Below are positions 1-64,000 of a stretch of 64,000 bases of DNA, piece after piece. Both the position numbers and the translations under genes were made by a program. Every line of letters starts with the position of its first letter. Position 1 is the stretch's first letter. The notes under the pieces were generated by a model, which searched no databases, was not told the DNA's origin, and worked only from the letters and a program-made list of their open reading frames with translations. The stretch is taken from NCBI GenBank assembly GCA_029261535.1, contig JAJDBF010000002.1, positions 62,001 through 126,000 on the forward strand, in the 5' to 3' direction. The DNA comes from Nitrospinaceae bacterium (GTDB lineage: Bacteria; Nitrospinota; Nitrospinia; Nitrospinales; Nitrospinaceae).

Positions 1-1
1 T

Positions 2-652
2 CTGTTGCTGGACCTCGGCATGTCGTCCTTTCAAGTCGATTCCCCGGAGCGGGGTTTCAGTTTTCAACATGAAGGGCCTTTGGATATGCGAATGAACCGG
101 CAAGAAACCTCCACTGCGGCAGACCTACTGGTCACGCTGTCCGATCGTGAACTTGAAAAGGTATTTAAAGACTATGGCGAAGAACGCAACAGCAAACGAA
201 TTGTACGAAAAATCCGCAATGCGCAGAGCAAAAGCCCCATCACAACCACCCACCACCTAGAACAACTCCTCTCCAGCGCGGCGCATGCGTCGCGTAAATC
301 CTCACTTCATCCCGCGACACGATCCTTCCAAGCTCTGCGCATTGCGGTAAATCTTGAACTGGAACACCTGGAGGCTTGCCTCCAGGAATCCCTCGAATAC
401 CTCAACCCCGGCGGTCGTCTTGTTCTCATCTCGTTTCATTCTCTGGAAGACCGCATGGTCAAGAATTTTTTTCGCGCACAGGAAAGCGAATGCATCTGTC
501 CGCCCCGGCTTCCGCTGTGTGTTTGCGGGCAGGTCAAACAGTTGAATATTCTCACGCGGCGGGTCGTGCGCCCGGCTGAGGAGGAAATCCGGGACAATTC
601 CCGTTCCTCAAGTGCCTGTCTGCGAGCGGCTGAAAGGGTAAACGTTGCCTGA
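2..652 (+). CDS. rsmH: 16S rRNA (cytosine1402-N4)-methyltransferase RsmH, 5' end outside window
   Basis: SAM-dependent methylation of C1402 in 16S rRNA, normally the first or second gene of the dcw cluster. About 216 residues of the C-terminal part are visible; the family is usually about 310 aa, so roughly the first 95 residues (with the SAM-binding glycine motif) lie upstream. Seen here are the conserved DLGMSSFQ and ERGFSF blocks followed by GPLDMRMN, then LISFHSLEDRMVKNFF and the C-terminal RRVVRPAEEEI segment with a final arginine-rich tail, all typical of RsmH. It is read in the frame starting at base 2 and its TGA overlaps the proposed TTG start of ftsL by 8 nt, indicating translational coupling in one operon. 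Confidence 0.95.
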   Translation: MLLDLGMSSFQVDSPERGFSFQHEGPLDMRMNRQETSTAADLLVTLSDRELEKVFKDYGEERNSKRIVRKIRNAQSKSPITTTHHLEQLLSSAAHASRKSSLHPATRSFQALRIAVNLELEHLEACLQESLEYLNPGGRLVLISFHSLEDRMVKNFFRAQESECICPPRLPLCVCGQVKQLNILTRRVVRPAEEEIRDNSRSSSACLRAAERVNVA

Positions 653-977
653 TTTCCTGAAAAAAATGCGCCACATGGTGCGCCTCACCCCGCGCGAATT
701 TCGAGTCGTTGCGCTGGTCACCATTTTGTTCGGATTTTCAGCCCTGACCTATGTCTGGCCTAACGTCCAGATGGTTTTGCTCGCATACGAATTTCAAACA
801 CAGCAAAAAGTTCATCGCACACTGTTGAGTGAGAACGAAATTTTAAAGCTGGAAAGAGAAAGCCTGACGGCCCTCGACCGCATCGCGCCTCTTGCAAAAA
901 AGGAACTCGGCATGCGCACTCCCAGGCCGGGTCAGGTCGTCACCGTTTTTCTGAAGAGTCCTCCGAAAAGCGGATAA
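645..977 (+). CDS. ftsL: cell division protein FtsL
   Basis: Small bitopic divisome protein that pairs with FtsB and FtsQ in the inner membrane. The 110-residue product has a short basic N-terminus, one membrane helix at about residues 19-38, then a charged heptad-like coiled coil, and ends with the AKKELGM..P.PGQVV motif common in FtsL. A TTG start at 645 is chosen because AAAGGG sits six bases before it; ATG at 666 or 675 is possible but has no visible ribosome site. Position between rsmH and ftsI is the classic ftsL location; sequence identity alone would be weak, so context carries much of the call. Confidence 0.85.
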   Translation: MPDFLKKMRHMVRLTPREFRVVALVTILFGFSALTYVWPNVQMVLLAYEFQTQQKVHRTLLSENEILKLERESLTALDRIAPLAKKELGMRTPRPGQVVTVFLKSPPKSG

Positions 978-1083
978 AAACCGCTGGTCGCCCTTGCAGG
1001 TTGAGGGTGCATTCATTGTAGCTACCTGCAAGTCGCCAACCTGAAACCGACCGCCTGGTCAATGTTCTTTTGAAAGTGAAACC

Positions 1084-2829
1084 ATGAGCCGACCCAAAGC
1101 CAACAACCTGAAAACCCCGCTGGCCGGATTCCAAAACCGGCTCGGCCTGGTGATATTTTTTCTGGCACTCTATGGTGCCGGGCTGACGGCGCGGCTCGTC
1201 TACCTGCAGGTTTTCCAGCACGAAGCTTTGTTGGCGGAAGCTGAAAAACAGTATGTAGAAAAAGTGGAGATCAACACCGGGCGCGGAAAAATTTTCGACC
1301 GCAATCATAATCCGCTGGCCACCAACATCGATGTTGAGTCGGTCTACCTCAACCCAAGAGAAGTCGTGGATCCTGAGCAAGCCCTGCGCGTCCTCACCAG
1401 CGCACTCGACCTGTCACCGGAATTGATCCGGCAAAAACTGAGCTCGCGCCGGCACTTCGTCTGGTTGAAACGCAAGATGGCTCTGCCGGATGCCGCTCGT
1501 CTGAAAAACCAATCCATCGCCGGTGTCGGTTTCATCCGCGAAAGCCGACGGTTTTATCCCAAGCGTGCCCTGGCGGCAAGTACCCTGGGGTTTGTCGGGC
1601 TGGACAATCAGGGGCTGGAGGGAATCGAGCATTATTACGACGACCTGCTCAAAGGGACTACGCGAAAAACTTATGTGGAGCGCGATGCGCGCGGTCGCCC
1701 TCTGCTCGATTCCGAAGCGGGTCTTTTGACTCCCTCACCGAGCCATGATCTGGTCCTGACTCTTGATGAGGTCATTCAGTTTCACACCGAATCGGCTCTG
1801 GCAAGACAGGTCGAGCGTTATCAGGCGCGGGGGGGCGTGGCGGTGGTGATGGAACCGAAAAGCGGCGATGTCCTGGCACTGGCGACCTACCCGCCGTTCA
1901 ATCCGAACCGTTACGGGGTTTCCAACTCAGACGCATGGCGCAACAAAGTTGTGTCTTACGCTTACGAACCCGGCTCCATTTTCAAGCCGATCGTGGCCGC
2001 GGCGGCAATTGAAGAAGGCACCGCCGAGCCAACAGATATTTTCTTCTGCGAAAACGGTCAGATGAAAATCGGCAAATCAAAAATCGGCGAAGCGTCCAAC
2101 CACAGTTTCGGCTGGTTGTCGCTGAGTCGCATCCTCATTCATTCGAGCAATATCGGCGCTATCAAGATTGCCCAGACTCTGGGCGGCCAGCATTTTTTCG
2201 ATTACATCCGCCGTTTTGGATTCGGCACGCGCTCCGGTATCGACTTGCCGGGGGAATCTCCGGGCATGTTGCGTCCTTTGAAAAAATGGTCGGGCCTGTC
2301 GCTGGCATCCATTTCCTTTGGACATGAAATTTCGGTAACCCCTCTGCAAATGGTGACCGCGATGGCGGCAATCGCCAACGGCGGCACACTGGTGAAGCCA
2401 CGCATCGCGTCCGGCGTATGGAAAGATGGAGAGCGGGTCGATCACTTTCCGCCGGTCGAATTACGGCGAGTGATTTCGGGCAAAACCAGCCGCAAGATGG
2501 TCAGCATTTTAAAAGAAGTGGTGCGCCAGGGCACCGGTAAAAAAGCCGCAGTGAAGGGTTACGAGGTCGCCGGAAAAACCGGGACGGCACAGAAGATCGA
2601 TCCTGAAACACGCAAATATTCGGCAGACAATTTCGTTGCGTCTTTCATTGGTTTTGTTCCAGCAGATTCTCCAAAGCTGGTCATCCTGGTGATGATTGAT
2701 GAGCCGAAAGATAAATACTGGGGCGGCGAAGTGGCGGCCCCGGCTTTCCGTGAAATCGCCCGCGAATCCCTCAGGCATCTGCACGTACCGTCACGAGGCG
2801 AACGGGTTTTTGTTTTGGATCGCGCATGA
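1084..2829 (+). CDS. ftsI: septal peptidoglycan transpeptidase FtsI (PBP3)
   Basis: Class B penicillin-binding protein that cross-links septal peptidoglycan with FtsW. The 581-residue protein has an N-terminal membrane anchor (about residues 20-43), a PBP dimerisation region starting with the GRGKIFDRN segment near residue 66, and a transpeptidase domain with all three active-site motifs: SxxK as SIFK at 298-301, SSN at 354-356 and KTGT at 498-501. Length matches the family. Its stop overlaps the murE start by ATGA (2826-2829). A 106-nt gap after ftsL holds no other gene. Confidence 0.97.
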   Translation: MSRPKANNLKTPLAGFQNRLGLVIFFLALYGAGLTARLVYLQVFQHEALLAEAEKQYVEKVEINTGRGKIFDRNHNPLATNIDVESVYLNPREVVDPEQALRVLTSALDLSPELIRQKLSSRRHFVWLKRKMALPDAARLKNQSIAGVGFIRESRRFYPKRALAASTLGFVGLDNQGLEGIEHYYDDLLKGTTRKTYVERDARGRPLLDSEAGLLTPSPSHDLVLTLDEVIQFHTESALARQVERYQARGGVAVVMEPKSGDVLALATYPPFNPNRYGVSNSDAWRNKVVSYAYEPGSIFKPIVAAAAIEEGTAEPTDIFFCENGQMKIGKSKIGEASNHSFGWLSLSRILIHSSNIGAIKIAQTLGGQHFFDYIRRFGFGTRSGIDLPGESPGMLRPLKKWSGLSLASISFGHEISVTPLQMVTAMAAIANGGTLVKPRIASGVWKDGERVDHFPPVELRRVISGKTSRKMVSILKEVVRQGTGKKAAVKGYEVAGKTGTAQKIDPETRKYSADNFVASFIGFVPADSPKLVILVMIDEPKDKYWGGEVAAPAFREIARESLRHLHVPSRGERVFVLDRA

Positions 2830-4358
2830 TCAAAATTCTTCCGGACATTTTTAGTGAGGAAGCAGGTGAAGCGATGACCAGTCAATTGTCGGACATGATG
2901 AACGGGTACCCCCTGGTCAATCTGCTGGGAACGCTCGACCGCGAGATCACTTCCATCGCCTACGATTCGCGCAAGGTCGAAGTCGGCGGCTTGTTCGTTG
3001 CCATCGCGGGTACCAAAGAAAACGGAGCGCGGTACATTCCGGAAGCCATCCGGCGCAAGGCCTCAGCGTTTATCACCCAGTCTTCGCCGCAGGAACTGCT
3101 TGAAATGGGCATCGGCCTGAATGGGATCACGCAAATCCATGTGGAAGATGCTCGTCACGCCCTAGCCTGGATTTCCCGCCGCTATTACCGTCAACCCTCG
3201 CGCTCACTCAATCTGGTCGGCATCACCGGGACCAACGGCAAGACCACGCTTACTTTTCTACTGGAGTCCCTGTTTGCCCATGCCGGAAGGGATTGCGGCG
3301 TCATCGGCTCAATCAATTACCGTTTTCGCGACACGCTCTACCCGGCGAATGTCACCACGCCGGAATCGCTCGACCTCAACCGGATGCTGGCTGAGATGGT
3401 CGACTGCGGAGTGCACGATTGTTTTCTTGAAGTCTCCTCTCATTCCCTGGCGCAAAAGCGCGTCCATGGATTACATTTTGATGTGGCTGCGTTCACCAAC
3501 TTGACACGCGATCATCTTGATTTTCATTCCGACCTGCACACCTACCGCCAGACCAAGATGAGCCTGTTCCGCGATGAGCGGGTCAACAAACAGGTGATCA
3601 ATCTGGACGACCCGATGGGAGCTAAAATTCTGGCTGAATCTTCGCGCCCGACGTTGACCACGGGCATAGAATCCCGCGCCGATATCCGCGCCGAATCCAT
3701 TCAATTGTCGGATCAGGGCGTTCGCTTCAGTCTGAAAAGTCCTTATGGTTGCCGCGACATCGCATCGCCGCTTTTAGGGAAACACAACATACTTAATTTG
3801 TTGTCCTCAGCCGCCGTTGGCCTGTTCCAGGGGCTATCGCTGGATACCGTTTGCGCCGGACTGGAATCTCTTGCTGTGGTTCCCGGTCGTCTTGAAAAAA
3901 TTGAAAACAACCGGGGCTTCACCGTCGCTGTTGATTTTGCGCACACCGATGACGCTCTCTACAACGCTTTGATCGCCGTTCAGGAATTCACCCGCGGACG
4001 CGTGCTGGTGGTGTTCGGTTGCGGCGGCGACCGTGATCGTACCAAACGCGGCCCAATGGGAAAGGTGGGCGTAGACAACAGTGAACTTGCCGTCATCACC
4101 TCCGACAACCCGCGCACGGAAAATCCACGGACGATCATCGAAGACATCAGTCTCGGGCTCCCGGAAAAAGCCGAAGAAGGCAAAGACTATCTGATCATCC
4201 CGGATCGCAGGCAGGCCATCGAAAAAGCTCTGCAACTGGCCAAACCGGGAGACACCGTCCTCATCGCTGGAAAAGGTGCGGAAGATTATCAAATCATCGG
4301 AACTAAAAAAATTCACTTTGATGACCGGGAAATTGTACGGGCTCTTTTGGATGACTGA
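2826..4358 (+). CDS. murE: UDP-MurNAc-tripeptide synthetase MurE (meso-DAP adding)
   Basis: ATP-dependent ligase adding the third residue to UDP-MurNAc-L-Ala-D-Glu in the cytoplasm. A P-loop GTNGKTT lies at residues 135-141, the carbamylation lysine context TKMSLF near 244, and the substrate-selecting DNPR motif at 427-430; DNPR is the signature of enzymes using meso-diaminopimelate rather than lysine. The annotated start forms an ATGA overlap with ftsI and gives 510 aa; an internal ATG at 2874 would give 494 aa, closer to the usual length, so the exact N-terminus is open. The stop overlaps murF by 8 nt. Confidence 0.96.
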   Translation: MIKILPDIFSEEAGEAMTSQLSDMMNGYPLVNLLGTLDREITSIAYDSRKVEVGGLFVAIAGTKENGARYIPEAIRRKASAFITQSSPQELLEMGIGLNGITQIHVEDARHALAWISRRYYRQPSRSLNLVGITGTNGKTTLTFLLESLFAHAGRDCGVIGSINYRFRDTLYPANVTTPESLDLNRMLAEMVDCGVHDCFLEVSSHSLAQKRVHGLHFDVAAFTNLTRDHLDFHSDLHTYRQTKMSLFRDERVNKQVINLDDPMGAKILAESSRPTLTTGIESRADIRAESIQLSDQGVRFSLKSPYGCRDIASPLLGKHNILNLLSSAAVGLFQGLSLDTVCAGLESLAVVPGRLEKIENNRGFTVAVDFAHTDDALYNALIAVQEFTRGRVLVVFGCGGDRDRTKRGPMGKVGVDNSELAVITSDNPRTENPRTIIEDISLGLPEKAEEGKDYLIIPDRRQAIEKALQLAKPGDTVLIAGKGAEDYQIIGTKKIHFDDREIVRALLDD

Positions 4359-5757
4359 CCCTCTTATGGAAAAGAATTTAAAAACCGTTTTGATCGCCAC
4401 CGGAGGCCAATTGGTTCGCCGCGGAGAAGCTCGCGAATTTTCCGGATTGTCCATTGATTCTCGCACGCTGAAAACAGGAGAGCTGTTTCTCTGCCTGACC
4501 GGTGAACGCTTCAACGGTCACGACTTTATTTCAGAAGCCATCCGTAAGGGCGCGGTCGGATTGATTGTCTCCTCGCTGGATCAACTGCCGGAGTTGCCGG
4601 AAGGTGACGGGCCATTTGTTGTCCGGGTGGAAGACACACTACTCGGCCTGCAGGATCTGGCGCATCATTTTCGCAAACATTTTTCTCTCAAAGTGGTTGG
4701 CATCACCGGTACAAACGGCAAGTCGACCACCAAGGAAATGATCGCCTCCATCTCTGGAACCCGCTTCAATACTCTCAAGAGCCACGGCAACCTGAACAAT
4801 CACATCGGACTGCCGCTCAACCTGCTGAAGCTCAACGATCACCACGAAGTCGCTATTCTTGAAATGGGCATGAGTGCCAAAGGAGAAATCGCGCGGTTGG
4901 CAGAAATCGCCGAGCCTGATATCGGATTGATCACCAACATTTCAGAAGCGCACATGGTGCATCTGCCAACAGTACGCGATGTTCAGTCAGCCAAAGGCGA
5001 ACTGTTTGAAGCACTCACCGATACCGGTTGTGCGGTGGTGAATGCAGACGATCCTCTGGTGCTGGAATTGGCGCGAACCTTACGATCAAAAAAAATCACC
5101 TTTGGTGTCGACAACCCTGCCGACGTACGCGGGCTGGATATTCGCCCTGGCTCCGGGTTCGGCACCCGTTTCTCACTCGCCACATCAAGCGGGACGCACC
5201 CGGTCGAACTGCCGTTCCCCGGACGCTACAACGTCCTCAACGCCCTCGCGGCGGCGGCTACCGGCGTGGCTTTAGGGCTTGCGCCTGAACAAATCGTGAA
5301 AGGTCTGGAAACTTCCGAACTGCTCGGTCAACGGGTACAGGTCCGGACTGTCAACGGAATGATTTTGCTCGACGACACCTACAACGCCAACCCCCGCTCC
5401 ATGCTGGAAGCGGTCAAAACTTTATCTGGCATGAGCACGACCGGCAAACGGTTTCTGGTCGTTGGCGACATGCTTGAACTGGGGCAAAACGAATCATCTG
5501 CGCACCGGCTCCTCGGTCAGCAAGTGGCGGACAGCTCGGTCGATTTTTTGCTGGGCGTGGGTGACCTGATCGGCCTGACGGTAGAGTCGGCGATGGCATC
5601 GGGATTGCCTGCCGATCAATGCGCGCTTTTCAAGACACACGAAGAAGCCGCCGAATTTTTGCGAAGCCACACGCGCAGTGGAGATGTCATTTTGTTTAAA
5701 GGTTCACGGGGCGCGCAAATGGAACGCGTCCTGAATGTTTTTTGCGGAGACAACTGA
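4351..5757 (+). CDS. murF: UDP-MurNAc-tripeptide-D-Ala-D-Ala ligase MurF
   Basis: Adds the D-Ala-D-Ala dipeptide to complete the cytoplasmic UDP-MurNAc-pentapeptide. The Mur-ligase central domain begins with GITGTNGKST, and downstream the DDTYNANPRSM block and the VVGDMLELG block are characteristic of MurF. ATG at 4351 gives 468 aa and overlaps the murE stop as ATGACTGA; a second in-frame ATG at 4366 is nearly as good. An open frame continues upstream to 4276 within murE, but using that start would add a murE-overlapping tail without homology. Confidence 0.96.
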   Translation: MTDPLMEKNLKTVLIATGGQLVRRGEAREFSGLSIDSRTLKTGELFLCLTGERFNGHDFISEAIRKGAVGLIVSSLDQLPELPEGDGPFVVRVEDTLLGLQDLAHHFRKHFSLKVVGITGTNGKSTTKEMIASISGTRFNTLKSHGNLNNHIGLPLNLLKLNDHHEVAILEMGMSAKGEIARLAEIAEPDIGLITNISEAHMVHLPTVRDVQSAKGELFEALTDTGCAVVNADDPLVLELARTLRSKKITFGVDNPADVRGLDIRPGSGFGTRFSLATSSGTHPVELPFPGRYNVLNALAAAATGVALGLAPEQIVKGLETSELLGQRVQVRTVNGMILLDDTYNANPRSMLEAVKTLSGMSTTGKRFLVVGDMLELGQNESSAHRLLGQQVADSSVDFLLGVGDLIGLTVESAMASGLPADQCALFKTHEEAAEFLRSHTRSGDVILFKGSRGAQMERVLNVFCGDN

Positions 5758-5761
5758 ACGC

Positions 5762-6850
5762 ATGTTTTATCACCTGTTTTATCCATTGAGCGCGGACTAC
5801 TCGATTTTCAATGTGTTCCGCTACATCACTTTCCGTTCGGCCTACGCCGGCATCACGGCACTGGTCTTCTGCCTGTTGGTGGGCCCGGTGATGATCCGCC
5901 TCCTGCAAAAACTGTCGATCAAAGAACGCATCCGCGAAGACGGACCGGAACAACATCAGGTGAAATCCGGAACCCCAACCATGGGCGGGATGCTCATCCT
6001 GTTCGCCTTCCTGTTGTCCACCTTACTGTGGTCCAACCTGGCGAACACTTACATCTGGTTGCTGGTGTTTGTTGCCGCCGGTTACGGGTTGATTGGGTTT
6101 TACGACGACTGGGCCAAGTTGAAGCGGGGCGAGGGATTGAAGGCGCGCACCAAAATGATATTCCAGATCCTGCTCGCGTTTGCGGTCGCCTTGTTTCTCA
6201 CGTACCTGGACCCGAACCGCGCCGCCTTCTCCACCGTTCTCTATGTGCCGTTCTTCAAGGATTTCACACCGGACATCGGCGAGTTGGCGTATCTGATACT
6301 GATCGTGCTGGTGATCGTCGGCACCTCCAACGCAGTCAACTTGACAGACGGTCTCGATGGTCTCGCCATCGGCCCCATCATCATCGCCATGGTGACCTAC
6401 ACCGTCATCGTCTATCTCTGCGGACATTTCAAATTCTCCGATTACCTCAACATTCAGTTCATCAAGGATGCGGGGGAAGTCGCCGTCCTCTCGTCATCCG
6501 TCATCGGCGCGGGACTCGGGTTCCTCTGGTTCAACGCCTACCCGGCGCAGATGTTTATGGGCGATGTCGGTTCACTGTCGCTCGGTGCCATCCTCGGAAC
6601 GCTTGCGGTCATCGCCAAACAGGAACTGTTGCTGATTCTGGTCGGCGGAATTTTTGTCATCGAAGCCCTGTCGGTCATCATTCAAGTGGCTTACTTCAAA
6701 TACACCAAAGGCAAACGGTTTTTCAAAATGGCTCCACTGCATCACCACTTTGGAAAATCGGGTTGGGAAGAACCTAAAGTCATCGTGCGTTTCTGGATCG
6801 TCGCCGTCGTGCTGGCGATGGTTAGTCTGAGCACGTTGAAACTGAGATGA
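5762..6850 (+). CDS. mraY: phospho-MurNAc-pentapeptide translocase MraY
   Basis: Polytopic inner-membrane enzyme that transfers phospho-MurNAc-pentapeptide to undecaprenyl phosphate, making lipid I. About ten hydrophobic segments are visible, with the catalytic FYDDW acidic pair, the TDGLDGLA motif and the HHH cluster (APLHHHF) near the C-terminus. ATG at 5762, four bases past the murF stop and preceded by GGAGA, gives 362 aa and aligns with the usual N-terminus; the in-frame ATG at 5735 would overlap murF and add nine unusual residues. The stop overlaps murD (ATGA). Confidence 0.97.
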   Translation: MFYHLFYPLSADYSIFNVFRYITFRSAYAGITALVFCLLVGPVMIRLLQKLSIKERIREDGPEQHQVKSGTPTMGGMLILFAFLLSTLLWSNLANTYIWLLVFVAAGYGLIGFYDDWAKLKRGEGLKARTKMIFQILLAFAVALFLTYLDPNRAAFSTVLYVPFFKDFTPDIGELAYLILIVLVIVGTSNAVNLTDGLDGLAIGPIIIAMVTYTVIVYLCGHFKFSDYLNIQFIKDAGEVAVLSSSVIGAGLGFLWFNAYPAQMFMGDVGSLSLGAILGTLAVIAKQELLLILVGGIFVIEALSVIIQVAYFKYTKGKRFFKMAPLHHHFGKSGWEEPKVIVRFWIVAVVLAMVSLSTLKLR

Positions 6851-8190
6851 GTATGGACGTTAAAGGAAAAAAAATCAGCGTACTGGGCATGGCCCGTTCA
6901 GGATTGTCAGCGGCAGATTTTTTGAGCCGTCAGGGCGCGCGCGTCACTCTCTTTGACAACAAAACCCTGGAGCAGTTAAAAGAGCGTGCCACTCTCGTGC
7001 CAGAGAACGTCACCGTTTGCTACGGCTCGTCCGTGCCGCATAAAGATTCCGACCTGATCATACTCAGTCCTGGCATCGACATCGCCTCGCCTGACCTTGA
7101 TGAAGCCAAACAAAATGGCGTGGAGATTATCGGCGAATTGGAAATGGCGTTCCGGTTTTTTAACAGCCCGGTCATCGCCATCAGCGGCACCAATGGGAAA
7201 TCAACCACCACCGTGCTGATCGGGGATCTTTTAAAGGAGGCCGGGCTCGACATCGCCGTGGGAGGCAACATCGGGACTCCCTTCTCAGACCTGTTAGCAA
7301 GTCCACCAAAAGATTTTGCGGTGATCGAAGTAAGCAGTTTCCAGTTGGAAACGATCCGGGATTTCAAACCGGCCATCTCTGCCATCCTGAACCTCACGCC
7401 GGATCATCTGGACCGACACCAGACGCTGGAGCATTATGCGTCTCTCAAAAAACGCCTGACCGAAAACCAGCAGGCAGGCGATGTACTGGTGCTGAACACG
7501 GATGATGAGCGCGTTGTTGCGATGGGAAATAATTCCCGCGCTCGGCAAGCGCGCTTCAGCCTGACACAAAACGTCGAGCAAGGTGCTTGTGTTTCTAATG
7601 GCACCATCGTTCTCAATAAAAACGGAGTACCACGTGAAGTCATTTCATTAGACGCTCTGCCGCTTTCAGCTAAAAACCAGCTGGAAAATATTCTGGCGGC
7701 CCTGACCGTTGCCGATCAGGCTAGTGTGCCGGTCGAAATCATGAAACGTGTGATTCAAAATTTTAAAGGGCTCGAGCACCGCATCGAATGGGTGCGCGCT
7801 GTGGGCGGCGTCGACTACGTCAACGATTCCAAGGGCACTAACCTCGGAGCCCTTGAAAAATCACTGCGTGGTTTCGACCGACCGGTAGTGCTCATCATGG
7901 GCGGGCAGGACAAGGGCGGCGATTTCCTGACGCTCAAACCGCTGTTCAAAAAACGGGTCAAGCACATGGTGCTGATCGGTGAAGCCCGTAAAAAAATAAG
8001 AGCAACACTCAATGGAAGTTTCACTTACGAAGATGCCGGATCGATGGAAGAAGCGGTAAAGGTCGCGCAAGCTCATGCGGAGTCGGGCGACCTGGTATTG
8101 CTCTCCCCCGGATGCGCCAGCTTCGACATGTTCCGGGATTACGAAGACCGTGGCAGACAGTTCAAGGAAAGCGTCAACCGATTGAAGTAA
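6847..8190 (+). CDS. murD: UDP-MurNAc-L-alanine--D-glutamate ligase MurD
   Basis: Adds D-glutamate to UDP-MurNAc-L-Ala. The 447-residue protein opens with a Rossmann-like UDP-binding domain (VLGMARSGLSA), followed by the P-loop SGTNGKSTTT, the LNLTPDHLDRH block and the C-terminal NDSKGTN and LLSPGCASFDMF motifs that distinguish MurD from other Mur ligases. Start overlaps mraY by 4 nt. Confidence 0.97.
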   Translation: MSMDVKGKKISVLGMARSGLSAADFLSRQGARVTLFDNKTLEQLKERATLVPENVTVCYGSSVPHKDSDLIILSPGIDIASPDLDEAKQNGVEIIGELEMAFRFFNSPVIAISGTNGKSTTTVLIGDLLKEAGLDIAVGGNIGTPFSDLLASPPKDFAVIEVSSFQLETIRDFKPAISAILNLTPDHLDRHQTLEHYASLKKRLTENQQAGDVLVLNTDDERVVAMGNNSRARQARFSLTQNVEQGACVSNGTIVLNKNGVPREVISLDALPLSAKNQLENILAALTVADQASVPVEIMKRVIQNFKGLEHRIEWVRAVGGVDYVNDSKGTNLGALEKSLRGFDRPVVLIMGGQDKGGDFLTLKPLFKKRVKHMVLIGEARKKIRATLNGSFTYEDAGSMEEAVKVAQAHAESGDLVLLSPGCASFDMFRDYEDRGRQFKESVNRLK

Positions 8191-8212
8191 TAATTTTCAA
8201 CTGGCTTTAACT

Positions 8213-9325
8213 ATGAGTTCATCGAACAACAAACAACAGCACTTCGACACGCTTCTCGCGCTGACTCTGGGTGCGCTGGTGATCACCGGCATCGTCATGG
8301 TCTATTCCGCCAGCGCCGTTTACGCGCAGGAGGAGTATCAGGACTCGCTGTATTTCCTGAAGCGTCATCTGGTGTGGGTGCTGTTGGGATCGGGCATTCT
8401 TGTCGCCGCCCTCAAAGTGGATTACCACAAACTGCACGCTCTCACTTATCCAGCGATGGCGTTGACGCTTCTGCTTCTCTTGATGGTGATGTTGCCCGGT
8501 CTCGGTATGGAAGCCGGAGGGGCGCGACGCTGGCTGAGCCTTGGCCCGTTGACCTTTCAGCCGTCGGAGCTCGCCAAGTTCACGGTCATTCTGTTCATTG
8601 CGCGTTCGATGGTAAAGCGCGCCGACAAACTTCGCGATTTTGCTTACGGCTATCTGCCCAACCTGATCGTGCTCGGCATTTTCTTTACCTTGATTTTACT
8701 GCAACCCGATTTCGGCACCGCCATGATTATTTCCCTGGTCGCCTTCACCATGTTGTTTGTCGCCGGGGTCCGTCCAAAATTTTTGTTTTACTCCGTACTC
8801 GCTGTCCTGCCGTTTCTCATCACAGCAATACTGAGTCACCAATACCGGACCAGGCGCATTCTTGCGTTTCTCGATCCCTGGCAGGACCGTGCTGACTCCG
8901 GCTTTCAGGCGGTGCAATCGTTTCTCGCGTTCGGGCAAGGCGGCATCTGGGGATTGGGCCTTGGCGACAGTCGACAAAAACTTTTTTATCTGCCGGAAGC
9001 GCACACGGATTTTATCTACTCCGTCATCGGCGAAGAATTGGGAATCATCGGAGCCCTGGGGGTTCTGGTGTTGTTTGGCGTACTCCTCTGGCGCGGGTTC
9101 AGCACCGCCCTTCGAGCACGCGATCTGTTCGGAACGCATCTCGCCTTCGGCATCACGCTGGTCATCGGCGTACAAGCGTTGACCAACATGGGCGTTGCCA
9201 CCGGCATCCTGCCTACCAAAGGACTGACCTTGCCCTTCATCAGTCTCGGCGGGTCGTCTCTGGTGGTGAGCATGTTGTCGATGGGGGTGCTGTTGAATAT
9301 TTCAGAACACGCCACCCGGGCGTGA
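8213..9325 (+). CDS. ftsW: septal peptidoglycan glycosyltransferase FtsW
   Basis: SEDS-family polymerase that extends glycan strands from lipid II at the division site, paired with FtsI. The 370-residue protein has about ten membrane helices, the GGARRWL.LG...FQPSELAK signature, and the late motifs PEAHTDFI, GEELG and LPFISLGGSSL. It starts 22 nt after murD and lies directly before murG, the standard order, so FtsW is preferred over its paralogue RodA. Confidence 0.96.
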   Translation: MSSSNNKQQHFDTLLALTLGALVITGIVMVYSASAVYAQEEYQDSLYFLKRHLVWVLLGSGILVAALKVDYHKLHALTYPAMALTLLLLLMVMLPGLGMEAGGARRWLSLGPLTFQPSELAKFTVILFIARSMVKRADKLRDFAYGYLPNLIVLGIFFTLILLQPDFGTAMIISLVAFTMLFVAGVRPKFLFYSVLAVLPFLITAILSHQYRTRRILAFLDPWQDRADSGFQAVQSFLAFGQGGIWGLGLGDSRQKLFYLPEAHTDFIYSVIGEELGIIGALGVLVLFGVLLWRGFSTALRARDLFGTHLAFGITLVIGVQALTNMGVATGILPTKGLTLPFISLGGSSLVVSMLSMGVLLNISEHATRA

Positions 9326-9332
9326 GCAGGCG

Positions 9333-10430
9333 ATGCCAATCCGGGTAGTGATAGCGGGCGGTGGCACGGGAGGGCATCTTTATCCCGGTATCGCCCTGGC
9401 AAGAAAACTGATGGAGCACGATGCAGAAATGGAAATCACTTTCATAGGAACCGAACGCGGTATTGAATCGAGAGTTCTACCTAAAGAAGGGTTTGCGCTC
9501 AAGACCATCGCCTCGGCGGGGCTGGTGGGCAAACGCGGCATCAGCCGATTGATCTCTTTGCTCAAGTTACCGGTCGGCATCCTGCAAGCGATGGCCTATC
9601 TGATATTCAACCGTCCGGCTCTGGTTGTTGGTGTCGGCGGTTATGTTTCCGGCCCGGCAGTTTTTTCAGCAAGCCTGCTCGGTATCCCGACACTGGTGCA
9701 CGAACAAAACGCGTATCCGGGAGTGACCAACCGCGTGCTCGGAAAACTGGCAGATCGCGTCTGCATCAGTTTTGAAGAGGCTCGAAATTTTTTCCCAAAT
9801 AAGAAAGTGATGCTGACTGGCAACATGATTCGCAAAACATTTTCCGAAGCAAGTGAGCCTGCGCCGCGTGCTCCGGACAAAAAATTAAACGTTCTCATTC
9901 TGGGCGGCAGTCAGGGAGCGCGGTCGATTAACAAGGCTGTGACCGAGGCTCTGCCTCACCTGCAGACATTCAAGGATCAAATAAATCTGGTGCATCAAAC
10001 CGGCGAAGCGGATGCAGACAACGTGAAAGATGAATACCAGAAACAAAACTGGAAGACTGAAGTGGCACCGTTTCTCTACGACATGGAAGTGCAGTACCGG
10101 AGCGCGGACCTTGTCATCTCGCGTGCCGGGGCCACCACGCTGGCGGAAATCACAGCTTTAGGTAAACCGGCAATCCTGATTCCGTTTCCATTTGCGACAC
10201 ACAACCATCAGGAAAAAAACGCGCGCGTTCTGGAAACAGCCGGTGCCGGTGTCGTGATCCTCGACCGCGAAGTCGATGGATCAAAACTTGCTGATTTGAT
10301 TCAGGATGCATTGAAGCGACCGGAAGCCTGGAATGATCGTGCCCAAGCAAGTTACCAACTGGGACAGCGCGATGCGACAAAACAAGTAGCAGAACAATGT
10401 TTGCAATTGATCAACCTCAAAGCCGCCTGA
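9333..10430 (+). CDS. murG: UDP-GlcNAc:lipid I GlcNAc-transferase MurG
   Basis: GT28 glycosyltransferase that converts lipid I to lipid II at the inner face of the membrane. The N-terminal glycine loop GGGTGGHLYPGIA, the VGVGGYVSGP and HEQNAYPG motifs, and the C-terminal SRAGATTLAE and PFPFATHNHQ nucleotide-sugar site are all present in 365 aa. It starts seven bases past ftsW. Confidence 0.97.
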   Translation: MPIRVVIAGGGTGGHLYPGIALARKLMEHDAEMEITFIGTERGIESRVLPKEGFALKTIASAGLVGKRGISRLISLLKLPVGILQAMAYLIFNRPALVVGVGGYVSGPAVFSASLLGIPTLVHEQNAYPGVTNRVLGKLADRVCISFEEARNFFPNKKVMLTGNMIRKTFSEASEPAPRAPDKKLNVLILGGSQGARSINKAVTEALPHLQTFKDQINLVHQTGEADADNVKDEYQKQNWKTEVAPFLYDMEVQYRSADLVISRAGATTLAEITALGKPAILIPFPFATHNHQEKNARVLETAGAGVVILDREVDGSKLADLIQDALKRPEAWNDRAQASYQLGQRDATKQVAEQCLQLINLKAA

Positions 10431-10460
10431 AAATTTTCAGGAGGTATGGAACCATGAAGC

Positions 10461-11873
10461 ATGTTTTTCGGCAACACAAAACGCATTCACTTTATCGGGA
10501 TCGGAGGCTCCGGCATGAGCGGTATCGCTGAAGTTCTTATCAATCTCGATTACGACGTGACCGGTTCGGATCTGTCCCGAACTGCGCTCACCGACAGGCT
10601 CGAGCGATTGGGCGCGAAAGTTTTATTTGGGCACGAAGCCGGGCATGTCGCCGACAGCCAGGTGGTGGTGGCTTCCAGCGCGGTGAAGGCCGACAATCCG
10701 GAAGTGCTGGAAGCACGTCGGCGAATGATCCCGGTGATCCCGCGTGCCGAAATGCTGGCGGAACTCATGCGCATGAAGTACGGCATCGCCATCGCTGGTA
10801 CCCACGGTAAAACCACGACGACCTCATTGGTCGCCACCGTGTTAGCCGAAAGCCATCTCGACCCGACGGTCGTTATCGGCGGTCGACTCAAAAGCGTGGA
10901 CAGTCACGCCAAGATGGGACAAAGCGATATCCTGGTGGCGGAAGCGGACGAGAGCGACGGCTCGTTTCTGAAACTGTTTCCAACGATCGCGGTAGTGACC
11001 ACCCTTGACGAAGAGCACATGGACTTTTATGGCACCCTCGACAATTTAAAAAATGCGTTTCTCGATTTTCTCAACCGTCTGCCATTTTACGGGACCTCCG
11101 TGCTGTGCCTGGACGACCCCAACATCCAATCGCTCATCCCCAAACTTGAAAAAAGACACATCACTTACGGTCTGACCAGTCAGGCCGACTACACGGCGCG
11201 GGCGATTGAGATCAAGGGACTCGACACCTGGTTCCATGTTCATCATCACGGTGAAGAACTGGGACGCATCCATTCGGTGGCACCGGGTCGGCACAATGTA
11301 CTCAACACGCTGGCGGCGGTGGCTGTCGGCATGGAATTGAATTTATCTTTTGACGCGATCGCTTCTGCCTTGAAAGAGTTCAAAGGTGTCAAACGGCGTT
11401 TCGAAATTGTTCACGATTCGCCTGAGCTTATTGTCGTGGATGATTACGGACATCATCCGGTAGAAATTCAGGTGACGCTCCGCACGGCCAAAGATGTCTG
11501 GCCGGACCGCCGACTGGTGGTAGTTTTCCAGCCGCATCGCTATTCGCGGACACAACACCTGCTCGACCAGTTTTGCTCGGCGTTCAACGATGCCGATCAT
11601 TTGCTTGTTCTCGATATTTATCCCGCTGGAGAGAACGCGATCCCTGGAATCGACGGGGGTCGAATCGCTAACGGCGTTATGGAATACGGACACAAGGATG
11701 TGCACCATCTCCCCACGGTTCAGAACACACTGGACCACCTGCTCCAGAACCTTCAACACGGCGACGTGCTTCTGACTTTGGGTGCCGGTAATGTGTGGGA
11801 ACTGGAACGTGAACTGCTTGCCAACCTCCCCGAGGCACTCCGCCAAGGGACCCCTGAGAAGGACAACCATTGA
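10461..11873 (+). CDS. murC: UDP-MurNAc--L-alanine ligase MurC
   Basis: First Mur ligase, attaching L-alanine to UDP-MurNAc. The product (470 aa) starts with the IHFIGIGGSGMSGIA dinucleotide-fold loop, then the P-loop GTHGKTTT and the DDYGHHP motif with FQPHRYSRT downstream, all diagnostic of MurC. ATG at 10461 is chosen on homology; an AGGAGGT at about 10440 lies closer to two out-of-frame ATGs that lead only to very short frames. Confidence 0.97.
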   Translation: MFFGNTKRIHFIGIGGSGMSGIAEVLINLDYDVTGSDLSRTALTDRLERLGAKVLFGHEAGHVADSQVVVASSAVKADNPEVLEARRRMIPVIPRAEMLAELMRMKYGIAIAGTHGKTTTTSLVATVLAESHLDPTVVIGGRLKSVDSHAKMGQSDILVAEADESDGSFLKLFPTIAVVTTLDEEHMDFYGTLDNLKNAFLDFLNRLPFYGTSVLCLDDPNIQSLIPKLEKRHITYGLTSQADYTARAIEIKGLDTWFHVHHHGEELGRIHSVAPGRHNVLNTLAAVAVGMELNLSFDAIASALKEFKGVKRRFEIVHDSPELIVVDDYGHHPVEIQVTLRTAKDVWPDRRLVVVFQPHRYSRTQHLLDQFCSAFNDADHLLVLDIYPAGENAIPGIDGGRIANGVMEYGHKDVHHLPTVQNTLDHLLQNLQHGDVLLTLGAGNVWELERELLANLPEALRQGTPEKDNH

Positions 11874-12007
11874 TGCTACAGGATACCTGGAAAACCCGTC
11901 TCTTCCGCTTTGCCCATCTGCAGGCATACGGGCAACCGACTCAACACGTCACCGCTTCGCAATCGTCCCGCACCATTTTGGGCCGGACCCTTTACAAGAG
12001 AAAAACC

Positions 12008-12934
12008 ATGACCCAGTCCAGCCATTGGCTCAACCAGATTAAGGGAGAGGTTAGGTCCAGCGAATTGATGTCTCAACACACGTCCCTTCGGGTCGGTGGT
12101 CCGGCGGACCTTTATATTCTGCCGCAGGACCTTGACGATCTGAAACTGATCCTGCGCAATCACGCAGACACGCCTCTGTTTTTTCTCGGAGAAGGTTCCA
12201 ACCTGCTGATCAGCGACCAGGGCGTGCGCGGCATTGTGGTGTCCCTGAAACGCGGCTTCAAAAATATCGCCCTGCCAGAATTTTTCACCAACAAGCAAGG
12301 GAAAGAATGCGCCACGCTCAAAGTCGGGGCCGGAGTGAAGATGTCGTACCTTGCAAAATTTGCCGCCAAGTATGGACTGACCGGAATTGAAAATCTGGCG
12401 GGAGTTCCAGGTTCCCTCGGCGGTGCCATCATCATGAACGCTGGTGCGGAAGGAACCGAGGTCGGCGATGTCATCAAGAACGTCACGGTCCTGAAAGAAG
12501 ACGGCGACCTGGTGACCTATGACCACAACCAGTTGGTATTTGAATACCGCAATACCACGTTTCCGGAAAAACCCTGCGTCATCGCCCACGCCGAGATCGA
12601 ATTGAAATCAGGAGACAGCGCAGAAATCCAGGGACGCATTGACCGTTATCTCAAGCGGCGCAGTCAGACTCAGCCCTTGTCTCTGCCCAATTCCGGATCG
12701 GTGTTTAAAAATCCGGAAGGCATGAAAGCCGGGCAATTGATTGAGCAGGCCGGGCTCAAAGGCTACACGGTAGGGGAAGCTTCGGTCTCGATCAAGCACG
12801 CAAACTTTATTGTGAACAAGGGAGTAGCCAGTGCGAGTGACGTGCGTGCGGTCATCGAGCATGTGCAGAAAACAGTCAAAGAACAGTTTGATGTTGAATT
12901 AAAAACCGAAGTCATCATTGCTGGTGACTGGTAA
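12008..12934 (+). CDS. murB: UDP-N-acetylenolpyruvoylglucosamine reductase MurB
   Basis: FAD- and NADPH-dependent reductase making UDP-MurNAc. From ATG 12008 the protein is 308 aa, the usual size of short (type I) MurB, and begins just before the HTSLRVGGPADLY FAD-binding start. The GEGSNLLI loop, the NAGAEGTE segment, the catalytic serine in NSGSVFKNP and the terminal glutamate in KTEVIIAG are visible. The frame is open back to TTG 11870 overlapping murC, but that extra 46-residue stretch resembles nothing in the family, so it is taken as leader (134 nt after murC). Confidence 0.94.
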   Translation: MTQSSHWLNQIKGEVRSSELMSQHTSLRVGGPADLYILPQDLDDLKLILRNHADTPLFFLGEGSNLLISDQGVRGIVVSLKRGFKNIALPEFFTNKQGKECATLKVGAGVKMSYLAKFAAKYGLTGIENLAGVPGSLGGAIIMNAGAEGTEVGDVIKNVTVLKEDGDLVTYDHNQLVFEYRNTTFPEKPCVIAHAEIELKSGDSAEIQGRIDRYLKRRSQTQPLSLPNSGSVFKNPEGMKAGQLIEQAGLKGYTVGEASVSIKHANFIVNKGVASASDVRAVIEHVQKTVKEQFDVELKTEVIIAGDW

Positions 12935-12943
12935 ACAGTCAAC

Positions 12944-12972
12944 CTTCCGGGATTGAACGAGGAACCCGGAAG
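12944..12972 (+). other. 8-bp hairpin after murB
   Basis: CTTCCGGG at 12944-12951 can pair with CCCGGAAG at 12965-12972 around a 13-nt loop, ten bases past the murB stop. There is no U-tract, so it is not a convincing intrinsic terminator; it may be part of the structured murB-ddl interval. Confidence 0.4.
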
Positions 12973-13013
12973 ACAGACAAGAACACGCAAGGAATTGAAA
13001 GTTAAAATTTCAT

Positions 13014-13081
13014 GGTCCGCGAATCAAAGGTCACCCTCCTTCCTTTGGTCCCGGCCTCCTGACCCGAGGCCGGGGCGGACC
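13014..13081 (+). promoter_or_regulatory. candidate three-helix structured leader before ddl
   Basis: In the 173-nt gap between murB and ddl, three helices can form together: GGTCCGC 13014-13020 with GCGGACC 13075-13081; TCAAAGG 13024-13030 with CCTTTGG 13042-13048 (one G-U); and CCGGCCTC 13051-13058 with GAGGCCGG 13066-13073. The last two nest inside the first as a three-way junction ending 26 nt before the ddl start. This is read directly from base complementarity; any regulatory role is inference and no known riboswitch is recognised. Confidence 0.35.
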
Positions 13082-13107
13082 GCATTTTCAGAAAGGCAAC
13101 AGGCGTT

Positions 13108-14043
13108 GTGAATTCGCTTAAAGGCAAAAATATCGCTGTACTCATGGGCGGCCTCTCTTTTGAACGGGAGGTGTCGTTGACCACGGGCACTGAAATTCTG
13201 GAATCGCTCACGCGTCAGGGATGTCAGGCGGTGAAAGTGGATGTCGACCGCAATGTCGCAAGCCAACTGGCTGAGACCCGGCCCGACCTCGCCTTCATCG
13301 CCCTGCATGGGACCTTCGGCGAAGACGGTGCGATCCAGGGCCTGCTCGAATGTCTGCGCATTCCTTATACCGGTTCGGGTGTACTCGGCAGTGCCCTCGC
13401 CTTCAACAAGGTCGCCACCAAACGGCTGTTCGATCAGGCAGGAATTCCGACCCCGCGCTATGAAGTTCACTATCGGGAAAGCAGAAAGTCCAGTGCGCGA
13501 AGCCTCGGATTGCCCGTTGTGGTCAAACCTTCAGATCAGGGATCGAGTATCGGAGTCAGTATTGTGAGAAAAGAATCCGAATGGGAACCCGCTATGAACC
13601 TGGCCTTTGAACTTTCAGAAGAAGTGCTGGTAGAGGAATTCATTGATGGCAAACTGCTTGCCATTGGCATGCGCGAGCGCGAGCCCCTGCCTGTAGTGCA
13701 CATCAAACCCAAATCCGACTTCTACGATTATGAATCCAAATACACCGAAGGAAAAACCGAATACGAATGCCCGGCCTCGCTATCCAAAGAAGAAGAAGCG
13801 GCGTGTCACCGGGCCGCACGCGACACTTTTCGTGTTTTACGCGGGCGCGGTTTCCCGCGGGTCGATGTCATCCTGTCGCCGCAAGGCGTGCCCTATGTCC
13901 TGGAGATGAACACCATTCCGGGAATGACGCCGCTCAGCCTGTTACCCATGGCGGCCAAGGAAGGCGGGCTCGATTTTGATGCGCTGGTTCTGGAAATCGC
14001 GATGACTGCACAGTTGGATTATCCTGAGGAGACTGCGGCATGA
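13108..14043 (+). CDS. ddl: D-alanine--D-alanine ligase
   Basis: ATP-grasp ligase that makes D-Ala-D-Ala for MurF. The 311-residue protein starts with VLMGGLSFEREVSL, has the HGTFGEDGAIQG block, the VVKPSDQGSSIGV ATP-grasp loop, VEEFIDG, and the C-terminal EMNTIPGMTP magnesium site with Ser-Leu (SLLP) next to it. GTG at 13108 is the best start, because the next ATG (13144) lies inside the first conserved strand. Stop overlaps ftsQ (ATGA). Confidence 0.95.
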   Translation: MNSLKGKNIAVLMGGLSFEREVSLTTGTEILESLTRQGCQAVKVDVDRNVASQLAETRPDLAFIALHGTFGEDGAIQGLLECLRIPYTGSGVLGSALAFNKVATKRLFDQAGIPTPRYEVHYRESRKSSARSLGLPVVVKPSDQGSSIGVSIVRKESEWEPAMNLAFELSEEVLVEEFIDGKLLAIGMREREPLPVVHIKPKSDFYDYESKYTEGKTEYECPASLSKEEEAACHRAARDTFRVLRGRGFPRVDVILSPQGVPYVLEMNTIPGMTPLSLLPMAAKEGGLDFDALVLEIAMTAQLDYPEETAA

Positions 14044-14948
14044 GTTACGCAATCGCCGAACGCAAATTGACCCATCCAGGCAGGAAACGCTGGTTGCAGG
14101 ACGCGCCCAAGAAACGCAATGGCAAATCCCGAAAGAAAACCAAGCCGGCCATACGTTCCTTTGATCTGGACTTTTCTGCGCTCTTCAAAACAGCGGCTGA
14201 CACCTTTGCACGCGGAGTGCTGGTGCTCGCGTTTTGTTACGGAGCCTTCCATGCTTATTTATTTCTGACATCTTCCAGCCGCTTTGCGGTCTCGCAAATT
14301 TCCATAGAAGGATTGAACCGACTGAACCCGGTATCGCTGTTGGAAACCATGCCACCAGTGGAGGGGCAGAACCTGTTCCTGCTCGACCTTGAAGGAGTGA
14401 CCGACTGGCTGACAGCCCATCCCTGGGTGAGTTCAGCGTCCATTCAGCGCAAGTGGCCGAACGCGGTGACTATTCAGGTGGCGGAGCGCACACCGTATGC
14501 GCGTATCCAACTCAATAACATTTACGTCATGGACAATTTCGGAATACTGGTGACCCGCACGCAGGATGAATTTTCGCATCTTCCGCTGATCACGGGCACC
14601 TCCAATGAAACACCACAATTAGGTCAACAAGTGGTGTCGGACGAAATACTCAATGGATTGAAGGCCATGCATAACCTGAACCGTCTACCGTTTTTTGTGG
14701 CCGACCCTGTAACCTCGGTCGAAATTTCCAGCTCGAAGCTGTTGACCTTTTCCACCGAAGACCAGAGGCTTAAAATCCGAATGGCGGCTGACGATGTAGA
14801 TGCCGGATTTCATAATTTCAGAATCATCCTCGACGCTCTGAACCCGACACGGGCGGGAGTCGAGATCATCGATTTATCGTTTCGTAACAAAGTGGTGATC
14901 CAGCCAAAACCCGGCACCAAGGGTTTCAGCAATCGCCGCAAAGCATGA
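14040..14948 (+). CDS. ftsQ: cell division protein FtsQ
   Basis: Divisome scaffold linking FtsL/FtsB to the septal enzymes. A basic cytoplasmic N-terminus of about 55 residues precedes a membrane helix (about 60-80), then a periplasmic POTRA domain (FAVSQISIEGLNRLNP onwards) and the FtsQ beta domain ending near ILDALNPTRAGVEIIDLSF. Length 302 aa is normal. Position between ddl and ftsA supports the call. Confidence 0.93.
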   Translation: MSYAIAERKLTHPGRKRWLQDAPKKRNGKSRKKTKPAIRSFDLDFSALFKTAADTFARGVLVLAFCYGAFHAYLFLTSSSRFAVSQISIEGLNRLNPVSLLETMPPVEGQNLFLLDLEGVTDWLTAHPWVSSASIQRKWPNAVTIQVAERTPYARIQLNNIYVMDNFGILVTRTQDEFSHLPLITGTSNETPQLGQQVVSDEILNGLKAMHNLNRLPFFVADPVTSVEISSSKLLTFSTEDQRLKIRMAADDVDAGFHNFRIILDALNPTRAGVEIIDLSFRNKVVIQPKPGTKGFSNRRKA

Positions 14949-14970
14949 ACCCATAGGAGGGGTCGCACAA

Positions 14971-16203
14971 ATGTCTAAACATCACAAACTGGTGGTTGGT
15001 CTCGACATCGGCACCACCAAAATCTGCTGCATCATTGCCGAAGTCAGTTCACACGGTGACATCGAAATCATCGGGCTCGGTCAGGCACCCTCGCGGGGCT
15101 TACGCAAGGGAGTTGTGGTCAACATTGAAAGTACGGTCGAATCGATCAAGCACGCGGTGGAAGAAGCCGAGTTGATGGCGGGGACCGAAGTGGAGTCTGT
15201 GTTCGTTGGCATTGCCGGGGGCCACATCAAAAGTCTTAATAGCCATGGCATCATCGCGGTGAAAAACCGGGAGATCAACACGCAGGATATGGAACGTGTG
15301 ATTGAAGCGGCCAAGGCAATTGCCATCCCGCTCGACCGGGAAGTCATTCACGTTCTGCCACAGGAATACATCGTCGATCATCAGGATGGTATCAAAACGC
15401 CGCTGGGCATGGCCGGTGTGCGGCTGGAAGCGAAAGTCCACATCGTCACCGCCGCTGTCACCTCGGCGCAAAACATCGTCAAGTGCGTCAACCGCGCCGG
15501 GTTGGGTGTCACCGACATCGTGCTGGAACAGTTGGCCTCGAGCGAATCCGTACTCTCTGGCGATGAGAAGGAACTGGGTGTGGCCATCATCGACATCGGT
15601 GGCGGCACCTCGGACCTCGCCATCTTTTATCAAGGTGCCATCAAACACACATCGGTGCTGGCGATCGCAGGTGCCCAGATGACCAACGACATCGCCATCG
15701 GTCTTAGAACGCCCAACGCGGAAGCGGAAAAAATCAAGCATGTCCACGGATGCGCCTATTCGGCTCTGGTCGATGAAGACGATCACATTGAAGTTCAAGG
15801 TGTGGGCGGACGCAACGACATGAATATCTCGAGACATATCCTGAGCCAGATCATCGAGGCGCGGACGCTTGAGATGTTTGAGATGCTCAACCATGAAATT
15901 GAAACCTCTGGCTTTCGCGACCTGATCTCATCGGGCATCGTGCTGACCGGCGGCACTTCATGTTTGCGCGGCATGGCGGTACTTGCGGAAGAAATTTTTC
16001 AAATGCCAGTCCGGGTCGGCACGCCTACGGGTCTTGCGGGTTTGGTCGATGTGGTGAGTAGCCCGGTTTACGCCACCAGTACGGGATTGATCCACTACGG
16101 GGTGCGCAGTCACCGGCAAGGCAATGTTCAGGATTTACAGGGTCGCAATCTTTTCGATAAAATCTTCAGCCGAATGAAAGGCTGGGCTGAAGAATTTTTT
16201 TAG
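14971..16203 (+). CDS. ftsA: cell division protein FtsA
   Basis: Actin-like ATPase that tethers FtsZ to the membrane. The 410-residue protein has the VGLDIGTTK phosphate-1 loop, the SHMA-type 1C region around [22 protein letters not shown] as phosphate-2 and [10 protein letters not shown] as the adenosine loop. The C-terminus ([10 protein letters not shown]) is the amphipathic membrane-targeting helix. The ribosome site AGGAGGGG lies ten bases before ATG. Confidence 0.97.
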
Positions 16204-16220
16204 CCAACAAGGAGGTCACC

Positions 16221-17426
16221 ATGGGTCTGATAGAATTTGATCAAGAAAGTGAATACTCGGCCTGCATCAAGGTCGTGGGAGTGGGCGGCGGTGGTACCAA
16301 CGCAGTCAACTCCATGGTCCGGTCTCATATTCAAGGCGTGGAGTTTATCGTCGCCAATACGGATGTGCAATCGCTGGAAGCATCACCGTGCACGCACAAG
16401 TTGCAATTGGGTTCTGAATCCACCAAAGGACTCGGCGCCGGCTCCAATCCGGAGGTCGGACGATCTGCGGCGGAGGAAAGCAAGAACCAGATTCGCGGCA
16501 TGCTGGAAGGTGCGGACATGGTGTTCATCACCGCCGGTATGGGCGGTGGTACCGGCACCGGCGGTACACCCATCGTTGCAGAAATTGCGCGGGAAGTGGG
16601 TGCCCTCACCGTAGGTGTGGTCACACGTCCGTTCGAATTTGAAGGCAACCGGCGGCAGAAGCAAGCCAATGAGGGACTTGAGGAGTTAAAGAAGGCGGTG
16701 GACACGCTCATCGTGATCCCCAACCAGAAACTCCTCAGCTTCATCGGCAAGCAAACGTCGCTCATGCACGCGTTCAAGGAAATCGACGACGTGTTGCGTC
16801 AGGCGGTGTGCAGTATCTCCGACCTGATCGTCATCCCCGGCCTCATCAACCTGGACTTTGCCGATGTGAAAACCATCATGTCTGGCATGGGCAAAGCTTT
16901 GATGGGATCAGGAACCGCGTCCGGTGAAAACCGGGCGGTGGATGCGGCGCAGAATGCGATTTCGAGTCCGTTACTCGATGATGCCGCGGTCGACGGTGCG
17001 CAGGGCGTGCTGATCAACATCACTGGCGGCGAAGACCTCACCCTGCACGATGTGAACGAAGCGGCCATGCTGGTACAGAAGGCGGCGCATCCGGATGCGC
17101 ATATCATTTTCGGCTCGGTGATTGATAAAACCTTGCAGGATGAAATGCGGGTCACTGTGATTGCCACCGGATTCCAGGAAAGCGCATTGCAAGGCCTGGA
17201 GCTGGTTGCAAGCCCGGCGGAGGAATCCCCCATGCCGCTCAGAAAAGTGGTGGGGGGCGAACCTGAAATGGTCAATGCTGTGGCTGATGAAGGCGAAACT
17301 CTTTCCACCTTCAAACGCGGTAATCTCAAGAAGCTTGCACAAAGCATCAAAAAGGAAACAACGGGAAACCTTGCCAATGCGGCAAACTTTGACATCCCGA
17401 CATTTCTTAGAAAGCATGCAGACTGA
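16221..17426 (+). CDS. ftsZ: cell division GTPase FtsZ
   Basis: Tubulin-like GTPase that forms the Z ring. The tubulin signature GGGTGTG is at residues 108-114, the N-terminal nucleotide loop [10 protein letters not shown] at 21-30 and the T7 loop [11 protein letters not shown] is intact. The conserved C-terminal peptide [11 protein letters not shown], which binds FtsA and other partners, ends the 401-residue protein after a short linker. A textbook AAGGAGGT stands seven bases before ATG, stronger than those of its neighbours, consistent with high expression. Confidence 0.98.
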
Positions 17427-17470
17427 ACCATGAGTTGATCTACAGGCTGTAACAAGTCATATAAAAAAAA

Positions 17471-17515
17471 GCCGCTCAACCCTGGCACTTGCCGGGTTGG
17501 GCGGTTTCTTTTTTT
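17471..17515 (+). terminator. intrinsic terminator of the dcw cluster
   Basis: CCGCTCAACCC pairs with GGGTTGGGCGG around a short loop and is followed by TTTCTTTTTTT; preceded by an A-run. It lies 45 nt after the ftsZ stop. Confidence 0.9.
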
Positions 17516-17523
17516 GAACAACT

Positions 17524-17680
17524 AACAGGTTGCTAAAAAAGTCTTTTTTTCGAGTATTCCCCTGATTGTCACACTGAGCCTGTCGAAGTGTGCTCTTGGT
17601 AATAAAGGCTGTCAGCGGACCTTAATAGATTCATGTAACCCATTTTTGCCTTCGAAAATAGTTTTTCAGCAACCTGCTAA
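17524..17680. repeat. MITE-like palindromic element
   Basis: Two inverted arms, around 17524-17551 and 17649-17679, share CAGGTTGCT followed by an A-rich run, and enclose about 100 bp that include CACTGAGCCTGTCGAAG, a motif repeated elsewhere in the window. The right arm supplies the stop codon of the DUF547 gene. No transposase is present. Structure is seen directly; mobility is inferred. Confidence 0.55.
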
Positions 17681-18432
17681 AGTTTATTCAAATTCCAGTT
17701 GTAGTCGAGATAATCGAGGCTGGCGTTTTTCAAGACAGGGCGTGCTGATTTTGGAGCGTAAGGATAAAGAAACCTTGTGACACCGCCCTTACTGGCAAAA
17801 TCGTCTTCAAACCAATCGAAAATTTTTGAGACGGCAACATCCTTGCCACTCACACGCAGGCCCTTGGTGGGATTGGCGAGGAACAGGCGCATCTGGTCGT
17901 CGAGTTGTTTGCTGAGTTGATCAACCTGATAAGCCTCGGGGCGCAGATCCGGACAACTCACGGAAGCACACACAATCGCCACATGAATCCGCGGATCACC
18001 CATGGGCCGCAAAATCTCGTGCTCGATTTCATGCAAGGTGACATCTCGTCCGCCCACCTTGCCCACCTTCTTTTTCCAGACGGAGGAAAACAGGCTACCC
18101 GCATCCTTGATGCTCTTGACGGAAGTATGATCCAACACCATTTTGACGGCCATGACGTTATAGGTGTTGATCCAGAAAGTCAGTTTTTCCTGACGGGATT
18201 TTAATGTCTTCGGTGAAAAATTTTTCAGACCGGCAATCAACTTGCTATAGTCTGGGTCTTTTTTCAAAGCGTTATAATCAACCCCATTGAGCCGGACCCC
18301 TTCCAGGGTGACGGGGCGGACGTGTTTTTTAAGCAAAACATCCCATCCTGCAAAATCGAAGGCCAGCGCAGGGCTCACCCACAACAGCATCAGTAACAAG
18401 GAAAATCCGGAATAACGAGTCACATTTTTCAT
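17677..18432 (-). CDS. exported DUF547 protein
   Basis: 251 aa with a clear signal peptide (basic start, hydrophobic core, cleavage after ALA near residue 24), so periplasmic or secreted. The body matches the DUF547 family: LTFWINTYNVMAVKMVLDH, LHEIEHEILRP, and a HVAIVCASVSCPDLRPEAY block with a conserved Cys and His pair in a protease-like arrangement. The biochemical role of DUF547 is not established. Its stop lies in the inverted repeat arm, so the last residues may have been changed by that element. It is convergent with ftsZ. Confidence 0.85.
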   Translation of the reverse strand: MKNVTRYSGFSLLLMLLWVSPALAFDFAGWDVLLKKHVRPVTLEGVRLNGVDYNALKKDPDYSKLIAGLKNFSPKTLKSRQEKLTFWINTYNVMAVKMVLDHTSVKSIKDAGSLFSSVWKKKVGKVGGRDVTLHEIEHEILRPMGDPRIHVAIVCASVSCPDLRPEAYQVDQLSKQLDDQMRLFLANPTKGLRVSGKDVAVSKIFDWFEDDFASKGGVTRFLYPYAPKSARPVLKNASLDYLDYNWNLNKL

Positions 18433-18665
18433 ATCAAGTCCTTTGGAATAATCCTTAAATTTTTCTCTTACAGGCTAGGTCTCGCGTTTCCTTCTATCCT
18501 TACAAAAAAGAATAGCACTTTCAAATTAAGAAATTTTAATTCCCCCCGGTCATTTCATTTAATCTATACTTCCTGCATGATGCGTCACGCACTACCCACA
18601 AGCATTTAAACTGACCGGAGGCCGGGTCGAATGATTCTGCGTCCCGATCAAGGATATTTTTTTCT

Positions 18666-19511
18666 ATGAAAACCCACGCAAAAAACTGTTTATACATTTC
18701 TGATCTCGATGGCACCCTGCTGGAACCGGGCAGTATTTTCCCTGACAGCTCCGTTGAGCGACTCAACCGGCTCATCGACCGTGGCCTCAATTTCACAATC
18801 GCCACTGCACGCACCTACGATTCCGCCCACCCTCTGCTTAAAAACGTGCGGTTGAATCACCCAGCGATTTTGTTCAACGGGGTGTTCATGACGGAATTTC
18901 ACACAGGGCACAATCTGATTGAAACGGATTTTATTCGACACGATGTGGTGCACGAAGCCATGGAACTACTGCGTCCGCGCAAGATGGACCCCTTCGTTTA
19001 TACTTACGGCGAAGAGTCGCGGGTCATCCACGGGCAGGCAGAAAACCAGGGGGCACAGAAATACCTGGACAGTCTGGAAACGGACAGGCGCCTTTGCAAG
19101 GTCGAACAGTATGAGTTTATCAACGGGGAACGCATTGCCGGGTTCCTGGTCATCGACAAAAAAGAAAAACTGGACCCGGTGCACGACCACCTGCAAAAAA
19201 CTTTTCCCGACGATCTGAATCTCTACTTCGCGGAAGACATTTCCGACCCCGGTTACTATTGGTTGCAGGCGTTTCATGCGGAAGCCAACAAAGGAAGTAT
19301 GGTCAAGCGACTTGCCAAAAAGCAGGGGTTTGCGCTGGAGCAGGTGGTGGTGTTCGGCGATTACTTGAACGATCTTGAAATGTTTCATATCGCCGGACGG
19401 GCACTGGCAGTTGAAAACGCTTTGGCAAAAGTCAAAAATGCCGCAGACGAGATCATCCCGTCCAATGCGGAGCAAGGCGTTCTGCAATATCTGGAATCAC
19501 TTGAATTATAG
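18666..19511 (+). CDS. HAD-superfamily (Cof-type) phosphatase
   Basis: Cytoplasmic HAD hydrolase, type IIB cap. Motif I is ISDLDGTLL near residue 12, a threonine-containing motif II (TIATART) follows, then a cap of about 100 residues, a lysine near NKGSMVKRL and motif IV GDYLNDLEMF. 281 aa fits Cof/YidA-type sugar phosphatases; substrate cannot be told from sequence. It stands alone; an AAGGA lies 12 bases before the ATG. Confidence 0.88.
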   Translation: MKTHAKNCLYISDLDGTLLEPGSIFPDSSVERLNRLIDRGLNFTIATARTYDSAHPLLKNVRLNHPAILFNGVFMTEFHTGHNLIETDFIRHDVVHEAMELLRPRKMDPFVYTYGEESRVIHGQAENQGAQKYLDSLETDRRLCKVEQYEFINGERIAGFLVIDKKEKLDPVHDHLQKTFPDDLNLYFAEDISDPGYYWLQAFHAEANKGSMVKRLAKKQGFALEQVVVFGDYLNDLEMFHIAGRALAVENALAKVKNAADEIIPSNAEQGVLQYLESLEL

Positions 19512-19611
19512 CCACTCTCTTGCCCTTGAAAGGTGCCGGAATACAACAGATAAATCTTCGGTGCCGATTGGCGCATCTAACAGTTAAAGAAACCTTTTGA
19601 GGCAACACGTC

Positions 19612-20283
19612 ATGACTGAAGATAAAAAGGATGCCGGGGAATTTCCGGAAGAATCGAAAGACACCGTTTTCCAGCGGGACAAGACGGCGAAGGAGCCGCG
19701 CGTTCAAGCGGCTGAGGGGGAAGCAGAAAAACCTGCGCCGAAACCCAGGATCAAACCACGAAAAATTTTTAAGGCTAAAAAGGTAAAAGCTAAAACAGAT
19801 AAACCGATGGAACACCGCACCCGGCAGATTTTAGTGACGAGTGTGGAAGCCGCCGATATGTTGCGCAATATTGTTATTGAATACCAGGAGGACCTGGCGA
19901 AGGAAACTTCCGACGATCCGGATAAAGTGTTTGAGGACTACGACAAGACAGAAAAGTTTTTTAAACGCCTCGCAAAAAAATACAGCCTGTGCCTGTCCAA
20001 AGTGGTGGGTGGCGACCTCGACTGGGTTTACCACGGCATGTCAATACCGGAGACCCTCACTCCAGAATTAGTTGATGAGATTTTGAAAACCGAAAAAATG
20101 TCCGTCTCAAAACCCTTCAAAACGAAACTTGGCTATCACTTGTTGCTGGTGTGTGAAACCCAGGTGAACTCGCGGGATGTTGCGGAGGAAAAACCGGAGA
20201 TGGATCCAAGACTGACTGAAATGCTGGATCGGGATCGAACTGAAACGCGGCAACCCGGCAAGGACATGCAGATTCCGAGTTAA
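19612..20283 (+). CDS. parvulin-type (PpiC) peptidyl-prolyl isomerase-like protein
   Basis: 223 aa with a highly charged, probably disordered N-terminal 65 residues (Lys/Glu/Pro rich) and a rotamase domain from about residue 67: RTRQILVTS, a long insert, LAKKYSLCLSKVVGGDLDWV and PFKTKLGYHLLLVCE, the usual parvulin framework. No signal peptide or membrane helix, so apparently cytosolic, unlike SurA or PrsA. ATG at 19612 is preferred to the TTG at 19597. Folding or scaffold role is inferred. Confidence 0.8.
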   Translation: MTEDKKDAGEFPEESKDTVFQRDKTAKEPRVQAAEGEAEKPAPKPRIKPRKIFKAKKVKAKTDKPMEHRTRQILVTSVEAADMLRNIVIEYQEDLAKETSDDPDKVFEDYDKTEKFFKRLAKKYSLCLSKVVGGDLDWVYHGMSIPETLTPELVDEILKTEKMSVSKPFKTKLGYHLLLVCETQVNSRDVAEEKPEMDPRLTEMLDRDRTETRQPGKDMQIPS

Positions 20284-20284
20284 T

Positions 20285-20300
20285 AACCTGCGTGCAGGTT
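20285..20300. other. 16-bp palindrome
   Basis: AACCTGC-GT-GCAGGTT directly after the PPIase stop and before the convergent small gene. Could act as a weak bidirectional terminator, but no T-run follows. Confidence 0.3.
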
Positions 20301-20309
20301 GATCTAAAA

Positions 20310-20399
20310 TCATGTTTTGAAAACAAACAGGATCACGCCGAAAACGACGCTGAGGCCAAGCATCCAGCACATGGCGACGAGCATTTTATCACTACCCAT
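20310..20399 (-). CDS. 29-residue single-span membrane peptide
   Basis: Translates to a short protein starting MGSDKMLVAMCWM with a run of about 22 hydrophobic residues and ending FVFKT. A strong ribosome site (GGGAGGGAG) lies six bases before the ATG, which is why this short frame is favoured over the longer 63-residue reading. Size and shape resemble bacterial small membrane subunits or regulators, but no family is recognised. It is convergent with the PPIase gene and leads away from the spondin gene. Confidence 0.5.
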   Translation of the reverse strand: MGSDKMLVAMCWMLGLSVVFGVILFVFKT

Positions 20400-20519
20400 T
20401 ACACTCCCTCCCCCAAAACAAAAGAACTGATATGAGAAAGACCTGGCAAGAAACACCAAAAATAGCACCCACCTGATAATAACGGGCTGGTGTTTTTGCA
20501 ATCTTCTATATTTTTTCGA

Positions 20520-21254
20520 TCAATAAAAAACCAGTACCTCTGCAATCGGATTCAGCCAACTATGCACCCGGCTGTCGAGATCGCTAACGCCACCCGTCAG
20601 GTCCAGATCGCCCAAATTACCACGGTGAACATGGATCAATGGATTCTCCGCAGAACCTTGCGCACCGGTCCCACACACTCCGCCATTCAATCCGGGGTTT
20701 CCCGGTACATTCGGGTCGTCCAGCGGATCACCGACGAACGGCGGTGTGCCGGGGCAACTGCGCAATTCATTGTTCGGCTCCGTGCCCGCATCATAACCGT
20801 TGAGTTGCAAAACAACTTGCCCCGTACTGTCTATCGGCACCTGATAAGAATTCAATCCAACGAATCCGTCGTTGGTCGGGACCAGCATGCCGGCAAGCGA
20901 AATGTACTCAAGACCCGGCCCCACCACCAGCCCGACAAAAATGCTTTCGCCCGGACCCAACGCGCCATCGGTTGTATCTTCAGCGACAGCTATAAAGCCA
21001 CCGCTTGCAACCAGATCCGCGCTCAATGGAGCGATATCACCAAACTCTGCCATCGCTTCAATGGCGGGAGTCGCCGGGATACCCGTGTCGAACATCAAGT
21101 TCGGAAAACTATGTGATGCTAAAACGATGGGCGCAAAATAAATGGCGTTGCTCGTGTTGGTGATTTTTAAAATCACATTTTTAAAAGTCTGCGCCTGCGC
21201 CGTACTGGCTAACAAGGTAACAATCAGCGAAAAAGTAATCGCGATAACTTTCAT
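20520..21254 (-). CDS. exported spondin-N domain protein
   Basis: 244 aa beginning with a signal peptide (MKVIAITFSLIVTLLAS, cleavage near AQA). The mature part has the Spondin_N pattern: an ITNTSN strand, SHSFPNLMFDTG, AEFGDIAPL, a GPGESIF segment, SLAGMLVPTNDGFVGL and a late HVHRGNLGDLDL block followed by a tryptophan-containing end. Bacterial spondin proteins are secreted or surface associated with unknown partners. AGGAGA lies eight bases before ATG 21254; the upstream in-frame start at 21338 would bury the signal peptide. Four cysteines near residues 180-215 may form disulphides. Confidence 0.8.
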   Translation of the reverse strand: MKVIAITFSLIVTLLASTAQAQTFKNVILKITNTSNAIYFAPIVLASHSFPNLMFDTGIPATPAIEAMAEFGDIAPLSADLVASGGFIAVAEDTTDGALGPGESIFVGLVVGPGLEYISLAGMLVPTNDGFVGLNSYQVPIDSTGQVVLQLNGYDAGTEPNNELRSCPGTPPFVGDPLDDPNVPGNPGLNGGVCGTGAQGSAENPLIHVHRGNLGDLDLTGGVSDLDSRVHSWLNPIAEVLVFY

Positions 21255-21309
21255 AAGAAACTCTCCTAAAAAAGAGGGCTGTTTTTTCAAACACTGTACT
21301 ACAAAATAT

Positions 21310-21627
21310 TCAAAGTTTAAGATCGGGCTTGATCGCACCGGATAAAATCATCTCGACCGGCGTGGCGTGTTTCTTTTTCGTGTTGCAGTCCTTGCAGGCC
21401 GGGACAATATTGCCTTTCGTGGATTTTCCGCCGCGTGACAGCGGCACCACATGGTCCATGGTGATCGTTTCCGCATCGAATTTGCCGCCGCAATAATGAC
21501 ATATGCCGTCATTGACAAGATTCTGCCACCAGGTGGTTTTGCGCATCTCCCGCGCCTTTTCCTTTTCCCGCTTGATGGCTTCAGGGCTCGGCCCTGGTGC
21601 ACCCTTCCCTGTTTTTTTACGCGCCAC
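21310..21627 (-). CDS. HNH endonuclease-fold protein
   Basis: 105 aa; the C-terminal two thirds carry the HNH fold with CxxC zinc ligands (CHYCGG), the catalytic DHVVPLSRGG, GNIVPAC and CKDCN. The first 40 residues are basic and helical, typical of single-domain HNH proteins of the McrA/5-methylcytosine-type nuclease group. GTG start overlaps the stop of the upstream DUF1566 gene by one base (TAGTG), so the two are translated together. Target and role are unknown. Confidence 0.85.
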   Translation of the reverse strand: MARKKTGKGAPGPSPEAIKREKEKAREMRKTTWWQNLVNDGICHYCGGKFDAETITMDHVVPLSRGGKSTKGNIVPACKDCNTKKKHATPVEMILSGAIKPDLKL

Positions 21628-22082
21628 TAATTTGATCCTGAAAAAGTTTTCAGCAAAAGAGCTGGGTTGAAGTTCTCTCGCACCGCACGCACCGTCGCCG
21701 AGGGACTACCCTTCGGATACCAGCGCAGAGTCGCCTGATCAAAACTGAAACTGAGAGCCCCCGACAACCATTCGCGCCAGGTCCAGAAACAACTTCCGTA
21801 ACCGAATTCAAACATCGGATCGATGTGGATTTTAAATGTTCTGCCGCGCGATTCAAACGTATGCCCCAAAAGATAAAGGCTCTGCATCTCCAACCGATTC
21901 GGCAAACGCCAATCGGCAAAACCTCCCAACCGATTGCGGTTGAGCCCGGCGACATATTTCTCCGCCTCGTACCAGGTCATGTAGTTACCCGTTTCGCCGT
22001 AGGCATAGCTTTCCTGCCACATCAAACCGGTCGTCTCATCGCGGACGGTGCCATCGCCCTGATCCTGAAATCGTTCTGTCAT
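21627..22082 (-). CDS. DUF1566 (Lcl C-terminal) domain protein
   Basis: 151 aa without signal peptide. The DUF1566 pattern is clear: DGTVRDETTGLMWQ, an ETGNYMTWYEAEKYVAGLN helix, FADWRLPNRLEM and a final VRAVRE. The family is often found in extracellular or surface proteins; here it is apparently cytosolic. Start overlaps the preceding gene's stop (TAATG) and stop overlaps the HNH start. Confidence 0.8.
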   Translation of the reverse strand: MTERFQDQGDGTVRDETTGLMWQESYAYGETGNYMTWYEAEKYVAGLNRNRLGGFADWRLPNRLEMQSLYLLGHTFESRGRTFKIHIDPMFEFGYGSCFWTWREWLSGALSFSFDQATLRWYPKGSPSATVRAVRENFNPALLLKTFSGSN

Positions 22083-22438
22083 TAGTGGGAAGTTTCCCTT
22101 TTAAATTGATAACCACATTGCGTGATGTCGTCCGGTGCCTGCGGATATTTCAGGCAGAGCAGTGGTTTTTCCGGAGAGTCATGCACCTTGCACCCATAGT
22201 TTCCGGCAGGATCTCTGGTCAACTGATCGCAGGGGAGTTCGATTTCATAGAACAACATGTTCTGTTTGACATCTTCCCCGACCACGCGGATGCCCCGATA
22301 TTTCATATAAAGGCGCAATTCCTCAAGACTGCCATGTTGGCTGAGGGTGACATCGCGCACCGCCGTGATGTTGACCGTCTGACAGCATTCCCCGCATCGA
22401 TGGCACTCGCCCTCCCGAATCCACATAGTTCTGCCCAC
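22082..22438 (-). CDS. YkgJ-type CxxCxxxC cluster protein
   Basis: 118 aa with an N-terminal ECHRCGECCQ cluster and further cysteines (ELPCDQL, GCKVHDS, PLLCLKYP, ITQCGY), the arrangement of the putative zinc- or iron-chelating UPF0153/YkgJ family. The metal and function are not established. It follows queF by five bases and overlaps the DUF1566 gene by one, so it belongs to the queF transcription unit. Confidence 0.75.
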   Translation of the reverse strand: MGRTMWIREGECHRCGECCQTVNITAVRDVTLSQHGSLEELRLYMKYRGIRVVGEDVKQNMLFYEIELPCDQLTRDPAGNYGCKVHDSPEKPLLCLKYPQAPDDITQCGYQFKRETSH

Positions 22439-22443
22439 CTGTT

Positions 22444-22827
22444 TCAGCGTTTTTTTCGCTTTTTCGGCCCGGTTCCGGGATAGTCCACCGTCACCATGGT
22501 GTGGATGCCGCCACGCACGAAAAAATCGCCCACCACCCTCAGCCTGCGGGGTTTGATGGCTTTGACAATATCGTCCAGAATCTTGTTGGTAACCGCCTCA
22601 TGGAAAGCCCCCTCATCGCGATAGGACCACAAGTATAGCTTCAGTGATTTCAGTTCGATACAAAGCTTGTCCGGAGTGTAGTCGAGGTCGATAGTGGCAA
22701 AATCCGGCTGGCCCGTCATCGGGCACAGGCAGGTGAATTCCGGGCATTCCATGTGGATTTCGTAATCCCGGTTCGGATGCGGGTTCGGAAACGTCTCCAG
22801 CTTCTTAGGTGATTGTTTTTTAGGCAT
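22444..22827 (-). CDS. queF: NADPH-dependent preQ0 reductase QueF (short form)
   Basis: Reduces 7-cyano-7-deazaguanine to preQ1 in queuosine tRNA modification. 127 aa corresponds to the unimodular YkvM-type enzyme. The catalytic cysteine is C35 in [14 protein letters not shown], followed by the [20 protein letters not shown] segment carrying the substrate-binding glutamate, and VRGGIHTMV at the end. First gene of a four-gene minus-strand unit. No preQ1 riboswitch was recognised upstream. Confidence 0.95.
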
Positions 22828-22927
22828 TTAACGATATCTTCCCAGTAAGCAGGTTTGTATAAGATGTTTTGCGGCCCTTAATATAATGAAATAAACCAAA
22901 AAAGTGAAAAAAAGTTGCCCCCCGGCC

Positions 22928-22955
22928 TTGCCATCAAAAAATAACGTCTTATTTA
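22928..22955 (+). promoter_or_regulatory. groESL promoter
   Basis: TTGCCA at 22928-22933 and TATTTA at 22950-22955 are separated by 16 bp and lie directly before the CIRCE element, the usual vegetative promoter arrangement of HrcA-controlled groE operons. Confidence 0.6.
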
Positions 22956-22958
22956 TGG

Positions 22959-22985
22959 TAAGCACTCTCATACATCAAGTGCTAA
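22959..22985 (+). promoter_or_regulatory. CIRCE operator (HrcA binding site)
   Basis: TAAGCACTC, nine-base spacer, AAGTGCTAA: each half differs from the consensus TTAGCACTC-N9-GAGTGCTAA at one position. It overlaps the expected transcription start of groESL, so heat-shock repression by HrcA is expected; hrcA itself is not in the window. Confidence 0.88.
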
Positions 22986-23242
22986 TTGCCCTTTTTGGGG
23001 CCTGAATACCGAATTGACTGGAAAAAATTTCAACCAAATCAAGACAGCTATTTTCAACCGCCCGGACAGGTGGGTTTGTTTTTTATCAAGATCACCTCTA
23101 GCAATGACTTCCAGGCCAGCACATCCCTCAGGTTTTATCGAGAAGGGATGGATTGCCGGGAAAGAAGTTTCCCAGGAAAGTCGCCAATGCCTAGAGATCC
23201 TCAAAAAAGTGTAACATCATTTTATAAAAGGAGTGGAAGGTT
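22986..23242 (+). other. long groESL leader, no gene recognised
   Basis: About 257 nt separate CIRCE from the groES start. Open frames here have no convincing ribosome site or family resemblance. If transcription starts at CIRCE this is a long untranslated leader. AAAGGAGTGG just before 23243 is the groES ribosome site. Confidence 0.5.
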
Positions 23243-23530
23243 ATGAAAATTCGTCCGTTGCAAGACCGCATTCTGGTCCAGCCGATCCTTGAAAAAGAAG
23301 TACGCAAGGGTGGCATCATCATCCCCGACTCGGCCAAGGAAAAACCGATCGAAGGTCGCGTCAAGGCTGTAGGCCAGGGCAAGCTCGCGGATGACGGCAA
23401 GCGCCACAAGCCAGATGTCAAAGTTGGCGACAAGGTGCTGTACAGCAAATATGGTGGAACAGAAATCAGACTGGATGGAGATGATCTCCTGATGATGCGT
23501 GAAGACGACATCCTGGCGGTAGTCGAGTAG
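23243..23530 (+). CDS. groES: co-chaperonin GroES
   Basis: Seven-subunit lid of the GroEL chamber. 95 aa with the start [14 protein letters not shown], a mobile loop containing [14 protein letters not shown], and the C-terminal strand DILAVVE. Length is standard. GGAGTGG stands about eight bases before ATG and groEL follows after 67 nt. Confidence 0.98.
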
Positions 23531-23585
23531 ACCCCCGCCCCGTTTCATCCTACAAAATAAACTTAAACTTTATCTCATGAGCTAA

Positions 23586-25262
<1,677 letters not shown>

Positions 25263-25292
25263 ATCGGCCCAACCTGTTTAGCTTTTCCAAAA

Positions 25293-25323
25293 CCCCCGGT
25301 CCTAATGGGCCGGGGGTTTTTTT
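25293..25323 (+). terminator. groESL terminator
   Basis: ACCCCCGG 25293-25300 pairs with CCGGGGGT 25311-25318, followed by a run of T, 30 nt after the groEL stop. Confidence 0.92.
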
Positions 25324-25324
25324 G

Positions 25325-25448
25325 TGCTCGCCGCACGGCAACGGGAAACATTTTACGATCCACTCTCCAAGCTTTGCCCGCTCGTTAATTTTCTGCCTGT
25401 TGGCCCCACCGCAAGGTGGTGCTTGCGCACTCCTTGCGGAGGGCCAAC
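25325..25448. repeat. dispersed repeat with GNRA hairpin (copy A)
   Basis: Begins TGCTCGCCGCACGG and AACGGGAAACAT, matching the tandem repeats at 32405 and 32501. Ends in an inverted repeat with 17-18 nt arms (25399-25416 and 25432-25448) that contains CCACC-GCAA-GGTGG at 25406-25419, a hairpin closed by a GNRA-type tetraloop, followed by TGCTTGCGCAC. No coding sequence is seen in it. Confidence 0.5.
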
Positions 25449-25468
25449 AAAAAAAGAAGACCATCCCC

Positions 25469-25511
25469 TGTCATCCTGAGCCGCAGGTGAAAAATCGCGC
25501 CTTTGCTTTTG
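25469..25511. repeat. short dispersed repeat (copy A)
   Basis: TGTCATCCTGAG through GTGAAAAATCGCGCCTTTGC and TTTTG resembles the ends of 62103-62176, with the middle part missing here. The remaining sequence 25512-25668 shows nothing else recognisable. Confidence 0.4.
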
Positions 25512-25668
25512 ATTTAGAGTTTACGGAAGGTGGGGTCTTACAGTCGGCTGACCGAAACAACTTGAAGTTAAACCTTCCCCGGTTTTTATTTGCCCAAAAG
25601 ACCTTTTTATTTTATTCGCGTAACCCCTCTGCTCACCTCCCTCACAACCAGCCTTACCAAATTGACTC

Positions 25669-25697
25669 TTGACACAACTTCCCCTATCCGGACAATT
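25669..25697 (+). promoter_or_regulatory. promoter of first beta-roll gene
   Basis: TTGACA at 25669-25674, 17-bp spacer, then ACAATT at 25692. The same pattern (TTGACAC, TTCC, CCGGA-AATT) occurs before the second paralogue, supporting a functional promoter although the -10 is far from consensus. Confidence 0.45.
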
Positions 25698-25787
25698 GCT
25701 CGCAGGCTTATTGGAGAAGAATAAGTCTGCCGGCTGGGGGCACTTTGCTTTCTGGCGACACCAGATTAATTTTGGGAGGAGTCCATC

Positions 25788-27377
25788 ATGAAAAATTTTC
25801 TACGTGGGGGTATCGTATTATTTATCGCGCTTGCCGTTTCTTTGCCCGCCCAGGCACAAACAGTGGAAGAGCGAGTGACAACACTTGAAGGTCAGATGGC
25901 GAATGTTGAGTTGCTATCGACTCAGCTCTTCACATTATTTTCCGCCTTACAGCCAGATATCGTTGCCATCCTCAATGCATTGTCCACTCAAGCATTGGAT
26001 GTCGCCATTTTGCAGGCCAACGTCACCGCGTTGCAAACTTCTGATGGCACTCAAAACACTAACATCACTGCCCTGCAAACCAGTCAGGGGACGCAGGATA
26101 CGGTGATTGCCACGAATACCACGGCAATTGGCAACATTGTTATTCCGGATGTGACCGGAATCGCAACCAATACCACCGCCATCACGGCTCTGCAGACCAA
26201 AGACACGGCTTTAATGGCAACAGACGTTGACCTGCAAAATCAGATCACCGCAATCGTGGTGCCGGATATCACGGCTTTGACAACAGATGTCAATGAACTC
26301 AAAACCCGTTTTAACGGAGTGACCCGAATCGGCACAACTCTGCGGTTTACCGACATGAACCTGCAGGTGGTCAATGGCACGGGAGCAACCGATGGTGCGA
26401 TCAACGGGAAGGGCAATCTCATCATCGGTTACAACGAAGATATTTTTTGGCCTCAACCCGGAGGAATACCCAGTGTCAAAACAGGATCACACAACCTTAT
26501 CGTCGGCAAAGGGTTGAACTACTCAAGTTATGGCGCATTAGTGGCAGGCTCTGACAATATTTCAGATGCCCAATATGCTTCGGTGACCGGAGGTACCTTC
26601 AATAGAGCCGCCGGGAATTTTTCCGTTGTCAGTGGTGGCACTTTTAACACCACCTCCGGTGCCAATTCGAGCATCAGTGGTGGTAGAAGTAATCGAACCA
26701 CCGGATTTTTTTCCAGTATCAGCGGTGGCGAAGACAACTTTACGTCCGGTTTTTCCAGCAGTGTAAGTGGAGGTAATTTCAACGCGACCGCAGGGAATTT
26801 GTCCAGTATCAGCGGTGGTCGGAATAACGATGCAACCGGACTTTATTCCAGTGTCTCTGGTGGGTCCAACAATACCGCCTCCGGCGTACACTCAAGTGTC
26901 ACCGGCGGATTTCAGAATTTTGCTACCTTTACTTACACGAGTGTCAGCGGTGGACGGGGCAACGACGCGACCGCCATCCATTCCAGTGTCAGTGGCGGCT
27001 GGAATAATACCGCTTCGGGTGATTCCGCCAGTGTCAGCGGCGGTAATAACAATACCGCTTCCGGGATTAACAATAGCATCAGTGGCGGACAGGGTGGCAA
27101 TACATCTGCTGATTCTTCCAGTATCAGTGGCGGTTTTAATAACACCACGTCCGCTAACTATGCCAGTGTTCTTGGCGGGGGGACCAACACGGCCTCTGGA
27201 ACATCTTCCACTGTCAGCGGCGGTGTGCTCAATCTGGCATCGGGCACCGGGGCAAATACCAGTGGTGGTCGTAGCAATACAGCTTCTGGATCCCAGGCCA
27301 GCGTCAGTGGTGGACTGAGCAGGTCCTCTACCGGCACCTATGATTGGCGTGCTGGAGCGTTGTTCCAGACTCAGTAA
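25788..27377 (+). CDS. secreted fibre-like protein: coiled coil plus 17 beta-roll repeats (paralogue 1)
   Basis: 529 aa. A signal peptide (cleavage after AQA near residue 23) is followed by a coiled-coil region (about 25-180) rich in ALQTSxGTQDT and ATNTTAIG units resembling stalks of trimeric autotransporters. A connecting domain (about 180-258, with LIIGYNEDIF and GSHNLIVGKG) leads to 17 repeats of about 15 residues, consensus SVSGGxNNTASGxxS, predicted to form a YadA-head-like left-handed beta-roll. It ends TYDWRAGALFQTQ; no YadA membrane anchor follows, so attachment or export beyond the Sec step is unclear. GGGAGGAG lies nine bases before ATG. Adhesin, tail-fibre-like or surface-layer roles are all possible. 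Confidence 0.75.
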   Translation: MKNFLRGGIVLFIALAVSLPAQAQTVEERVTTLEGQMANVELLSTQLFTLFSALQPDIVAILNALSTQALDVAILQANVTALQTSDGTQNTNITALQTSQGTQDTVIATNTTAIGNIVIPDVTGIATNTTAITALQTKDTALMATDVDLQNQITAIVVPDITALTTDVNELKTRFNGVTRIGTTLRFTDMNLQVVNGTGATDGAINGKGNLIIGYNEDIFWPQPGGIPSVKTGSHNLIVGKGLNYSSYGALVAGSDNISDAQYASVTGGTFNRAAGNFSVVSGGTFNTTSGANSSISGGRSNRTTGFFSSISGGEDNFTSGFSSSVSGGNFNATAGNLSSISGGRNNDATGLYSSVSGGSNNTASGVHSSVTGGFQNFATFTYTSVSGGRGNDATAIHSSVSGGWNNTASGDSASVSGGNNNTASGINNSISGGQGGNTSADSSSISGGFNNTTSANYASVLGGGTNTASGTSSTVSGGVLNLASGTGANTSGGRSNTASGSQASVSGGLSRSSTGTYDWRAGALFQTQ

Positions 27378-27415
27378 CTCCAATCGAAACCTGACAACAC
27401 CAAACCATCCCAACC

Positions 27416-27450
27416 GGGGGAGGCGCGTCATGCGCCTTCCCCGTTTTTTT
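27416..27450 (+). terminator. terminator of first beta-roll gene
   Basis: GGGGAGGCGC pairs with GCGCCTTCCCC around GTCAT, followed by GTTTTTTT. Nearly the same hairpin follows the second paralogue. Confidence 0.85.
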
Positions 27451-27480
27451 GTGGATCTCGCGGTCGGCGGACTTTATATT

Positions 27481-27525
27481 CCCTCCCCTTTCAAGGGGAG
27501 GGTGCGGGAGGGGTCATCAATACAA
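27481..27525. repeat. CCCTCCCC hairpin repeat (copy A)
   Basis: A palindrome CCCTCCCC-TTTCA-GGGGAGGG followed by GGGAGGGGTCATC and AATACAA. The same block occurs at 47463-47510. It sits between the two paralogous cassettes. Confidence 0.55.
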
Positions 27526-27610
27526 ACTCGCCCATCGCCCGAAACCTTTGTATTTAGCCTCGCTAAACCCTGCCGTCTGCAAACCTCCCTTTGCCTGATC
27601 GAATTGAACC

Positions 27611-27639
27611 TTGACACCTCTTCCTTTTTCCGGAAAATT
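27611..27639 (+). promoter_or_regulatory. promoter of second beta-roll gene
   Basis: TTGACA at 27611-27616, 17-bp spacer, AAAATT at 27634, aligning base for base in spacing with the first paralogue's promoter. Confidence 0.45.
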
Positions 27640-27731
27640 ACCCACAGAATCTTTTGGGGAAGATTGATTTAGTGTGCCGAAAGCTTTTTACCTTAGCGGC
27701 GACACCAGATTAATTTTGGGAGGAGTCCATC

Positions 27732-29888
27732 ATGAAAAAGTTTCTACGTGGGGGTATCGTATTATTTATCGCGCTCTTTATTTCCATGCCCGCACAAGCG
27801 CAAACAGTGGAAGAGCGATTGACCACACTGGAAGGTCAGATGGCGAATGTCGAGTTGCTATCGACTCAGCTCTTTACTTTGTTTTCGGCCTTACAGCCAG
27901 ACATCGTTGCCATTCTCAATGCTCTGTCTACTCAGGCGTTGGACGTTGCTCTCTTGCAAGCTTCTGTCACAGGATTACAAACTGATGTGACCGCTCTGCA
28001 GACAGGCCAATCCACGTTAACGACAGATGTCAGCACTTTGCAGACCAGTCAGGGAACACAGGACACGGCAATTGCCACCAATACCACGGCAATTGGCAAC
28101 ATTGTTATTCCGGATGTGACCGGAATCGCGACCAATGCTACCGCCATCACTGCTCTGCAGACCAGCCAGGGGACGCAGGACACGGCTATTTCTGGATTGC
28201 AAATTTCTGACGGCACGCAAAATACTAACATCACCGCGTTGCAAGCCAGCAACACGACGCTGACTACAGATGTCGGTGCCCTGCAGACCGGTCAGGCAAC
28301 TCAAGACACCAACATCGCGACATTGCAGACGGGACAGTTGGCACACGGCACCAGTATCTCGGCTTTGCAAACAAGTCAAGGCGTTCAGGATACTGACATC
28401 ACGACCTTGCTGACGGGGCAGTTGGCGCATGACACCAGTATCTCGGCTTTGCAGACCAGTCAAGGTACGCAAGACACGGCGATTACCACGAATACCACGG
28501 CAATTGGCAGTATTGTTATTCCGGATGTAACCGGAATCGCGACCAATGCCACCGCCATCACTGCCCTGCAAACATCTGATGGCACGCAAAATACCAACAT
28601 CACAGCGTTACAAGCAAGTAACGCGACGCTAACCACAGGTGTCGGTGCCTTGCAAACCAGTCAAGGGACGCAGGACACGGCGATCACGGCGTTACAAACC
28701 AAAGACACGGCTTTAATGGCAACAGATGTGGACCTGCAAAACCAGATCACGGCTATCGTCGTGCCTGATGTTGCGGGTTTGATTACAGATGTTGCTGAAT
28801 TACAAACACGCTTCACAGGTGTTTCCCGTACCGGTGATGTTCTCCTGTTTGACAGCATGAACCTGCAAGTGGTGTCCGGCTCTGGCACAACCGATGGAGT
28901 GGTCAATGGCAAGGGCAACGTTATCATTGGATATAATGAAGACATCTTTCCGTTTTTACCTGGAGGTACTACCCCGGTAAGCGACAAAACCGGCTCGCAC
29001 AATCTAATCGTTGGCAAGGGGATAAACTACTCCAGCTACGGTGGGCTGGTCGCCGGTTTGAACAACGTTTCGGATGCGTCTTACGCCTCGGTGACCGGTG
29101 GAGACCGCAACCAGGCGAAAGCCCCGTTTGCCAGCGTCAGTGGTGGGAGAGTTAACACCGCTTCAGGCCCCTATTCCAGCGTCAGTGGGGGATCTGGAAA
29201 CACCGCTTCCGGAGATGGTTCCAGCGTCAGTGGCGGGCAAACCAACGATGCTTCTGGATTAGATTCCAGCGTCAGCGGTGGACAACATAACCGCGCTGGA
29301 TTGAGTGCCTACACCAGCGTCAGTGGTGGCATATTTAATACAGCTTCCGCTCTATATTCCAGCGTCAGTGGTGGCGATTCAAATATTGCTTCCGGGATCA
29401 GGTCGAGCGTCACAGGAGGATTTGAAGGTACCGCATCTGGATTTCAGTCCAGTGTCAGCGGTGGCAATAACAACACGGCTTCATTTACCAATTCCAGCGT
29501 CAGCGGTGGTAAGGACAACACGGCCTCCGGTAATTCCGCCAGCGTCAGCGGGGGCTGGGATAATACCGCTTCTGGTAATTCCGCCAGCGTCAGTGGTGGC
29601 AGACTCAACATTGCTTTGGGGGGTAATAGCAGTATCAGTGGCGGTCAAGGGGGCGACGCGACCGGGGCTTCTGCCAGTGTCAGTGGTGGATTTAATAATA
29701 CCGCATCCAACACTTTCGCCAGTGCACAGGGCGGAAACAACAACACTGCTTCTGGATTAATCTCCAGTGTCAGTGGCGGACAAAACAACATTGCTTCCGG
29801 CAATTCCGCCAGTGCCAGCGGTGGCTTTAACCGATCTGCCATCGGCTCCAATGACTGGGTTGCTGGAGGGTTGTTCCAAACGCAGTAA
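27732..29888 (+). CDS. secreted fibre-like protein: long coiled coil plus 17 beta-roll repeats (paralogue 2)
   Basis: 718 aa, same plan as its upstream neighbour: near-identical signal peptide and first 70 residues, the same connecting domain, 17 SVSGG-type repeats and the end NDWVAGGLFQTQ. The difference is the coiled-coil region, about 25-370, which is roughly 190 residues longer through extra ALQTSQGTQDT / LQTGQLAHDTSI units. The 40 bases before the start, including the GGGAGGAG ribosome site, are almost identical to those of paralogue 1, so this is a tandem cassette duplication. No outer-membrane anchor is seen. Trimer formation is inferred from the repeat type only. Confidence 0.75.
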   Translation: MKKFLRGGIVLFIALFISMPAQAQTVEERLTTLEGQMANVELLSTQLFTLFSALQPDIVAILNALSTQALDVALLQASVTGLQTDVTALQTGQSTLTTDVSTLQTSQGTQDTAIATNTTAIGNIVIPDVTGIATNATAITALQTSQGTQDTAISGLQISDGTQNTNITALQASNTTLTTDVGALQTGQATQDTNIATLQTGQLAHGTSISALQTSQGVQDTDITTLLTGQLAHDTSISALQTSQGTQDTAITTNTTAIGSIVIPDVTGIATNATAITALQTSDGTQNTNITALQASNATLTTGVGALQTSQGTQDTAITALQTKDTALMATDVDLQNQITAIVVPDVAGLITDVAELQTRFTGVSRTGDVLLFDSMNLQVVSGSGTTDGVVNGKGNVIIGYNEDIFPFLPGGTTPVSDKTGSHNLIVGKGINYSSYGGLVAGLNNVSDASYASVTGGDRNQAKAPFASVSGGRVNTASGPYSSVSGGSGNTASGDGSSVSGGQTNDASGLDSSVSGGQHNRAGLSAYTSVSGGIFNTASALYSSVSGGDSNIASGIRSSVTGGFEGTASGFQSSVSGGNNNTASFTNSSVSGGKDNTASGNSASVSGGWDNTASGNSASVSGGRLNIALGGNSSISGGQGGDATGASASVSGGFNNTASNTFASAQGGNNNTASGLISSVSGGQNNIASGNSASASGGFNRSAIGSNDWVAGGLFQTQ

Positions 29889-29928
29889 CACTTCTGCAAT
29901 ATTTTCATTTAGGGATCATCCCGAACCG

Positions 29929-29961
29929 GGGGGAGGTGCCGTCATGCGCCTTCCCCTTTTT
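29929..29961 (+). terminator. terminator of second beta-roll gene
   Basis: GGGGAGGTGC and GCGCCTTCCCC form an imperfect stem around the same GTCAT loop as paralogue 1's terminator, followed by five T. Confidence 0.75.
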
Positions 29962-30020
29962 GTTTGGGCTCACCGCAGAGCCTGCCCTGAGCCTGTCTAA
30001 TAAATCTTTTAATCCCCCCA

Positions 30021-30041
30021 GCCCCCTTCGTGGAAGGGGGA
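30021..30041. repeat. CCCCCTTC hairpin
   Basis: CCCCCTTC-GT-GGAAGGGGG palindrome in the convergent gap before hldD; related in style to the CCCTCCCC repeats at 27481 and 47463. Confidence 0.35.
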
Positions 30042-30091
30042 GCCAAGCGTAACCAAAAAAACAAAATCCAAAAAATTGCGGCCCAGACCTA

Positions 30092-31069
30092 TCAAGCTTC
30101 CCCTAATCGCCTGTCATTTTTCATCAGGAAATTGCGAACGTAATCTTCTACGCCTTGCTCCAGAGACAGGCCCGGCGCATGGTATCCGGCAGAATGCAGT
30201 TTGTTCATCACAGCTTCGGTATGATACTGATACTGGTTTTTGATGTGATCCGGCATATCAAAATATTCGATATGACTTTCGCGCTCCATCGCCGCAAACA
30301 AAGCTGACGCGAGATCATTCCATGAGCGGGCATTGCCGGAACCGATGTTGAAAATCCCCCCCGGCTCCAGGTTATCCAGAAAAAATAAAGTCATCGCGAC
30401 AGCATCCTTCACATAAAGAAAATCCCGGACCTGCCCCCCGTCTGTATATTCCGCGCGGTTGGACTTGAACAAGCGCAAGCGTCCCGTTTGCTTGATCTGC
30501 TCATAACCCTTCAACACCATACTGCGCATGTCTCCCTTATGGTATTCATTCGGCCCATACACGTTGAAATATTTTAATCCCACGATTCGATCCAGCCAAC
30601 CCGCGTCACGTGCGATGATGTCGAAATCCTGCTTGCTCTGTCCATAAAGATTGAGCGGTTTCAATGTCGGCAGAAGGACAGCGTCATCGGAATAGCCGCT
30701 ATCGCCATTGCCGTAGGTAGCGGCACTTGAGGCGTAGATAAAACGAACATCCCGGCGCAGACAATACTCTGCAAGCGTCCGTGTGTAGTTCACGTTATTG
30801 CGATTCAGAAAATCAACATCCGTCTCGGTGGTTGATGAACAGGCACCCAGATGGAATATCGCTGAGGGCTGGGGCAAATCGCCCTGTTCAATTTTTTCCA
30901 GAAAAGATTCCCGGTCCAGATACCGGTCATAAGTCAGCGCAGAAAGGTTACGCTTTTTTTCGGGAGAATCGTCAACGTCAACGATCCACAAGTCACGGTA
31001 CCCGCGACTATTGAGAGCGGCGGCAATAGCACTGCCGATGAAGCCGGCACCTCCTGTCACAACGATCAT
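30092..31069 (-). CDS. hldD: ADP-L-glycero-D-manno-heptose 6-epimerase
   Basis: Last step of ADP-heptose synthesis for the LPS inner core; NADP-dependent SDR enzyme. From ATG 31069 the protein is 325 aa, starting MIVVTGGAGFIGS (Rossmann loop). The YASSAATYG motif, the YGQSKQDF tyrosine-lysine pair and the long YFNVYGPNEYHKGDMRSM block are specific to HldD. A GTG nine bases upstream (31078) is an alternative start. No other heptose genes are adjacent; it points to an LPS-bearing outer membrane. Confidence 0.94.
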   Translation of the reverse strand: MIVVTGGAGFIGSAIAAALNSRGYRDLWIVDVDDSPEKKRNLSALTYDRYLDRESFLEKIEQGDLPQPSAIFHLGACSSTTETDVDFLNRNNVNYTRTLAEYCLRRDVRFIYASSAATYGNGDSGYSDDAVLLPTLKPLNLYGQSKQDFDIIARDAGWLDRIVGLKYFNVYGPNEYHKGDMRSMVLKGYEQIKQTGRLRLFKSNRAEYTDGGQVRDFLYVKDAVAMTLFFLDNLEPGGIFNIGSGNARSWNDLASALFAAMERESHIEYFDMPDHIKNQYQYHTEAVMNKLHSAGYHAPGLSLEQGVEDYVRNFLMKNDRRLGEA

Positions 31070-31126
31070 ATTGTTCACTACCTCTATTTCAAAAACTTCC
31101 GGTTAATTTTTTTAATCTCTTGAAGA

Positions 31127-32449
31127 TCAAACATTCTTGGAATTTTTAAAAGTCGGCTGATTTTTTCTTCCTTCATTTTTCTTAAGCAGAACCAGCAATT
31201 CCTGCCACCGGGGGATATCGACCAGAGCCAGATGACGCAGGTTAAAATCAAGACCTCGTTTTTTCATGCAAGGGTAACCGAGCCCCAATGAAAAAATCAG
31301 AATAAGAACATTTTCAATTTGCAGACGGGCCCACGCTTTCAAGTCCAGATTAAACTCAAACGTGCCCTGGTCAAAATGAGTACGCCTCCAAAGAGCCTGC
31401 TTGATCACAATAAAGGACCAGAACCACAGCGGGGCACCCCACCCAAAAGTCACCAACGTCACTCCCCATCCAATGTAAAAGGGCCGCGCAATATCTCGCC
31501 AGCTTCCCGAATAGCGAAACGCTTGCCCACCAAACGCGGTGTGTTCTATACGAAACTTCCAGGCCTGGCTCCAGTAAACCGGACCGTATAATCCCAAAGA
31601 CAATACCAGCAACAGCCAACCTTTAAGGTGCAACCCAAACCAGCTACGGAACCTGCCTCTAAAAGAAAACGTCAGATTGTGCCACTGGGTTTTCGACAGA
31701 CGATAGCGGGTTTCGCTCCAGGCCAGATAAAACAACCCGAACAATCCTGCTACAAAAAACAGCGTTTCAAAAAATGGCGATAGCAGGGGATCCACCCGGT
31801 GCAACCAGAGCAAAAAGAAAAATGCGAAGACAGTTGCAAGCAGAGTCTTCACGCCAGTGGTGGCAAGCCCCTGCGCCGTTCCCCGATAGCGGAAAGATTC
31901 ACCACCTAAACTGGATTGACTCCAAATGTATTGACGCAGTTCGGTGCGTCCCCAGAAAGAATACACACCGAGGCTGAGCAAAGAGAACACCCATAGCTTC
32001 AGATAAAGTGCGGTCAGATCGAGCGCATCCCCCTTGAAAGAAAACTCCAGGGAATCGCGCCAGCGGGACGGTTTTTCTTCTTCTGCCTCGAGATCCTCTT
32101 CGGTCACTTCGCCTGGTGAAGAAGGAATGTTTCGGGGGGATGCCAGTTTTATGGAAGAATATCCAGAGACACGGCGAACCTGAAAGCCAAGTGATACGAG
32201 GTAGGGAATGGCGGTTTCCGCTTGTTGTTTTGAAACCGGCTGTTCAAACTTCCACGGCTCACCACTTGCGACCAGGTTCACGACTCGCCGGGCCTCCTCC
32301 GGAGTCAACCGAAATACTTGGGCCAGTCGCTCACCGGTGACAGAGACATTTGCTCCGTTCCAAGAATGAAGAAGAAGATAAACGCTGATGGGAACCTTCC
32401 CTGGTGCTCGGCGCACAGCCAACGGGAAACATCTCAGCGATGCGCTCAA
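31127..32449 (-). CDS. DUF898 (YjgN-like) membrane protein with L7/L12-like N-terminal domain; 5' end disturbed
   Basis: 440 aa. About residues 20-95 form a small alpha/beta domain (ERLAQVFRLTPEEARRVVNL, then WKFEQPVSKQQAE and LGFQVRRV) resembling the ribosomal L7/L12 C-terminal domain and clearly homologous to the product of the next upstream gene. The remainder is DUF898: repeated YSFWGRTELRQYIWSQ / GLYGPVYWSQAWKFR units with about six to eight membrane helices. The only start is TTG at 32449, and the first 15 codons lie exactly within a dispersed repeat unit, so the natural start was probably lost or replaced. Function of DUF898 is unknown. Confidence 0.7.
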   Translation of the reverse strand: MSASLRCFPLAVRRAPGKVPISVYLLLHSWNGANVSVTGERLAQVFRLTPEEARRVVNLVASGEPWKFEQPVSKQQAETAIPYLVSLGFQVRRVSGYSSIKLASPRNIPSSPGEVTEEDLEAEEEKPSRWRDSLEFSFKGDALDLTALYLKLWVFSLLSLGVYSFWGRTELRQYIWSQSSLGGESFRYRGTAQGLATTGVKTLLATVFAFFFLLWLHRVDPLLSPFFETLFFVAGLFGLFYLAWSETRYRLSKTQWHNLTFSFRGRFRSWFGLHLKGWLLLVLSLGLYGPVYWSQAWKFRIEHTAFGGQAFRYSGSWRDIARPFYIGWGVTLVTFGWGAPLWFWSFIVIKQALWRRTHFDQGTFEFNLDLKAWARLQIENVLILIFSLGLGYPCMKKRGLDFNLRHLALVDIPRWQELLVLLKKNEGRKNQPTFKNSKNV

Positions 32450-32596
32450 AAACTATTTCTGTTCTTAAAAGGTCAGCCCGGTAGCCCCCACGCCAGTGGG
32501 TGCTCGGCGCACAGCCAACGGGAAACATCTCAGCGATGTGCTCAAAAACTATTTCTGTTATTAAAGGGTCAGAACACTGCCCCACCGCGAGGTGGT
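32405..32596. repeat. tandem 96-bp dispersed repeat with GNRA hairpin (copies B and C)
   Basis: Two direct units start at 32405 and 32501, each TGCTCGGCGCACAG then CAACGGGAAACATCTCAGCG and a shared CTCAAAAACTATTTCTGTT. Hairpins CCCAC-GCCA-GTGGG (32487-32500) and CCACC-GCGA-GGTGG (32582-32595) end the units; the second has a GNRA loop. The array overlaps the 5' end of the DUF898 gene and touches the stop of the next gene. Confidence 0.7.
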
Positions 32597-32934
32597 CAGC
32601 GTTTTTTGTTAAGCTCCAGCCAGATTTTTCCCATTATACCTTTATTGCCTGTATTGGCTGGCTCCTCTTCAGCGGGTTCGGCATCGTCTTGAGCCATGTC
32701 CTCAGCCACCGGGTGGAGTTCCACTTCAAAGCCCTTGCTGGATAAAAAATTTTCTGCCATCTGGGATTGTTCAGTGGAAGTGATCTGCTGAAACTGCCAG
32801 GCGTTGCCATCAGAAAGCCCGATTACAATGCGGGAGGCTTCTGCCTTGGTTATGCGAAATACTTTTGCTAACTGATCTGCCGCAGATTCGAGATCATCCC
32901 CCTCAAAACGGTTCAGCCCGATACGATAACTCAT
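32596..32934 (-). CDS. stand-alone L7/L12-like domain protein
   Basis: 112 aa: an N-terminal strand (YRIGLNRFEG), helix ADQLAKVFRITKAEASRIVI, a WQFQQITSTEQSQ turn and the strand GFEVELHPV, followed by an acidic tail and a basic end (KIWLELNKKR). Residues 1-75 align with the N-terminal domain of the DUF898 protein downstream, so the pair are related modules in one minus-strand run. Resemblance to ribosomal L7/L12 C-terminal domain is structural inference; it is not ribosomal protein L12. Role unknown. Confidence 0.6.
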   Translation of the reverse strand: MSYRIGLNRFEGDDLESAADQLAKVFRITKAEASRIVIGLSDGNAWQFQQITSTEQSQMAENFLSSKGFEVELHPVAEDMAQDDAEPAEEEPANTGNKGIMGKIWLELNKKR

Positions 32935-33044
32935 TCATGCCTCCTCAAGCACCTAACATATTGGTTTCAAAGCCTGATTTTGGCGAAATAAGCCAAAAAA
33001 TCAAGTAAAAATTTTTTTGGCTGTCTGACAGCCTTTTCCAAGCC

Positions 33045-33548
33045 TCAATGGTTTCCCGGCAATGTCAGCGGCCATTGTTCGCTTTGATTCGGTGGGGTCT
33101 TGGGGTCGAGGTACCCTTCAACCAGAATCAGGCCCGCCGCATCATCGGCTTTGACCACCACCTGCTTGCCAAATTCCGCGTTGAGCTTGAAAGGAAACAG
33201 CCTCACATCCCTGGGCAAAAGGGGCATTCCCCTGGACAGGGTTTGCGTGCCTTCCATCTCTTCCATTTCCAATGAAAAGTTGGGTGGCGACCACTCGGCG
33301 GTGCCAAAAATGGAAAACATCCAGTTGACAAAATCGCTGGGTTTGCCTTGCGGATAAATCGCAAGAAATGAAGACTGCTTGATCTGTTTTGGTGCCGAAA
33401 GGTATCGCACCAGTTGGATTCCTTTGCGAAGCGAAGGGTCACCTTCCGGCTCGCAACAATTCTTTAACAGAAAAAAGATGGCGTAAATGGAAAGAGGAAG
33501 GACCAGTAGCAGAATGACGCGGGTGGACTGTTGCATAAACCGGCTCAC
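33045..33548 (-). CDS. membrane-anchored protein of unknown function
   Basis: 167 aa with an N-terminal hydrophobic segment (residues about 11-28, uncleaved-looking, followed by NCCEPEG) and a soluble remainder that likely faces the periplasm. No family is recognised. It contains a YLSAPKQIKQSSFLAIYPQG segment and a C-terminal GLILVEGYLD strand. It lies in the minus-strand run between the L7/L12-like gene and the metallo-hydrolase. Confidence 0.6.
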   Translation of the reverse strand: MSRFMQQSTRVILLLVLPLSIYAIFFLLKNCCEPEGDPSLRKGIQLVRYLSAPKQIKQSSFLAIYPQGKPSDFVNWMFSIFGTAEWSPPNFSLEMEEMEGTQTLSRGMPLLPRDVRLFPFKLNAEFGKQVVVKADDAAGLILVEGYLDPKTPPNQSEQWPLTLPGNH

Positions 33549-33678
33549 AAATATGATTATTAAAAACTTGTACGATCCATGCGGAAGGAACCGGGGTCTT
33601 TGTTCAGCGGCAGATTATTAAACTGGACCAGGCCCTTTAGCCTGAAGAAGGGACCCTGCCGCCAGCCGTTTCAGAAAA

Positions 33679-34572
33679 TCATTTAAAATCGTAGGCGATT
33701 TGCTGTTGGGCCCAACCGAGAAAACCGTCTTTCTGAGGATCACCGGAAAAAGGATCGTTCGGTTTTACCCAGGTATGAATCTGATCCCAGTTGTCACCGA
33801 AATGGTAGAGGAACATTTTTTTTCTGATATCTGGAGGAAGCAACATCAGTTCCTGATAGGAAGCATGCACCCCGCCTTGAAACAACTGGCAATCGTGGAA
33901 CATCACCTCGGCATCTTCAGCAAATCGTTGCGGGTATTCCTGATCGAACATGGTGTCCCCGGAAATCCAGACGCGACGGTTGATGAACACACCAGAGCAC
34001 CATTGCGATTCATCCACACTGATAGCGGTGTCCGGGAAATGCCGCGTACGCATGATCATTATTTCCATGGGGCCATGCTGATACACCCACACCTTGCGCC
34101 CGTGGATCTGCTGAGTCTTGGGGCGGAGCACATCGAAGAAATCCGTTAACTGCAGGGTGCGACCCTGATTGGCTTCACAAAATTCCGCACCGCCGGATAA
34201 ACTTTTGCTCCACAACAAGTCCTGATAGTCTCGCAGAATAATCAATTGCGGCAAGTCGCGATTAGCGATAGACGGTGTGTAGCGATTCATGAGCATGATC
34301 TCTTCAAAACCGCCAACGTGGTCCGCATGGCTGTGTGTCGGTAAATAGCAACGGACATCCAGCACACTCAAACCAATATCATTCAGTGCCAGCGGACCTT
34401 GCGTCCCGCAATCCACCAACACATGATGGTCCCCCTGAATGAGTAACATGTTGGATTGACGTTTGCGCTTGCAAAAAGCCGACCCCACCCCAATGAAAAC
34501 GACACGAAGTTGCCCATCGGTGGTCAGGGACAGGGGTTTTCCGTCTTCGCAAATAGGGGTTGTCTTATACAT
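33679..34572 (-). CDS. metallo-beta-lactamase-fold hydrolase
   Basis: 297 aa, no signal peptide. The zinc-binding HSHADH motif is at residues 80-85, preceded by LLIQGDHHVLVDCGTQG and followed by a TRHFPDT histidine and the ISGDTMFDQEY aspartate, with a final YHFGDNW histidine, so both metal sites look intact. The sequence belongs with RNase Z/phosphodiesterase-like MBL proteins, but lacks features that name a substrate. No clear ribosome site precedes the ATG. Confidence 0.82.
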   Translation of the reverse strand: MYKTTPICEDGKPLSLTTDGQLRVVFIGVGSAFCKRKRQSNMLLIQGDHHVLVDCGTQGPLALNDIGLSVLDVRCYLPTHSHADHVGGFEEIMLMNRYTPSIANRDLPQLIILRDYQDLLWSKSLSGGAEFCEANQGRTLQLTDFFDVLRPKTQQIHGRKVWVYQHGPMEIMIMRTRHFPDTAISVDESQWCSGVFINRRVWISGDTMFDQEYPQRFAEDAEVMFHDCQLFQGGVHASYQELMLLPPDIRKKMFLYHFGDNWDQIHTWVKPNDPFSGDPQKDGFLGWAQQQIAYDFK

Positions 34573-35077
34573 GGAGGTCTAATGTCCTCTTGGTCTTCAT
34601 GGCTTTTGGGTCTGTTGACGCTTCTTTTCTCTTCATCCAAATATTACAACATGATAAAGCTACTTAAACAGATAAATTTACCATAGATCACCCATCAGGT
34701 CCAGAGGAGGGATTTTATGCCCTACAGTAGGACCCGTTACAATATACCCTTAGGTTTTTCAATAATTTACTTATTTATTCGGGGTCCCGGCCCCTGTTTT
34801 TGTCGGCAGATATTCCTGGAAATATTTTCGCCGCAGTGAATGCCGAGATGGATTACAACAGAACAATGCCTGGTATAAAAAAGGTCACTTCATTTGACCA
34901 TCCAAGAAGAATCCCGGCCCAACCCACCTCAAAAAAACTACAGGTTAATTAATGGATCTTTTCCGACTTTCTTGTTTTATTCCCTAGGACTTGCCATGCA
35001 GATTGGATAAAATGAGGAGTTACCCTCAATAAAAGAGTCCTGTTGTCTGCAAATCCAGTTGACTGAATAAAAAGATC
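34573..35077. other. 505-bp intergenic region
   Basis: AT-rich divergent region between the MBL gene and the DUF4912 gene. Apart from one short candidate frame (34717-34839) and a weak GGGGTC-CC-GGCCCC palindrome near 34780, nothing is recognised. Promoters for both flanking genes must lie here but no good match was found. Confidence 0.5.
34717..34839 (+). CDS. possible 40-residue small protein
   Basis: ATG at 34717 follows GAGGAGGG at good spacing and opens a 40-codon frame with a hydrophobic middle (GFSIIYLFIRG) and two cysteines. The ribosome site is the only strong support; it may be chance. Confidence 0.22.
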   Translation: MPYSRTRYNIPLGFSIIYLFIRGPGPCFCRQIFLEIFSPQ

Positions 35078-35899
35078 ATGCAAAAAAAAGAACCCGGTTC
35101 CAAAAATAAAATTAGTCCTGACAGTGACGTAGATTCGGAAAAACGAATCCCGGAATCTGAAGATTTGGTTGCGTCGCCTTTGCCTCTAACGGCCTCCGAC
35201 AGCGCAGACACTCTAAGTATTGAACCCGTCTCCCCTGAAAATCCTGAAACAAAAAATGTAGTCAGCGAGGCCCCCCTGAAACACCTTGACGACAGCGGAG
35301 ATTGGGCCGAAGAATCCAAATATGTTCTCACCTCATCAGCCACTGCCCATGAAACGGCTCAGGAACGTCCGGTGGACTTGCCCCCCGCCTATGGTTTTGC
35401 CCGGCTGATTTTTTTAGTTCGGGATCCAAACTGGATTTTTGCTTTCTGGGAAATTCCACCGGAAAATGCCCATGAATTACTGGCCCGATTGCAATGTTCA
35501 TGGGATCAGGTTCACTGGGTCCTGCGAATGTATTCACCGGGAAAAGAAACCGCTTCGCAGGACAGCCATTGGGACACGGCGATTGATCCGGCGGCATCCG
35601 GATGGTACCTGCACCTGTCACCGCCTGGTGCTTCCTTTCAAGGTGAAATTGGACTATGCGATGACAGTGACCGGTTTGCCGGTTTGACCTGCTCCAATCG
35701 TGTCACCTTGCCGCCGGACCGTCCATCGCCATTTGTAGATGAGCAATGGCCCATCACAAAGGCCGATCACGAGACCCATTACGCTGGCCTGCCGGTAGCC
35801 CTTCAACAGGTGTCGGTTAAAATGATGAGCCCGGAACTTATCGAACAATGGCAGGCGGACCGACCGACCAGCCGTCCTAATCCTTTCGGGAAAAGGTAG
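35078..35899 (+). CDS. DUF4912 protein
   Basis: 273 aa. The first 100 residues are acidic and low complexity. The DUF4912 domain follows from about residue 108: PPAYGFARLIFLVRDPNW, FAFWEIPPEN, a long strand-rich part and RPSPFVDEQWP. The family commonly accompanies GH57 glucan-modifying genes, as here (stop is three bases before the next ATG), suggesting a regulatory or carbohydrate-binding partner. No activity is known. Confidence 0.8.
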   Translation: MQKKEPGSKNKISPDSDVDSEKRIPESEDLVASPLPLTASDSADTLSIEPVSPENPETKNVVSEAPLKHLDDSGDWAEESKYVLTSSATAHETAQERPVDLPPAYGFARLIFLVRDPNWIFAFWEIPPENAHELLARLQCSWDQVHWVLRMYSPGKETASQDSHWDTAIDPAASGWYLHLSPPGASFQGEIGLCDDSDRFAGLTCSNRVTLPPDRPSPFVDEQWPITKADHETHYAGLPVALQQVSVKMMSPELIEQWQADRPTSRPNPFGKR

Positions 35900-35902
35900 C
35901 CC

Positions 35903-37483
35903 ATGCCTCAGGGATACCTCGCCCTCGTCCTGCACGCGCACCTGCCTTATGTACGCCACCCGGAACACGAGGAATTTCTGGAAGAAGACTGGTTTTACCA
36001 GGCCCTCACTGAAACCTATATTCCTCTCATTCACATGTTTGAAGGGTTACTGCGCGACCAGGTACCCTTCCGCCTCACCATGTCGCTCACTCCGACCCTG
36101 TTGTCGATGATGGAGGACCCGCTTCTGCAAAGCCGGTACATCCGGCACCTCGAACGCTCACTGGAACTTGCAGAAAAAGAAGTCAACCGCACCCGGGGAG
36201 ACGAACAATTTCATCCGCTGGCCCTGCATTACCAGAATCGTTTCCAGAACGCGCACAGCACTTTTTGTGACCGCTATCAGCTCAATCTGATCGAGGCCTT
36301 TCGCCAGGTGATGCAATCCGGTCATCTGGAGATTGTTACCTGCGGTGCCACCCACGGGTTTCTACCGCTGATGGAAACGCAACCCAGCGCCGTCCGTGCC
36401 CAGATTGAAATTGCGGCACGTACCCATGAACGATTATTGGGCCGTCGCCCGCGCGGCATCTGGCTACCCGAATGCGGTTACACACCGGGCATTGAACATT
36501 TTCTGAAAGATGCCGGTATCGAATTTTTCTTCCTCGATTCGCACGGCATCCTGAACGCCACGCCGCGACCAAAATACGGTCACTACGCGCCTGTAGTTTG
36601 CTCCAACAACGTGGCTGTGTTCGCACGCGATCCGGAAACTTCGAAACAGGTATGGAGTGCCAACGAGGGTTATCCCGGTGATGTCAACTATCGTGATTTT
36701 TACCGCGACATCGGATTTGATCTGGATTACGACTACGTACGCCCCTACATCACTTCCACCGGTGAACGCAAAATGACCGGCTTCAAATATTTCCGCATCA
36801 CCGGCGATAGCGACCACAAGGAACCCTACAAGCCCGAATGGGCGAGAGAAAGAGCCACTGAGCACGCCGCAAATTTCATGTTCAACCGTGAAAAACAAAT
36901 CGAACATCTACGCGGCACCATCGGCCGCGAGCCGTTGGTGGTATCCATGTACGATGCAGAGCTTTTCGGTCACTGGTGGGATGAAGGTCCGCAATGGCTG
37001 GACTTTGTCATTCGAAAATCCGCCTACGACCAAAATGTTTTCCAGTTGACCACTCCGTTAGAATACCTGGAACGTTTTCCCGAATGCCAACAGGTCACCC
37101 CATCGGCTTCCAGCTGGGGATACAAGGGATTCAACGAATACTGGTTAAACGAAAAAACGCATTGGGTCTACCCGCACCTGTTGGCAACCGCCGACATGAT
37201 GCATCAGCTTGCGCAAAAATTCCCCCATGCAGAGGGCATTACCTTGCGAGCGTTGAATCAGGCCGCACGCGAACTACTGCTGGCACAGTCCAGCGACTGG
37301 GCCTTTATCATCAAGGCCGACACCATGGTCGATTATGCCGTCAAACGGACGAACGTCCATCTTGACCGTTTCCTCACGCTCTATCACGGTCTGATCAACA
37401 ACGACCTGGAAGAAAACGCGCTCGATAAAATGGAATCCGCAGACAACCTGTTCCCGGATATCGATTACCGCGTTTACGCTTAG
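35903..37483 (+). CDS. GH57 family glucan branching-type enzyme
   Basis: 526 aa with the GH57 start HAHLPYVRHP (residues 11-20), the predicted nucleophile E190 in GIWLPECGY and the acid/base D351 in SMYDAELFGHWW, then the C-terminal helical DUF1957 domain. Length and motifs match the alpha-1,4-glucan branching enzymes of GH57 (Thermus/Thermotoga type), so glycogen branching in the cytoplasm is the likely role. Coupled to the DUF4912 gene. Confidence 0.88.
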   Translation: MPQGYLALVLHAHLPYVRHPEHEEFLEEDWFYQALTETYIPLIHMFEGLLRDQVPFRLTMSLTPTLLSMMEDPLLQSRYIRHLERSLELAEKEVNRTRGDEQFHPLALHYQNRFQNAHSTFCDRYQLNLIEAFRQVMQSGHLEIVTCGATHGFLPLMETQPSAVRAQIEIAARTHERLLGRRPRGIWLPECGYTPGIEHFLKDAGIEFFFLDSHGILNATPRPKYGHYAPVVCSNNVAVFARDPETSKQVWSANEGYPGDVNYRDFYRDIGFDLDYDYVRPYITSTGERKMTGFKYFRITGDSDHKEPYKPEWARERATEHAANFMFNREKQIEHLRGTIGREPLVVSMYDAELFGHWWDEGPQWLDFVIRKSAYDQNVFQLTTPLEYLERFPECQQVTPSASSWGYKGFNEYWLNEKTHWVYPHLLATADMMHQLAQKFPHAEGITLRALNQAARELLLAQSSDWAFIIKADTMVDYAVKRTNVHLDRFLTLYHGLINNDLEENALDKMESADNLFPDIDYRVYA

Positions 37484-37619
37484 TTTTTAAAAAATCATCA
37501 AGCATCTTTTTAACCTTTTTAGTTGAAATCCCCTTTAACCGACTTATTCTTTACTTAAGCATCCAATTGATCAAAAGTGAATACCAATAGAACTTCAAAC
37601 TCGGCATAAAAAGTAATCC

Positions 37620-39158
37620 ATGCTCGTTCCACCAGACAAATTTTTCTGTAAAAAGGAAATGTGGTTTCCTTTAGCAGGCATTTTATTATTCTCTCTATTA
37701 GGCTGGTCGTTTGACAATAGAAGCATTCAAAATATAGCCCTTTTAGGCTTTGGTGTATGTGTCGGTTGGCTCGGCACAAGGTGGTTGGCGGGCAGAAATC
37801 CTGCCAACACTACAGATAACCTGGAAATCAAAAAAAACATTTCCCCAGAACCAGAAAAAGAAGAACACATCCGACTGCGCGGACAAAACCTGGTTCTTGA
37901 AATGGTGAACCAGGAACTCCCCCTCAAATCTATCCTCGATACCTTGACAGACTCCATTGAGCAACAAATTCCTGGAATATGTTGCTCAATTTTACTGGCG
38001 AATCCTGCTCGCACACACCTCACCCATGGGTCAGCACCCAATGTCCCGCAGGATTTCATGAAACTGATCGAAGGTTTGAAGATTTCTCCCCGAAATGGTT
38101 CTTGTGGAACCGCCGCCTACCGAAAAGAAACTGTCATCGTCGATAGCATTGAGGAAAGCCCGCTTTGGGGTGGGAGGTTTCAGGAAAAAGCACTTGAATG
38201 TCATTTTCGCGCCTCCTGGTCCACGCCAATATTGAGCGCAGAAGGAGACATTTTTGGAACATTTGCAATTTATTGTTCCACACCTCGCAAACCTGAAAAC
38301 AACGAATTGACCCTCCTGCACCAGGCGGGGCAATGGGCCGCCCTGGCGATTGAGCACAAAAAAAATCAGGACGAATTAGCGGCGCATCATAAGCACCTGG
38401 AACAGCTCGTCAAAGAACGCACTCAGTCACTGGAGATCGCCCGGGAGGAGGCCGAACAGGCCAACCAGGCCAAATCAGAATTCTTATCCGTAATGAGTCA
38501 TGAATTACGAACCCCCCTCAACGCTATCCTCGGGTTCGCACAACTACTTAAAATGGATGAGGACATTGATACCAACAAAAATAAAAATATACAATTAGGA
38601 TATATTCTTCAGGCAGGAGAACATCTGCTGGAATTAATCAATGAAGTGCTCAATCTTTCTGAAATCGAAGCTGGAGCAATAAGAATCAAACCTGAATCCG
38701 TGAGCCTCCAACCGATGCTCACAAAATTGTTTTCCATGCTAAACCCGATAGCGTCTCGCCGAGAAATTTGTCTGGAGATGGAACCCACATCACCATCGAT
38801 AGAAGTCTGGGCTGACCCCTTAAGACTCAATCAAATTTTGACGAACCTGCTATCAAACGCGATTAAATATAATAAAGATGCAGGACGCGTTTCAATAAAA
38901 ATATCAGCTTCACAAGAGGGTCAGGTTATGGTGAAGGTGTCCGACACAGGCATTGGAATTCCTGAAGATCAACAGTCCAATGTTTTTGAACCCTTTGTCC
39001 GTTTGAATGATGAAGTTGAATCAGCTCGAGAAAGCACCGGTATAGGCTTGACTATCACCCGTCAACTCGCAAAATTGATGGGTGGAAATATTTTTCTGAA
39101 AAGTAGAGAGGGAGAAGGTTCGACGTTCACCCTCGTGCTTCCGAAACCTAAACAATAG
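37620..39158 (+). CDS. membrane-associated GAF-domain hybrid-less histidine kinase
   Basis: 512 aa: two hydrophobic segments (about 15-30 and 37-56), a GAF domain (about 100-245, with [15 protein letters not shown] and [10 protein letters not shown]), a coiled linker, HisKA with phospho-acceptor H294 in [12 protein letters not shown], and an HATPase domain with [10 protein letters not shown] (N box), [10 protein letters not shown] (G1) and [12 protein letters not shown] (G2). No receiver domain and no response regulator gene is adjacent, so it is an orphan sensor. A 35-nt near-perfect palindrome lies in the GAF coding region. Confidence 0.88.
37956..37990. repeat. 35-nt near-perfect palindrome inside kinase gene
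   Basis: ATTGAGCAACAAATTCC, a central T, and GGAATATGTTGCTCAAT: 17-nt arms with one mismatch, encoding the start of the GAF domain around [10 protein letters not shown]. Confidence 0.6.
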
Positions 39159-39162
39159 CCTA

Positions 39163-39942
39163 CTACTTTAAAAAGAATCTCCGAACCCCCACCAGCAAAA
39201 GCGCAAAGGCCGTACCGATTAAGGTAAAGTAGAAAAATACCGCTTCCATTTTCTGACTCCATATCAACAGACAAATAACCAGCAACTGAAACCCGAGACC
39301 CAATACGCTGAGTGCCGTGAGAAATCCGCCGGTCAATTTTTCCCCGTGGTGAACTGCGGCAGGATCAAGCCGGTGGGCCAACCTGTCCTGCCACCAGTAA
39401 AACACCAGATAAGACCTGTGCAAAAATTTGAGCATCGTTGGATTGTCCCAGGGATAAGGTTCCGGTGCATGGCGCTGATCGATGGCACTGGTCAGATCGC
39501 CACCGGAGTCGTGGCGTTTGATCACATAATAATAATTGTAGACGGACCCCTGAAAAGTCGCGAGAACCAGTGCCAGCAAGGCGTAGCCGGCAGACTGTCC
39601 GGTGTGGTGGGCGATCGCCAGAAACAGGGCGAGATTGACAAAAAAATCGCAGAAGGAATCAAGAAAACGTCCCACCTGCGAAGGCCGGTTGCGGGCTCGT
39701 GCCAGAGAACCATCGACCGCATCCAGCAAACTTTTGACAGGAAGTAGAAACGCCGCCAAAGCCAGGAACGTGCCGCTCCAGATCAAAGCCGCAGAAATAA
39801 ACCCCACCACGGTAAAACTCAATGTCACCGTAATCGAAGTGATGAAAGTATAGGGAAGAAGAAACTGGACCAACCGAGTGGCCAGTGGCCTGGAGTAATC
39901 GCTTAAGTCAATAAAGCGGCTGGTGCTCGGCAGTTTGTACAT
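39163..39942 (-). CDS. CDP-alcohol phosphatidyltransferase family protein
   Basis: 259 aa polytopic membrane enzyme. The diagnostic motif DxxDGxxAR-x8-GxxxDxxxD is intact from DAVDGSLARA to GRFLDSFCDF, about residues 98-122, so it should transfer an alcohol to a CDP-linked donor. Substrate (glycerol phosphate, inositol, archaeol-like or other) cannot be told. It is convergent with the kinase gene. Confidence 0.85.
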   Translation of the reverse strand: MYKLPSTSRFIDLSDYSRPLATRLVQFLLPYTFITSITVTLSFTVVGFISAALIWSGTFLALAAFLLPVKSLLDAVDGSLARARNRPSQVGRFLDSFCDFFVNLALFLAIAHHTGQSAGYALLALVLATFQGSVYNYYYVIKRHDSGGDLTSAIDQRHAPEPYPWDNPTMLKFLHRSYLVFYWWQDRLAHRLDPAAVHHGEKLTGGFLTALSVLGLGFQLLVICLLIWSQKMEAVFFYFTLIGTAFALLLVGVRRFFLK

Positions 39943-40021
39943 GAGACCTTAAAAAAATATCAGGAGGATGGAAGAGAGAACTTCAAACATTCAGGACAAA
40001 GTTTTTTCTGTCGCGATCAAG

Positions 40022-41740
40022 TTAACACACTCCGCAAATTTTACAGGTCGCAGTATCGCAAACGGGCGTGTGCTTTTCCTTCAGACCACGCTGGTAATCC
40101 CACCACAAAAAATTATCACGATAACCGTGGTCGACTAAATCCCACGGAAGAAAATCGTCCGGGCCGTATTGCCGATACACAACTTCATCCGCAGAAGGCC
40201 TGACATCCTTCAAAGCACGCTGAGCATCAAGGCCGTTGGCAAGATACGTCTCAAAAAATGAAAGGGCGCGGCGGTCTGCCCGGGTCAAATAGGTTTGCAG
40301 ATAGCCTTCGCGCGGCGAGCCAAAACTGAGATGCACATTGGGCAATCGACCCAGCGTTTGGCGTAGTTTTAAAAATTTCTTTTTGAGGATGGAGGCCGAT
40401 TCCATCGGGTGATACTGAAATGGGGTTCCGGGTTTTGGAATCAGCGGACTGACCGCGATGGTCAATTGACCGATGCGACCGTGCGGTTTGCTGGCAGAAA
40501 CATAAACCGCCTGCACCCTCTTGACCAGTTCGATGAACCGGTTGATGTCTTCATCCTCTTCCCACGGCAGGCCGATGATGGAGTAAATTTTTAGATGGAG
40601 CACACCTTTTTCCGTTAAGAAGCGACACTTGTCGACGATGTAGTCATCGCTCGCCGCCTTGTTGATGGCGTTGCGCATGCGCTCGGAGGGAGCATCGACG
40701 GCGACAGTCAATGTTTTTTGTCCGCTTTTTAAAATAAGATCCACCAGTTCATCGGTGAGCGTCTCCATTCTCAGCGAAGAAAACGACAGCGTCCTGCCTT
40801 CTTCCACCAGCCGTTTCACCAGCCGGACCAGATCCGGGTGATCGGTGACCGAAGGGCCGACCAACCCAATGGTTGACGCTTCCTTACCTTGTGCTTTTAG
40901 AACTTTTGCCAGCGAGTTGTAAGTTACCTCAATGTCCGGCTCTCGCGGTGGACGGTAGATGAACCCGGCGGTGCAAAACCGGCAAGCCCAGATGCAACCG
41001 CGCGTCACTTCCATCAACGCCATATTCTTGAACGTCGATTCTTCCCCATGAATCTCAGAATGTGTGCACAAGTCGGGCGCCCCTTCTTCCACCCAGTGCC
41101 GCACGACCCTTTCCGGAATTCCGTCTCGTGCCTGCAAACCCACCTGCCGGTCATTTTCATATACCGGCTGATAAAACTCCGGCACATAGACACCGGCAAT
41201 CGACGACACGGAATCGTACAATTCACGCGGATCGTCCCACTCGGTTTCTGTGACTTTTTTGAAGAATTGTTCGATCATGCCTTCGGCTTCGCCAATGAAA
41301 CAAAGATCGACAATATCCGCCATCGGCTCTGGGTTGATGAACAGAGCCGAACCGCCCGCGACCACCAGCGGATAGTCTTTTCCTCTGGCGGTCCGTGCCA
41401 GAGGCAGATTAAAATAATGCAGTAGCGTGACCGCGTTTAAATAATCCGGCTCAAACGAAATGGAAAACGCGATCATGTCAAAATCGTGGACCGGCAAATT
41501 CAAATCCTGCGAACGCATTTCAGCCGGTGTTAAGGGAGGAGCCTCCGGTGTCCAGCCTTTTGGCAAACTGAATCGGTCGCAAGTGACACCAGCAATGCGG
41601 TTGAGCAAACCATGCACCCTCTGGAATCCCAGATTGGCTATCGCCACATCCGATGTGCTCGGATAAACCAACAGCACGCTGACGGGTCGTACCGTTGCTG
41701 TTTCCTCTGCCTGGGCTGTTATACTCTCTTCGTTCTGCAT
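40022..41740 (-). CDS. large radical SAM protein (TIGR03960-type)
   Basis: 572 aa. An N-terminal domain (about 20-220) is the B12-binding-like segment seen in this group (VAIANLGFQRVHGLLN, AFSISFEPDYLN). The radical SAM cluster ligands are C249, C253 and C256 in RGCIWACRFC. The C-terminus has a second cysteine motif (CDTATCKICGVC). TIGR03960 proteins are often paired with a TIGR03936 partner (a tRNA- or methyl-related second radical SAM protein), but none is adjacent. Function unproven. Confidence 0.85.
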   Translation of the reverse strand: MQNEESITAQAEETATVRPVSVLLVYPSTSDVAIANLGFQRVHGLLNRIAGVTCDRFSLPKGWTPEAPPLTPAEMRSQDLNLPVHDFDMIAFSISFEPDYLNAVTLLHYFNLPLARTARGKDYPLVVAGGSALFINPEPMADIVDLCFIGEAEGMIEQFFKKVTETEWDDPRELYDSVSSIAGVYVPEFYQPVYENDRQVGLQARDGIPERVVRHWVEEGAPDLCTHSEIHGEESTFKNMALMEVTRGCIWACRFCTAGFIYRPPREPDIEVTYNSLAKVLKAQGKEASTIGLVGPSVTDHPDLVRLVKRLVEEGRTLSFSSLRMETLTDELVDLILKSGQKTLTVAVDAPSERMRNAINKAASDDYIVDKCRFLTEKGVLHLKIYSIIGLPWEEDEDINRFIELVKRVQAVYVSASKPHGRIGQLTIAVSPLIPKPGTPFQYHPMESASILKKKFLKLRQTLGRLPNVHLSFGSPREGYLQTYLTRADRRALSFFETYLANGLDAQRALKDVRPSADEVVYRQYGPDDFLPWDLVDHGYRDNFLWWDYQRGLKEKHTPVCDTATCKICGVC

Positions 41741-41807
41741 GTGTTTTGTGTAAGATTAGAAAAAATCATTTTACTGCAAATCCTGATCGGGAACCATAGG
41801 ACGGGCC

Positions 41808-42902
41808 ATGGCGGAAGACGAAAATCCTGAAAAAAGAATGGAAGGCTACCTCGGCAAAGTCGCCACCGGTCCGCGCATGAGCAAGGACCTGACCCGCGAA
41901 GAGGCGGAAGACGGGCTGACGCTGGTGTTGGATGGGGCCGTCTCCCCCATACGCTCCGCCCTGTTTCTCATCACCACGCGCATAAAACTTGAAACCGAGG
42001 AGGAAAACCTCGGCTTCTGGCAGGCACTCGACAAAACAACCATGAAACGCACGGTACCACTGGAATCGTTATGCCAGGTCGCCGATGCCTTCGACGGCTT
42101 CGAGCGTGTGCCCTACTTCGGATTTTATGTGATCCCACTATTAGCCCGAATGGGATTGCCCACCTACGGACATTCGGCCCTGCCGCATCCGCCAAAATTT
42201 GGTTTCACTTTTGAAGATATTTTGCAAAACCATTACGGTATTCAAAATACAAATTATGACAGCCGCGTCACGGCACTCATCAAACACCGCTTTGGCTACT
42301 TGGGAACGGAGGCCTGTCATCCCAAACTTGAAGCCTTGCGCGACCTGCGCCGGGAGATCGTCAAACGCCCGATGCTGGCGACTCTTGAAAAAATGCTGAT
42401 GCCCCTGACAGCAAAACAAAATTTTCTGGCGACCAATTATTTCCATCCCGGTTACGAAGTCTCCATGCTGGCAGTCGCACAAGCCAGTAGCTTCGATCGT
42501 GTCATCATCGGCAACGGTATGGAGGGTGGCACGCTTTACGGAGTCCACAAAAAAGCAAAAGTGTTTTTGAAAAACAAGGAGGGCGAACAAGAGGAAAAAG
42601 TATTTGGTTGCGCTGACCTTTTTGGAGATGAAGCCGGCACGCGCATACTGTCTGCGTATACAGCATTGAAAGAAACGCCCGCCAGCCGTGAGACCATTGC
42701 GGAAGGGGGCGAGCGCGCGCTCAAAGGTGAAACGCACCCGGCACTGGAATTGATCGCCTGTCAGGCGACCACGGTACTCTGGCTGTTGGGCCGGATAAAA
42801 GAACCTTCCCAGGGGCTGAGCGAAGCGCGAGCTTTGTTACAAACGGGAAGGGTTTACGAATCGCTCATGCACTACCTGGAAGATTTAAAAAATAATATTT
42901 AG
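41808..42902 (+). CDS. glycosyl transferase family 3 / TrpD2-like protein
   Basis: 364 aa. The N-terminal helical domain (SKDLTREEAEDGLTLVLDG, SALFLITTRIKLETEEE) and the following alpha/beta domain match anthranilate phosphoribosyltransferase-fold proteins, but the phosphoribosyl-binding GTGGD loop and the KHGNR segment of true TrpD are absent (GHSALPHPPKFGFT in that area). This places it with TrpD2/YbiB-like proteins that do not act in tryptophan synthesis. Role unknown; it is divergent from the radical SAM gene. Confidence 0.7.
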   Translation: MAEDENPEKRMEGYLGKVATGPRMSKDLTREEAEDGLTLVLDGAVSPIRSALFLITTRIKLETEEENLGFWQALDKTTMKRTVPLESLCQVADAFDGFERVPYFGFYVIPLLARMGLPTYGHSALPHPPKFGFTFEDILQNHYGIQNTNYDSRVTALIKHRFGYLGTEACHPKLEALRDLRREIVKRPMLATLEKMLMPLTAKQNFLATNYFHPGYEVSMLAVAQASSFDRVIIGNGMEGGTLYGVHKKAKVFLKNKEGEQEEKVFGCADLFGDEAGTRILSAYTALKETPASRETIAEGGERALKGETHPALELIACQATTVLWLLGRIKEPSQGLSEARALLQTGRVYESLMHYLEDLKNNI

Positions 42903-42910
42903 CAGGACCA

Positions 42911-43003
42911 CTAATAATTCGATATTTCCTGTTCCGGCAACTCGCCCTCCCTTTAAGATCAGGGGGGCTCGCGGCCAGAATCAATTTTCAGAGAAGCCCT
43001 TTA
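42911..43003. repeat. dispersed 95-bp repeat (copy A)
   Basis: Shares CTAATAAT, TCCTGTTCCGGCAACTCGC, a central hairpin of the CCTCCCTTT/AGGGGGG type and GGCCAGA with the block at 60135-60227. It ends at the stop codon of tesA. Confidence 0.5.
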
Positions 43004-43696
43004 GCGCGATACTTCCTGTTTCTTCAACATGGGTTGCAGATGTTGCCAGACGGTTTCCACGACCACTGCATAACCGTCTGCCAGAGGATGGAGGCCGTCG
43101 GGTTGAGTCAGCCCCCTGATGGCGGCAACATTTTCCAGAAAAAACGGGATGAATGCAGTCTGGTGTTTATCTGCCAACCTGGAAAAAATAATTTCGAACC
43201 CACTGGTGTAATCTTCACCGTAATTTGGCGGAACTTTCATTCCGGCCAGCAATACCCTGGCACCATTTTGCTGACAGGTCAGGATGATCGATTCCAGATT
43301 GTTTTCCATTTCTTCAAGCGACAATCCACGCAAGCCATCATTCGCCCCGAGCTCCAGCACCACAATCGACGGTTTGTGTTTGAGTAACCAGTCGATCCTC
43401 CTGCGACCGCCTGCCGTGGTATCGCCACTGACTCCGGCGTTGACCACCTTGTGCGGATAACCCTCTTTTTTAAGAATGACCTGAAGTCGTGCCGGGTAAG
43501 CCTCTTCCTGGCTCACACCGAAACCCGCCGTCAGGCTATCGCCAAAAGCCAGGATCACCTCTGCCCCTTGTGCCGGGATGGCGAAAAAAAACAGACTGGC
43601 AAGTAAAAAAACCGCTGGAGTCGACTTCCAGACTTTGCAACAATGAAAGGATAACTTTTTGTCATTTGAATTGGGTTGTCCCTGTGTGAATCGCAC
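43001..43696 (-). CDS. tesA: GDSL-type arylesterase / lysophospholipase TesA
   Basis: 231 aa exported esterase. A signal-peptide-like stretch ends near AQGAEV. The SGNH blocks are all present: AFGDSLTAGFG (Ser), NAGVSGDTTAGG (Gly), GANDGL (Asn) and QPDGLHP (His and Asp). A GTG start at 43696 is the only convenient start in this frame and leaves a rather long basic leader. Divergent from the YbbA/YbbP pair, the same arrangement as in Escherichia coli. Confidence 0.88.
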   Translation of the reverse strand: MRFTQGQPNSNDKKLSFHCCKVWKSTPAVFLLASLFFFAIPAQGAEVILAFGDSLTAGFGVSQEEAYPARLQVILKKEGYPHKVVNAGVSGDTTAGGRRRIDWLLKHKPSIVVLELGANDGLRGLSLEEMENNLESIILTCQQNGARVLLAGMKVPPNYGEDYTSGFEIIFSRLADKHQTAFIPFFLENVAAIRGLTQPDGLHPLADGYAVVVETVWQHLQPMLKKQEVSR

Positions 43697-43722
43697 GAAT
43701 AAAGCCCGGAGAAAAATGCAGT

Positions 43723-44406
43723 ATGATTGAAATTGAACAGCTCAATAAATCCCTGCACGGCGGTGGACACCGCGTTGACATTCTTAACGGAATCAACCTG
43801 ACCATTCCGCAGGGTGAATTCGTTGCCATCACCGGAGCCTCCGGTAGCGGCAAGACCACGCTACTCAGTCTCATCGCCGGGCTTGATGCACCCACCAGCG
43901 GTCGCATTGCAATTGATGGTCAGGATATCACGAAACTTGATGAAGATGCACTGGCTGAAATGCGCGGACAACGCTTCGGTTTCGTCTTCCAGAATTTTCA
44001 TTTGATCCCGACACTCACCGCTCTGGAAAACGTCATTCTGTCCGCCGAGCTCAATCAAACCGAAGGCGCGCACAAAAAATCAAAAGACCTTCTTGGGGTC
44101 GTCGGATTGGGTGAGCGATACCACCATTACCCGTCTCAACTTTCCGGTGGCGAGCAACAACGGCTGTCGTTGGCGCGAGCGTTTATCAATGAACCGGAAT
44201 ACATACTGGCGGACGAGCCTACCGGCAATCTCGATTCAACCAATTCCGACCGCATCCTCGATTTGATCGGCGAACTGCACCGGGTCAAGCAAGCCACTAT
44301 TCTGCTGGTGACGCATGAACCCTCGGTCGCCCAACGCTCCCAGCGCATCCTTACCATGGCTGATGGGAAAATCATCGACGACCGACCGACACGGGCTGGA
44401 GCATGA
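43723..44406 (+). CDS. ybbA: ABC transporter ATP-binding protein YbbA (LolD-like)
   Basis: 227 aa. Walker A GASGSGKTT at residues 38-46, signature LSGGEQQ at 140-146, Walker B ILADEP with D-loop NLDS. MacB/LolD family by sequence; overlap with the following large permease by ATGA shows a two-component transporter. Confidence 0.9.
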   Translation: MIEIEQLNKSLHGGGHRVDILNGINLTIPQGEFVAITGASGSGKTTLLSLIAGLDAPTSGRIAIDGQDITKLDEDALAEMRGQRFGFVFQNFHLIPTLTALENVILSAELNQTEGAHKKSKDLLGVVGLGERYHHYPSQLSGGEQQRLSLARAFINEPEYILADEPTGNLDSTNSDRILDLIGELHRVKQATILLVTHEPSVAQRSQRILTMADGKIIDDRPTRAGA

Positions 44407-46982
44407 CCGCACGTCAGCTTTCATTCGGCCAACAATTTCGACTGGTGCAGGCAGAAAGTCGCGGTGCAGGCAAACGCTTCCTGTTTTTCGTCCTGTGCCT
44501 TGCCATCGGCGTGGGCGCGGTGATGATGATAAAAAGTTTTTCCTCTCTACTTGAACATTCCATAAAAGGAGAATCCAAAGGTCTGCTCTCCGCCGACATC
44601 GAAATCAAAAGTTCCTGGGCACAAAAAAAGGAAGACCTTGCCTTCCAGCTAAAAGCCTTGCCCTCCGGTACCCGCTTTGTTTTTGTGAAAGAACTGCACG
44701 CCATGGTGCAGTATCCCATTGATGCATCCGAAACTGGCAAACGGGCTTCGCTGTTGGTCGAGCTCAAAGCGGTTCCCTCCAAGGCACCGCTTTATCCACT
44801 TTATGGAGATATCAAAACGCGTCCGGCGCGCAGTTTGCCGGAACATTTTCAGGATAACGGCACTCTGGTTGAAACCAATTTTCTCATCAAAACAGGTTTG
44901 AACATTGGCGACACATTTTCGCTGGGCAAAATAAAGGCACGGGTATCAGGAGTGCTGGAGTCGGAACCGGATCGCCTGTCGCGCGCCTTCAGCATTGGCC
45001 CGCGCCTCCTGGTGTCGCTGGAAACTCTGGACGCGGCCCAGTTGATCGCGCCGGGCAGTCGGGTCAAGCATCGCACGCTGATTGGCTTACCTGAAGGAGA
45101 AAACCTCAATCGCGCGTTTTTCATTTTACAGGATGGCTTGTCCGACAAGGCGACCAGCTTGCGAACCTTTGAAGACATGCAATCATCGCTGACGCAGTCC
45201 ATTAAACGCATCAGCAATTACCTTGGGACACTCGGCGTGATCGCCCTGTTGATGGGGGGCATCGGCGTGGCCATGATTGTCCGCACGTTCATGGCGCAGA
45301 AACTCGACACCATCGCCATCATGACCTGCCTCGGAGCCAAACCCAAAACGATTTTTAGAATATATCTTCTGCAAGCACTGTTCCTGGGGTTGGTCGGCAG
45401 TCTGCTGGGAATCGCCGCAGGTTACGGCCTGCAATTTTTACTTCCGCCAAAAATCGAGGGACTGTTACGCATCACCCTCACGCCGGTGTTCGACTGGGAA
45501 CCTGCTGTGCAGGCACTGCTTCTCGGGATGGGGACCACTCTGCTATTCGCACTCTGGCCTTTGGTCCGGGCCGTGCGCACCAAACCACTTCGCCTGTTTC
45601 GTCATATCGCGGAAGAGGAAGAGCTCAGCAAAGGTTCGCGTAAACAACGCTGGGCCGTAGGGTTTTTATTTACCATGGGTCTTGCCGGGAGTATTTTCTG
45701 GCAAGCGGAGTCTGTAAAACGTGGCCTGATTTTTCTTATCGCGCTGGCGGTGTCGGCCCTGCTCCTGCTTGCTGTCTCCACACTGGTATTGAAGTTCATC
45801 AAACGTCTGCCGCCCTCGCCTTTCATGACGCGACGTTATGGTCTTGCCAATCTGTACCGCCCGAACAATCAGGCACGGTCGATCATCACCGCTCTGGGCA
45901 TGGGGATCATGCTGGTGCTGGGGATTCGACTGGTGCAAATGGACCTGATCTCCATGCTGAAAGACAACACCAAAGGCACGCCGCCCAATTATTTCTTCAT
46001 CGACATTCAGAAAGATCAGGAAGCAACATTTCTTAAAGTGATGGCGGAGACTGCTCCCTCAGCCAAAGTCGATATCACCCCGCTGGTGCGTGCGCGCATA
46101 TTGCAAATTGATGACCAAAAAATTGCCGAATGGAAATACAAGGATCGTGCGCGCGAAGAGTGGTTCATCAACCGTGAATTTGTGCTGACCTATTCGCGAG
46201 GTGATCCGCCGCCGGGCAACGAAATCACCGATGGCACATGGTGGACACCGGAGGAGGGCTCCGTGCCGCAGGTCTCGCTTGAAGAAGACGCGGCAAAACG
46301 CCTGGGTGCCAAAGTCGGATCCATCCTGACCATCGACATACAAGGCATCCCCATTTCTGCGCCAATCACCAGCATCAGGAAGGTGGACTGGCGCAACATG
46401 CGCACCAACTTTTATATGATCTTTTCCCCCGGCGCGTTGGCAGAAGCACCGTTGACCTTCGTTGGGTCCGTCACCGTCAGCAAAGCCAAAGAGCTGGAGG
46501 TGCAAACCGCCGTGGTGCAGGCGTTACCGAACATCACCGCACTTGGCACTCGCGACATCATTGAAACTGTCGAGAACGTGGTCGACAAACTGCTCACACT
46601 GGTCGACTTCATGTCGACCTTCGCGATCCTGTCCGGCCTCATCATTTTGTCCGGTGCCGTGGCCTCAACCAAATTCCGCCGATTGAAAGAAGCGGCTATC
46701 TTAAAAACACTGGGAGCTAAGCGCGGTGTGGTGGCAAAGATACTCGGTTACGAATACGCCACACTCGGTGCTATATCTGCTGTGGTGGGTGTCACTCTTT
46801 CGATGGCGTTTTCGTGGGCGGTGATGGAATACGCGGTGAAAGCACCCTGGCATTTTCGTCCGGGGCCGATCAGCCTTGCGCTCATCATCTCGATCATTCT
46901 CACCACCCTCACCGGTGTGCTGTCGAGTCTGGACGTATTGCGCAACAAACCCAGCCTCACCTTCCGCAAACTGGACAGTTGA
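44403..46982 (+). CDS. ybbP: FtsX/MacB-fold permease YbbP
   Basis: 859 aa with about eight to ten membrane helices in two FtsX-like bundles separated by periplasmic domains. The N-terminal helix near residue 27-47 (FLFFVLCLAIGVG), the MVTAMIL-type centre at about 290-320 (GVIALLMGGIGVAMIV), and the C-terminal FtsX region (about 760-855, VVGVTLSMAFSWAVMEY) match the large YbbP/lipoprotein-permease group. Partner of the preceding ATPase. Confidence 0.88.
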   Translation: MTARQLSFGQQFRLVQAESRGAGKRFLFFVLCLAIGVGAVMMIKSFSSLLEHSIKGESKGLLSADIEIKSSWAQKKEDLAFQLKALPSGTRFVFVKELHAMVQYPIDASETGKRASLLVELKAVPSKAPLYPLYGDIKTRPARSLPEHFQDNGTLVETNFLIKTGLNIGDTFSLGKIKARVSGVLESEPDRLSRAFSIGPRLLVSLETLDAAQLIAPGSRVKHRTLIGLPEGENLNRAFFILQDGLSDKATSLRTFEDMQSSLTQSIKRISNYLGTLGVIALLMGGIGVAMIVRTFMAQKLDTIAIMTCLGAKPKTIFRIYLLQALFLGLVGSLLGIAAGYGLQFLLPPKIEGLLRITLTPVFDWEPAVQALLLGMGTTLLFALWPLVRAVRTKPLRLFRHIAEEEELSKGSRKQRWAVGFLFTMGLAGSIFWQAESVKRGLIFLIALAVSALLLLAVSTLVLKFIKRLPPSPFMTRRYGLANLYRPNNQARSIITALGMGIMLVLGIRLVQMDLISMLKDNTKGTPPNYFFIDIQKDQEATFLKVMAETAPSAKVDITPLVRARILQIDDQKIAEWKYKDRAREEWFINREFVLTYSRGDPPPGNEITDGTWWTPEEGSVPQVSLEEDAAKRLGAKVGSILTIDIQGIPISAPITSIRKVDWRNMRTNFYMIFSPGALAEAPLTFVGSVTVSKAKELEVQTAVVQALPNITALGTRDIIETVENVVDKLLTLVDFMSTFAILSGLIILSGAVASTKFRRLKEAAILKTLGAKRGVVAKILGYEYATLGAISAVVGVTLSMAFSWAVMEYAVKAPWHFRPGPISLALIISIILTTLTGVLSSLDVLRNKPSLTFRKLDS

Positions 46983-46998
46983 CTCTACTTATTATTTA

Positions 46999-47325
46999 TT
47001 AAAACAGCCGGACGAACGGTGGATCGACGGTCAACACAAGATCATCGCCTTCCACGGTTACCGGGTAAGCGCGGATGTCGCCGTTGGGGTGGGAGGTGCA
47101 ACGACCATCGATGATGTCATACTGCCAAAAGTGCAATGGGCAGGTGACGGTGGTGCCGAGCAGGTGCCCCTCGCCCAGATGACCGCCGCGATGTTTGCAG
47201 AAATCATCTGTCGCGTAAAAAACTCCGCCGACATTATAAAGCGCGATGTCGTGTCCATCGACTTCAAGAGTTTTGCACGCGCCGGGCGCGAGGTCTGAAA
47301 CTTTACAAAGTGTGTATTGCGACAT
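46999..47325 (-). CDS. Rieske [2Fe-2S] ferredoxin
   Basis: 108 aa small soluble protein. The Rieske ligands are in CKHRGG (Cys, His) and CPLHFWQYD (Cys, His), with a final strand DDLVLTVDPP. It looks like the ferredoxin subunit of a ring-hydroxylating or nitrite reductase-type system (NirD-like), but no oxygenase partner is near. ATG 47325 is chosen on homology; the open frame extends upstream but lacks resemblance there. Confidence 0.87.
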   Translation of the reverse strand: MSQYTLCKVSDLAPGACKTLEVDGHDIALYNVGGVFYATDDFCKHRGGHLGEGHLLGTTVTCPLHFWQYDIIDGRCTSHPNGDIRAYPVTVEGDDLVLTVDPPFVRLF

Positions 47326-47462
47326 AATGTGGTTGGCTAAATTTAAAAGAGAACGTCGCCTGCTTCGCGTCCCTCTATTCAAGGGAGACCGTTGCATAAC
47401 TTTAAAATTAAAGGCGGTATTCTCAAGGAACCGTGCGGTCAATTAATAAACCGTGCTTAATT

Positions 47463-47510
47463 ATCCCTCCCCTTCCAAGGGGAGGGGTTGGGAGGGGTCA
47501 TCCATACAAC
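47463..47510. repeat. CCCTCCCC hairpin repeat (copy B)
   Basis: CCCTCCCCTTC and GGGGAGGGG palindrome plus GGGAGGGGTCATCCATACAA, matching 27481-27525. A GTTATGCAAAGCTCTCC at 47560-47576 recurs at 62185-62201. Confidence 0.5.
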
Positions 47511-47625
47511 CTCCCCTGTATCCCCTCCTTTGATGAAGGAGGGGAATATGAAATTCCGGGTTATGCAAAGCTCTCCTTTAAAAGGGGGAATCTTTGGGGA
47601 AGCGATTTGTCGAAAATAAGGTTTC

Positions 47626-48327
47626 ATGGTATCAAAGAATAATATTCTATCTTTGTTGAAGGGCTATTGCAAAATGTCCCGTACCCACCCATCCCCTGCG
47701 AAATTTTTCTCGAGCCTCTTCCACGCAAACCGTTTTTATCGAACCTGGCTTCCATTCATTTTTTTATTGCCTGTTGTTTTTGTCGGAATGTTCACGCCCG
47801 CGCTGGCGGTCGATAGCGGCTACCTGCCACGCTCTGCCTACGTTGCCCCGCCCTACGTCCCGCCTCCGCCGCCGGAGCCCAAGGTGCACATGATCGACAA
47901 CGGCGACGGCACACTCACCGACGATCATGGACTGACGTGGACCCGCAAGGACAGCTACGCCGATCTTGGAAAATGTCTCAACTGGTACCAGTCCAGGGAA
48001 TACGTGACTCTACTCAATCGCGATCAATTCGCGGGCCACGCCGATTGGCGCATGCCTTCATTGATAGATTTGGTCGGTATTTATGACGACACGCGGGAGG
48101 TGGTCATGGGGCACGACAACAATCCCGAGTTCACGATGCGCACCGATCCACTGTTCGCCAAGGGAGCGGCCTACTGGTACTGGACCTCGGACGCTGAGTT
48201 CACCAAGCTTACGGACTGTTGCGCCAGGACTTTTTATTTTGTAACGGGGATGACTTTTATCAGGCGGTTTTCGTTGTGCAATAACGGCGGGGTACGGGCC
48301 GTGCGGGGTGAAAGCACCAGGGAGTGA
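47626..48327 (+). CDS. exported DUF1566 protein
   Basis: 233 aa. A long basic leader ends in a signal-peptide-like run (WLPFIFLLPVVFVGMFTPALA) with cleavage after ALA; ATG at 47674 is an alternative start giving a more usual leader. A proline-rich linker (PPYVPPPPPEPKV) precedes the DUF1566 domain: DGTLTDDHGLTWTRKD, WYQSREYVTLLNRDQ, HADWRMPSLIDLV and GGVRAVR. A second DUF1566 gene (21627-22082) is present in the window but is not closely related. Likely extracellular. Confidence 0.75.
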   Translation: MVSKNNILSLLKGYCKMSRTHPSPAKFFSSLFHANRFYRTWLPFIFLLPVVFVGMFTPALAVDSGYLPRSAYVAPPYVPPPPPEPKVHMIDNGDGTLTDDHGLTWTRKDSYADLGKCLNWYQSREYVTLLNRDQFAGHADWRMPSLIDLVGIYDDTREVVMGHDNNPEFTMRTDPLFAKGAAYWYWTSDAEFTKLTDCCARTFYFVTGMTFIRRFSLCNNGGVRAVRGESTRE

Positions 48328-48371
48328 GTCAAAATAAAAAAGACGGTGTGGCTCGTTTCTTAAAAACTATT

Positions 48372-49085
48372 TTAATTTTTAGAGCCGCCTTTTTTCGCCT
48401 GTTCCATCGGGATGATGAGAGCTTCCTTCCGATGCCGTACAATTTCTCCGCCAATGAGGTAGATCACATCCTCGCAGACATTGGTGGCGTGATCCGCCAC
48501 TCGTTCCAGATAACGCGAGGCCGAGAGCAACTCCAGTAGCGGACGCAATTTTTCCGGCCCCTTTCCCAACTGACTTTCAAACGTAAAAAACATTTTGCGG
48601 TTGAGATCATCGACTTCATCATCCATGGCGCACACCCGGCGCGCCAGCACCGAATCGAGGTCCACCAGAGAATTGAGCGCGTGTTGCAACATCCATTGAG
48701 TTTTTTCCGCCATCAGGGGAAACTCATCCGGAATGGTGAGGGTGACGTGATCCGCCAGGAAAACTGAACGCTCGGCAATATTGACCGCAAGGTCACCAAT
48801 GCGTTCGAGATCGTTATTTATTTTTAGAAAGGCCACCACCAGTCGAAGATCGTTAGCGACCGGTTGGTAGAGTGCCAGAACTTTAAGACATTCTTCTTCC
48901 AGTTCGACTTCCATTTCATCGATTATTCTGTCGGATTGCATGATCTCGGTTGCCAGCCTGGCATCGCGGGTGATGATCGACCGGACGGCACTCGCCACAT
49001 TTTCTTCGACATGGGCGCCAAGAGTATGCGTCATCTTCTTGAGTAGAAGAATCGCATTTTCAATGTGCATGGTATGACGAGGCAT
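48372..49085 (-). CDS. phoU: phosphate-system accessory protein PhoU
   Basis: Cytoplasmic helical protein that transmits Pst transport status to PhoR. 237 aa with the repeated DRIIDEMEVELEEECL and DDEVDDLNRKMFF three-helix motifs that bind metal ions. The start has CAGGAGC twelve bases upstream. Last gene of the phosphate operon. Confidence 0.95.
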   Translation of the reverse strand: MPRHTMHIENAILLLKKMTHTLGAHVEENVASAVRSIITRDARLATEIMQSDRIIDEMEVELEEECLKVLALYQPVANDLRLVVAFLKINNDLERIGDLAVNIAERSVFLADHVTLTIPDEFPLMAEKTQWMLQHALNSLVDLDSVLARRVCAMDDEVDDLNRKMFFTFESQLGKGPEKLRPLLELLSASRYLERVADHATNVCEDVIYLIGGEIVRHRKEALIIPMEQAKKGGSKN

Positions 49086-49102
49086 GATCTTAAGCTCCTG
49101 TA

Positions 49103-49978
49103 TCAGCCAAACCGGCCGGTGATATAGTCCTCTGTTTCCTGCTGACGCGGATTCGTGAACAGGGCTTTCGTGGGCTCAAACTCCACCAGCTTCCCCAGCA
49201 GAAGAAACCCGGTATGATCGGACACCCGCGCGGCTTGTTGCATGTTATGCGTCACCAGAACAATCGTGTAGTGTTCTTTCAGACCAACCATCAAATCTTC
49301 AATTTTTGCCGTGGCAACCGGGTCGAGTGCCGAACAGGGTTCGTCCATCAGCAGAACTTCCGGCTCCACCGCTATCGCCCGCGCAATACAAAGTCGCTGT
49401 TGCTGACCACCGGACATCCCGAGGGCACTTTCCGGAAGACGGTCTTTCACTTCATCCCACAGCGCGGCGGACTTCAAACTCTTTTCGACAATCGCATCCA
49501 GTTCATCTTTTCTGTTCACACCATGGATGCGCGGCCCGTAAGCAATATTTTCATAAATACTTTTCGGAAACGGATTCGATTTTTGAAACACCAGTCCCAC
49601 GCGCTTGCGCAAATCGCTAACTTCCAGCCGGGTGTCGTAGATGTCTTCACCGGCGATTTCCACTTTGCCTTCAAGTCGGGCTCCGTCCACCAGATCGTTC
49701 ATCCGGTTCAGGCAACGCAACAAAGTAGACTTGCCGCAACCGGAAGGACCAATGTAAGCGGTGATCATGCCCTCGGGGATTTCCATACAGACATCGATCA
49801 GGACCTGCTTCTCGCCATAATAAAAATTCACATGGTCGATGTTGACCATGACGCGATTCGACGTTCCCTGCTCACTTGAATTTCCCGTGTGATCCGTATC
49901 TGACAGTTTACCTTCATTTCCCTCTTTTTGGGAAAGGAAGGATCGGATTTCACCTTTCATGGGTTTTGCCGGTTCCAT
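49103..49978 (-). CDS. pstB: phosphate ABC transporter ATPase PstB
   Basis: 291 aa; a hydrophilic 40-residue N-terminal extension precedes the normal start around [14 protein letters not shown]. Walker [13 protein letters not shown], signature MSGGQQQR, Walker [12 protein letters not shown]. The longer N-terminus is common in related PstB forms. Ten bases after pstA. Confidence 0.96.
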
Positions 49979-49988
49979 AATTTTGCCT

Positions 49989-51617
49989 TTACAAGCCGGA
50001 GACAGTCAATTTTTTCCTGAGCCGATTCCTGAGTGAAATCGCCAGGCTGTTCAAAAGTAACACGATGAGCAGTAACAAAAAAGTCGTGGTGAAAACCATG
50101 GGTCGTGCCGCATCGATGTTCGGCGACTGGAAACCGACATCATAGATGTGGAACCCGAGGTGCATAAACTTTCGATCCAGATGAAGAAACGGTGAAAACG
50201 AATCGACCGCGAGTGCCGGTGCCAGCTTGACCACGCCCGTGATCATGAGTGGAGCCACTTCGCCTGCGGCGCGCGCCATAGCGAGAATCAACCCCGTAAG
50301 TATAGACGGCATAACCGCCGGAAGCACCACTCGGAAAATTGTTTCAAACTGAGTCGAACCCAGTGCCAGCGCGGCTTCCCGGATACCGCGTGGAACCGCC
50401 GCCAACCCTTCTTCCGTCGCCACAATCACCACCGGCACGGTGAGCAATGCCAGAGTGAGCGAAGCCCAGAGGATGCCGCCGGTGCCGAAGGTGGGCGTTG
50501 GCAGGGCTTCCGCAAAAAACAGGGTGTCGATGGTGCCACCAATAAAATAAATAAAGAACCCAACACCGAAAACGCCGAACACAATGGATGGCACACCGGC
50601 AAGGTTGTTGACCGCGATACGTACCATGCTCACCATCTTGCCTTGCTTTGCGTACTCCCGCAGATAAAACGCCGCCAGCACACCCAGCGGAGTCGCGACA
50701 ATGCTCATGATCATGACCATCATTACCGTACCAAAAATTGCAGGAAACACACCGCCTTCAGTATTGGATTCACGCGGGTCTCCGGACACAAATTCCCAGA
50801 GTCCGCTGATGAAATATCCGACCCGGTCGAACAGGCCAAAACTATTGGGCTGGTAAGCCCGCACAATCTGATCCAGGGGAATGCGTTTGTCCTGCCCGTC
50901 GCCGGCGCGGACCATCAGACTGGAGGTCAGTTTTTTCCGAAGCTCAGAAAGCGTCTTGACGTGAACTTCATATTGCTCTTCCAGCTTTTTTATTTCCGCT
51001 AGTTCTTCATCAACCTCGGAACCGGCCGCAATCCCGTCGAGGGCCAGTTGTTTGAGGTTCAGCCGGTGGCGCGAGATAGCGTGATTGATTCTGCCGATGC
51101 TGAATTTTTCAATCTCCTTGATTTCATCGAGGATATCTTCCACTTCGGGAATTTTTTTCAGGAAGGCCTGGTTGGCCTCGTCCTGACCGGACGCAATGGT
51201 TTTTCCTGCTTCTTTATATTCCTGGATCACCCCGTAAAAATGCCCCCACTCCCGTCGTTCAAAAACGGAGATAGCATCGGGTGTTGCCCTGGAAACGATA
51301 TCCACCTCATCGACCCAGATAAAGTCATCGCCGTAGAGATCGCGGTTGCCGCGCTTGACCTGAATGCGTGACCCGAGAATTATTTTTTTCTCACCTTCCG
51401 TTTCGAAAATCTCTTCGCGGTCGGTGATCTCTCCAATCAACGTGGACCCATTCTTCAATTCAAAGCGATGAACTTCCGACGGCCAGAAATAGACCATTCC
51501 GTTGACCAGGATCGCCAGCAATAATCCTGAAATGAGGATCATGCATGCCGCCAGAGTGGCCCCGGTCAACCAGATGAAGGAGTCGCCACGTGCCCAGATT
51601 TTTTGAAATTTATTCAT
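49989..51617 (-). CDS. pstA: phosphate ABC transporter permease PstA (long form)
   Basis: 542 aa, about 240 residues longer than E. coli PstA. After an N-terminal helix (about 14-45) comes a periplasmic insertion of roughly 240 residues, largely predicted coiled coil and short strands, and then the permease core (about 295-540) with the EAA-like loop [18 protein letters not shown]. Similar long PstA proteins occur in pseudomonads. Confidence 0.9.
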
Positions 51618-51640
51618 TCAGTATCAATTCTCCGTAGAGC

Positions 51641-53908
51641 TTAAAGCACCCGGTATTTTTCTCTCAGTTTGAGCCGCACCCATTCGGCAATGCTATTGAC
51701 AACGAAGGTGAACAGGAACAACAGCAAGGCGGCAAGAAACAGAATGCGAAACAGGGTGCCGCCCTCCGGTGCTTCCGGCAATTCCACCGCGATGTTTGCT
51801 GACAACGCGCGGAATCCGGAAAACGCGCTCAAGTCCATGATCGGTGTGTTGCCGGTCGCCATCAAAACGATCATGGTTTCGCCCACCGCGCGACCAAACC
51901 CGATCATCAGTGCAGAAAAAATTCCCGGACTCGCCGTCGGCAGAACAACGCGGACAGCGGTCTGCCAGCGCGTCGCCCCCAGGGCCAGCGATCCGGCGGA
52001 CAAGAGCTTGGGCACACTCGACAGGGAATCTTCTGCAATTGTAAAAATAATCGGGATCACGGCAAACCCCATGGCCATGCCTACCACCAGGGAATTTCTC
52101 TGGTCATAACCCAGCCCGGCGGCATCGAGCAACCAGACTCTAAAATCTCCCTGCAGAAGTACGGATTCAAACCAGATGCCGAGCCCCAGGGCAAGCCCGG
52201 TGCCGATGAGAACCAGAATAAGCAGGAAGTAAAATTCTGTAGCCGGTTTTTCTTTAAAATAAAACCTGAGGTCGGTGTGCTCGGCAATGTATTGCACCAC
52301 AACCACCAGCAAACCGATCACCAGCGGCATCATCAACAAGGAGGGCAATAATTCTTCGACACGGGGTGCCAGCCAGAGGGCCGCAAAAAATCCCAGCACC
52401 ACGCTGGGAAGTGCCGCCATGAACTCCACCGTCGGTTTTACCAGATGCACCAGCGAGTCGTGCATGAACTGAGAGGAATAAAACGCCGCAAACAACGCCA
52501 GCGGGGCCGCGAACAGCATGGCGTACAGCGTCCCCTTGAGTGTCCCGAAAATAAGTGGCGTCAGGCTGAACTTGGGTTCAAATTCATCGGTCCCGCCAGT
52601 GGATTGCCAGGAGTATTCTGAATTCTCATACCCTTCATAACGCACCTTGCCGAACAGGGAGCGCAAGGTAATACCGGGGTGGGGATTGCTTACCGTCCAA
52701 TGCCCCAGCCTTCCCTTTCCGTCCAACGCTAAAATCCCATCGCCCTTGGGAGCCATCACCAGATCGGCAATGTTCTCTTTCCATCCGGTATCCAATTCGT
52801 ATTCGGTCTGGCCCGACGTTCCGAAATGGTATCTCACCATGCCATCATCGCCAGTGGTAACGAACCCCTTGTCCCGATGCGAAGGTCCTATCGCGCGCAC
52901 AGCTCCTGCATGAGATTCAAACCCGTGGACCAGACTCAGGTGATAACGTTGGTCGTCGCCCTTCATTATCTGGGATGAAATGACACGACCTTCTGCATCT
53001 CCGAGAATGAGCGTCATCCCGCCTTTTAAAAATTTAAGCACGGTGATCTTCACCGCCTTGCCGGGAGTGGCCCCGATGATTTCTGCGGACGAATCTATTT
53101 CATCCGTAGGCAAAGCCAACCGGATGACCTGACCCGATTCGGTTCCGGCATAGACGGCACTCAGTTCATGATCCATGGCGAGAGCGGTGATGGCTCCTTT
53201 ATTGGGCAAGGTAAATTGATGGGACTGCGTTTTGGTGCGGACCACGCCCATCATATTTTTCTTGCGTTTCACCTGCACCACAGCAACCTCGTTCGGCCCG
53301 GTCACCGCTGTGACCATATAACCCGCATCGCCCACATGATGATGGATCAACTCAATCGGGCGCCCGGATTCGCTCAGTTGAACAAAATCCAGGATGTCTG
53401 CTCCCGGGTGCACACTGCGTTCATTTTTTTCATTGAAGGAGATATCAAATTTAATCTGGACACCGAGCGACCTGCCATCAGACAGGCCAAGGACTACCAT
53501 GTGGTTTTGCGGCGTTGAAGCGGAAGTGATCCGGGCACCGTCAAGATCCGGCAAAGCAACCGGCGGCCAGGTGTTGCCGCCTTTCAGAGACTGAAAGAAA
53601 ATTCCCTGGCTGGTAACAGTGTAGGCAATGGTTTTGTATTCTTCGGTGGCAAAGGCCAGGACCGTTCCTTTGGCTTTGATATCGATCACCTTGTTGAGGG
53701 AAACTTCCGGCGATTGAAACAAGGGAAAGACTTCCGCGGCGATGACAAAAAAGATCGCGAGGATAAAAAAGATGACCATGAACCCGCTGGCCGAGACCAC
53801 ACGGGTGGCCATGCGGTCTTTCGCCAGTCGTCCGCGAAGCCCTTTTTCGGTCGCCATGGTGGCGACTTTTTCAGGGATCGAGCCCGAGTCTGTCACGCCC
53901 TCACTCAT
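51641..53908 (-). CDS. pstC: phosphate ABC transporter permease PstC with beta-propeller-like insertion
   Basis: 755 aa versus about 320 in E. coli. One helix at about 44-63 is followed by a periplasmic region of about 380 residues with short repeating strands and turns (ITALAMDHELSAVYAGTESGQVIRL, VTTGDDGMVRYH, GDGILALDGKGRL) resembling WD40/PQQ-type propellers, and then the permease core from about residue 445 with the EAA loop AGSLALGATRWQTAVRV. Long PstC forms with such an insertion are known in some proteobacteria, but its function is not established. Confidence 0.88.
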   Translation of the reverse strand: MSEGVTDSGSIPEKVATMATEKGLRGRLAKDRMATRVVSASGFMVIFFILAIFFVIAAEVFPLFQSPEVSLNKVIDIKAKGTVLAFATEEYKTIAYTVTSQGIFFQSLKGGNTWPPVALPDLDGARITSASTPQNHMVVLGLSDGRSLGVQIKFDISFNEKNERSVHPGADILDFVQLSESGRPIELIHHHVGDAGYMVTAVTGPNEVAVVQVKRKKNMMGVVRTKTQSHQFTLPNKGAITALAMDHELSAVYAGTESGQVIRLALPTDEIDSSAEIIGATPGKAVKITVLKFLKGGMTLILGDAEGRVISSQIMKGDDQRYHLSLVHGFESHAGAVRAIGPSHRDKGFVTTGDDGMVRYHFGTSGQTEYELDTGWKENIADLVMAPKGDGILALDGKGRLGHWTVSNPHPGITLRSLFGKVRYEGYENSEYSWQSTGGTDEFEPKFSLTPLIFGTLKGTLYAMLFAAPLALFAAFYSSQFMHDSLVHLVKPTVEFMAALPSVVLGFFAALWLAPRVEELLPSLLMMPLVIGLLVVVVQYIAEHTDLRFYFKEKPATEFYFLLILVLIGTGLALGLGIWFESVLLQGDFRVWLLDAAGLGYDQRNSLVVGMAMGFAVIPIIFTIAEDSLSSVPKLLSAGSLALGATRWQTAVRVVLPTASPGIFSALMIGFGRAVGETMIVLMATGNTPIMDLSAFSGFRALSANIAVELPEAPEGGTLFRILFLAALLLFLFTFVVNSIAEWVRLKLREKYRVL

Positions 53909-53978
53909 GGGTGAACCTTTTGAGATAAGGCAAAAAAAGTTGATGGATGCGAATCAATTGTTATCAATGAATCCTCGC

Positions 53979-54953
53979 TTACTTTTTCAGTTTGGACAGT
54001 TCTTCATTTGCAATTGATGCTGGCATGGGAAAGTATCCCCCTTTGACCACAAGCTCCTGACCTCTTTTGGAGAGAACGAATTTCAAAAATTCGAGGGTCA
54101 ACGAGTCCATCGGCTTTCCCGGAGCCTTGTTGACATAGACAAAAAGAAAACGGGCTAGCGGGTAGTCGCCCTCCAGCGCATTTTCCACGGTGGGCTCGGC
54201 GTAGTTTTTACCCGACTCAGACAATGGAAGCGCACGCACACCGGCGGTGCGGTAACCGATGCCGCTGTAACCCATACCAAACCGATCGACACTGACACCG
54301 AGCACCACGGAAGCCGACCCCGGTTGCTCCTTGACTTCATTCTTAAAGTCACCTTTCTTCATGGCAACTTTTTTGAAAAATCCGTAAGTGCCCGAAGCCG
54401 AGTTACGACCAAACAAACTGATCGGACGGTTGGCCCAGTCCCCGGTGAGGCCAAGCGCGCCCCAGGTTTTAGCGTTGGCCTTGCCGCGCTTCTGCGTTTT
54501 GGAATAGGCGGCATCGATTTGCGCCAGACTCAATCCCTTGATGGGATTATCCTTGTGAACAAATACCGCCAACGCGTCGATACCCACCCGAACGGGCGTT
54601 GGCTTGTAACCAAATTTTTCTTCAAACGCATCGACTTCCTTCGACTTCATATCGCGAGACATCGGGCCCAGTTGAGCGATCGCTTCAATCAACGCGGGCG
54701 GAGCCGTGGAAGACCCTTTGCCCTCAATCTGTACATTCACATTAGGATAGGTCTCGCGAAATTTTTCCGCCCAGTAGGTCATCAGATTGTTTAAGGTATC
54801 CGAGCCAATACTGTTGAGGTTGCCGCTGACCCCACTGGTTTTCTTATAAGTCGGCAGACCCGGATCAACCACAATCGGTCCTGCCATCGCCACGGTACCC
54901 ATACCCGACATTAAAGTCAGTGCCAGGGCACCGGCTACAATTTTGCTTTTCAT
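53979..54953 (-). CDS. pstS: phosphate-binding protein PstS
   Basis: 324 aa exported solute-binding protein. Signal peptide ([14 protein letters not shown], cleavage near AMA) and then the PstS-type pattern: [18 protein letters not shown], the [14 protein letters not shown] phosphate site (GSST), and [14 protein letters not shown]-type block ([10 protein letters not shown]). AAGGAG stands eleven bases before ATG 54953; the in-frame start at 55004 would bury the signal peptide. A candidate Pho box lies just upstream. Confidence 0.94.
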
Positions 54954-55005
54954 TGTTCCAGCTCCTTTTCCAATTTGACCTTCCATATAATTTTGCCTTT
55001 CCATT

Positions 55006-55023
55006 GTTAGGGTTTTATGAGGG
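55006..55023 (-). promoter_or_regulatory. candidate Pho box before pstS (proximal)
   Basis: Read on the minus strand, CCCTCATAAAACCCTAAC is two 11-bp-spaced repeats and agrees with the E. coli CTGTCATAAAACTGTCAY consensus at about 13 of 18 positions. Confidence 0.55.
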
Positions 55024-55086
55024 TTTCAAATATTCAGGACAACCACCAACAATTGGATGCCTTTCAGCCGAGATTAGCCTTCAAAT

Positions 55087-55104
55087 ATGAGGGTGTGATG
55101 AGAC
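55087..55104 (-). promoter_or_regulatory. candidate Pho box before pstS (distal)
   Basis: Minus strand GTCTCATCACACCCTCAT contains two CTCAT elements 11 bp apart, weaker than the proximal site. Confidence 0.35.
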
Positions 55105-55138
55105 TTGTATTTGCAAAAAATGGGAGGGGTCTTTTTTT

Positions 55139-56917
55139 CTATTCGCTATCAGGCAGGTGAATCGAGAAGACGCTACCGGTGCCGGGGTGGCTCTCGACTT
55201 CGACGGAGCCGCCGTGAGCCTGAGCGATGTGCTTGACGATGGCGAGGCCGAGTCCGGTGCCTCCCATTTGCCGGCTTCTCGCTTTATCGACCCGATAAAA
55301 TCGCTCGAACAAACGCGGCAGGTGATGCACATCAATGCCGCGCCCCTGATCTTTCACTCGAATGGTCACGCCACCGTTTTGATGAACCGCTTCTATATGA
55401 ATATGTTTTTGGGCATCGCTGTACTTGATGGCATTGTCCACCAGGTTGACCACCGCCTCTTCCAACAGGGGTGGATTGATCCGGGCCATCAATTTTATTT
55501 CGCAATCAAGGTTGAGAAAAACATCTTTCTCGCTGGCCTTGGGGGAACAGTCGTTAATCGCATTTTCCAGAACTTCGCGGAGCCGACACTTTTCGGTCAC
55601 AATTTCGCTGGTCTCGGAATCCTGTTCAATGCGTGACAGACTGAGCAAATCCTCGATGATCGCATTGAGTCGCTCGGCCTGTTTGGACACGATCCCGAGA
55701 AATCGTTTGGTGTCTTCCGGTGATTTCAGTGCTCCATCCAGCAGGGTCTCGACAAACCCCTTGATCGAGGTGATGGGCGTTTTCAGTTCGTGCGATACAT
55801 TGGCGACAAAATCCCGGCGCATCGTTTCCAGTTTTCTAAGTCGGGTGACATCATACAAAACGAACACCGCGCCGATGCTTTCGTTCTGCGTATTTCTAAG
55901 AATGCTTCCGCGAGTTTGCAGATAACGCACCTGCCCCTCCCAGGACAGTTCTATTTCGCCTTCCAGCAAGTCGCGGCTGTCGAGTGCTTTCTTCACGAAA
56001 TCCAGCAGTTGCGTATTGCGGACCACCGCCTGCAAGGGTTTGCCCTGTGCCTGTTGCGGATTGATTCCAAACAATCGCCCCGCCGCCTGATTGAGATGAA
56101 TCACAATTTCATCCGGATCGATGGCGAACACGCCTTCCACCATACTGGTGAGAATCGCTTCCTGCTCATTGCGTTGCTCGGTGATGGTTCGGATGCGGTC
56201 ATCCAACTGCACCGCCATATTGTTGAGCGCCTGCGACAACCCGTCAAATTCACGAATCTCGGTCAGAGGCAGACGAAAACTAAAATCACCCTCGGCAAAC
56301 CGCTCGGCTCCCGATTTCACCTGCCCCACATGCCGGACCACGTCTCTGGAAAAATAGAACAGCATCAACCCGGCGAACACGGCAAATAACAATCCCGCAA
56401 AAGAAAGCGGCCAGGCCAGGTTGTCGAGTGTATTTCCTAAAGAGCTGAGTGGCAGGGAAGCCCGTATGACGGCTGAAACGCGGTCATGGGTTACCAAGGG
56501 TACCGCGACATAAAGAGTATTTTCTTTTTTATAGTGACCTTCGCGCACATCGTGTCCGGAGGCACCTTTGAGGGCTTGCCGGATTTCAGGTCGGTCGCCG
56601 TGATTGTCCAGCCGCGAAGGATCTTCTTGCGAATCGCATAAAACCGAGCCGTCCTCTGCCACCAGGGTGATGCGTGCTTGTGCACTGCGTCCTAAACGAA
56701 GGCAAACCTGTTGTAAGTTATCAGGCGTTGACGATGTCAGCAGACGCATCATTTGAGGCCGGAGCAATTCCGCGCGGACCTGCAAATCATCCCGTGACTG
56801 CTGAAAAATAAAATCGCGCAGGGAATTGAGGGAGAACCAACCCACCGCACCGAGCGCCACAAAAAGAACCAGTGCCACCGGAATGAATTTTTGCCGCACC
56901 AGCGATTTGGAAATCAT
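55139..56917 (-). CDS. phoR: phosphate regulon sensor kinase PhoR
   Basis: 592 aa from ATG 56917, one base after the phoB stop. Two membrane helices (about 10-30 and 167-190) flank a periplasmic sensor of about 135 residues (E. coli PhoR has almost none). A HAMP segment, a PAS domain (about 253-360), HisKA with H376 in NVSHELKTPITS, and an HATPase with NLVDNAIKYS and GGTGLGLAIVK follow. Despite the periplasmic domain, the surrounding operon fixes the identity. A longer start overlapping phoB is not needed. Confidence 0.93.
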   Translation of the reverse strand: MISKSLVRQKFIPVALVLFVALGAVGWFSLNSLRDFIFQQSRDDLQVRAELLRPQMMRLLTSSTPDNLQQVCLRLGRSAQARITLVAEDGSVLCDSQEDPSRLDNHGDRPEIRQALKGASGHDVREGHYKKENTLYVAVPLVTHDRVSAVIRASLPLSSLGNTLDNLAWPLSFAGLLFAVFAGLMLFYFSRDVVRHVGQVKSGAERFAEGDFSFRLPLTEIREFDGLSQALNNMAVQLDDRIRTITEQRNEQEAILTSMVEGVFAIDPDEIVIHLNQAAGRLFGINPQQAQGKPLQAVVRNTQLLDFVKKALDSRDLLEGEIELSWEGQVRYLQTRGSILRNTQNESIGAVFVLYDVTRLRKLETMRRDFVANVSHELKTPITSIKGFVETLLDGALKSPEDTKRFLGIVSKQAERLNAIIEDLLSLSRIEQDSETSEIVTEKCRLREVLENAINDCSPKASEKDVFLNLDCEIKLMARINPPLLEEAVVNLVDNAIKYSDAQKHIHIEAVHQNGGVTIRVKDQGRGIDVHHLPRLFERFYRVDKARSRQMGGTGLGLAIVKHIAQAHGGSVEVESHPGTGSVFSIHLPDSE

Positions 56918-56918
56918 G

Positions 56919-57605
56919 CTACTCCTGAAACCGGTAGCCGATGCCGCGCACCGTCTGTATATATTCGGCGCAACTACCAAGCTTGCGACGCAGGCCAACC
57001 ACCTGAAAATCGACCGACCGATCGGTCACCGCATAATTTTCTCCCCGCACCGCGTCAACAATCTGCGAACGGGTGAACACCCAACCGGGCCGGGAGGCCA
57101 GCGTCTGTAATATTCTGAATTCGGTGAAGGTCAGGTCGATCACTTTATTTTCCACCTGCACCTCGTGGCGACCGGGATGGATCATCAATTGCTTGATTTT
57201 GATGACCTCGTTTTTGTCAACAACCCTGCCCCGATTGCGGCGCAGAACAGCCTTGATGCGCGACAGCAGAATCTTCGGGCTGAATGGCTTGGTGACATAA
57301 TCGTCGGCTCCCATTTCGAGGCCGGTGACCACATCGCTCTCTTCACCTTTGGCGGTCACCATCAGCACTGGAATCGATGCGGTCTCGGGATTGGCCTTGA
57401 GGGTGCGGCACACTTCCAGGCCATCAACGCCAGGCAACATCAAGTCCAGCACCATCAGATCCGGGGACATCGCCAAAGCAGACTTCAACCCCTCTTCTCC
57501 GCAAGTCACGCAAGTGACGTTAAAAGCTTCGCGCGCCAGGTTGTAGCGAATCAATTCCTGAATATCTTCTTCATCCTCTACGACCAGTATTTTTTCACCG
57601 GGCAT
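56919..57605 (-). CDS. phoB: phosphate regulon response regulator PhoB
   Basis: 228 aa OmpR-family regulator: receiver domain with E10-D11-E12 acidic pocket and phospho-acceptor D54 in MVLDLMLPG, lysine 103-type KPFSPKILLSR, and a C-terminal winged helix (RPGWVFTRSQIVDAVRGENY, TDRSVDFQVVGLRRKL). First gene of the phoBR-pst operon; a candidate Pho box lies about 75 bp upstream. Confidence 0.95.
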   Translation of the reverse strand: MPGEKILVVEDEEDIQELIRYNLAREAFNVTCVTCGEEGLKSALAMSPDLMVLDLMLPGVDGLEVCRTLKANPETASIPVLMVTAKGEESDVVTGLEMGADDYVTKPFSPKILLSRIKAVLRRNRGRVVDKNEVIKIKQLMIHPGRHEVQVENKVIDLTFTEFRILQTLASRPGWVFTRSQIVDAVRGENYAVTDRSVDFQVVGLRRKLGSCAEYIQTVRGIGYRFQE

Positions 57606-57679
57606 GGCATCCTCTTGGCGTTTGCTCGTTATTAATAATCTTTTGTCATTCTATTTTGCCGCGCTATCTGTTTGAACAG

Positions 57680-57697
57680 AATGAGGTTTTTGTGAGG
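57680..57697 (-). promoter_or_regulatory. candidate Pho box before phoB
   Basis: Minus strand CCTCACAAAAACCTCATT: two CCTCA elements exactly 11 bp apart, resembling the pstS-proximal site. Suggests autoregulation of the operon. Confidence 0.5.
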
Positions 57698-57855
57698 ATC
57701 CGGTAGTGGCACGCTGTTTGGCCTCGCGACATTATAACAATGTAAGGCAAAGATAGTTTTTCAATTGGAGGGGCATATTTTTCCTCAAGTTTCTTCAGGT
57801 ATTGCCGTTAAGGCCAGATAAGGCTCCGTTTTATTTAATTTCAAACTATTAAACG

Positions 57856-58788
57856 ATGCGAACAGAACTTCAAATCAATCCGGTCCCGATCGCGCGGATA
57901 ACCATCACCAAACCCTGCGCGGAATGCGAGGAAACAGAGACCGAAGAAGCACGGGCCAAGGGAATTGAAGAAGACCGCGTATCGCTCAGCGCGGAATCTC
58001 AGGAAGCTCTTGAAAAGGAAGGAAAAAACTCTAAGTCAGGGAATTCTTCCGGAAAACCGGTCGGGGCCGATGGTCAACCCGTTTCGGAAGAAGATGCCCG
58101 AATAATCCAGCAATTGCAGGCCACCGACCGGGAAGTGCGCGCCCATGAACAGGCCCATAAAGCCGCCGCCGGACCCTATGCTGTCGGTGGACCGACTTTT
58201 CAATACACCACGGGTCCCGATGGCAAACGCTATGCGGTAGGTGGCGAGGTACGGATCGACACCGCGCCGGTGCCGGATAATCCGGAAGCCACCATTGTGA
58301 AAGCGCAGACCATTCGCCGCGCCGCCTTGGCTCCGGCCGATCCGTCCGGGCAGGATAGGCAAGTCGCCGCCGCCGCCACCCAGCTTGAAACGCAGGCACG
58401 GCAGGAAATTCAGGAAGAACGGCGCGCGGAAAATCAGGAGAAAACCGAGGGAGCTGAAGAGGAAGGCGCGACCGCACCCTCAGCAGGACAGGAAAACACA
58501 TCCGGCACCGAGGCTCCGGCAGGTCCGGGATCACCAGCAGAAACCAGCGAGGCGGGCGGCATAGCCAGCGCAAGCGGCATTAGCGGGACGGGGACGGGCA
58601 ACGGTGCCGACACCAAGGGCGATACTTTTGAACCAATTTCCGGGAACGCACCAGGCGCAACGGCAAACCAAAACGCGCCGGATAGCTCAGAAGCCCCCCG
58701 TGAAAATCCAGTCACGCGCAGACAGACCCGCCAGTTCACCGACAGCCCCGCCGCCGAATCCGGCCAACTGCTAAATTTGTTTACTTGA
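57856..58788 (+). CDS. putative metalloprotease, CJM1_0395/SprA-related family
   Basis: 310 aa. Residues about 75-185 carry the family core: a helix with HEQAH at 97-101 (an HExxH-type zinc site) in DREVRAHEQAHKAAAG, then PYAVGGPTFQYTTGPDG, RYAVGGEVRIDTAPVP and a final helix IRRAALAPADPSGQDR. Flanking regions are low complexity (acidic N-terminus; Glu-Ala- and Gly-Thr-rich C-terminus). No signal peptide is seen. Function is unproven; the gene is divergent from phoB and has no strong ribosome site. Confidence 0.75.
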   Translation: MRTELQINPVPIARITITKPCAECEETETEEARAKGIEEDRVSLSAESQEALEKEGKNSKSGNSSGKPVGADGQPVSEEDARIIQQLQATDREVRAHEQAHKAAAGPYAVGGPTFQYTTGPDGKRYAVGGEVRIDTAPVPDNPEATIVKAQTIRRAALAPADPSGQDRQVAAAATQLETQARQEIQEERRAENQEKTEGAEEEGATAPSAGQENTSGTEAPAGPGSPAETSEAGGIASASGISGTGTGNGADTKGDTFEPISGNAPGATANQNAPDSSEAPRENPVTRRQTRQFTDSPAAESGQLLNLFT

Positions 58789-58800
58789 TTTTCACAAAAT

Positions 58801-59421
58801 TTATTCGTCTCGCTTCACCGCAAATCCGGCATACATATACCCGGCGATTTTGGGGCAGGGGAAGTAGAAATTTTCAAGTTTTTCGATTTTGAGGCCGGAG
58901 GCTTTGACGAGGTCGTCGATCCTGCGATTGAGGTGACAACCGCCCGCAAAAACTTTCTGGATCGGGTTCAGCCGGTTTTGCCAGCGCGCTATTTTTTCAT
59001 CGGGTGACAACCCGTGCTCCAGAAAAACGTAGCGTCCGCCGGGTTTCAGCACGCGCTTGATTTCCTGTAGGGCATTCGCCACCGGCGGGATGGTGCACAA
59101 GGTCCAGGTGGTAACAACGGTATCGACGGACGCATCTTGCAACGGAATGCGCTCGCCATCGAGATCGACAAACTCAACCGGGAACGTCACCGCGTCCAGT
59201 CTTTTTTGAGCGATCTTGCGACCCCTTTTTGCCGGGTCCAGTGCCCATAATTTAGTGAGGCTGTCCGGATAATGCGACAGGTTGAGGCCGGTACCGAATC
59301 CGACTTCCAGCGTGTCTCCTGTCACATCGGTAAGATATTTCCGGCGACATTCGGAAAAATCGTCGCCGCGCATGCACAAGTCGATGCCGTAAGGCAGGAT
59401 GATGTCGGAGTAAAGTCCCAT
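58801..59421 (-). CDS. class I SAM-dependent methyltransferase
   Basis: 206 aa. The SAM loop LEVGFGTGLNLSHYP (motif I) and WTLCTIPPVANALQEIKRVLKPGGRYVFLEHG (motifs II and III, here with a conserved glutamate-histidine) are visible. It resembles the phospholipid/ubiquinone methyltransferase-like group; substrate unknown. Convergent with the preceding gene (13 bp apart). Confidence 0.85.
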   Translation of the reverse strand: MGLYSDIILPYGIDLCMRGDDFSECRRKYLTDVTGDTLEVGFGTGLNLSHYPDSLTKLWALDPAKRGRKIAQKRLDAVTFPVEFVDLDGERIPLQDASVDTVVTTWTLCTIPPVANALQEIKRVLKPGGRYVFLEHGLSPDEKIARWQNRLNPIQKVFAGGCHLNRRIDDLVKASGLKIEKLENFYFPCPKIAGYMYAGFAVKRDE

Positions 59422-59553
59422 AGGAGTATTTTAACCGCAGAATCCACTGCGGGGTCAGGACAATATTTTCCAAGCTTGTAGAATATTTTTATCAGGTCAA
59501 TCAGGAGGGGGTCATCATGGAGGCGATTTCACAAGTCGCGCACTATGGCAAGC

Positions 59554-60036
59554 CTAGTGCTGGACTCCGCCTTCGCCGTGGACATGACCGTGGCTCTTTT
59601 CCTCATCAGTGGCATCGCGGATAGGGCCCACTTCCACTGCAAAGTGCAGGGTCTCGCCCGCCAGCGGATGGTTGCCGTTGATGTGCACGTCATCGCCTTC
59701 CAGCTTGACAATGGTGAAGGGGTGCTGACGACCATCCTTCATCTCAGCGGTGAACTGCATACCCTCTTCCAACTCCTTATCCGCCGGAAAATTGGAGCGT
59801 TCTACCTTGAATTCAAGCTCAGGATTGATTTCTCCATAGCCTTCTTCCGCAGTCACGGTGACATCTTTTTTGTCACCTGTCTTAGCCCCACTGAGGGCAG
59901 ACTCCAAGCCGGGCACGATTTGTCCCGAGCCGTGAATGTAGGCGAACGGGTGTTCTTTGGTGCTTTCATCAAGAACTTCACCGCCGTCATTTTTCAGAGT
60001 GTAATGGAGGGTGACAACCTTGCCGTCTGCAATCAT
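59554..60036 (-). CDS. FKBP-type peptidyl-prolyl isomerase, SlyD-like
   Basis: 160 aa with the FKBP core (VTLHYTLKNDGGEVLDES, GSGQIVPGLESAL, EEGYGEINPE) interrupted by the IF insertion near residues 70-125 (NFPADKELEEGMQFTA), the SlyD arrangement. The C-terminal tail is His-rich (HGHVHGEGGVQH), suggesting metal binding like SlyD. Slow-folding protein helper in the cytosol. Confidence 0.9.
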   Translation of the reverse strand: MIADGKVVTLHYTLKNDGGEVLDESTKEHPFAYIHGSGQIVPGLESALSGAKTGDKKDVTVTAEEGYGEINPELEFKVERSNFPADKELEEGMQFTAEMKDGRQHPFTIVKLEGDDVHINGNHPLAGETLHFAVEVGPIRDATDEEKSHGHVHGEGGVQH

Positions 60037-60134
60037 GGGAACCTTTTAGGCCAAAGGCGGCAGTCCTAAAATTCAGGGACGCAACGCGATTGGGGGGATA
60101 AACCGCTTGTCGGGCGGTGTTTTTGAGAAGCCCT

Positions 60135-60227
60135 CTAATAATCCAAACAATCCTGTTCCGGCAACTCGCTTTCCCTTGTTTAACAAGGGAAGCTCAAGGC
60201 CAGACACCATTATCAGAAGTGCCCTTG
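60135..60227. repeat. dispersed 95-bp repeat (copy B)
   Basis: Matches 42911-43003 through CTAATAATCC, TCCTGTTCCGGCAACTCGC, the hairpin TTCCCTTGTTTAACAAGGGAA and GGCCAGA. It lies just before the tRNA-Asp gene. Confidence 0.5.
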
Positions 60228-60236
60228 AAAAAAAAG

Positions 60237-60310
60237 CGGGGCCGACGAGATTCGAACTCGCGACCTCTGGCGTGACAGGCCAGCGTTCTAACCAGCTGAA
60301 CTACGACCCC
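60237..60310 (-). tRNA. tRNA-Asp (GTC)
   Basis: Cloverleaf on the minus strand: acceptor GGGGTCG/CGGCCCC, D arm GTTCAGCTGGTTAGAAC, anticodon loop CTGTCAC, T arm GTTCGAATC, discriminator G. CCA is not encoded. Confidence 0.95.
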
Positions 60311-60372
60311 GTATTGCAGATATGGAAACCTGCTATTTTTTAAACTGATAAGTCCATTCTAAAATAAACAAG

Positions 60373-60445
60373 TGGGCTGAACAGGGCTCGAACCTGTGAC
60401 CCCCGCCTTGTAAGGGCGGTGCTCTACCAGCTGAGCTATCAGCCC
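60373..60445 (-). tRNA. tRNA-Val (TAC)
   Basis: Minus-strand cloverleaf: acceptor GGGCTGA/TCAGCCC, D arm GCTCAGCTGGTAGAGC, anticodon loop CTTACAA, T arm GTTCGAGCC, discriminator A, no encoded CCA. Lies upstream of tRNA-Asp, likely cotranscribed. Confidence 0.95.
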
Positions 60446-60690
60446 AAAGCCATTACGCAATATAACACGTAAAGGCAAAGGAGTATAAATTGCCTCCATG
60501 AACCTGTCAAGCGTTTCCCTGAAGTCCACCTGCCATCAACCAAAAAGTTGACCTAATGAGATACCTAACTTAAGAAAAAGCTCCATAAATGTTCCACGCT
60601 AAACTTGGGCTGACCCTGCAAAAGCAGACAATAATTTTGAGCGCAGGACAAAATACTTGGCGATAGCCGATCGCATTCAAGAACGCGGAT

Positions 60691-60731
60691 AGCGGTTCTT
60701 GAACAGGTGTGACCAGCGGTTCTTGAACAGG
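60691..60731. repeat. short tandem AGCGGTTCTTGAACAGG repeat
   Basis: Two direct copies (60691-60707 and 60715-60731); CCTGTTCAAG at 60753 is an inverted partial copy. The region 60447-60765 otherwise holds no recognised gene; a 74-residue open frame across it is judged unlikely to be real. Confidence 0.45.
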
Positions 60732-60765
60732 CTGAAGTTGTTCGCGCTTCCGCCTGTTCAAGTTA

Positions 60766-61299
60766 TCAATCGTCATCATTGTCCCCATGCTCATGCTCGC
60801 CGTGCTCCCCGGCAGGTTTCACGCCGCTTTTCAGTTCGGCCCATTTTTCCGGAGTCAAGTGAGCATTCGCCGCGCCGTATTTATAGACCAGCTCGCCACC
60901 AGTGTGTCCGGCATTCATCAACGGAATCAGGGCCAGCAAAGCGACAAGACTGAATCCCAACTGTAGTTTTCTTGTATTTTTTCCACGGCAACCGGCAAAC
61001 GCCGCCAAAAACAAAACACCGGCAATCCAGGGAATCGGCTCTGCGGCTTCTTCATGGTGTTCGATCACATCTTCAGCGACTATTTTTTCTACCTTCTCTT
61101 CATCCGCTTCCCCCAATTGCACGGTGACGATTGCAAGGGCGGTGTAAAGGAAAGCCATCCCCACCACGACGCGCCAGGCTTTGGCAGAGACCCAGTTATT
61201 TTTGATGGCGTACCACAGACCGAATCCAATAAATGGGATAGCGATTCCGACAACGATTGCGAAGTGAACGATAATGGGATGTAAGGGCAAATCAAACAT
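60766..61299 (-). CDS. DUF2231 membrane protein
   Basis: 177 aa from ATG 61299 (GGAG twelve bases before). Starts LPLHPIIVHFAIVVG, the DUF2231 entry motif, with about four membrane helices and a His/Glu-rich C-terminal tail (HGEHEHGDN). Such proteins sit near electron-transfer genes, but none is adjacent. No activity established. Confidence 0.82.
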   Translation of the reverse strand: MFDLPLHPIIVHFAIVVGIAIPFIGFGLWYAIKNNWVSAKAWRVVVGMAFLYTALAIVTVQLGEADEEKVEKIVAEDVIEHHEEAAEPIPWIAGVLFLAAFAGCRGKNTRKLQLGFSLVALLALIPLMNAGHTGGELVYKYGAANAHLTPEKWAELKSGVKPAGEHGEHEHGDNDDD

Positions 61300-61411
61300 G
61301 GTAATCTCCGTGAAAAGGTTATTTTCACCAAGATCACTCTTTTTTCCGAAAAAGACCATCCGGGCTTTGACCTACAGGAAACTCCTTTATTTATAATATT
61401 TTACAGGTAGC

Positions 61412-61951
61412 ATGGGGGTTATGGACGATTCCAAAAGGGCTTATCAGGTTCTGCTCATTTTCTCCAGCGTGTTGGCGGTGCTGGTCGGGATTGATCTTGT
61501 CACCGATTTCAAGTCCGGCGGGAGCGGTTCCCACCTGATAGTCGAAGGACTCCTCTTCACCATCAGTGCCGGATTCTTCATTTTTGGCCTGCGCCAGCTT
61601 CAGGTGGCAAAAACGGAAATTGTAACTCTCCGTAGAAATATGGACGAGTTGACGCTTGAAAAGGAACAATGGAAACAGAGTTCCCAACGGCTCCTGCAAG
61701 GACTGTCGATCAAAATTGAAAGCCAGTTTACCGACTGGAAACTGACCCCGGCGGAAAAGGAAGTCGGGTTCTTCCTTATTAAGGGGTTTTCTCTCAAGGA
61801 AATTTCGGATCTGCGCCAGACTAAAATCAAGACCACCCAGCAACAGGCGCAGGCGATTTATCAAAAGTCAGGGCTCGCCAACCGGTCCGAGTTGTCCGCA
61901 TTTTTCCTGGAAGACCTGCTCCCCCCCCAATCCACACCCTCTTCTCCTTGA
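61412..61951 (+). CDS. membrane-tethered LuxR-type transcription regulator
   Basis: 179 aa: two membrane helices (about 12-30 and 42-61), a coiled coil (62-105) and a C-terminal LuxR/GerE-type helix-turn-helix (about 108-165: LTPAEKEVGFFLIKGFSLKEIS and TTQQQAQAIYQKSGLANRSEL). Few LuxR regulators are membrane bound, so it may respond to an envelope signal or be released by proteolysis. No target is known. Confidence 0.75.
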   Translation: MGVMDDSKRAYQVLLIFSSVLAVLVGIDLVTDFKSGGSGSHLIVEGLLFTISAGFFIFGLRQLQVAKTEIVTLRRNMDELTLEKEQWKQSSQRLLQGLSIKIESQFTDWKLTPAEKEVGFFLIKGFSLKEISDLRQTKIKTTQQQAQAIYQKSGLANRSELSAFFLEDLLPPQSTPSSP

Positions 61952-61984
61952 AATCAACCCTCCTCCAAATCCCACTTCCCCGAC

Positions 61985-62201
61985 ACCAAACAGAGACCTT
62001 TGCATAAGTACTTTTTTGGGGACTGAAAAGTGGCGGTCCCCCTTACCTTCGACAAGCTCAGGACAGGCTATCGGCTCAGGGTGACAAATAAAATCAACGA
62101 ACTGTCATTCTGAACGAGGCCCTTCGACAGGCTCAGGATAAACTCCGCAGAGTGAAGAATCTCGCCTTTGCTTTTGTTTGTTGAGTTATGCAAAGCTCTC
62201 C
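61985..62201. repeat. cluster of short dispersed repeats
   Basis: Contains ACCAAACAGAGACCTTTGC (61985) and an inverted counterpart TTATGCAAAGCTCTCCACC at 62186, two CCTTCGACAGGCTCAG-type motifs, TGTCATTCTGA...CTTTGCTTTTG at 62103-62176, and GTTATGCAAAGCTCTCC at 62185. Partial copies occur at 17570, 25469 and 47560. From 62202 to 62447 nothing further is recognised. Confidence 0.45.
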
Positions 62202-62447
62202 ACCAAACAGGGGCCTCACACAGGGACAAATCCTTTTTTTGTACAAAGTTCGGCACTTTGTTGCCTAATCTTTGCAAAATCAGGGTGCTCCTATTGACAA
62301 ACTGGCTTCCGGTTCCTATATTTCCTTTTTTAGTACGCATTTAGAGGGTTTTCCCACTATTCCGTATTTCCTGCAAAGGCCGGTCGGGCACCTTGGTAAA
62401 AACGTGCATTCCGGGCCGCTAATAGTTTTCTGGGACATCCCTGATCC

Positions 62448-62894
62448 ATGGACTTAAAACAGACACTCCTTTCAGACCTGAAGGGGGCCATGAAGGCAAG
62501 AGAATCCCTCAAGCTCGATACCCTTCGCATTCTCAGTGCCGAAATCAAGAACCGTGAGATTGAAGTTCGCCAGGACATCGGCGATGACGAGATTTTGGGC
62601 CTGGTGACCACGCAGATCAAGCGGCGCCGGGAAGCAGCTGTTCTCTACGAAAAAGGCGGACGTGCCGATCTCAAGGAAAAAGAAGAAAAAGAAATTGAAA
62701 TCCTGTCGGTCTATCTGCCCCAACAGGCCACCGATGACGAACTGCGCCAACGCATCGGCGAGATCGTCGAGGAGACCGGGGCAACCAGTATGAAAGACAT
62801 GGGGAAAATTATGAAACCCCTGGCGGCAGAATTCAAGGGCAAGGCAGACGGGAGCCGTCTGAAAACGCTGGTCCAGGAACGACTCGCCGGTTAG
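62448..62894 (+). CDS. yqeY: GatB/YqeY family protein
   Basis: 148 aa with the typical LKGAMKARESLKLDTLRIL start, KNREIEVRQD, KRRREAAVLYEKGGR and the C-terminal MGKIMKPLAAEFKGKADG block. Probably an accessory to tRNA amidation or translation quality; precedes dnaG as in many macromolecular-synthesis operons (rpsU-yqeY-dnaG-rpoD). Confidence 0.9.
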   Translation: MDLKQTLLSDLKGAMKARESLKLDTLRILSAEIKNREIEVRQDIGDDEILGLVTTQIKRRREAAVLYEKGGRADLKEKEEKEIEILSVYLPQQATDDELRQRIGEIVEETGATSMKDMGKIMKPLAAEFKGKADGSRLKTLVQERLAG

Positions 62895-62924
62895 TTCCGG
62901 CCTCCAACACACGAAATCGAATCT

Positions 62925-64000
62925 TTGAAATCATTCATTCCTGAACACATTCTGGAAGAAGTCCGAAGCCGGGCGGATATCGTCGAGGTCATCTCGGACT
63001 ATGTTCCGCTCAAGGTAGCCGGAAAAAATTTCAAGGGCCTCTGTCCGTTCCATCAGGAAAAAACCCCGTCCTTCACCGCCAATCGGGAAAAACAGATTTA
63101 CCACTGTTTCGGCTGTGGTGCCGGCGGCAATGTCTTTCGCTTTCTTATGGGGATGGAAGACCTGCCTTTTATCGAAGCGGTGCGGCGGCTGGCGGCGCGG
63201 TTTCAGGTCAGCATCCCGGAGACAGCCCAATCCCTGGGTAATACCGACACCTGGAATAAAAAAGAGGTCTTATACAAATTAAACGCCGAAGCGGCAGACT
63301 ATTATCATCATCAGCTTCTGAATACGATTGGCGGGAAACAAGCCCGCGACTACCTTGAAACGCGCGGCATCAATCGGGAAACGCTCGAACGATTTAAACT
63401 CGGCTGGGCCCCCGACGAATGGCGCGGTCTGCTGGACCACCTGCAGGCTAAAGAAAAAGTATCCGCCGATATACTGGTTCACGCCGGGCTTATCATCAAA
63501 AAAGAAAAAGAGGGTGGCAAGGATGTGCACTACGACCGGTTTCGCGGTCGATTGATGTTCCCCATATTTGAAGGTCAGAACCGGGTGATCGGGTTTGGAG
63601 GACGCATCCTGGGCGATGGCGAACCGAAATACCTCAACACCTCCGAGACTCCCGTCTACAAAAAGGGACAGATTCTTTACGGCCATCATCTTGCAAAAAC
63701 CGCCTTTCGCACACAGGACCGGGCGCTGATCGTTGAAGGCTATTTCGATGTGATCCAGTGTCATCAGGCTGGAATCGAAAATGCCGTGGCCACTTGCGGA
63801 ACCGCATTGACCCCGGCTCAAGGGTTGTCCATCAAGCACTACACAACCAACACCGTGCTGATATTCGACTCCGATACCGCCGGTAAATCTGCCGCCGACC
63901 GTGGTTTTGAAATTCTCACCAGCCAGGGGCTCAACGTCCGTGTGGTGGCATTGCCGGAAGGCGAGGACCCGGACTCTTATCTGCAAAAAGGTCAGCAGGA
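62925..64000 (+). CDS. dnaG: DNA primase DnaG, C-terminus outside window
   Basis: About 358 codons visible. TTG at 62925 gives the usual start IPEHILEEVRSRADIVEVI. The zinc-binding domain has CPFH and CFGC ligands (GLCPFHQEKTPSF, IYHCFGCGAGGN), and the TOPRIM domain begins ALIVEGYFDVIQCHQAG with DSDTAGK following. The frame is open to the window end without a stop. Synthesises RNA primers for replication. Confidence 0.95.
   Translation, partial: MKSFIPEHILEEVRSRADIVEVISDYVPLKVAGKNFKGLCPFHQEKTPSFTANREKQIYHCFGCGAGGNVFRFLMGMEDLPFIEAVRRLAARFQVSIPETAQSLGNTDTWNKKEVLYKLNAEAADYYHHQLLNTIGGKQARDYLETRGINRETLERFKLGWAPDEWRGLLDHLQAKEKVSADILVHAGLIIKKEKEGGKDVHYDRFRGRLMFPIFEGQNRVIGFGGRILGDGEPKYLNTSETPVYKKGQILYGHHLAKTAFRTQDRALIVEGYFDVIQCHQAGIENAVATCGTALTPAQGLSIKHYTTNTVLIFDSDTAGKSAADRGFEILTSQGLNVRVVALPEGEDPDSYLQKGQQ

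Follow-up and report, generated by a model that had tools for sequence, protein, structure and literature searches.

A probable ATC start codon, conserved within one genus of Nitrospinaceae, in a DUF898 fusion gene that adjoins a standalone copy of its N-terminal domain

The window analyzed here is a stretch of 64,000 nucleotides from a Nitrospinaceae bacterium (contig JAJDBF010000002.1, positions 62,001 to 126,000) and is part of G000, a 3.45-Mb genome in 84 contigs. Comparisons within the genus were made among three genomes, namely G000 (the window's own), G001 and G002. Two genes on the minus strand share a small domain and are separated by a spacer filled with repeat sequence. In positions of the window, the features of the locus are:

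32596-32934, minus strand: standalone domain protein of 112 amino acids, with an ATG start and AGGAGG 5 nt upstream
32402-32595, minus strand: two units of a dispersed hairpin repeat of about 96-99 nt, filling the spacer, identified by profile search
32447-32449, minus strand: TTG of the mechanically listed open reading frame, which lies within the repeat and in our judgment is not the start
32395-32398, minus strand: weak Shine-Dalgarno-like AAGG, 5 nt before the ATC, found with a generic anti-Shine-Dalgarno sequence
32387-32389, minus strand: ATC, proposed true start of the DUF898 fusion gene, from comparison of the start column and the lack of a canonical alternative in G002
31127-32389, minus strand: DUF898 membrane protein with an N-terminal domain of predicted L7/L12/ClpS fold, 420 codons from the ATC and then a stop
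32141-32389, minus strand: the fusion's N-terminal domain, with a predicted model, whose alignment to the standalone copy shows 30% identity
31127-32449, minus strand: listed open reading frame of the DUF898 gene, 440 amino acids from the TTG start

The C-terminal part of the fusion was matched by DUF898 (PF05987) with an E-value of 1.8e-37 and a score of 129.7 bits, against a gathering cut-off of 28. The fusion resembles DUF898 membrane proteins in this part and differs from them in carrying an extra domain at the N-terminus. That domain, of about 75 residues, is common to the fusion and the standalone protein, with 36% identity over fusion residues 6-72, as had been proposed in the original prediction made from this DNA. 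Matches to the fusion protein of the window were observed in 38 of 41 genomes, and from codon 28 to the end pN was lower than pS in all three same-genus pairs. Text searches of the literature, whose coverage leaves most subscription papers outside, returned no report of this fusion gene. Elsewhere in the window, two neighboring plus-strand open reading frames (25788-27377 and 27732-29888) encode many repeats of the type SVSGGxxNTASG, which we take to resemble the head repeats of trimeric adhesins. A minus-strand frame at 33679-34572 encodes a metallo-beta-lactamase fold (Apyc1 model PF23023, E 1.7e-24) and is 92% identical in G002; our guess is that its product is an ordinary cellular hydrolase.

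The tandem dispersed repeat that had been predicted between the two genes was recovered as two copies (32403-32476 and 32499-32572) of 74 nt each, 96% identical and spaced by 96. The pair is not due to chance, since a 31-base core of the repeat gave 0 matches in 100 shuffles. The family profile places the bounds of the two units at 32402-32499 and 32496-32595, and the pair takes up the interval that opens directly after the stop codon of the standalone gene and closes 12 bases short of the ATC. A search of the G000 DNA with the repeat gave 41 matches, the window's own counted in, sometimes in tandem. A profile built from 35 fetched stretches and the window collected 64 matches, of which 48 cover nearly the whole length of 96 columns. 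In 39 of these 48 units a 4-bp hairpin with a loop of 3-5 nt lies near the right end. When the last 30 bases were shuffled 200 times, the number of units with such a hairpin averaged 8.1 and never exceeded 17. The arms of the end hairpin interchange in a compensated manner (GTGC/GCAC, 8 units; GACC/GGTC, 6). Consensus folding of the repeat alignment gave little or no shared structure, while single sequences and the end hairpins do fold; Rfam gave no match at 32200-32800. Thirteen of 53 longer units in these stretches fall within possible genes, open frames of at least 120 codons. A Y1 transposase, considered as a possible mobilizer of the repeat, was found once in G002 and in neither G000 nor G001. 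Among 41 genomes the repeat was detected only in G000 (25 matches with a shorter query) and G002 (4 matches). None of the four G002 matches lies, by position, at the DUF898 locus, and the spacers of G002 and G001 gave no match to the repeat profile. The repeat at this locus either arrived in the window's species or has decayed beyond recognition in the other two.

The first 15 codons of the listed DUF898 frame were originally described as falling inside one repeat unit, and the arithmetic agrees, with 47 nt (15.7 codons) of the TTG frame within the repeat. The accompanying proposals, that the TTG is the true start and that the repeat altered the N-terminus of the protein, were not supported by comparison. 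The conserved protein most likely begins 20 codons inside the listed frame, at the ATC at 32389-32387 and outside the repeat. The first residues, ISVYLLL, are alike in G002 and the window and are encoded from the same ATC. In G002 the frame reads TGA CAG GAG AAG GTT CCC ATC AGC GTT TAT CTT, with an in-frame TGA six codons before the ATC. No ATG, GTG or TTG occurs between this stop and the ATC, nor in the 23 codons past the ATC, the first canonical codon being the GTG at codon 25. This comparison shows the ATC to be the only plausible start in G002, and the repeat, which lies in the spacer of the window's species, to be no part of the protein. Translation from the TTG at 32449, which would add 20 residues in the window's species, is nevertheless what the open frame by itself would suggest, as this TTG is its first canonical codon and the frame stays open through to the ATC. 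We regard this as very improbable: such an extension is impossible in G002 because of the in-frame stop, and the TTG has a weak ribosome site, with only TAAG, 14 nt upstream. The residues encoded by the repeat are also not conserved in orthologues, for residues 1-10 of the TTG-started protein are reached by none of its matches other than the window's own.

The start column of the domain was then read across the order. Of 64 genomes searched, 53 had a match, with 73 matches in all; a fragment in G054 was left out. At the first domain column the remaining 72 domain genes have ATG in 65 cases, GTG in four and ATC in three (49 distinct genes, with 44 ATG, 2 GTG and 3 ATC, plus 23 more, with 21 ATG and 2 GTG). 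The three ATC genes are the DUF898 fusions of G000, G001 and G002, whose standalone copies have ATG. The first domain HMM was built from the two window copies and matches them by construction; a second model of 17 rows, 15 of them from other genomes, likewise begins at this ATC in each of the genus members. The species are well diverged at this gene. Fourfold sites differ at 78 of 129, 63 of 105 and 57 of 99 positions in the three pairs, which is near saturation, and the ATC is identical throughout; recent ancestry therefore does not account for a third base that has stayed the same in this codon. The ATC is carried by three genomes only, and an upstream canonical start is strictly excluded in G002 only. 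Taken together, the closed frame in G002, the start column and the saturated synonymous sites make the ATC at 32389, 12 bases past the repeat, most likely the true start of the DUF898 fusion, although ATC is very rare as a start codon.

A start further inside the gene was also considered. If the old start had been lost in the genus, a canonical codon within the domain might be used, giving a truncated domain. The first canonical codons after the ATC are a TTG at codon 28 in G000 and a GTG at codon 25 in G002 and G001. The latter is common to those two species, and codon 28, TTG in G000, is ATG in G001, which leaves some room for an internal start used by two species of the three. Over the first 70 columns of the alignment, however, the three species never have a canonical codon in one and the same column. 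In both structure models, starting at codon 25-28 would cost the protein its first strand (residues 2-10) and almost the entire first helix (15-26). The codons that would be deleted show pN below pS. For codons 2-27 these values are 0.21 and 0.54 for G000-G002 (p 0.01), 0.36 and 0.56 for G000-G001 (p 0.07) and 0.33 and 0.49 for G002-G001 (p 0.15), the difference being significant in the G000-G002 pair only. Gly12, present in 48 of 49 domain sequences, precedes any canonical codon after the ATC. So does Trp10, found in 13 of 13 aligned fusions and paralogues and not in all 49 sequences, some of which have Phe. A start inside the domain accordingly seems to us hardly credible.

Shine-Dalgarno matches before the ATC are moderate to weak: AGGAG at 9 nt in G002, GGAG at 9 nt in G001 and AAGG at 5 nt in G000. 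With lengths of 5, 4 and 4 nt they are weaker than that of infC. The standalone gene has AGGAGG in all three genomes; with its ATG, it has both a better start codon and a better ribosome site than the fusion. The three species might instead each use a start of their own, namely a GTG five codons upstream of the ATC in G001, the TTG in G000, and the ATC in G002 only. Those codons do occur in frame. Three separate solutions would be needed around an identical 11-nt sequence, CCCATCAGCGT, and the GTG of G001 has no Shine-Dalgarno match, whereas the ATC of that genome has GGAG 9 nt upstream. The chance of such a mixture is slight. Two other explanations were considered. Frameshifting or readthrough from the standalone gene was set aside because the distance from its ATG to the ATC (545 nt in G000, 400 nt in G002) differs modulo 3. 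An assembly error behind the ATC is unlikely because the codon is seen in three genomes, one of which is a single contig.

Other genes of these genomes were used as controls for the ATC start. Of 26 syntenic pairs between the window and G002, all but the fusion have a canonical start in a common column no more than 36 codons from where the alignment begins. Among reciprocal pairs of G000 and G002 open reading frames, the same is true of 109 out of 114 at a limit of 40 codons. One of the five exceptions is the fusion (97 codons). Two others are minus-strand frames on contig C29 that lie over conserved plus-strand frames, ribosomal-protein-like by sequence; one is a minus-strand frame overlying a tRNA-Tyr gene; and one, on C61, is aligned only from 46 and 71 codons in, and each of its two members has canonical codons upstream of that point. 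The 114-pair screen is blind to cases such as infC, where a canonical codon lies a few codons in, and infC was not flagged by it. When infC was read by eye, all 18 genomes examined (L129-L146) showed ATT, ATC or ATA at the likely start, directly ahead of the conserved N-terminal motif. In G000, G001 and G002 the codon is ATT, 7 nt after AGGAGG, from which initiation at AUH codons seems to be in use in these bacteria. The fusion is like infC in its probable AUH start in the same genomes. It differs in that IF3 regulates its own gene, whereas the fusion encodes a membrane protein.

Structures of both copies of the domain were predicted with AlphaFold2. The standalone copy gave pLDDT values of 94-97 over residues 1-70 and a strand-helix-helix-strand-helix-strand arrangement. 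The fused copy, modeled from the ATC, gave 90-95 over the same residues and the whole fold, with the middle strand less well formed. Comparison by VIA-align with the C-terminal domain of Escherichia coli L7/L12 (1ctf) gave Z 9.9 and an rmsd of 1.7 Å over 68 residues for the standalone copy, and Z 9.0 and 1.8 Å over 68 for the fused copy. Comparison with ClpS (9ayo) gave Z 10.2 and 2.5 Å over 76 for the standalone copy and Z 9.8 and 2.3 Å over 76 for the fused copy. The L7/L12 likeness put forward originally therefore holds at the level of fold for both copies. Penicillin-binding protein 3 appears in the same structure lists with Z values of 8.4 and 7.2, so that Z alone is not specific and the arrangement is not unique to L7/L12 and ClpS. 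Foldseek by itself was weak for this domain, its best hit being ClpS at E 2.9e-3.

Sequence profiles place the domain outside both families. In an hmmscan of 20 domain members no match to PF00542 (L7/L12) or PF02617 (ClpS) was found up to E 1, and no Pfam family convincingly matched these members. A PDB sequence search with the domain gave nothing below E 0.5. Against NCBIfam the fusion had no match, and the standalone protein had none above threshold, the one below it being to penicillin-binding protein 2 (E 0.07). Profile-profile comparison with the ClpS and L7/L12 of the same genomes gave no match, but carries no weight, as the control comparison of ClpS with L7/L12 gave none either. These genomes carry their own L7/L12 and their own ClpS. 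The D/N-D and H positions of the latter, which we take to form the N-degron pocket, are unmatched in the domain by a sequence alignment that is uncertain beyond the first half. The domain is thus predicted to be like the L7/L12 C-terminal domain in fold and unlike it in profile, the genome having a separate L7/L12; and to be like the ClpS adaptor in fold and unlike it in profile and in the D/N-D and H positions. On these models and profiles it has the L7/L12-CTD/ClpS fold and is neither L7/L12 nor ClpS.

The domain is a recurring N-terminal module with no matching Pfam model. It precedes DUF945 in G014 (L063:1-1776, minus strand; E 2.1e-63), and DUF4234 in a G000 paralogue on contig C11 (L115:1498-2739, plus strand), where the match lies near the cut-off (26.3 bits against 25.3). 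DUF898 fusions of the domain are present in several families of the order. Within the window's family, each of 12 genomes has a standalone copy adjoining the fusion; in the other families fusions mainly occur with no standalone copy beside them, and none was found by coordinates among their domain matches (64 genomes searched). This distribution suggests that the fusion arose before the standalone copy. The original prediction had proposed duplication and fusion followed by insertion of the repeat. A repeat between the two genes in the window's species, undetected in the spacers of G002 and G001, is supported. The order given for the steps is probably the wrong way round, with the fusion predating the standalone gene. 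A tree of the domain with 49 rows and 78 columns lacks the resolution to prove this. In it the standalone copies of the genus fall near another family, and a single clade of all copies from the window's family was not rejected in a tree test (p 0.27). The three fusions of the genus form one branch with support 100/99, and their domain is on a long branch (1.39).

The best explanation overall, which we hold with good confidence, is a standalone gene with an ATG and a good Shine-Dalgarno sequence, followed by a DUF898 fusion that is started at ATC and carries a diverged copy of the domain. A ribosome would begin the fusion at AUC, which the initiator tRNA would read as formyl-Met, and IF3 would discriminate against such a start. 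The weak AUC start would then keep the membrane-bound copy scarce relative to the soluble standalone copy, and the level of the membrane copy would perhaps follow IF3 activity. The arrangement is most naturally read as a soluble domain that would compete or pair with its copy in the membrane. By analogy with known cases, there is a nearly even chance that the ATC has been kept because it sets a low, IF3-sensitive level. The ATC might also be a start with no regulatory meaning, a mildly harmful change that was fixed once in the ancestor of the genus and never reversed. A single origin fits the one branch formed by the fusions, and only three genomes are concerned. Against this, one base change gives ATG back, and with fourfold sites near saturation reversion had ample opportunity. 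We consider this account possible and incline against it.

The closest parallel is sigR of Streptomyces. IF3 is described as repressing non-canonical starts in infC (ATC in Streptomyces) and sigR (GTC); the GTC of sigR is well conserved in Streptomyces, two other genera named there use ATG, and once a canonical codon is put in its place SigR outstrips its partner RsrA (PMC5472188). As described there, sigR is like the fusion in three respects: outside infC, it has a non-canonical start that is conserved in one genus and is ATG in two others, its annotation had been shifted to a nearby upstream canonical codon, and it has a neighbor gene whose relative amount matters (PMC5472188). The two differ in the codon (GTC and ATC) and encode unrelated proteins, and the fusion has a weaker Shine-Dalgarno sequence.

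A probable conserved ATC start outside infC replaces the reading of a gene start invaded by a repeat, and is in our view the more interesting finding. The same features may serve as a recipe for further cases: the same column, ATG in relatives, near-saturated synonymous sites and a closed frame upstream. The locus also indicates that a module of predicted L7/L12/ClpS fold, matched by no Pfam model, fronts at least three kinds of uncharacterized proteins in the Nitrospinales. If the start is true, it would be a natural AUC start conserved across species divergent enough to saturate synonymous sites, and its conservation makes it a good case in which to test for control by IF3. More speculatively, and again by analogy, the fusion could be an IF3-sensed gene outside infC, in which the AUC sets the ratio of soluble to membrane paralogue and the amount of the latter serves as a readout of translation initiation; we think this rather unlikely as it stands.
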